Shown here: piece after piece, positions 1 through 36,113 of the stretch | Layout: every line of letters starts with the position of its first letter | How positions within the stretch are numbered: the stretch's first letter is position 1 | NCBI GenBank assembly: GCA_945957375.1 | Contig: CAMFKX010000017.1 | Coordinates: 1 to 36,113, forward strand | DNA from: an uncultured Roseiarcus sp. | GTDB taxonomy: Bacteria > Pseudomonadota > Alphaproteobacteria > Rhizobiales > Beijerinckiaceae | DNA: 36,113 bases | Reading direction: 5' to 3' | Translations under genes and position numbers: made by a program | Notes under the pieces: generated by a model | What the model saw: the letters and a program-made list of their open reading frames with translations, nothing else | What the model was told of the DNA's origin: nothing | Databases searched by the model: none

Positions 1-1
1 C

Positions 2-598
2 CGCGAGCGCGCCGCCGGGGTGTTCGTCTACGGCCCCCAGACCGCCTTCGCCTTCAGCTTCGGCGCCGGCGTCTCCATCGCGATCCTCGACCCGGACACG
101 GCGACCTACAAGATCGCCATTCCTCGCGTCGACATTCCGCCGGTCTCGACCGAATTCGCGATCAACGCCTCCAACTCGCGCCACTGGCCGACGCCGGTCC
201 AGGCCTATGTCGAGGACTGCCTCGAGGGCGAGGAGGGTCCGCGCGGGCGCAATTTCAACATGCGCTGGATCGGAGCGATGGTCGCCGACGTCTATCGCAT
301 CCTGGCGCGCGGCGGCGTCTACCTCTACCCCGAGGATTCGCGCGAGGGCTACGAGCACGGCCGGCTTCGCCTGCTGTACGAGGCGAGCCCCGTCGCGTTC
401 CTCATCGAACAGGCGGGCGGGGCGGCGATCGACGGGTTCCGCCGTATCCTCGACATCCAGCCGAAGACGATCCACGAGCGCACGCCGCTGATCTTCGGCT
501 CGAAGGAAAAGGTCGAGCGCATCGGCCTCTACTACAGCGAGGGCGGCGGAGAGACGTCCGCGCCCCTTTTCGCCAAGCGCGGCCTGCTGCGTCGCTGA
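2..598 (+). CDS. cbbF: Fructose-1,6-bisphosphatase class I, 3' portion (gene begins upstream of window)
   Basis: Open frame runs in from the window edge; motifs ..AAGVFVYGPQTAF.., GGVYLYPEDSREGYEHGRLRLLYEASPVAFLIEQAGG and FGSKEKVERI are typical of the class I FBPase C-terminus; located directly upstream of PRK. Confidence 0.93.
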   Translation, partial: RERAAGVFVYGPQTAFAFSFGAGVSIAILDPDTATYKIAIPRVDIPPVSTEFAINASNSRHWPTPVQAYVEDCLEGEEGPRGRNFNMRWIGAMVADVYRILARGGVYLYPEDSREGYEHGRLRLLYEASPVAFLIEQAGGAAIDGFRRILDIQPKTIHERTPLIFGSKEKVERIGLYYSEGGGETSAPLFAKRGLLRR

Positions 599-625
599 CG
601 CCTCACGAACCGGAAGACCCCAGCC

Positions 626-1510
626 ATGTCGATCAAGCATCCGATCATCGCCATCACCGGCTCGTCAGGGGCGGGCACGTCTTCGGTCAAGAAGACGTTC
701 GAGCAGATCTTCCGGCGCGAGAAGATCAACCCGGTCTACATCGAAGGCGACGCCTTCCACCGCTGGAACCGGCTCGAAATGCGCGAGCAGATGAAGGAGG
801 CGGCGAAGAAGGGCGACAACCACTACAGCCACTTCGGCGAAGCCGCGAACCTGTTCGCCGAACTCGAGACCAGCTTCCGCGACTATTCGGAAACCGGCGG
901 CGGCAAGACCCGCGTCTATGTCCATGACGACGCCGAAGCCGAGATTCACGGCGTCCCGCCGGGCCATTTCACCGAATGGCGCGATTTCGAGCCGGGCTCG
1001 GATCTGCTGTTTTACGAAGGGCTGCACGGCGCGGTCGTCACCGACAAGGTCAATGTCGCGCAATACGTCGATCTCAAGATCGGCGTCGTCCCGGTCATCA
1101 ATCTCGAATGGACCCAGAAGCTGCATCGCGACCGGGCGTCGCGCGGCTACAGCACCGAGGCGGTCACCGACACGATCCTGCGCCGCATGCCGGACTACAT
1201 CCACTACATCACGCCGCAGTTCAGTCAGACCGACATCAACTTCCAGCGCGTGCCGACCGTCGACACCTCGAACCCGTTCATCGCCCGCTGGATTCCGACT
1301 CCGGACGAATCGATGGTCGTGATCCGCTTCCGCGATCCGCGCGGCATCGATTTTCCCTACCTGCTGTCGATGATCCACAACAGCTTCATGAGCCGGGCCA
1401 ACTCGATCGTGATCCCGGGCGGCAAGCTCGACATCGCCATGCAGCTCATCCTCACCCCGATGATCCTCAAGCTCGTCGAGCGCCGCAAGCGCGCGATCCG
1501 GGCGGCGTGA
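626..1510 (+). CDS. cbbP: Phosphoribulokinase
   Basis: P-loop [20 protein letters not shown] and the [12 protein letters not shown] / LLFYEGLHG motifs of proteobacterial PRK; located in a CBB operon. Confidence 0.96.
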
Positions 1511-1533
1511 ACGCAAGAGAAAGGTTCCACCCG

Positions 1534-3537
1534 ATGAACGTTCCGGCCCCGCACGCGGCGGTCTCTCACGCCGCGATGGCCAACGCGATCCGCTTTCTCG
1601 CGGTCGACGCGGTCGAGAAAGCCAAATCCGGCCACCCCGGCATGCCGATGGGCATGGCCGGCGTCGCGACCGTGCTGTTCTCGAAGCACCTGAAGTTCGA
1701 TCCCGAGGCCGCCCACTGGCCGGACCGCGACCGTTTCGTGCTGTCGGCGGGCCACGGCTCGATGCTGCTCTATGCGCTCCTCTATCTGACCGGCTATCCG
1801 GACATGACGATCGAGGAGATCAAGCGGTTTCGCCAGCTCGGCTCCAGGACCGCAGGCCATCCGGAATACGGCCACACCTCAGGCGTCGAGACGACCTCCG
1901 GTCCGCTCGGGCAGGGCCTCGCCACCTCCGTCGGCATGGCGATCGCCGAGCAGGCGCTCGCCGCGCGCTATCCCGGCCTGGTCGATCACCATACCTATGT
2001 GATCGCCGGCGACGGCTGCCTGATGGAGGGCGTGAGCCACGAGGCGATCGACCTCGCCGGCCATCTGCGCCTCAAGAAGCTGATCGTGCTCTGGGACGAC
2101 AACCGGATCACCATCGACGGCTCGACCGAACTCTCGACCGATCTCGACCAGCGGGCGCGCTTCGCCGCCGCCGGGTGGCATACGATCGCGGTCGACGGCT
2201 ACGACCCGGCCCAGGTCGACGCGGCGATCGTCGAAGCCAAGCGGCAGAACCGCCCGACCCTGATCGCCTGCCGGACGGTGATCGGCTTCGGCGCGCCCAA
2301 CAAGCAGGGCACCGAGGCGACCCACGGCGCCCCGCTCGGCGCGGCCGAGGTCGAGGCGGCCCGGGCGAAGCTCGGCTGGACCGCCGCCCCATTCGAAATC
2401 CCGGAGGACATTCTCGCCGCCTGGCGCGCCGCCGGGACGCGCTCGCGCGCCGCGCGCCTCGCCTGGGAGGGACGGCTCGTCGCCCATGCGGACCGCGCCC
2501 GGTTCGAGGGCGCGATCTCGGGCGACCTGCCGGCGGACTTCGCCGACCGCATGGCGGCCTACAAGGCCGACCTGGTCGCCAAGGCCCCCAATGTCGCCTC
2601 GCGCAAGGCGTCCGAGATGGCGCTCGAAATCGTCAACGCGGCCGTCGAGACCACACTCGGCGGTTCGGCCGACCTCACCCACTCGAACCTGACCATCACC
2701 AAGGGGCTGCAGTCGCTGACGGCCGGAGATTTTTCCGGACGCTACGTGCGCTACGGCATCCGCGAATTCGGCATGTCGACGGCGATGAACGGGATCGCGC
2801 TGCACGGCGGCTTTATCCCATATGGCGGCACGTTCTTCGTCTTCTCCGACTACGCCCGCGGCGCCATGCGCCTGTCGGCGCTGATGGGGGTTCGGGTGAT
2901 CTACGTGCTCACCCACGATTCGATCGGGCTCGGCGAAGACGGCCCGACCCATCAGCCGGTCGAGCATTTCGCCATGCTGCGCGCGACGCCGAACCTTCAC
3001 GTGTTCCGCCCCTGCGACGCGGTCGAGACGGCCGAGTGCTGGGAGCTCGCGCTCGGTTCCAGGAACACGCCTTCGGCGCTGCTGCTGTCGCGCCAGAACC
3101 TGCCGACGTTACGGATGTCGAGCGAAACCAACGAGAGCGCGCGCGGCGCCTACGTGCTCAGCGCCGACGAGGGTGGGCGCGACGTGACGCTGCTCGCCAC
3201 CGGCTCCGAGGTCGCGCTGGCGGTCGACGCCGCCAAGGTCTTGCGGGCCGCCGGCAAGCGGGTCGCGGTCGTCTCGATGCCGAGCTGGGACCTGTTCGAG
3301 GCGCAGCCGGCCGCGTACCGGGCCGAGGTGCTCGGGACAGCGCCGCGCATCGCGATCGAGGCCGGCGGCCGGCTCGGCTGGGATCGCTGGATTGGCGAAC
3401 GCGGCGCCTTCATCGGCATGAAAGGGTTCGGCGCTTCGGCCCCGGCGCCCGACCTCTACCGGCATTTCGGCATCACGGTCGACGCGATCGTCGAGACGGC
3501 CAAGTCGTTCGAGACGGCGAAGACGCTCGCGGCTTGA
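1534..3537 (+). CDS. cbbT: Transketolase
   Basis: [31 protein letters not shown] motif [13 protein letters not shown]..., [23 protein letters not shown] at 1534. The longer ORF starting at 976 overlaps cbbP and is not used. Confidence 0.96.
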
Positions 3538-3630
3538 CAGGAAACGCTCCAACCGGGCGGGCAGTTCGGACGTCGGTCGATGGGATCGTCCGCGACGCCT
3601 CCGCCAGGATCACATTAACGAGGTGAAGTC

Positions 3631-5013
3631 ATGGACCAGTCAGACCGCTACGCAAACCTGAACCTGAAGGAAGCCGAACTGATCGCCGGCGGACGGCATG
3701 TTCTCTGCGCCTATGTGATGAAGCCGAAGGCCGGCTACGGCTACCTCGAGACGGCGGCGCATTTCGCCGCCGAGTCCTCGACCGGAACCAACGTCGAGGT
3801 GTCGACCACCGACGACTTCACCCGCGGCGTCGACGCGCTCGTGTACGAGATCGACGAGGCGAAGGAGGTCACCAAGATCGCCTATCCGGTCGAGCTGTTC
3901 GACCGCAACATCATCGACGGCCGGGCGATGATCGCCTCGTTCCTGACGCTCACCATCGGCAACAACCAGGGCATGGGCGACGTCGAATACGGCAAGATGC
4001 ACGACTTCTACGTGCCGCCGGACTACCTGCGCCTGTTCGACGGGCCCTCGACCACGATCAAGGACCTGTGGCGCGTGCTCGGCCGCCCGGTTGTCGACGG
4101 CGGCTTCATCGTCGGCACCATCATCAAGCCCAAGCTCGGCCTGCGCCCGCAGCCGTTCGCCAACGCCTGCTACGACTTCTGGCTCGGCGGCGACTTCATC
4201 AAGAACGACGAGCCGCAGGGCAACCAGACCTTCGCGCCGTTCAAGGAAACGGTGCGCGCGGTCAACGACGCGATGATCCGCGCCCAGGACAAGACCGGGC
4301 AGGCGAAGCTGTTCTCGTTCAACATCACCGCCGACGACTACCGCGAGATCATCGCGCGGGGCGAGTACATCCTCGAGACTTTCGGCCCCAACGCCGATCA
4401 CGTCGCCTTCCTGGTCGACGGCTATGTCGCCGGCCCCGCGGCGATCACCACCGCGCGCCGGACGTTCCCGAAGCAATATCTGCACTATCACCGCGCCGGC
4501 CACGGCGCCGTGACCTCGCCGCAGGCGAAGCGCGGCTACACCGGCCTCGTGCTCGCCAAGATGGCGCGCCTGCAGGGCGCCTCGGGCATCCATGTCGGCA
4601 CGATGGGCTTCGGCAAGATGGAAGGCGAGGCTGGCGACCGGATCATCGCCAACATGATCACCGAGGACAGCGTCGACGGCGCCTTCTACCATCAGGAATG
4701 GCTCGGCATGAACCCGACCACGCCGATCATCTCCGGCGGCATGAACGCGCTGCGCATGCCGGGCTTCTTCGAGAACCTCGGCCACTCCAACCTGATCATG
4801 ACCGCGGGCGGCGGCGCCTTCGGCCACATCGACGGCGGCGCCGCAGGCGCGGTGTCGTTGCGCCAGGCGGAGCAGTGCTGGAAGGCCGGGGCCGATCCGG
4901 TGGCGTTCGCCAAGGACCACCGCGAGTTCGCCCGCGCCTTCGAGAGCTTCACCCACGACGCCGACGCCCTCTATCCCGGCTGGCGCGCCAAGCTCGGCAA
5001 GGCCGCCGCTTAG
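3631..5013 (+). CDS. cbbM: Ribulose-bisphosphate carboxylase, form II
   Basis: [38 protein letters not shown]; active-site [14 protein letters not shown], form II signature. Confidence 0.97.
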
Positions 5014-5035
5014 CGTCGCTGCGCCTGCAAGAGAC

Positions 5036-5069
5036 CGGACGGCGTAGGCGCTTCCGGCGGCGCCGTCCG
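5036..5069 (+). other. Perfect 9-bp stem-loop downstream of cbbM (CGGACGGCG-N16-CGCCGTCCG)
   Basis: Arms 5036-5044 and 5061-5069 are exact reverse complements; no T-run follows. Confidence 0.6.
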
Positions 5070-5071
5070 CT

Positions 5072-5124
5072 ATCCCCCTCCTCGGCCTCCTCCTTTCGCA
5101 TCCGGCGGGGCGGGGGAGGGGGAT
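5072..5124 (+). other. Second inverted repeat between cbbM and cbbE (ATCCCCCTCC ... GGAGGGGGAT)
   Basis: 10-bp arms 5072-5081 and 5115-5124 are exact reverse complements. Confidence 0.5.
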
Positions 5125-5188
5125 CCGGCTCGGCCCCGCGAGCGCGCGCTCTTGCGCCGCTTGATCCCAGTCTCAAGGACCCTTCGAG

Positions 5189-5878
5189 ATGACCTCACCC
5201 GACCGCAGCGTCACGATCGCGCCCTCCATCCTGTCCGCCGATTTCTCAAAGCTCGGGCAGGAAGTCCGCGACGTCGCGGCCGCCGGCGCCGACTGGATCC
5301 ATCTCGACGTGATGGACGGGCATTTCGTGCCCAACATCACCTTCGGGCCGCCGGTGATCGCCGCCCTGCGGCCGCACACCGACAAGGTGTTCGACTGCCA
5401 CCTGATGATCGAGCCCTGCGACCCCTATCTCGAGGCCTTCGCCAAGGCCGGCGCCGACGTCATCACCATCCACGCCGAGGCGACGAAACATCTCGACCGC
5501 TCGCTCTCCGCGATCCGCGAGCTGGGCAAGAAGGCCGGCGTATCGCTCAATCCGGCGACGCCCGAGAGCGCGATCGAATACGTGCTCGACCGGCTCGACA
5601 TGGTCCTCGTGATGACGGTCAACCCGGGCTTCGGCGGCCAGAAGTTCATTCCCGCGACGCTCGACAAGATCCGGCGGATCAAGGCGATGATTGGCGACCG
5701 CGACATCCGCATCGAGGTCGACGGCGGGGTCGCGGTCGAAACGGCGCCGCTCGTGGTCGCCGCCGGCGCCGACACGCTGGTTGCGGGCTCCGCCGTGTTC
5801 AAGGGCGGCCCTTCGGCCTACGCCGCCAATATCGCCAGGATCCGGGCGAGCCTCGAGGCGCAAGGTCGGGCCGCGTAG
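5189..5878 (+). CDS. cbbE: Ribulose-phosphate 3-epimerase
   Basis: [58 protein letters not shown]: canonical RPE motifs. Confidence 0.97.
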
Positions 5879-5901
5879 GCCGACGGCGCTCTCCAAACCC
5901 G

Positions 5902-6837
5902 TTACGGCCGCGGCGCCGCGCTGTTCGCCGTCGCCGACGAAGGCTGCGCGCGCTGCTCGAAGAGCAGCTTCAGGAAGGCGCGCGCCGCAGGCGACAGGCG
6001 CTTCTCCGCGAGATGGACGACGTTCCAGCGGCGCAGGATCGGAAAGCCCTGGACGTCCAGTTCGCGCAACGGTCCGCCGTCCGGATCGAGCGCGAGAACG
6101 TGGCGCGACAGCACCGCGAGGCCGAGCCCGGCGGCGACCGCCTGCTTGATCGTCTCGTCGCTGCCCAGCGTCATGCGCGTCGCCGGGCGGATGGCGTGCT
6201 CGGCGAAGTAGCGCTCCGTCGCCTGCCGCGTTCCCGAACCCGGCTCGCGCAGGATGAAGGTTTCGCGTCCGAGGCGCGCGGGCGGGATCGCCGTCTCCGC
6301 GGCGAGCGGATGATTGGCGGGCGCAAGCACGACGAGGGGATTGTCGGCGAACGGCGTCGCGACGACGCTGAGCCCTTCCGGCGCCTGGCCCATGATCGCG
6401 AAGTCGTCGAGATTGAGCCGCAGCCGCTCGAGGATCTGCTCGCGATTGCCGACCTCGAGCGCGAACTCGACCTCCGGATAGGCGCGGCAGAAGTCGCCGA
6501 TCAGCCGGGTGACGTAATACCGGGCGGTGGTGATCATCGCGACGCTGACCCGGCCGCGCTTCAGGCCGCGCATCTCGGAAAGCTCCATCTTGAGGAGTTC
6601 GAGGCGCTCGAGCACGTCCCGGCTCGCCGCCGCGACCGCCAGCCCCGCGTCGGTGAGATGAAGCCGCTTGCCGACCTGCTCGTGCAGCGGCAGCCCGAGC
6701 CCCTCGGCCAATTGCTTGACCTGAATCGAGAAGGCGGAGGGCGTCACATGCGCCTCCTCGGCCGCGCGGGTCATGCTGCCATGGCGCGCGAGACCGGCGA
6801 CGAGGCGCAACTGATGCAGGGTGACGCGGCGGAGCAT
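5902..6837 (-). CDS. cbbR: LysR-family transcriptional regulator of CBB genes
   Basis: N-terminal HTH (TLHQLRLVAGLARHGSMTRAAEEAHVTPSAFSIQVKQLAEGLGLPL), divergent from cbbL; LysR/CbbR effector domain layout. Confidence 0.92.
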   Translation of the reverse strand: MLRRVTLHQLRLVAGLARHGSMTRAAEEAHVTPSAFSIQVKQLAEGLGLPLHEQVGKRLHLTDAGLAVAAASRDVLERLELLKMELSEMRGLKRGRVSVAMITTARYYVTRLIGDFCRAYPEVEFALEVGNREQILERLRLNLDDFAIMGQAPEGLSVVATPFADNPLVVLAPANHPLAAETAIPPARLGRETFILREPGSGTRQATERYFAEHAIRPATRMTLGSDETIKQAVAAGLGLAVLSRHVLALDPDGGPLRELDVQGFPILRRWNVVHLAEKRLSPAARAFLKLLFEQRAQPSSATANSAAPRP

Positions 6838-6850
6838 CCTTTTACTCTAG

Positions 6851-8416
<1,566 letters not shown>

Positions 8417-8442
8417 CGAAACCAATTCCACGGGAGATTCTC

Positions 8443-8862
8443 ATGCGCGTGACCCAGGGCTGCTTTTCCTACCTGCCCGACCTGTCCGACGACGACATCC
8501 TCGCTCAGGTGCAATATTGCCTCGACAACGGCTGGGCGGTGAACCTCGAGTTCACCGACGATCCGCATCCCCGCAACACCTATTGGGAGATGTGGGGCCT
8601 GCCGATGTTCGACCTCAAGGACGCCAAGGGCGTGCTGATGGAGCTCGACGCCTGCCGCAAGGTCCATGGCGACAAGTACATCCGCCTCTCCGCCTTCGAC
8701 GCCAGTCACGGCTGGGAGTCGGTGCGCCTGTCCTTCATCGTCAACCGGCCGAAGGACGAGGACGGCTTCCGCCTCGAACGGACCGCCGGACCCGGCCGCG
8801 TGCAGCGCTATGCGGTTCGCGGCTATGGCCTCGACCTTCCGGAAGGGCGGCGCTACCGATGA
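8443..8862 (+). CDS. cbbS: Ribulose-bisphosphate carboxylase small subunit (red type)
   Basis: [19 protein letters not shown]...[36 protein letters not shown]; red-type C-terminal extension. Confidence 0.96.
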
Positions 8863-9764
8863 ACGCCCCGGCAGCGGCCCCGCCGCGGATCAGCCTCGCC
8901 GAGGAATACGCGGCCTCCGGCGTCGGCCCGGTGCTGCAGGAGCTCGACGACGAACTCGTCGGGCTCGCCCCGGTCAAGCAGCGCATCCGCGAGATCGCCG
9001 CGCTCCTGCTGGTCGACCGGGTGCGGGCCAAGTTCGGCCTCTCGACCGAGGCCCCGACGCTGCACATGAGCTTCACCGGCAATCCGGGCACCGGCAAGAC
9101 CACGGTGGCGAACCGGATGGCGCAGATCCTGCACCGGCTCGGCTACGTCCGCCGCGGCCACCTCGTCTCGGTCACCCGCGACGATCTCGTCGGCCAGTAC
9201 ATCGGCCACACCGCGCCCAAGACCAAGGAAGTGCTGAAGAAGGCGATGGGCGGCGTGCTGTTCATCGACGAGGCTTATTATCTCTACCGCCAGGAGAACG
9301 AGCGCGACTACGGGCAGGAGGCGATCGAGATCCTCTTGCAGGTGATGGAGAACGCGCGCGACGATCTGGTCGTCATTCTCGCCGGCTACGCCGACCGGAT
9401 GGACCGGTTCTTTCAGTCCAACCCGGGCTTCCGCTCGCGCGTCGCCCACCACATCGACTTCCCCGACTACGCCGACGACGATCTGCTGGCGATCGGCGAG
9501 ACGATGCTCGGCCGGCTGCACTACCGGCTCGACGACGGCGCGCGGGCGGCGCTGCGGGAATATATCCCGCTCCGGCGCACCCAGCCGCTGTTCGCCAACG
9601 CCCGCTCGATCCGCAATGCGCTCGACCGCGCCCGGCTCCGGCAGGCGAACCGCCTGCTCGCCGAGGGCGACGTCGAACTGACGCTCGAACGGCTCGCGAC
9701 CCTGACCGAGGCCGACATCCGCGCGAGCCGGGTCTTCCGCCAGAGCGAGGGCGTCGGAAGCTGA
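8859..9764 (+). CDS. cbbX: Red-type RuBisCO activase (AAA+ ATPase)
   Basis: Walker [27 protein letters not shown] Walker B; 4-bp ATGA overlap with cbbS. Confidence 0.96.
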
Positions 9765-9780
9765 GCGGCTTTCCGACGCC
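9750..9780. terminator. Stem-loop between convergent cbbX and corA (GGCGTCGGAA-N11-TTCCGACGCC)
   Basis: Perfect 10-bp arms at 9750-9759 and 9771-9780 spanning the cbbX stop codon; no U-tract. Confidence 0.4.
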
Positions 9781-9795
9781 GCGCGCCGCCGCATT

Positions 9796-10764
9796 CTAGA
9801 TCCACTTCGCTCGCTTGAACCAGACGAACAGGCCGGCGCAGAGGAAGAAGATCACGGCGAGCACGACGTAATAGCCGTACTCGGTCTTGAGTTCGGGCAT
9901 GTTGGCGAAATTCATCCCGTAGACGCCGGCGATCGCGGTCGGCACCGCGAGGATGGCGGCCCAGGCGGCGAGCTGGCGGGTGATCGCGCCCTGGCGCTGC
10001 TGCTCAAGCAGGTTGGCGGCTTCGAAGACGGATGTGAGGATTTCGCGCAGGCTGCCGACGCGCGTCTCGACCCGGCGCACATGGTCGAGAACGTCGTGAA
10101 AGTAGGGGCGGACGTCGGGATCGAGCGCGGGCAGCGACAGGTGCGTCAGCTTGTTGCAAACCTCGTGCATGGGGCCGAGCACGCGCTGGAACCGGATCAG
10201 CTCGCGCCGGAGCGTGAACAGCCGGCGGATTTCGCTGCGCTCGAGGAAGGCCTCGAGCGCGCGCTCCTCGGTGTCGAGCACCTCCTCCTCGATCGCCTCG
10301 ACGATCGGCAGATAGCCGTCGACGACGAAATCGAGGATGGCGTGAAGGACGTAGTCGACCCCGTGCTGCAGCAGCGCGGGGGAAGCCTCGAGCTGATGGC
10401 GAAGATCGGAATGGGCGCGGGCCGAGCCGTGCCGGACGCTGATGACGAAGGTCGCGCTGACGAAGATGTCGGTCTCGCCGTAGATCAGGGTGTCGTCGGC
10501 CCATTGCGCGGTGCGCGCGACGACGAAGATCTGCTCCCCATAGACGTCGACTTTCGGCAGTTGGTGGGCGGTCAGCGCGTCTTCGACGGCGAGCGGATGC
10601 AGGCCGTAATTCTCCTGAAGCTCGCGCAGTTCGCTTTCGGTCGGTTCATGCAGCCCGATCCAGACGAATTCCGACCGGTCGTCGGCGCACATGATGGGGC
10701 GGTCGAGCGACACCGGCCCGACCAGCGTGCCGTGGCGGTAGAGGTTGGCGGCGATGACGCTCAT
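9796..10764 (-). CDS. corA: CorA-family divalent cation transporter
   Basis: C-terminal YGMNFANMPEL (GMN motif) plus two hydrophobic helices and a basic C-terminus. Confidence 0.92.
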   Translation of the reverse strand: MSVIAANLYRHGTLVGPVSLDRPIMCADDRSEFVWIGLHEPTESELRELQENYGLHPLAVEDALTAHQLPKVDVYGEQIFVVARTAQWADDTLIYGETDIFVSATFVISVRHGSARAHSDLRHQLEASPALLQHGVDYVLHAILDFVVDGYLPIVEAIEEEVLDTEERALEAFLERSEIRRLFTLRRELIRFQRVLGPMHEVCNKLTHLSLPALDPDVRPYFHDVLDHVRRVETRVGSLREILTSVFEAANLLEQQRQGAITRQLAAWAAILAVPTAIAGVYGMNFANMPELKTEYGYYVVLAVIFFLCAGLFVWFKRAKWI

Positions 10765-11026
10765 CGGTCTGACCGGCGGTCTTGCCCCGGTTCGGCAGCC
10801 AAGCCGGCGGCGTTTCGGAAGCTTTCGGCGAGGTTGCCGGAAACGCCGCGGCAGGTCCAGTTCGACTTAGGGGGCGGCGCCGCCGCCGGCCCGGGTCCCG
10901 CTCCCTGCTCCAAAGGGACGTTTCAAGCGGGGAGCGGCATGGTAACGAGGGAAAATCGAGCGGAACGACGATCTTCGCCGGCCTCGTGATCTTGTTTGAC
11001 CATCAAGCGCCACCGAGGTCCTCCGG

Positions 11027-11824
11027 ATGAACAGTGACTTTTCCGTGCGGCAGAGGGAAATTGTCTCGCTCGCCCGGACGATCGGCAAGGTGAGCGTCGA
11101 CGATCTCGCCCGGCGCTATGACGTCTCGGTGCAGACGATCCGAAAGGATCTCAACGAACTCTGCGATCGTCACGCGCTCATGCGCATCCACGGCGGCGCG
11201 ATCATCGCCTCCGGGGTGGAGAACATCGCCTACGAGGCCAGGCGCTTCGTGGCCGCCGCGGAGAAGCGGGCGATCGGCGCCGCCGCCGCCGCGATCATCC
11301 CGAACAGCAGCTCCCTGTTCGTCAATATCGGCACCACCACCGAGGAGGTCGCCAAGGCGCTCTCGAACCACGAAGACCTGCTCGTCATCACCAACAACAT
11401 CAATGTCGCGATGCTGCTTTACCAGCGCCCGCGCATCGAGGTGATCGTGGCGGGCGGCACGGTGCGCCGTGCGGACGGCGGCGTGGTGGGCGCTTCGGCG
11501 AGCGATCTCATCCGCCAGTTCAAGGTCGACCACGCCATCATCGGCGCCTCCGCCATCGAGGCGGACGGCACGCTGCTCGACTTCGACTATCGCGAGGTCC
11601 AGGTGGCCCAGGCGATCCTGGAGAATTCCCGCCACGCTATTCTCGTCGCGGACAGCTCCAAGCTCGAGCGCACCGCCCCGGTCCGAATCGCCCATATCGG
11701 CCAGGTGAAGACCTGGGTCACCGACGAGATCGGCGATTCGCCGATCCGCGCCGTCTGCCACGAGCGCGGCGTCAGAATCGTCGAGGCGCTTCCCCGGCAA
11801 GCGGAAGACGACCCGGAAGCCTGA
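11027..11824 (+). CDS. glpR: DeoR-family regulator, probable glycerol regulon repressor
   Basis: N-terminal DeoR HTH (RQREIVSLARTIGKVSVDDLARRYDVSVQTIRKDLNELC), sugar-phosphate sensor domain; immediately upstream of glpD. Confidence 0.9.
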   Translation: MNSDFSVRQREIVSLARTIGKVSVDDLARRYDVSVQTIRKDLNELCDRHALMRIHGGAIIASGVENIAYEARRFVAAAEKRAIGAAAAAIIPNSSSLFVNIGTTTEEVAKALSNHEDLLVITNNINVAMLLYQRPRIEVIVAGGTVRRADGGVVGASASDLIRQFKVDHAIIGASAIEADGTLLDFDYREVQVAQAILENSRHAILVADSSKLERTAPVRIAHIGQVKTWVTDEIGDSPIRAVCHERGVRIVEALPRQAEDDPEA

Positions 11825-11909
11825 GAATCCTCCGACCCGCAAAGACCAAGCGGCGCCCAGACGCGGCGGATCGGTCCCGAGCCGAGTCGAGGCCGCTCCG
11901 ACAGGCGCG

Positions 11910-11956
11910 TTGATCGATCGTTGATCGACGGCGCGCTTGCTTTCGTTTTGCTTTCG
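11910..11956. promoter_or_regulatory. Candidate GlpR operator/promoter region with two pairs of 11-bp-spaced direct repeats
   Basis: TTGATCGA at 11910 and 11921; TTGCTTTCG at 11937 and 11948; lies between glpR and glpD. Confidence 0.4.
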
Positions 11957-12019
11957 ATCTACAAAAAAAGGAAATCAGACTCGCTACAGACGAAGGCTGG
12001 TTCAAGGGGAGGGCGTTCG

Positions 12020-13557
12020 TTGGATCGGGTCGTCGACCTCGTTATCATTGGGGGCGGAGTCAACGGCTGCGGCGTCGCCAGGGACGCGGCGGGACGAGGA
12101 CTTTCCGCCGTCCTGTGCGAGATGGACGATCTTGCGAGCGGCACCTCCTCATGGTCGACCAAGCTGATCCACGGGGGCCTGCGCTACCTCGAATATTATG
12201 AATTCCGGCTGGTGCGCGAGGCGCTGAGCGAGCGCGAAATTCTCTGGTCGCTGGCGCCGCACATCATTCGCCCGCTGCGCTTCCTGCTGCCCCACCGGCC
12301 CGGGCTGCGTCCGGCGTGGATGCTGCGCCTGGGGCTGTTCCTCTACGACCATATCGGCGGCCGGAAGCGGCTGCGGGCGACGCGCGCGCTCGACTTGCGG
12401 ACGGACCCGCTCGGTCGTCCGTTGAAGCCGGGCGTGTTCGACACCGGCTTTGAATATTCCGACTGCCAGGTCGACGACACGCGTTTGGTCGTCCTCAACG
12501 CGCGCGACGCGGCCGATCGGGGCGTCGACGTCCGGACGCGGACGATCGTCGAATCCGCCGAGCGCGGCGCCAAGGAATGGACCATCCATGTCCGTGACCA
12601 GCGCACCGGAGCGGCGGACACCCTCCGCTGCCGCGTGCTGATCAACGCCGCCGGGCCTTGGGTCGAGAACGTGATGGTCGGCGCGCTGGCGCTGAAGCCG
12701 AAAGCGCGCGTGCGGCTGGTGCAGGGCTCACACATCGTCGTGCGCAAGCTCTACGACCACGACCGCGCCTATATCCTGCAGAACCCCGACGGGCGGATCG
12801 TGTTCGCCATTCCGTTCCAGCAGGATTTCACCCTGATCGGGACGACGGATCGCGACTATGACGGCGATCCCGCCAAAGTGGCGGCTTCGCAGGAGGAGGT
12901 CGACTACCTCTGCCGCGCCGCCTCCGAGAACTTCACCCGATCCGTCACGCCCGCCGACGTCGTCTGGAGCTTTTCCGGCGTGAGGCCCCTCTATGACGAC
13001 GGGGCGAGCGAGGCGAAGGCGGCGACGCGCGACTATGTGCTGGAGACGGACCAGCCGCCGGGCGCGGCGCCGGTCATTTCGATCTTCGGCGGCAAGATCA
13101 CCACCTACCGCAGGCTCGCCGAAGCGGTGTTGCGCAGCGTCGAGTCCGTCTTGCCCGCGGCCGGCGCCAGGAAGGGCTGGACCGCTCGGGCGCCTTTGCC
13201 GGGCGGCGAGTTTCCCGTCGACGGCCTGCGCGCGCTGACCGACGGCCTTCGTCGGGACTACCCCTTTCTGTCCGCCTCGGACGCGGATCGGTTGGCGCGC
13301 GCCTATGGCGCGCGCGCCCGACTTGTGCTCGGTTCAGCCAAGCGCAGGGAGGATCTGGGGATGGCGTTCGGCGACAGCCTGACCGAAGCGGAGGCGCGCT
13401 ACCTCATCGAGCACGAATGGGCGCAGACCGCCGAGGACGTCGTCTGGCGGCGCTCGAAACTCGGCCTACGCATGACGCTGGCCGAAATCCAGGCGCTCGG
13501 CGCATGGATGGAGCTTCAGGTCGCGAGCCTTGCGAACGCCGCCCCGCGGAGCGTCGC

Positions 13558-13561
<4 letters not shown>
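12020..13561 (+). CDS. glpD: Glycerol-3-phosphate dehydrogenase (FAD-dependent)
   Basis: DRVVDLVIIGGGVNGCGVARDAAGRGLSAVLCEMDDLASGTSSWSTKLIHGGLRYLEYYEF; TTG start at 12020 preceded by AGGGGAGGG. The ORF track ATG at 11921 lies in the likely promoter. Confidence 0.93.
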
Positions 13562-14646
<1,085 letters not shown>

Positions 14647-14651
14647 CGTCC

Positions 14652-15728
<1,077 letters not shown>

Positions 15729-15733
15729 GACGC

Positions 15734-17415
<1,682 letters not shown>

Positions 17416-17426
17416 GAGAGGGATCG

Positions 17427-17750
17427 ATGGACGTCGCATGGATGGCGTGGACCTGGCAGACGGGGCTGTTCTTCGCCCTGCTCGGCGCAACCCTCGTCGT
17501 TATGACCGGGCTCGCGGTCCGCTATCCGGAGGCCGAGCGCGACGGGGTTCTCCGCATTCCCACCACCCGCGGCGACCGGCTTTTCCTGTCGCTGGTCGGC
17601 GCGGCGTTCATCCACCTCGCCTGGATCGGACTTGTCGGCACGGAGACGATTCTAACCCTGCCAATCGCTGGCGGTCTCGAGGTTTCAAGCCTCTGGATCG
17701 CAAGCCTGGTTTCCCTCGTTTACGCCGCGGCGGTTTTCCGCTGGGTGTGA
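17427..17750 (+). CDS. glpU: Small membrane protein, DUF2160-like, glycerol ABC locus
   Basis: 107-aa hydrophobic ORF between the permease and the substrate-binding protein, matching the gene order of glycerol (glpSTPQUV) loci in rhizobia. Confidence 0.75.
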   Translation: MDVAWMAWTWQTGLFFALLGATLVVMTGLAVRYPEAERDGVLRIPTTRGDRLFLSLVGAAFIHLAWIGLVGTETILTLPIAGGLEVSSLWIASLVSLVYAAAVFRWV

Positions 17751-17833
17751 CGGGTGAGGTGGTCCGGGGTCGCGCGCGCGCGCCGCGCAGCCCGCGGAAA
17801 ATGAAAAAGGCACGCAGAATGGAGAGGAAACCG

Positions 17834-19570
<1,737 letters not shown>

Positions 19571-19635
19571 GACCATGAGCGAAGGCCAGACGGGCGGGGA
19601 GCCGTCCGTCTGGCCAAGTCAGACGATGGAATCGA

Positions 19636-20430
19636 ATGCGCGTTCGTTTTCGCTGCGACCCGGCGTTGATCGACCTGCTGCCGCGTCCGAAGCCGGCGCG
19701 CGAGGCGCTGCCGGACTGGCTGCGCCAGATGCCGGCGACGGCGTTCAGCGAAAGTCACGGGCATCCGGTCCGCACGGTGAAGCACTGTCCGCCGTTCGTC
19801 GACGCGATGACGTGCGGTTTCGTCATGCCGCTCCCCTGCGACGTGCAGGTGGCGAAGGGCGAGTTCACCTGGCGCTGGCCGCTGCCGCCGCTCGGCGTCC
19901 GCGAACACGCGCGCTCGCCGCTGAGCTTCCACGTCCCCGCGCAGGCGCAGGGCGCCCCGTTCCATGACGAACGGCAGGCGGTGATCAAGTTCAACAGCTT
20001 CTGGACCATCGAGCTCGAGGCCGGGTGGTCCCTGCTCGCGACCCATCCCATTAACCGGCCCGACCTTCCGTTCAGGACCCTGACGGGACTGGTCGACAGC
20101 GACCGGTTTCACGACGTCGGGATCTTCTTTCCGGCGCTTTGGGTCGACCCGGATTTCATCGGCGTGCTGCCGGCGGGGACGCCGGTCGCGCAATGCGTTC
20201 CCGTGCTTCGGGAAGCGCTCGAGTTCGAGGTCCTTGCGTTCTCGGCGGAGGAGGCGGCGCGCTATGCGTCGGTCGGCGCCGCGATCAAGCGCGAGCCAGG
20301 CTACTATCGCAAGACGGCGCGCGCGCCGAAGCGGCTATCCGGCGAGGCGGTCGCGGAGGGTATGCAGATCGAGGATGAGGATGCCGACGTTCCCGGCCGG
20401 GAGAGCCTGGGAGATGACCGCGAATGTTGA
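19636..20430 (+). CDS. Hypothetical protein, DUF6065-like
   Basis: ALPDWLRQMPA, CPPFVDAMTCGFVMPLPCDV, VIKFNSFWTIELEAGWSLLATHPINRPDLPFRTLTGLVDSDRF; family recognised from memory only. Confidence 0.65.
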   Translation: MRVRFRCDPALIDLLPRPKPAREALPDWLRQMPATAFSESHGHPVRTVKHCPPFVDAMTCGFVMPLPCDVQVAKGEFTWRWPLPPLGVREHARSPLSFHVPAQAQGAPFHDERQAVIKFNSFWTIELEAGWSLLATHPINRPDLPFRTLTGLVDSDRFHDVGIFFPALWVDPDFIGVLPAGTPVAQCVPVLREALEFEVLAFSAEEAARYASVGAAIKREPGYYRKTARAPKRLSGEAVAEGMQIEDEDADVPGRESLGDDREC

Positions 20431-20982
20431 CGGGTCGGTCCGATAGGCGGAACGGTAGCAGGCCCAAGCGCCGTCGAGGTCGCCCGCTTGCTGAAGGCTG
20501 ATTCCGCGATTGACCATCGCCTTCGCGTCGCCGGGCGCGAGGACCAGCACGCGGGCGAACGCCTCCGCCGCGGCGAGGTAGTCTCCGCAGGTCTGCAAGG
20601 CGAGGCCGAGCGAAAACCACCCCGGCGCCGGCGTCGGATCGAGTTCGAGCGCCCGGCGGAAATCGCCGGCGGCCGCGTGCGCGTCGTCGCCGGCGCGCGC
20701 CGCCTCCGCGGCCGCGGCCAGCGCTCGGGCGACGTCCCTGGCGATGGCGAGCGTGGGGCCGTGACCCGGCCGGACCGCGAGGCTGGCTTTGACCGCTGCG
20801 TGCGCAGCGCGCGGGTCGCCGCGCAACTGGGCGAGCAGCGCCTTCAACTGGAGCGCGGCGGGGTGGCTAGGCTTGGCCGCCAACAGCGCGTCGATGCGCC
20901 CCTCCGCCTCCGCGTAACGGCGCGCCTTGTAGGCGGCGATCGCCGCAATCAGGGCGGGCTCCGGCGCAGCGGTTTCGATCAT
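20335..20982 (-). CDS. TPR-repeat protein
   Basis: Repeated TPR-like units ([74 protein letters not shown]); start MIETAAPEP at 20982. Confidence 0.7.
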
Positions 20983-21095
20983 GCCGCGACGGTGGCGGAA
21001 GCCTTGCGAGAAGGCAAGGCCGACCCCCGTCGACCTGCGCCGCACATCTTTCCGTCCTCGGACGAAGCCAATTCAAAATAGGAGCGGCCGCCGCC

Positions 21096-22583
21096 ATGTC
21101 TGGATACGTCCTCGCCATCGACCAGGGCACCACCTCGACCCGGGCGATCGTCTTCGACGCCGGCGCCGCGATCCGGGGCGTCGCGCAACAGGAGTTCCCG
21201 CAGCACTATCCCAACTCCGGATGGGTCGAGCACGATCCGGAGGACCTGTGGCGGACGAGCGTCGATACGGCCCGGGCGGCGCTGGAAAAGGCCGGCGTCT
21301 CGGCAGGCGACCTCGCCGGCGTGGGGATCACCAACCAGCGCGAAACGACGCTGGTCTGGGACCGGGCGACCGGCAAGCCGATCCACAACGCGATCGTCTG
21401 GCAGGATCGGCGAACGGCTCCGGCATGCGCCGAGCTGCGCGACAAGGGCATGGAGCCGACCGTCTCCGCCAAGACCGGCCTGCTGCTCGATCCCTATTTC
21501 TCGGCGACCAAGATCGGGTGGGTTCTCGACCACGTTCCCGGAGCGCGAGCGCGCGCCGAACGCGGCGAGCTGGCGTTTGGAACCGTCGACAGTTTCCTGA
21601 TCTGGCGGCTGACCGGGGGCAGGGCGCATGTCACCGACGCGACCAACGCCTCGCGTACGCTGCTGTTCGACATTCACGCCGGCCGCTGGGACGACGAGCT
21701 CCTGTCGCTGTTCGGCGTGCCGAAAGCGATGTTGCCGGAAGTCCTCGACTGTTCGGCGGAATTCGGGGTGCTTGATCCCGCGATCCTCGGCGCGAGCGTC
21801 GCGGTCCGGGGCGTCGCCGGCGATCAGCAGGCGGCGACCGTCGGCCAGGCCTGTTTCGCGCCGGGGATGCTGAAATCGACCTATGGCACCGGCTGCTTCG
21901 CCCTGCTCAACACCGGGCGGCAAGCGGTCCGGTCGCAGAACCGGCTGCTGACGACCATCGCCTATCAGCTCGGCGGCGAACGCACCTACGCGCTCGAAGG
22001 CGCGATCTTCATCGCCGGGGCCGCCGTGCAGTGGCTGCGCGACGGGCTCGGGGCCCTGCAATCGGCCGATCAGAGCGGCCCGATGGCGGCGGAAGCCGAT
22101 CCCGGCCAGGATGTGGTGCTGGTGCCGGCCTTCGTCGGCATCGGCGCTCCGCACTGGGACGCCGAGGCGCGCGGCGCCCTGTTCGGCCTCACCCGGGCGA
22201 CCGGGCGCAAGGAACTGGCGAAGGCCGCGCTCGAAAGCGTGGCCTTTCAGACGGTCGATCTCCTCGACGCGATGCGGCGCGACTGGGGCGGCGTCGGCGA
22301 CACCGTCCTGCGCGTCGACGGCGGCATGGTCGCCTCGGAGTGGACCATGCAGCGACTGGCCGACCTGATCGGCGCGCCGGTCGATCGCCCCAAGGTTCTG
22401 GAGACCACCGCCTTGGGCGCCGGCTACCTCGCCGGACTTCAGGCCGGCCTCTACCCCGAGCCCGCGACTTTCGCTCGGCGATGGGCGCTCGACCGGCGCT
22501 TCGAGCCGACCATGACGGAGGCCGAGCGCCAGCGAAAGCTTCACATCTGGCGGGAGGCGGTTCGGCGTCTGATCGGACGCTGA
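21096..22583 (+). CDS. glpK: Glycerol kinase
   Basis: [80 protein letters not shown]. Confidence 0.97.
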
Positions 22584-22596
22584 ATACGCCCCCGGG

Positions 22597-23595
22597 CTAC
22601 TCGGCGACGCGCAGCAGCTGCTTGCCCTCGTTGCGGCCTTCGAACAGCCGCCGCAGCGTCGCGGGCGCGTTCTCCAGGCCATGCTGGACGTCGACCTTGT
22701 TCTTGAGCTTGCCCGACTGCACCCAGCCCGCAAGCGCGACGATCGCCTCGCCGGCGCGCGGCATGTAGTCGAGCACGATGAAGCCCTCCATCCGCCCGCG
22801 CTGGACGACCAGGTTGAGGTAGTTCTTCGGCCCCGGCGGCGGCTCGGTCGCGTTGTAGTTCGCGATCCCGCCGCACAGCACGATCCGCCCCCGCATCGCG
22901 AGGCGGGCGAGCGCCGCATCGAGAATTTCCCCGCCGACGTTGTCGAAGAAGACGTCGATTCCCTTGGGGCACAGGGCCTTCAGGCGCGCCGGCACGTCCT
23001 CCGCCTTGTAGTCGATCGCCGCGTCGAAGCCGGCTTCGTCGGTCAGCCAGCGGCATTTCTCGGTCCCGCCGGCGATGCCGATCACCCGGCATCCCTTGAT
23101 CTTGGCGATCTGACCGACCAGCGAGCCGGTCGCGCCGGCCGCGCCGGAAACCACGACGGTCTCGCCGGCGACCGGTCGGCCGACGTCGAGCAAGCCGAAA
23201 TAGGCCGTGACGCCGTTCATCCCGAGCGCGCTCATCGCCAGTTCGAGCGGCGCTCCCGGCGGAAGCTTGGTGAGCTGGCCCTTGGCGTTGACCACCATAT
23301 AATCCTGCCAGCCGGTCAAGCCGGACACGATGTCGCCGACCGCGAAGTCGGGATTGTTCGAGGCGACGACTCGGCCGGCGCCGATCGACCGGACCACCTC
23401 GCCGATCTTCACCGCCGGCAGATAGGTGTCCATGGCGATCCAGCCCCGCTGCGTCGGATCGCAAGAGAGCATGATGTTTTGCACCAGCGCCTCGCCTGCG
23501 CTGAGCGCCGGGACCTCGGTTTCGACGAACTGGAAATCGCTGTCCTGGATCGTCCCCTGCGGACGGCGGGCGAGCAGCCATTGGCGGTTCTTCAT
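22597..23595 (-). CDS. NADP-dependent MDR-superfamily oxidoreductase, prostaglandin reductase / leukotriene B4 dehydrogenase / alkenal reductase family
   Basis: NRQWLLARRPQGTIQDSDFQFVE, MLSCDPTQRGWI, ALGMNGVTAYFGLLDVGRPVAGETVVVSGAAGATGSLVGQIAKIKGCRVIGIAGG, FFDNVGGEILDAAL; RBS upstream of 23595. Confidence 0.9.
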   Translation of the reverse strand: MKNRQWLLARRPQGTIQDSDFQFVETEVPALSAGEALVQNIMLSCDPTQRGWIAMDTYLPAVKIGEVVRSIGAGRVVASNNPDFAVGDIVSGLTGWQDYMVVNAKGQLTKLPPGAPLELAMSALGMNGVTAYFGLLDVGRPVAGETVVVSGAAGATGSLVGQIAKIKGCRVIGIAGGTEKCRWLTDEAGFDAAIDYKAEDVPARLKALCPKGIDVFFDNVGGEILDAALARLAMRGRIVLCGGIANYNATEPPPGPKNYLNLVVQRGRMEGFIVLDYMPRAGEAIVALAGWVQSGKLKNKVDVQHGLENAPATLRRLFEGRNEGKQLLRVAE

Positions 23596-23660
23596 GTCGT
23601 TCCTCCCAAGCATTGCGCCGTCTTCCTAACACGGCGCGCGCTTGGCCGCGCGCTTGCGGT

Positions 23661-24776
23661 TTACTCGCCCCATTCCGAGACGTTGCGGTTGTCGTTGTCG
23701 GGAATCGGCGGCGGCAGGCCGAACAGCCGGTAGGACAGCAGCCGGGCCTTGCGGGCGATTTCGCTGTGCGCCCGCAGGTAGTTGAGGGAATTGTAGTCGT
23801 AGATCGAGCTCGCCGGCAGCACGCCGAGCGTCTTCGGCATGTTGTTGACGCTGAAGGTGGTGCGCAGGCTCTCCTTCCAGTCCAGCGTCCGGTCGATGTC
23901 GATGACCGCCAGATCGCGCCACGGGCATAGGCGCTCGTCCCAGACGATCATGTTGTTGAACACCTCGGGATCGTCGTCGTCCTGCGCCTGCCGCGTCTGG
24001 ATCTGCATCCGGTACTTCGCGCCTTCGCGGGCGACCCGGTCCTGGTACTCGTACTTGAGGAAATTCCTGCCGCGCGTCTCGTGGGGAAGCACGCGCTGAT
24101 TGCACTGGTCCCACGCGCTCGGATCGCGCTCGAGGCCGGTCTCGGGTTCGTCGTCGAAGGGCAGCACGCGGTATTTCGCGTAGCGCTTGATGCCGTCGTC
24201 GCCGATGAACAGGAACGGGGTCTTGCAGTAATAGCGGACGTTGTGGAACGAGGTGACGTGCCGACGGCCGGCGTCTTCCGAGCCTTTCAGGCCGTCAGGG
24301 TAGCGGTAGTAGTAGTCCGGGTATTCGACGCCCCATTTCTCCTGCCGGGACTTGGCGAACTTCAGGAAGCTGACCGCGGACCAGAACAGGCTCTGCACGC
24401 CGCTGTTCATCTCGATGTCGAACGGGCTGCGGAGGTGGTCGTCGGAAAACTTGATCGACAGGCTGCGGATGCAGTTCATCGCGTCGTCGAGGAAGGTCGC
24501 CGACGCGTGGCGGATGCGGCAGGGATAGACCTTGCCGGCGGCGAAGAACGGATGCGCGGGGAACTGCGGGTCGTCGACGATGCGAATCGCGCCGCTGCCC
24601 GCGATTCCGTTGTTGTGGCTCATGCGCTGCCGCTTCGGCAGGCAGATGAACAGCACCAGCATCAGGGCGAACAGCTTGGCGTAGAGCCAGAGCTGAGCCT
24701 TGTCGAAGGCCCGGCCGAGCCAGAGCCCGACGAGGTCGGCGAAGGAGAGGGATTCCGTCTTCATGGGCGGGGCCAT
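23661..24776 (-). CDS. Catalase-related heme protein, allene oxide synthase / hydroperoxide-metabolising type
   Basis: Distal-His context CRIRHASATFLDDAMNCIRSLSIKFSDD, Asn context SPFDIEMNSGVQSLFW, proximal Tyr RLLSY (RxxxY, catalase superfamily) near the C-terminus; lacks the full VVHAKG motif of true catalases; start codon directly abuts the lipoxygenase stop (TGAATG). Confidence 0.78.
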   Translation of the reverse strand: MAPPMKTESLSFADLVGLWLGRAFDKAQLWLYAKLFALMLVLFICLPKRQRMSHNNGIAGSGAIRIVDDPQFPAHPFFAAGKVYPCRIRHASATFLDDAMNCIRSLSIKFSDDHLRSPFDIEMNSGVQSLFWSAVSFLKFAKSRQEKWGVEYPDYYYRYPDGLKGSEDAGRRHVTSFHNVRYYCKTPFLFIGDDGIKRYAKYRVLPFDDEPETGLERDPSAWDQCNQRVLPHETRGRNFLKYEYQDRVAREGAKYRMQIQTRQAQDDDDPEVFNNMIVWDERLCPWRDLAVIDIDRTLDWKESLRTTFSVNNMPKTLGVLPASSIYDYNSLNYLRAHSEIARKARLLSYRLFGLPPPIPDNDNRNVSEWGE

Positions 24777-26984
24777 TCAGATGTTGGTCCGGGACTCGAT
24801 CGAGTCGATGTCGACGCCGAGCGCCCTGAACGCCTCGCGCTTCTCCTCAAGCAGGCGGATGAGCAGCGGATTGACGTCGCCTTCCTCGTTGCGGGTGATG
24901 AAGCCGTATTCGGTGCGCGACAGGAAGTTGGTGAAGAACAGCATCTCGGTGCTGCGGGTGAGGTCGGGCGCGATGGCGTCGTCGCTCTCCGGGCCCATGA
25001 CGCCCGACGGGGCGTCGCCGAAGCGCAGGCCGCCGCAGCTGTAGCGCACCTCGCCGAGGTCGTCGTACTGGTGCTCGTTGATCCAGGTGTGCATGTAGGT
25101 GGCCTGCATGATGATGTAGCGGCAGGCGTCCTTGAGGTTGCGCCAGTCGCGCTCGCCGGCTTCGTCCCAGGTGCGCGCGGCGGTGATGCGCGAGACCGCC
25201 TTGAGTTCGCCGTCGACCGTCTCGCGCGGGAGATCGGGATCGAACGCGTATTGCCGCGCGTAGTGCTTCAGCCGTTCGGCCGCGAGCTCGCGATAGCGCG
25301 GGTCGGGCGGCGGGGCGTCGCGAGCGGCGGTGACGAACACCGGCACGCTGTGCGTGACGAGGTCGTCGGCGAAGCGATGGATCTCGCCCCAGTGCGCCTT
25401 GATGCCCGCCTCGTGCTCGGCGAAGAACGCGTCGACATAGGCGCCGAGCACGTCCCAGAACAGGGTCTCGGCCTTGGCGCAGCTGTGCGCTGCGCTGATC
25501 GGCGTCATCGGTCGCCAGCCGCGCCAGTCCTGCACGCCGAGGATGTCGCGCGTGCGCTGCAGTAAGCCCCGGTAGGTGAGCGCCGTCGCGGTCGGGATGT
25601 AACCCCGGATCAGTCCCGAGTCGGCGGTGTGGTCGATCAGCGACACTTCCTTCAGATGCGGCAACAGCAGCCCTGCCACCGGATTGAGGCGCAGGTTGCG
25701 GTAGGCGGCGACAGCGTATTGCTCCGCGTTGAGATGCGTGCCGGAGAAATGCTCCTCGACCTCGGTGCAGAAGGCGCCCGCCACGCGCGCAACGCGCTTG
25801 GCTTGCAGCCAGGCCTCCGGGTCGGCGGCGGTGAACGCGCGGCAGTAAAACGGATCGTCATCGCCGCGGCTGAGGCGCCCGGTCAGGCGGATCTCGACCG
25901 GAAGGGGCAGGCCGTCGTCCTTCAGCCGATAGAGGATCGCGACGTCCGGCAGGGCGTAGACATCGTTGATCTCATACCAGCACACGCCGAAGTAGCGCAT
26001 CCAGAAGTGGCCGGGCCGCGTCTCGTCCGGGACGAAGCAGCCGCGGTTCATGCCGTTCATCATGCGCTCGCCGAACCAGTCGTCGCCGCGCGTGTATCCC
26101 GGGAGGCGGCGCTCGATGCAGCGCGTGAGATTTATGGGATAGTCGGCCTCGATCTCTTCGATCGTCAGCGTGCCGGGGAGGAGGTCGATCTGCTCGAGAT
26201 GTTTGGTCTTGGTGATCTCGATCGGCGTGGCCTGCTCGATCAGCGCGTCGTTGCGGCCCTGCGAATAGATTTCCGGCGTGCCGGCCTGCTCGTCCACGAC
26301 GGCGCGCGGCGTCGTCGCGGCGGGTCGGTAAAGCCAGTAATCGAGCGCGATGGTGCGCAGATTGTAGTCCATGCCGATCAGATCGGACTTGGCAACCGGG
26401 ACGGCGCGAAACAGGTCGAAATGAAAGTGCGGCGCGCCGTCGCGAAAATAGGCGCGCGTCGTCTTCTGGATCTCGAGGTTCAGCGAGCGGATCGACAGCG
26501 CGCGCGCGGCGCGTAACGGAAAGGGCAGGGCGAAGCATCCGTCGGCGTCGGTGCGGCCCTCGGCGATCTTGCGCCAGGCGAGCCAGTAGGTGCGGCCCCA
26601 GAACTCGAGGTGCATGTTGTGAATCGGCGGCCCGTAGCCGCGCTCGGCGGCGAACACGAGCCGCCCGACGAGACGCGAGTCGCGATGGCCCTCCGGAAGC
26701 GCCGGCGACCGCGGAAACAGCTCGTCGAGCAACCGATTCCATCCGTTGCGCAGGCGGCGGAACTGCTCGAACAGCCACTCGATCGTGATCGTGAACGGGC
26801 TGTCGATGATCTTCGACTTGCCGACCTGCATATAGTTGACGCCGCGCAAGCGGGGCCGGAAGAACGTATTCCCCTTCGACGTGTAGCGAATGCGGGTTTC
26901 GCGCAGGCACTCCGCGATGATGGCGCGGGTCGGGTCGGGATCGGCGGCGGCGCGCGGCGTGGTCAGGGGCGGGGGCGCGTTCAT
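24777..26984 (-). CDS. Lipoxygenase-family non-heme iron dioxygenase
   Basis: EEHFSGTHLNAEQYAVAAYRNLRLNPVAGLLLPHLKEVSLID (HxxxxH; LOX-like), ATYMHTWIN (HxxxN) and C-terminal isoleucine (ESRTNI-stop). Starts at ATG 26984 with an ATGA overlap with the upstream gene; the 1194-aa ORF of the track is an N-terminal over-extension. Confidence 0.88.
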   Translation of the reverse strand: MNAPPPLTTPRAAADPDPTRAIIAECLRETRIRYTSKGNTFFRPRLRGVNYMQVGKSKIIDSPFTITIEWLFEQFRRLRNGWNRLLDELFPRSPALPEGHRDSRLVGRLVFAAERGYGPPIHNMHLEFWGRTYWLAWRKIAEGRTDADGCFALPFPLRAARALSIRSLNLEIQKTTRAYFRDGAPHFHFDLFRAVPVAKSDLIGMDYNLRTIALDYWLYRPAATTPRAVVDEQAGTPEIYSQGRNDALIEQATPIEITKTKHLEQIDLLPGTLTIEEIEADYPINLTRCIERRLPGYTRGDDWFGERMMNGMNRGCFVPDETRPGHFWMRYFGVCWYEINDVYALPDVAILYRLKDDGLPLPVEIRLTGRLSRGDDDPFYCRAFTAADPEAWLQAKRVARVAGAFCTEVEEHFSGTHLNAEQYAVAAYRNLRLNPVAGLLLPHLKEVSLIDHTADSGLIRGYIPTATALTYRGLLQRTRDILGVQDWRGWRPMTPISAAHSCAKAETLFWDVLGAYVDAFFAEHEAGIKAHWGEIHRFADDLVTHSVPVFVTAARDAPPPDPRYRELAAERLKHYARQYAFDPDLPRETVDGELKAVSRITAARTWDEAGERDWRNLKDACRYIIMQATYMHTWINEHQYDDLGEVRYSCGGLRFGDAPSGVMGPESDDAIAPDLTRSTEMLFFTNFLSRTEYGFITRNEEGDVNPLLIRLLEEKREAFRALGVDIDSIESRTNI

Positions 26985-29900
26985 GCCGACACCGCCGGTT
27001 CTGCGGCGGTCGCTTGCGTCCTCCCCACGGCCGGTCGGGACGGATCGAGGCGGTCGACGAAGAACATCGCGAGCTTGCCTTTTCCTTTGGCCTCCAGTTC
27101 GCCGCGCGGCGTGAACGCGAAGCGGCCGCCGAGGTAGTCGTGCGTGGCCTGCGAAATGTTCACCTGACCGGCCGCGCCGGACGATTCCATTCGCGCGGCG
27201 GTGTTCACCGTGTCGCCCCAGACGTCGAACTGGAACTTCTTCGTGCCGACGATTCCGGCGACGACCGGCCCGGTATGCACGCCGATACGCATGCCGAAAT
27301 GTGAACCGCCGCGTCGCCTGCGCTCGGCGATGAAGTCGCGCATCTCGAGCGCGGCCTCGACGACGTCGTCGGGATGGGTCGAGTTCGGCACCGGCAGGCC
27401 GCCGACCGCCATGTAGGCGTCGCCGATCGTCTTGATGCGCTCGACGCCGTGTCGGGCGACGATGGCGTCGAAGGCGTTGAAGCACTCGTCGAGCTCCTGC
27501 ACCAGATCGGTCGGGGACAGGGTGGCGGCGAGCTCGGTGAAGCCCTCGAAGTCGGTGAACAGCACGGTCACGCGCTCGTAGGATCGCGCCTCGGCGCGGC
27601 CGGTCCGCTTCAGTTCGTCGGCGGTCTCGGCCGGCAGGATATTGTGCAAGAGGTCGTCGCTGCGCCGCTTCTCGCGGTCGAGTTCGGCGGTGCGCTCGGC
27701 GACCTTCTGCTCGAGCTTGTCGTACAGCATCGCGTTGTCGATCGAGACGGCGATCTGGCCGGAGAGCAGGGTGAGCAGGTCGACCCGTTCGCGCGTGAAC
27801 GCGCCGGGCGCGAGGTTGTTCTCGAGATAGAGCACGCCGACGCTGCGCCCGCGATTCAGGATCGGGACGCAGAGGATCGAGACCGGCCGCTTCTTCAGGA
27901 CATAGGGCTGGGTGCGGCAGCGTTCGTCCGTGGTCGCGTCGGACACGACCAGCGGCTCGCGCGTCCGGTGGACGAACTGGGCGAGCGGAACCGAGAGGTC
28001 GTCGCTGGTCAGCGCGGGAAGGTCCTGCAGCACCTCGATCGTCGCGCCGGCGTCCTCGCCGCGGGCCTGGACCGCAAGCCCCTCCGGCCCGTCGAGCAGG
28101 ATGAAGCCGCGCTGCGCGCCGGCGTTCTCGATCACGATCTCCATCAGCACCGACAGCAGCCGGGCCGGGACGACCTCGCGCGAAATGATCGTCGAGGCCT
28201 TGAGCACGGTGCTGATGTCGAGCACGGCCCCGTTGAGCAGCGACGTGCCGAGATCCAGCGCGCCTTCGCCGGAGGCGAGCGCAGAGGCGTTTTCCCCCTT
28301 CTGCGTGATGTACTTGGGGAAGTGATCCAGGAGGTCGCGGTGCTTGGCCACCGCGCCCCATTCGCGATAGGCGTTATAGGCCGCCTTGAGGTGGAACTCG
28401 GCGAGCACGGGGCGGTCGGTCGCGGCGTAGAAGCGGCCCGCCAGTTCGAAGGCGAGCGCCTCCTCCTGGAGGAACTCGTTCCGTGTCGCCCCGGTGATGG
28501 CGCGGTCGTAGGCGAGCCGCGCGGCGTTGCCGGCGCCGGTCACGCGCGCGTATTCGGCAAGGCAAAGATCGAGCTTGTGGCGGTGGTTGGCCGGCGAGAA
28601 CCGCGCCCAATAGCGCAGCCGCATCATGTCGACCCGCGCGCCGAGCAGCAGCCGCCATCGCTCGGGCCCGGTCTTGTGTTCGGCGAGGGCGATCTTGGCG
28701 AGCGCGTCGTAGAAGCGCAGGTTCGGAATTTCGAACTTGCCGAGAACGGCGTCGAGCAGCTTGCAGGCGGCGGCGGCGTGCTCCTTGGCTTCGGCGAAGC
28801 GGCGGAAATGGTAGCCGAGCACGAGCTTGTTGAAGTGGATGAAGAACGCGCCGGTCTTGTCGCCGCGCTCGCGATTCTGCGCGATCATCCGGTCTTCGTC
28901 GTAGGCCTCGCCGACCAGCCGGACCGGGTCGGCGCTGCGGCCCATCAGGTTGAGCATGCTCTGCCGGAAGACTTCGTTGTAGTTGTAGTTCGTCTCCTGC
29001 TTGAACTGCCGGTAAAGCTCGCTGTAGGCGCGGGTCTCCTCCTCCACCCGCTCGAGCGGCCGGCCGCACAGGAACGAGTGGATGCAGTAGATGTTGGTGT
29101 TGACGCAGGCGAACTCGATCAGGCCGGTTTCGAGGCCGATCTGGAAGGAGTCGCGCAGCGGACCGAGGCTGCCGCGCACGTGCTCGGTCCAGTGGAAGAT
29201 CAGGCCGTAAGGCGGGATGTAGATCTGCGCCTTCCACTCCTTCGCGTTCAGCTTGTCGAGCAGCTCGAGCGCGAGGCGGCCGTACATGGCGCCCTTGCGC
29301 ATCGATCCGAGCACGCCGCACATGATGACCCCGTACGAGCCGTAGGCGAAGCACGAGACCGCGTTGTTGCCGTAGCGCAGCGACAGCCGCACCATGCGGA
29401 AAACGATCAGCGGCAGCAGGTTCGGCCGCCCCCAGTAGACCGAGGAGGTGATGTGCGCGATCGTGCGCATCGCCGCGATCTTGCGTGGGTCGGCCATCTC
29501 CGGCAGCGACATCAGGTCCGCTTCGGAATAGCGGCTGAGCGCGATCTGCGTGGCGACCAGATCGGCGAGGACGTGCGCCATGTTCGGCCGCGCGGGAAAC
29601 TGCTCGCCGAGCTGCGCCAGCACCTCGAGCCCGGTCTCGATGGCGTCGTGGAACCGGTTCTCGGCCTTCAGCGCGAGGATGCGCACCTCGTAGGGCTTCA
29701 CCTTGTCGAGGATGTCGTCGAGCTCCGCGAGCAAGGTCCGGACGCGGGCATCGGTGCGCTGGAACTCGCCGCTGAGATAGGCCGCCTCCGCCGATTCGGT
29801 GTAGAGCTCGCGCATCAGCGCCGGCGCCTCTTTCCACGGCTCGGCGCCGAGCTCGACCAGCGCGATCCCGGTCTCGAAATATTGCAGCGCCGTCGGAAAC

Positions 29901-32119
29901 GCCGAGTTCAGCTTGGCGCGCGCGCCGGCTTTCAGGTTCAGCGCCGCAAGCTCGATCTGCTCGGGCCGTGCGTGGATCGCCGAGCGGCCGCTGTTGAGCT
30001 GGTTGGCGATGTCGAAGATGCGCGCTTCGAGCCCGGCCTCCGGCGTATTGGCGAGCAGGAGACGGCCGATCTCGAGATGCACGGTCGTGCGCTCGGCCTC
30101 GGGAATGAGGGAATAGACCGCCTGCTGCACCCGGTCGTGGCTGAACTTGTAGTTCGTGGCGTCGAGCTGGACGAGGAGCCCCGCGCCGAGCGCGATCTTG
30201 AGAAGCGCCGCCTCCTCCAGCGGGTCGCAGCGACGCAGCACCGACAGCGTGTCGAGGTCGAACCGGCTGCCGATGCACGAGGCGAGCCGCAAGGTCTCCT
30301 GCACCGCCGGGTCGAGGCGGCGCACCTTGGCCGCCATCAGGTCGACGACGTTCTCGGCGATGTTCCTCTGCCCGATCAGCTTCGCGTCCCACCGCCAGCG
30401 CCCGGCGTCGGGGTCGAAGGCGAGGAGACGTTCCGCCGCGAGCGACTTCAGGAACTCGGTGGCGAAGAAGGCGTTGCCGTGGGTCTTCTCCTGGGTCAGC
30501 GCCGCGAGCGGCGCGACGTCCTCGCGCGCGGCGCCGAGGGCGCCGGCGAGCATCGCGCCGAGATCGTCCTCGGTGAGGTTGCCGATGCGGATCAGCTCCG
30601 GCGTCAGACCGGTTTCGCGGATCGCCTCGACGGCGCGGATGAACGGATGCGCCGCGCTGACCTCGTTCTCGCGATAGGCGCACACCAGCATCAGGTGGCC
30701 GCATTCGGGATCGGTCAGCAGCACCTGCAACAGATCGAGCGAAGCGGAATCGGCCCATTGGAGGTCGTCGATGAAGATGACCACCGGATGGGCCGGCGCG
30801 CACAGGGCGCGGACGAACTTGCGGAACAGGTAGTTGAACCGGTTTCGGGATTCTGAGCCGCCGATCTCCGGGATCGGCGGCTGCGGGCCGATGATCAGTT
30901 CGAGGTTCGGCAGCATGTTGGTGATCACGCGCCCCTCGTCGCCGAGCGCGGCGCGCAGGTCGTCCCGCAGCGCGCCGAGCCGCTCTTCGCGCTCGGTCAG
31001 GAAGTCGTCGACCAGGTCCTTGAAGGCCTCGACGAAGGCGACGTAGGGCGTGGCGCGCTGGAACTGGTCGAACTTGCCGGAGCTGAAATAGCCGCGCCGC
31101 GCGGTGATCGGCTTATGCACTTCGTTGACCAGCGAGGTCTTGCCGGTGCCCGAATAGCCGCCGACCAGGACGAGCAAACGGGCGCCGTCCGCGCAGCGGT
31201 TGAAGGCGTCGATGAGCGCGGCGACCTCCGGCTCGCGCCCGTACATGCGGGTCGGCAGGCGAAAGATGGTCGACTGGTCTCTTTCGCCGAGCGGGAACAG
31301 CGGCGCGTCGGGCCCGCTCTCCAGGAAATCCCGGAGACAGCGCTCGAGGTCGTGACGCAGGCCGTCGGCCGACTGGTAGCGGTCGTCGGGGTTCTTCGCG
31401 AGCAGCTTGTCGAACACGGCCGAGAGCGAGGCGGGGACCCTCGGGTTGAGCTGGCGCAGGGGGGTGGGAATCTGGGCGAGGTGCGCGTGCACCATGCCCA
31501 TGGCGTCGGCGGCCTGGAAGGGCAGGGCGCCGGCGAGCACCTCGTAGAAGGTCGCGCCCAACGCGTAGAGGTCGGCGCGGAAGTCGACCGCGCAGTTCAT
31601 CCGGCCGGTCTGCTCCGGCGAGCAATAGGCGAGCGTCGCCTCGATCAACTCGGGGTTGCTGACATAGGGCTGCTTGAGGTCGAAGATCGTCGCGATGCCG
31701 AAGTCGATCAGCCGGACGCGGCGCTCCTGAAGGTCGACCAGGATGTTGTAGGGGCTGACGTCCTTGTGGATGATGTGGTGGCGGTGAATCTCCGAAAGCG
31801 CCCGCGCGGTCGCGATGGCGATGTGCAGCACGTCGACGATGTCGGCGGATTTCTGGCGGAAGGCGGTCTTGAGGTCTTCGCCGTCCACCCACTCCATCTC
31901 GATGACGTGGCGATTGTTCTCGCGGGTCTTGCGCAGCGCCGCCCGGATCTCCGGCAGCGCGAGCCCGCTGATGATGTCGAACTCGTTGTGAAACTGCGCG
32001 ATGTCGACCGGGGTCGGAAACTCGTAGTTGAGCACCTTGACGGCCGTGACTGCCCCCGAAGCGTCCTGGCGGCGAAAGACCTTCGATTTCTTGCTCTCGT
32101 AGATCAGGCGGTCAGCCAT
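26981..32119 (-). CDS. Multidomain signalling protein: kinase-like, AAA ATPase, helical/TPR-like, GAF and class III adenylate/guanylate cyclase domains (1712 aa)
   Basis: Kinase-like HKDVSPYNILVD..LIDFGIAT; Walker A GGYSGTGKTS and Walker B VVIFIDDLQWAD; GAF RPVSILCVPILNRGRSVGVLYLEN; cyclase VLFTDFEGFTELA..RIKTIGDAYMAVGG..FDVWGDTVNTAARMES. Confidence 0.92.
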   Translation of the reverse strand: MADRLIYESKKSKVFRRQDASGAVTAVKVLNYEFPTPVDIAQFHNEFDIISGLALPEIRAALRKTRENNRHVIEMEWVDGEDLKTAFRQKSADIVDVLHIAIATARALSEIHRHHIIHKDVSPYNILVDLQERRVRLIDFGIATIFDLKQPYVSNPELIEATLAYCSPEQTGRMNCAVDFRADLYALGATFYEVLAGALPFQAADAMGMVHAHLAQIPTPLRQLNPRVPASLSAVFDKLLAKNPDDRYQSADGLRHDLERCLRDFLESGPDAPLFPLGERDQSTIFRLPTRMYGREPEVAALIDAFNRCADGARLLVLVGGYSGTGKTSLVNEVHKPITARRGYFSSGKFDQFQRATPYVAFVEAFKDLVDDFLTEREERLGALRDDLRAALGDEGRVITNMLPNLELIIGPQPPIPEIGGSESRNRFNYLFRKFVRALCAPAHPVVIFIDDLQWADSASLDLLQVLLTDPECGHLMLVCAYRENEVSAAHPFIRAVEAIRETGLTPELIRIGNLTEDDLGAMLAGALGAAREDVAPLAALTQEKTHGNAFFATEFLKSLAAERLLAFDPDAGRWRWDAKLIGQRNIAENVVDLMAAKVRRLDPAVQETLRLASCIGSRFDLDTLSVLRRCDPLEEAALLKIALGAGLLVQLDATNYKFSHDRVQQAVYSLIPEAERTTVHLEIGRLLLANTPEAGLEARIFDIANQLNSGRSAIHARPEQIELAALNLKAGARAKLNSAFPTALQYFETGIALVELGAEPWKEAPALMRELYTESAEAAYLSGEFQRTDARVRTLLAELDDILDKVKPYEVRILALKAENRFHDAIETGLEVLAQLGEQFPARPNMAHVLADLVATQIALSRYSEADLMSLPEMADPRKIAAMRTIAHITSSVYWGRPNLLPLIVFRMVRLSLRYGNNAVSCFAYGSYGVIMCGVLGSMRKGAMYGRLALELLDKLNAKEWKAQIYIPPYGLIFHWTEHVRGSLGPLRDSFQIGLETGLIEFACVNTNIYCIHSFLCGRPLERVEEETRAYSELYRQFKQETNYNYNEVFRQSMLNLMGRSADPVRLVGEAYDEDRMIAQNRERGDKTGAFFIHFNKLVLGYHFRRFAEAKEHAAAACKLLDAVLGKFEIPNLRFYDALAKIALAEHKTGPERWRLLLGARVDMMRLRYWARFSPANHRHKLDLCLAEYARVTGAGNAARLAYDRAITGATRNEFLQEEALAFELAGRFYAATDRPVLAEFHLKAAYNAYREWGAVAKHRDLLDHFPKYITQKGENASALASGEGALDLGTSLLNGAVLDISTVLKASTIISREVVPARLLSVLMEIVIENAGAQRGFILLDGPEGLAVQARGEDAGATIEVLQDLPALTSDDLSVPLAQFVHRTREPLVVSDATTDERCRTQPYVLKKRPVSILCVPILNRGRSVGVLYLENNLAPGAFTRERVDLLTLLSGQIAVSIDNAMLYDKLEQKVAERTAELDREKRRSDDLLHNILPAETADELKRTGRAEARSYERVTVLFTDFEGFTELAATLSPTDLVQELDECFNAFDAIVARHGVERIKTIGDAYMAVGGLPVPNSTHPDDVVEAALEMRDFIAERRRRGGSHFGMRIGVHTGPVVAGIVGTKKFQFDVWGDTVNTAARMESSGAAGQVNISQATHDYLGGRFAFTPRGELEAKGKGKLAMFFVDRLDPSRPAVGRTQATAAEPAVSA

Positions 32120-32795
32120 CTCGGCTCGCGCCTCCCGACAATCCCGGAGCCCGCAAGGCGCACGTCACGTCGGGTTTCCGGTTCGACCGGCGCGCTTCGA
32201 GCCACATGAAATATCGTTCCCGGAAAGTCTGCTCGTCTCAACCAGAACTGGATCGCCCCGGACCAGCAGGGCCGTGGCGAGTTTAATCACCCGCAATCGT
32301 CGCGCCAGATGTTTTTCGCACGCCGCCCCGGTTCAAACCTGAGGGACCTCCGCTTTGCCGGCCGTCGGCGCGAACGCGCGTTGCGGCGATCCGGAGATGT
32401 CTTGTCCATCCGGGCAGGAGGCCGCGCGTCCGATCGCGCTCGCCGTCCGCACCGAATCCCGGTGCGAGAGCGCGTCCGGAATCTTGCGATGGCGACGCAT
32501 TCTCGCGCGGATTTCCTCGGACGAATACGAATGGGCGATCGCGCCGCAAAGCCGGGCGGAGCGCCTTGCGTCGCCAGCCGGAACGGCGGCGCCGACAGCC
32601 TGTTGCACAACGTGTCCGGCGGCGTCTGTGCGCCCGGCCCTGTCAACCTTTGACGCCGGCGGCGCGATCATCCGAAGCAACGCTGAAGAATAGGACGATC
32701 TTGAACTGCGCCGGCTTTCTGGCTGGCTGGACAGGGACTATTCGACGACGTAAACATTGTAAATAGCGTTGATTCCGGGGGGTTGCCCAGGCCGC

Positions 32796-34859
32796 ATGAA
32801 TATTGACGTTGGCGAGACCTTGTCGCGTGCGGCGGCGCACTGGAATGCAGGCCAAGCCGACGCAGCAGAAATGGCGTGTCGCCAAGTATTGGCGGTTTGG
32901 CCGGGGCAGGCCGACGCCTCGCATTTGCTTGGCCTGATCGCGCATGCGTTCGGAAATGCTGAGCTCGCCGTGTTGCACATGCGGACGTCCTGCGAGGCGC
33001 CGCGGTCCCCGGCACTCTATTTCAGCAATTTCGCCGAGGTTTGTCGCCAGAGCGGGCTGCTGGCGGAGGGGGAACGCGCCGCGCGCCGCGCGGTCGCGCT
33101 CGACCCGCGACAAGCGGGCGGTTGGAACAACCTCGGCATTCTGCTTCAGGAGCTCGGCCGTTTCGAGGACAGCCTGCAGGCTCTCTTGCGCGCCCTGGCG
33201 CTCGCGCCGGACGATCCGCAGACCCACAACAATCTCGGCAACACCTACCGGCGCCTCGGCCGGCTCGCGGAGGCCGAGAGGCTTTGGACGCGCGCCATTG
33301 AACTCGCGCCGAACTATCCGGAGCCCTACAGCAATCTCGCGCATCTTCTGACCGAGCAGGCGGAGCTCGACAGGGCGGCGGCGCTCGCCCGCCGCGCGAT
33401 CGAGCTCAACCCGCAGTTTGCCGACGCCTACCTCAATCTCGCCGGCGTCGAGATTGCGCGTGACCGTCTCGCCGAGGCGCTGCATTGGCTGCGGGCGCTG
33501 CTGGCGTTCGCGCCCGACCTTCCGAAGGCGTTGGCGGCGCTCGCCCTCGTCCTCAAGGATCTCGACGAACTCGACGAGGCGCTCCGCGTCGCGCGGCGCG
33601 CCGTCGCGCTCGGTCCGGAGAATGCGGAAGCGCACGACGCGCTGGGTCGCGTTCTCGAGGAGGTCGGCGACTTTGACGTTGCGCTCGCCGCCTTCGAGCG
33701 CGCCGCCTCGCTGCCCGGCGCGAACCGGGAAAACGCGTTGGTCCACCGAGCCGTGCTGCACGTCTCGTTCGGCCGCAAGGACCAGGCGGAAGCCGCGTTC
33801 GACGCCGTTCTCGCCGAGTTTCCCGGCTCGGTCGCTGCGCTGGTCGGCCGCGCCGACCTGAGGCCCGGATCGCCAAGGGAACTCGACATCGCGCGCATGG
33901 TCGCGATGCTGGAAGGGCGTTCCGGCGTCGCGCTTTCCCATCATGACCGGATGGCGCTCAGTTTCGCAGCCGGCGACGCGTTCCTCGATCTGGGCGAATC
34001 GGAGTTGGCCTTCCGCCACCTCGACGCCGGCAACCGCATGAAGCGGGCGCTGATCGACTACGATCCGGACGCGACGGCGGCGTGGCTTCGCAGCATCGCC
34101 GACGCCTTCAGCGCCGAGCGGCTAGCGCTCCGGTCGGGCCGAGGCGCCGCCTCCTCGACGCCGGTGTTCGTCGTCGGCATGCCGCGCTCGGGCACCACGC
34201 TGCTGGAGCAGATCCTGGCCTCCCATCCCGACGTTCGCGGCGCGGGAGAACTGCGACACGTTCAGCGGCTCGCCGACGACGTCGCGGGATATCCGCATAT
34301 GGACCTCGACCCGGACCGCCTGGTCGCGATGGGGCAGGCCTATCTCGAGCGCATCGCGCGTCCCGCCGAAGGTCGACGGCATGTCGTCGACAAGATGCCG
34401 TCGAATCTGCTGCATCTGGGCTTGATCCGGATGATCCTGCCTGACGCGCGGATCATCCACTGCCGCCGCGACCCGGCGGATACCTGCCTGTCTTGCTATG
34501 CCAAGCTGTTCGCGTCGCAGCAGCTGTTCGCCTACGATCTCGCGGAGCTTGGCCGCTTTCACAAGGCCTATCAGGCGCTGATGGCGCATTGGCGCGCCGC
34601 CTTGCCGGATTCCCATTACATCGAGGTCGACTACGAGTCCGTCGTCGCGGATCTCGCCGGCGAGACGCGTCGCCTGCTCAGCTTCCTCGGCTTACCGTGG
34701 AACGAGGCTTGCCTCGACTTTCGCCACACCCAAAGGCCGGTCCTGACCGCCAGCGTCAATCAGGTGCGCGAGCCGCTCTACGCGACCGCGGTCGGCCGCT
34801 GGCGAAAACATGCCGCGCATCTCGGGCCGCTGCTCGATGCGCTGGACGCCGCCGCATGA
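32796..34859 (+). CDS. TPR-repeat sulfotransferase
   Basis: N-terminal TPR array (WNNLGILLQELGRFEDSLQALLRALALAPDDPQTHNNLGN); PAPS-binding PVFVVGMPRSGTTLLEQIL and CRRDPADTCLSCYAKLF. Confidence 0.88.
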   Translation: MNIDVGETLSRAAAHWNAGQADAAEMACRQVLAVWPGQADASHLLGLIAHAFGNAELAVLHMRTSCEAPRSPALYFSNFAEVCRQSGLLAEGERAARRAVALDPRQAGGWNNLGILLQELGRFEDSLQALLRALALAPDDPQTHNNLGNTYRRLGRLAEAERLWTRAIELAPNYPEPYSNLAHLLTEQAELDRAAALARRAIELNPQFADAYLNLAGVEIARDRLAEALHWLRALLAFAPDLPKALAALALVLKDLDELDEALRVARRAVALGPENAEAHDALGRVLEEVGDFDVALAAFERAASLPGANRENALVHRAVLHVSFGRKDQAEAAFDAVLAEFPGSVAALVGRADLRPGSPRELDIARMVAMLEGRSGVALSHHDRMALSFAAGDAFLDLGESELAFRHLDAGNRMKRALIDYDPDATAAWLRSIADAFSAERLALRSGRGAASSTPVFVVGMPRSGTTLLEQILASHPDVRGAGELRHVQRLADDVAGYPHMDLDPDRLVAMGQAYLERIARPAEGRRHVVDKMPSNLLHLGLIRMILPDARIIHCRRDPADTCLSCYAKLFASQQLFAYDLAELGRFHKAYQALMAHWRAALPDSHYIEVDYESVVADLAGETRRLLSFLGLPWNEACLDFRHTQRPVLTASVNQVREPLYATAVGRWRKHAAHLGPLLDALDAAA

Positions 34860-36076
34860 TCCAGGATCCGCTCGCCGCGACCCTGGAGCGACTCCGTGTG
34901 CTGATATTGGCGGATCGGCTCGAGGACGCTGAGGCGCTGCTGCGTCAGGCGCTCGCCTCCGGCTCCGGACCCGCCGTGTTGTGGTCGGCGCTGGTCAAGG
35001 TGTTGCGTCTTCAGTGCCGTCCCGCGGAGGCGCTGCCGATCCAGCGACTGCTGGTCGAGGCCTCGCCCGGCGACCTCGCGCAGCGCTTTGATCTCTCGGA
35101 GATCTTGCTGCTCCTGGGCGAGTTCGGCGAAGGCTGGCGCGCCTATCAATACCGCTACAGTCTCACGCATACCGCGCTGCTCGCGCGCAAGGTGCAGCGG
35201 CCGCGCTGGGACGGGCGGCGGATCGAGGGCGGCGCCCTCCTCGTCCATGACGAGCAGGGCTACGGCGACACGCTTCAGTTCATGCGCCTCGCGCCGCGCG
35301 CCCGCGAACGCAGCGCGGCGCGCGTCGTGCTAGAGATCAACCGCGAGCTCCTGCCGCTCGCCAGGCGGAGCCTGTCCGGCGTCGACGAGTTCGTCGCGGC
35401 GGGCGACCTGCCGCCGGCGTTTGATCAGCACTGCGAGTTGATGAGCCTGCCGGCCGCGCTCGGCCTGCAACTCGCCGACTTGCCCGGCCCGGTTCCCTAT
35501 CTGTCGCCCGACCCGGAACGGCTCGCGCGCTGGCGGGCGCGCCTGGAGGCGCTGCCGCGGCCGCTCGTCGCGCTCGCCTGGGCTGGACGGCCGACCCACT
35601 ACAACGACGCGGCCCGCTCGATGACGCTCGAGACGCTGGCGCCGCTCGCGCAAGCCCGCGCGACCTTCCTTGCGGTCCAGAAGGGACCGGCCGCGGCGCA
35701 GGCGCGCTTCGCGCCCGGCGGCATGCGGCTGGTGTCGCTGAGCGACGAGATCGCCGACTTCGACGACCTCGCCGCCATTCTCAGCGTCGCAGACCTGCTC
35801 GTGTCGGTCGATTCCTCCCCCGCGCATCTGGCCGGCGCGCTCGGACGCCCTGCCTGGGTGATGCTGCCCTTCGCGCCGGATTGGCGCTGGCTCACCATGC
35901 GGACGGACACGCCCTGGTATCCCGGCCATCGCTTGTTCCGCCAGAAGCGCCGCGGCGACTGGTCCCACGTCGTGGGCGAGATCGCCGACGCCCTCGCCGC
36001 CCCTTCGGCAAGGGCCGCCACCCTACGTTCCGACAATTCCAGCGACAGGCGCTTTCATCCCACATTCCCCAAGTAA
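34856..36076 (+). CDS. TPR / glycosyltransferase-like protein
   Basis: ATGA overlap with the sulfotransferase gene; LLHDEQGYGDTLQFMRLAP-like (GALLVHDEQGYGDTLQFMR) and ADLLVSVDSSPAHLAGALGRPAWVMLPFAPDWRWL motifs common in TPR proteins with GT9/GT41-like C-terminal domains. Confidence 0.75.
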   Translation: MIQDPLAATLERLRVLILADRLEDAEALLRQALASGSGPAVLWSALVKVLRLQCRPAEALPIQRLLVEASPGDLAQRFDLSEILLLLGEFGEGWRAYQYRYSLTHTALLARKVQRPRWDGRRIEGGALLVHDEQGYGDTLQFMRLAPRARERSAARVVLEINRELLPLARRSLSGVDEFVAAGDLPPAFDQHCELMSLPAALGLQLADLPGPVPYLSPDPERLARWRARLEALPRPLVALAWAGRPTHYNDAARSMTLETLAPLAQARATFLAVQKGPAAAQARFAPGGMRLVSLSDEIADFDDLAAILSVADLLVSVDSSPAHLAGALGRPAWVMLPFAPDWRWLTMRTDTPWYPGHRLFRQKRRGDWSHVVGEIADALAAPSARAATLRSDNSSDRRFHPTFPK

Positions 36077-36113
36077 ATCGCTGATTTTGCTGTCAGGATC
36101 TCAATATTTCCGA

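Follow-up and report, generated by a model that had tools for sequence, protein, structure and literature searches.

The window analysed here, a stretch of 36,113 nucleotides from an uncultured Roseiarcus sp. (contig CAMFKX010000017.1), raises the question of what a bacterial relative of coral allene oxide synthase (AOS) might do when it lacks the proximal tyrosine and is encoded beside a lipoxygenase and a multidomain kinase/cyclase. The role of this Tyr in heme catalases is held to be essential (PMC9687031); a clade that has lost it but retains the remainder of the pocket would show the catalase fold working either with no Tyr at all or with another ligand. The genes concerned, and one segment of the AOS-like protein, are the following:

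26981..32119, minus strand: KIN, a Ser/Thr kinase - AAA_16 - GAF - class III cyclase protein of 1712 aa (Pfam)
24777..26984, minus strand: lipoxygenase (LOX) of 735 aa with H-x4-H, H-x3-N and the C-terminal Ile intact (match to 5ek8, E=4e-100)
23661..24776, minus strand: Tyr-less catalase-fold protein of 371 aa, like coral AOS (open reading frame; phmmer match to coral AOS, E=4e-53; Foldseek match to 1u5u)
24642..24743, minus strand: N-terminal hydrophobic helix of the AOS-like protein, residues 12-45, a probable membrane anchor (AlphaFold helix; hydropathy)
22597..23613, minus strand: CurA/PTGR1-like NADP reductase, 48 bp downstream (NCBIfam matches below cut-off)

Among solved structures, significant phmmer matches to the AOS-like protein are confined to the coral AOS 1u5u and the AOS-LOX fusion 3dy5 (E=5e-52), and the homology extends across the catalase-fold domain, with the match to the coral enzyme (cAOS) spanning residues 28-336. 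An AlphaFold model prepared with 14 relatives as input (mean pLDDT 77, pTM 0.80, falling below 50 in the distal loop, residues 52-55) recovered 1u5u first in a Foldseek search (E=6e-28, TM 0.77) and catalases next. The partner lipoxygenase expected of a cAOS, fused or adjacent, is here the adjacent LOX. Two attributes of monofunctional heme catalases are missing: there is no Pfam match at E<=1, the catalase family PF00199 included (NCBIfam models likewise failed to recognize the protein), and there is no proximal Tyr. A separate match to the Pfam catalase family is encoded elsewhere in the same genome (C84:243-1205; a 409-codon open frame). The open reading frame, strand, length of about 371 aa and neighboring lipoxygenase given in the initial annotation are all borne out, and its assignment to the coral AOS type stands as a placement of the protein on the cAOS branch of the catalase fold; AOS activity, however, cannot be assumed, since no member of the bacterial clade that covers the site has the proximal iron-ligand Tyr. 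The kinase/cyclase protein had escaped that annotation altogether, and its link to the AOS-like gene is as conserved as that of the lipoxygenase.

The heme-pocket residues of cAOS (R64, R102 and R360; distal H67, T66 and N137; proximal Y353; PMC5617202) were transferred to the AOS-like protein by alignment, which places their counterparts as follows:

24597..24626, minus strand: the true distal motif RMSHNNGIAG (R51-M-S53-H54-N-N-G-I-A-G), corresponding to cAOS R64, T66 and H67 (alignment)
24501..24512, minus strand: RHAS, in which R89 corresponds to the cAOS heme Arg102 (alignment and PMC5617202)
24405..24407, minus strand: N124, in MNSG, corresponding to the cAOS distal Asn137 (alignment and PMC5617202)
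23742..23774, minus strand: proximal helix R335-A-H-S-E339-...-R345, retaining the counterparts of Arg349 and Arg360 (alignment)
23730..23744, minus strand: RLLSY (R345-Y349), beginning at the Arg360 counterpart R345 (alignment)

This map redraws several landmarks of the first reading of the sequence. The Asn of FDIEMNSG had been picked out correctly, being equivalent to N137. RHAS had been taken for the distal motif, but it holds the Arg102 counterpart, and the distal His is H54 of RMSHNNGIAG; the latter (24626-24597) is the altered counterpart of the catalase RVVHAKGAGA, so that the VVHAKGAGA motif reported as lacking is changed rather than absent. RLLSY, proposed as the proximal motif, starts at the Arg360 counterpart, whereas the position of the coral Tyr353 is occupied by Glu339, in a helix shorter by one residue (R-x9-R versus R-x10-R in coral). 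The claim that catalase-superfamily landmarks are kept thus fails for the most important of them, the proximal iron-ligand Tyr.

Relatives were gathered by a contig scan of genomes, which gave 14 loci, and by whole-genome searches that supplied more; 22 Tyr-less sequences were collected, and 21 of these include the Tyr353 site. Not one of the 21 has Tyr there (E in 15, D in two, and V, I, G or H in the others), whereas all four homologues outside the clade do, namely coral AOS, a plasmid protein of strain NGR234 and the proteins of loci L053 and L071. A tree holding three of these four (L071 was excluded as incomplete) splits the Tyr-less clade from the Tyr-bearing homologues with 100/99 support, on long outgroup branches. 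Elsewhere in the pocket, the counterparts of T66, H67, R102, N137, R349 and R360 are each a single residue in 21/21, with Thr66 replaced by Ser (S53) throughout, and that of R64 is Arg in 19 and Lys in two. Around H54, residues M52, S53 and N56 never vary within the clade, and none of the Tyr-bearing proteins has them. H337, part of an HS[ED] motif in the close clade, was considered as a new His ligand, yet only 13 of the 21 carry it.

The clade also differs from the coral and NGR234 proteins at the N-terminus. In the window protein the best 19-residue Kyte-Doolittle mean is 2.17, and every clade relative with an intact N-terminus has a comparable run (best 19-residue means of 1.16-2.46), which is absent from the coral (-0.16) and NGR234 (-0.64) proteins; where the helix lies, the coral protein has a segment that is not hydrophobic. 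The hydrophobic N-terminus noticed at the outset is therefore a conserved trait of the clade by hydropathy, and the AOS-like protein is probably membrane-associated through it.

The gene-neighborhoods supply the functional context. In the window, the KIN stop and LOX start overlap as ATGA, the LOX stop abuts the AOS-like start (TGA|ATG), and the block does not stand out from the contig in GC or GC3. The full three-gene set recurs at 18 loci in Alphaproteobacteria and Bacteroidota, ordered KIN-LOX-AOS in 15, LOX-AOS-KIN in two and KIN-AOS-LOX in one, and the distance matrices of the three proteins correlate (r=0.88-0.91). The genes are linked in different phyla and passed on as a set. Conservation is highest in the AOS-like protein, whose mean identity is 57% against 51% for KIN and 48% for LOX and whose dN/dS is 0.05 (L004/L005) and 0.12 (L004/L006); judging by these values, the gene is not decaying and the clade is under strong purifying selection. 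The LOX iron ligands (H/H/H/N/Ile) are kept in 18/18 loci, the window LOX passing the PF00305 cut-off (24.9 bits against 23.6), and the kinase and cyclase catalytic motifs of the window KIN are intact. At L050 (10385-15682) and L051 (3627-8852), the kinase-AAA-GAF protein ends in a His kinase in place of the cyclase; hence, the input part stays while the output changes. The reductase at 22597-23613 was weighed as a fourth member; a relative lies near the block only at L072, where it is divergent and differently placed, and the gene probably falls outside the core set. CurA/PTGR1-type enzymes reduce enones.

The recurrence of the set at 18 loci in three orders, its overlapping or abutting junctions in the window, the correlated distances, the conservation, the catalase fold, the invariant or nearly invariant pocket counterparts other than Tyr353, the intact LOX ligands and signaling motifs and the output swap lead us to propose that the three genes constitute a single oxylipin signaling module, a reading to which we assign a probability of about 0.47. 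The AOS-like protein would most likely be its membrane-anchored hydroperoxide-handling component: LOX would make a fatty-acid hydroperoxide, which would enter a cAOS-like pocket of the membrane-located AOS-like protein, there to be either converted (to an allene oxide, a lyase product or some other rearranged product) or retained, and the kinase/cyclase protein would report or control the output. Least certain in this scheme is the heme, which might be held by the conserved arginines with its axial ligation shifted from the lost Tyr, perhaps to the invariant H54, the most plausible replacement, amid its clade-specific flanks M52, S53 and N56.

What becomes of the heme also separates this proposal from its strongest rival, under which the protein would be a heme-free pseudoenzyme whose pocket binds the hydroperoxide or its product, relaying the signal to the kinase/cyclase as a receptor or adaptor bound to the membrane. 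The loss of Tyr in 21/21 sequences and the variability of the site would favor heme loss, as no iron-ligand candidate is conserved proximally. Moreover, the link to the kinase can persist where no catalytic LOX is nearby: at L015 and L016 the AOS-like gene adjoins a kinase/AAA gene (on the opposite strand at L016) on contigs devoid of LOX, and at L052 (6809-8323) the AOS-like protein, next to a kinase/cyclase gene, is fused to the non-catalytic N-terminal domain of LOX, the catalytic domain having been lost. Divergent members from Planctomycetota and Competibacteraceae retain the kinase without a lipoxygenase. Thus, hydroperoxide chemistry need not be the sole role of the protein. Set against this, the invariant arginines and distal residues would favor heme retention; invariance of the R102, R360, H67 and N137 counterparts is hard to explain in a pseudoenzyme unless they have acquired a new role, and we regard this alternative as less likely than the main proposal.

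A further possibility, that of an ordinary cAOS-type heme enzyme whose iron ligand is Tyr349 of RLLSY, one helical stretch further on, is improbable. R345-LLS-Y349 does resemble the R-xxx-Y pattern, and the Tyr is present in 17/21; however, residue 349 is I, L or S at L050, L051, L068 and L015, and the coral helix aligns with the stretch that starts at DYNSL and runs past R335 as far as R345, which is already the Arg360 counterpart. Still less credit attaches to a peroxide-detoxifying catalase or peroxidase belonging to a lipoxygenase operon: the catalase fold is in its favor, but PF00199, whose cut-off the Tyr-bearing L053 relative passes, gives no match at E<=1, the nearest relative is cAOS, itself reported to be unable to scavenge H2O2 (PMC5617202), and the proximal Tyr is missing. 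That the gene is a decaying cAOS remnant carried along with its neighbors, as the lost active-site Tyr and one degenerate copy with internal stops (L014) might suggest, is scarcely tenable for the best-conserved gene of the three, with dN/dS of 0.05-0.12 and retention across phyla.

Returning to the proposed oxylipin module, its parts have precedents. With the AOS-LOX of the coral Plexaura homomalla (1u5u/3dy5) the system shares the fold, the distal His and Asn, the heme arginines and a partner lipoxygenase, at about 35-38% identity; unlike the coral protein, the window version is encoded by a separate gene, has no proximal Tyr and a helix one residue shorter, and adds the hydrophobic N-terminal helix and the kinase/cyclase partner. 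The catalase-LOX fusions of the cyanobacteria Anabaena and Acaryochloris (PMC11719350) likewise pair a bacterial catalase-related protein with a lipoxygenase. In those the two are fused, whereas the window genes are separate, the likeness being drawn from their description. We know of no kinase/cyclase link for these fusions. KIN itself resembles the cyanobacterial dual kinases cbSTKIII/HstK (PMC2176072) and the TOMM kinase/cyclase fusions (TIGR03903) in that one chain carries a Ser/Thr kinase and GAF along with a His kinase or cyclase output, and differs from them in being coupled to LOX and AOS-like genes; against the TIGR03903 model it scores 183, below the NCBIfam cut-off of 705.75. The closest solved relative of the window LOX, 5ek8, has the same iron ligands and a Gly at the predicted stereocontrol site, where the window LOX has Ala. 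By the general pattern among lipoxygenases, this Ala would be predicted to give S products; 5ek8 is, we take it, CspLOX2 of Cyanothece. Product data for CspLOX2 are given in PMC11719350.

With the role of bacterial lipoxygenases largely open, a LOX-linked module of this kind is of interest, and the conserved pairing with LOX and a kinase/cyclase offers a concrete, testable case for oxylipin signaling inside bacteria. The Tyr-less AOS relative and its three-gene set point to an unstudied bacterial lipid-signaling system; searches of openly licensed papers gave no report of the module or of Tyr-less members, which is weak evidence of absence. More tentatively, one may envisage a lipid-mediator system spanning bacterial phyla, in which a kinase/cyclase or His-kinase sensor would be driven by an oxylipin that LOX and a membrane-anchored catalase-fold protein produce or perceive. 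The heme ligation of this catalase-fold protein would have moved or been abolished, and the whole would form an eicosanoid-like circuit with a new catalase-fold active site.

Distribution of the AOS-like gene is sparse: it occurs in one of 398 genomes of the window's own order (that of the window itself), in 0/10 congeners, and at a frequency of a few per cent in those Bacteroidota families that were searched. A search for LOX in plasmids and phages found nothing. The carriers are mostly metagenome assemblies, with incomplete or degenerate copies at L013, L017, L007 and L014. As the records of Algoriphagus sp. CAU 1675 and Indibacter alkaliphilus LW1 are isolate-named and not metagenomic, cultures of these two carriers probably exist.

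The Tyr-bearing relatives, unlike the Tyr-less clade, adjoin lipases or hydrolases and oxygenases. At L053 (539-4376), which came from the planctomycete search, a Tyr-bearing AOS, a class-3 lipase and a lipoxygenase lie side by side in what is, by its predicted gene content, an unfused coral-like pathway, and at L071 a Tyr-bearing AOS accompanies a LOX and an alpha/beta hydrolase. The NGR234 gene (L002:6034-6936), on the symbiotic plasmid pNGR234a (NC_000914.2), neighbors a catalase CDS, a di-heme peroxidase and a patatin-like phospholipase. This gene is annotated too short, with its start at 6241, and other Sinorhizobium plasmids (L003) carry truncated remnants of it.

Follow-up and report, generated by a model that had tools for sequence, protein, structure and literature searches.

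The window analysed here is a stretch of 36,113 nucleotides from an uncultured Roseiarcus sp. (contig CAMFKX010000017.1 of assembly GCA_945957375.1), in which a lipoxygenase (LOX) gene lies on the minus strand between the gene of a very large sensor protein and that of a catalase-related protein resembling allene oxide synthase (AOS). The ATG of the LOX gene shares four bases with the stop codon of the upstream sensor gene, as seen by inspection of the junction, and the AOS-like gene begins at the base that immediately follows the LOX stop. The genes and the features within them are as follows:

22597..23613, minus strand: prostaglandin-reductase/alkenal-reductase-like MDR enzyme, 47 bases downstream, a native neighbour outside the conserved unit
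23661..24776, minus strand: catalase-related AOS/HPL-like protein, 371 aa (1u5u, E 4e-53)
23730..23744, minus strand: R345-LLS-Y349, displaced candidate proximal haem motif RxxxY (Arg in 13/13 members, Tyr in 10/13)
24615..24620, minus strand: distal Ser53-His54 of the AOS-like protein (13/13 members), opposite coral Thr66-His67
24636..24692, minus strand: hydrophobic segment, AOS-like residues 29–47, likely membrane anchor (mean hydropathy 2.17)
24777..26984, minus strand: lipoxygenase of the CspLOX1 type, 735 aa (PF00305 above cut-off; 5ek8, E 4e-100; model Z 41.6)
24780..24782, minus strand: C-terminal Ile735, predicted carboxylate ligand (invariant in 15/15 rows)
25077..25091, minus strand: HTWIN (residues 632–636), with predicted metal ligands His632 and Asn636 (invariant in 15/15 rows)
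25623..25625, minus strand: Ala454, the Coffa-Brash stereochemistry site, Gly401 in CspLOX1 (Ala in 14/15, Ser in 1/15)
25734..25751, minus strand: HFSGTH (residues 412–417), with predicted metal ligands His412 and His417 (invariant in 15/15 rows)
26343..26678, minus strand: LOX residues 103–214, N-terminal beta domain, transthyretin-like on weak sequence evidence (Pfam, profile, model)
26718..26798, minus strand: LOX residues 63–89, long amphipathic helix near the N-terminus that may contact the membrane (helix in the model; hydrophobic moment 0.68 over residues 71–88)
26981..32119, minus strand: sensor of 1712 aa with protein kinase, AAA_16, GAF and class III cyclase domains (Pfam)
27056..27589, minus strand: class III nucleotide cyclase domain, sensor residues 1511–1688 (PF00211, E 8e-58)

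The LOX reading frame runs uninterrupted from 26984 to 24777, its product ends in RTNI, and no second match was found in its own genome. The Pfam family Lipoxygenase (PF00305) was matched just above its cut-off (24.9 against 23.6 bits), and the best relative retrieved by phmmer was the 9R-lipoxygenase CspLOX1 of Cyanothece PCC 8801 (PDB 5ek8), with an E of 4.2e-100 over residues 105–735 and about 35% identity. His412, His417, His632, Asn636 and Ile735 are unchanged in all 15 aligned LOX rows, the window counted. Given the Pfam score, the 5ek8 match and these five invariant ligands, the assignment cannot be put down to chance. An AlphaFold model built from 15 sequences (pLDDT 81.3, pTM 0.83) superposed on 5ek8 over model residues 59–735 (Z 41.6, rmsd 2.8, 606 aligned), and the remaining LOX structures among the matches listed gave Z values of 19.9 to 25.1. 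The sequence-only reading had recognised a lipoxygenase with its full ligand set and had proposed this comparison of a model with LOX structures; the identity is borne out by the 5ek8 homology, the conservation across 15 rows and the fold match, and the positions it gave for HFSGTH and HTWIN, with Ile as the last residue, were correct. By its sequence and predicted structure the window ORF is thus a genuine bacterial lipoxygenase, another member of a known LOX type that shares with CspLOX1 homology over its whole length, the N-terminal beta domain, the helical extension and the ligands. CspLOX1 is compared here as a protein, the unit with a sensor and an AOS-like gene being the feature of the window.

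CspLOX1 reportedly binds membranes by its helical extension. In the window model the helix of residues 63–89 stands ahead of the beta domain, which is made of eight strands and a short helix. The same reading had described the N-terminal domain as non-PLAT and transthyretin-like. A profile search with this domain found residues 54–190 of 5ek8 (E 4e-18), with no other LOX matched and six unrelated chains at E of at least 0.58. Pfam gave TTR-52 in 10 of the 15 members (weakly, best E 9.9e-4) and Transthyretin in two; with 5ek8 added, TTR-52 was found in 11/16 N-terminal domains, mostly weakly and above the cut-off in 5ek8 alone (residues 55–190, 25.4 against 24.9 bits, with no match to PLAT), and PLAT in none of the 16. 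The window domain itself matched Transthyretin alone, below the cut-off (E 0.05), and not TTR-52. A single-sequence search with the 5ek8 domain returned C2 chains and a TTR-52 chain on equal terms, at an insignificant E of about 0.5, and the PLAT-bearing LOX chains among the structural matches listed mostly aligned from about model residue 178, so that they barely cover the domain and give no evidence for a differing fold. By sequence the description is weakly supported, its non-PLAT part by the lack of Pfam PLAT matches and its transthyretin-like part mostly by weak matches in relatives; we consider the domain probably transthyretin-like in preference to PLAT. This type of domain is not unique to the window protein, as CspLOX1 has the same one. 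We also observe that the CspLOX1 domain, which PMC10177866 treats as PLAT, exceeds the Pfam TTR-52 cut-off instead.

The active-site clamp, carried over by hand through sequence alignment from Table 1 of PMC5437038, falls on Phe413, Ile450, Ala454, Leu458, Phe684 and Leu688 of the window LOX. According to that paper, R-specific enzymes have Gly and S-specific ones Ala at the site equivalent to Ala454, and the Gly401Ala change in CspLOX1 leads to a bis-allylic product. Applied to Ala454, the rule as given there predicts that the window LOX would form mainly S or bis-allylic products, unlike the 9R product of CspLOX1. The genome has five matches to fatty-acid desaturases, which is simply compatible with a source of polyunsaturated fatty acids (PUFA).

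The protein encoded next to the LOX is a homologue of coral AOS, matching the AOS part of the fusion protein AOS-LOX (E 4e-53; profile E 1e-74). Its Ser53, His54 and Asn124 are invariant in the 13 members and stand opposite coral Thr66, His67 and Asn137, residues whose roles are taken from PMC5617202. The distal Thr of the coral enzyme is replaced by Ser in 13/13 members, a conservative change, and for this reason we file the protein only as AOS/HPL-like. A hydrophobic segment precedes the distal His in every member (hydropathy 1.5 to 2.5, against 0.34 in the coral row). The proximal side is less clear. None of the 13 members has Tyr at the position that aligns without gaps to coral Tyr353 (Glu in eight, Asp in two, and Ala, Gly and His in one each), Arg335 and Arg345 are invariant (13/13), and Tyr349 is missing in three. 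The lack of Tyr at the expected site and the absence of Tyr349 from 3/13 members make haem binding uncertain. It could even be supposed that the protein is a haem-less, non-enzymatic partner that binds lipids or membranes, the LOX hydroperoxides being the end product, as the missing proximal Tyr and the profile alignment of the family to coral AOS, which reaches only to residue 350, immediately ahead of the proximal ligand, would suggest; we regard this as improbable, since Ser53, His54, Asn124, Arg335 and Arg345 are invariant in 13/13 members, which would fit selection on a distal pocket. The AOS-like protein is a putative haem binder.

The sensor belongs among multidomain kinase-AAA-GAF proteins; its domains follow one another as in these, its output at the C-terminus varies in the same way (cyclase or histidine kinase), and it differs in being tied to an oxylipin gene pair. 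Its nearest NCBIfam match was TOMM_kin_cyc, far below the cut-off of that model. PADLOC, among the 25 matches listed for it, gave nearly all kinase models and one Pycsar cyclase, and left the LOX and the AOS-like protein without a match. We compared 14 sensors, namely that of the window, those of 12 complete loci and that of L027, taking into account that only the 3' portion of the gene is present in L002 and L004. Ten have a cyclase output, recognised by Pfam in the window, L003, L027, L028 and L034 and by motif alignment alone in L002, L004, L029, L032 and L033, and the catalytic motifs are retained in all ten by motif alignment. The other four (L026, L030, L031 and L042) have a histidine-kinase output, with the kinase-AAA-GAF part retained. 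The Asp of the kinase HxD motif is kept in 10 of the 11 sensors having that region, in an alignment made without L042; in the sensor at L033:11191-16236 HNC replaces HxD, and this protein may be a pseudokinase. L026 and L042 have an extra gene between sensor and LOX, with receiver and histidine-kinase domains in L042 and a counterpart similar by eye in L026.

In 12 of the 14 other LOX loci (L002, L003, L004, L026, L028-L034 and L042) the sensor, LOX and AOS-like genes form a same-strand group; the LOX of L034, matched in two pieces owing to an insertion, is counted once. The order is sensor-LOX-AOS in the window and in L002, L004, L026, L028, L032, L033, L034 and L042, sensor-AOS-LOX in L003 and L029, and LOX-AOS-sensor in L030 and L031. 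L027, the one Bacteroidota locus that lacks the AOS-like gene, has the LOX with a divergent sensor, and L005 has neither sensor nor AOS-like gene. An ORF of 472 aa lies between LOX and sensor in L027 (L027:11215-12633); it is LOX-like, with a Pfam LOX match under the cut-off (E 0.018). When the window and 13 other loci were compared, L042 being left out, the three genes alone, ORFs overlying them aside, recurred in at least three of the 14. Every starred pair that occurs in both the LOX tree and the AOS tree is recovered alike in the two. Among 395 Bacteroidota genomes the AOS-like gene occurs in six, all of them among the seven that are LOX-positive; the chance figure for this linkage (6/6) is 1.4e-12, which ignores the kinship of the genomes and hence is no true probability. 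Taken by itself, the window could be read as an isolated, horizontally acquired LOX that happens to stand beside unrelated genes, because three genes on one strand could be accidental and the reductase next to them is a native gene of the genus. The linkage refutes this and leaves it with hardly any probability, since the trio is together in 12/14 other loci and the AOS-like gene occurs without LOX in none of 395 genomes. The LOX, the AOS-like enzyme and the giant sensor form a rare conserved unit. Our literature search, made at the level of titles and abstract openings with most subscription papers out of reach, is a weak negative; within that scope we found no report of a unit of LOX, AOS and kinase-cyclase, nor of a LOX with cyclic-nucleotide-binding domains.

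The reductase, by its likeness to prostaglandin reductases, was an attractive candidate for a fourth pathway gene. It was rejected as a member of the conserved unit, given that a genome of the same genus (G002), in which the LOX was not found, has a 77% identical copy and that it lies near the LOX in only one of the 14 other loci (L028), on the opposite strand. On the other side, a TPR-sulfotransferase gene (32769-34859, plus strand) is divergent from the sensor gene and is not a recurring neighbour.

The distribution of the LOX is very patchy. It was found in one of 60 genomes of the relatives' set and in one of 398 genomes drawn from Pseudomonadota (a draw overlapping the former set), in both cases only in its own genome. 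A scan of named genomes, its reach limited by its peptide patterns, gave at least four relatives, in two Bacteroidota MAGs, in Neolewinella marina MKG-38 and in one Gemmatimonadota MAG. Within the Bacteroidota draw 7/395 genomes have it, counting the centre genome G450, and it was found in 5/120 genomes of the family of G450 and in 2/10 and 1/92 of two other families; among 298 Gemmatimonadota genomes only the one already known has it. In the LOX tree the window LOX falls among Bacteroidota rows (group support 83/91), with no resolved sister. This likeness to Bacteroidota, together with the absence from neighbouring genomes, suggests from sequence comparison that the LOX was acquired by horizontal transfer. 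The genes flanking the unit have high DNA identity to same-genus genomes (glycerol kinase 85%, reductase 82%), which argues that the contig belongs with its genome, and the best plasmid matches of the glycerol kinase are alphaproteobacterial, suggesting a host of that class. The LOX had no match among PLSDB plasmids and was confirmed on no viral contig, the AOS-like protein had only plasmid matches of 25–29% (five Sinorhizobium records), and there is no tRNA within the window.

The Gemmatimonadota MAG presents a different arrangement (L005:6224-11857). A single ORF encodes two cyclic-nucleotide-binding domains followed by a LOX. Its divergent neighbour is matched best in the PDB, at E 1.8e-26, by CYP74A, an allene oxide synthase of plants, and the next gene codes for an alpha/beta hydrolase that weakly resembles LCAT and group XV phospholipase A2 (E 3e-4 for the latter). 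This one locus of one MAG hints at a LOX under cyclic-nucleotide control, and a second assembly along the same lines may have taken place in Gemmatimonadota, its parts being the LOX with fused cyclic-nucleotide-binding domains, the CYP74-like P450 and the hydrolase of lipase type.

Pairs of LOX and a hydroperoxide-converting enzyme are known elsewhere. The coral Plexaura homomalla has an AOS-LOX fusion (1u5u/3dy5) and Acaryochloris, according to PMC11719350 and PMC10813956, a catalase-LOX fusion, and both share with the window a LOX paired with a relative of catalase-related, hydroperoxide-converting haem proteins. The window has separate adjacent genes and a different LOX subtype, and its AOS-like protein differs from coral AOS by the Ser in place of Thr66, the membrane segment and a proximal Tyr away from the expected place. 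Plant LOX and CYP74 allene oxide synthase follow the same chemical logic, also seen in the CYP74-like P450 adjoining the LOX of L005, whereas the window partner is catalase-related and not a P450. The unit is a variant on this known pairing, and what is new are the three genes, the swapping of outputs and the parallel fusion.

The reading that we prefer, with a probability of roughly two in three, is that the window encodes a non-haem iron LOX acting in a two-step oxylipin pathway, as one transferable unit under the control of a sensor. By homology, the LOX would oxidise PUFA to a hydroperoxide, probably reaching its substrate at the membrane by means of the N-terminal helix and the beta domain, and the membrane-anchored, catalase-related partner would turn the hydroperoxide into an allene oxide, an aldehyde or an epoxyalcohol. 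As for control, linkage suggests that the kinase-AAA-GAF sensor detects a cue or a product and that its output, cyclase or histidine kinase, couples the pathway to cyclic-nucleotide or phospho-signalling. The signalling role of the unit is drawn solely from linkage. A more ambitious version is tentative, and we would give it clearly less than even odds: that this is a self-contained system for oxylipin signalling, carried on a transferable unit, whose giant cyclic-nucleotide or phospho-signalling sensor directly controls or reads out the LOX and catalase-related pathway to yield jasmonate- or prostanoid-like signals, perhaps reassembled in Gemmatimonadota.

PUFA synthesis is seldom found in bacteria. 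It might be, then, that the LOX oxidises PUFA obtained from eukaryotic hosts or from prey, that the hydroperoxides are removed by the catalase-like partner and that the sensor works as a switch for environmental conditions, without any oxylipin signal being made. Such a scavenging or detoxifying role, with which a catalase-related partner and a rare and patchy distribution would also agree, seems unlikely to us. The distal Ser is not the catalase residue at that position, which we take to be Val, and it resembles the Thr-His of hydroperoxide-converting relatives, a pair on which a 2016 study by Mashhadi reportedly bears; moreover, a big dedicated sensor would be costly for detoxification.

Most of the meaning of the locus lies in the partner genes, which the sequence-only reading had not included. 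According to the review PMC11011848, experimental data on the role of bacterial LOX cover few species, and an involvement in multicellularity has yet to be confirmed. With a unit present in the cultured and named Neolewinella marina, the function of a bacterial LOX becomes testable by removal of the gene, and the loci described here provide a LOX that seems to be governed by cyclic nucleotides, as well as a catalase-related family with a displaced candidate haem ligand. Overall, the finding suggests that some bacteria produce oxidised fatty acids resembling hormones, with signalling dedicated to their control.
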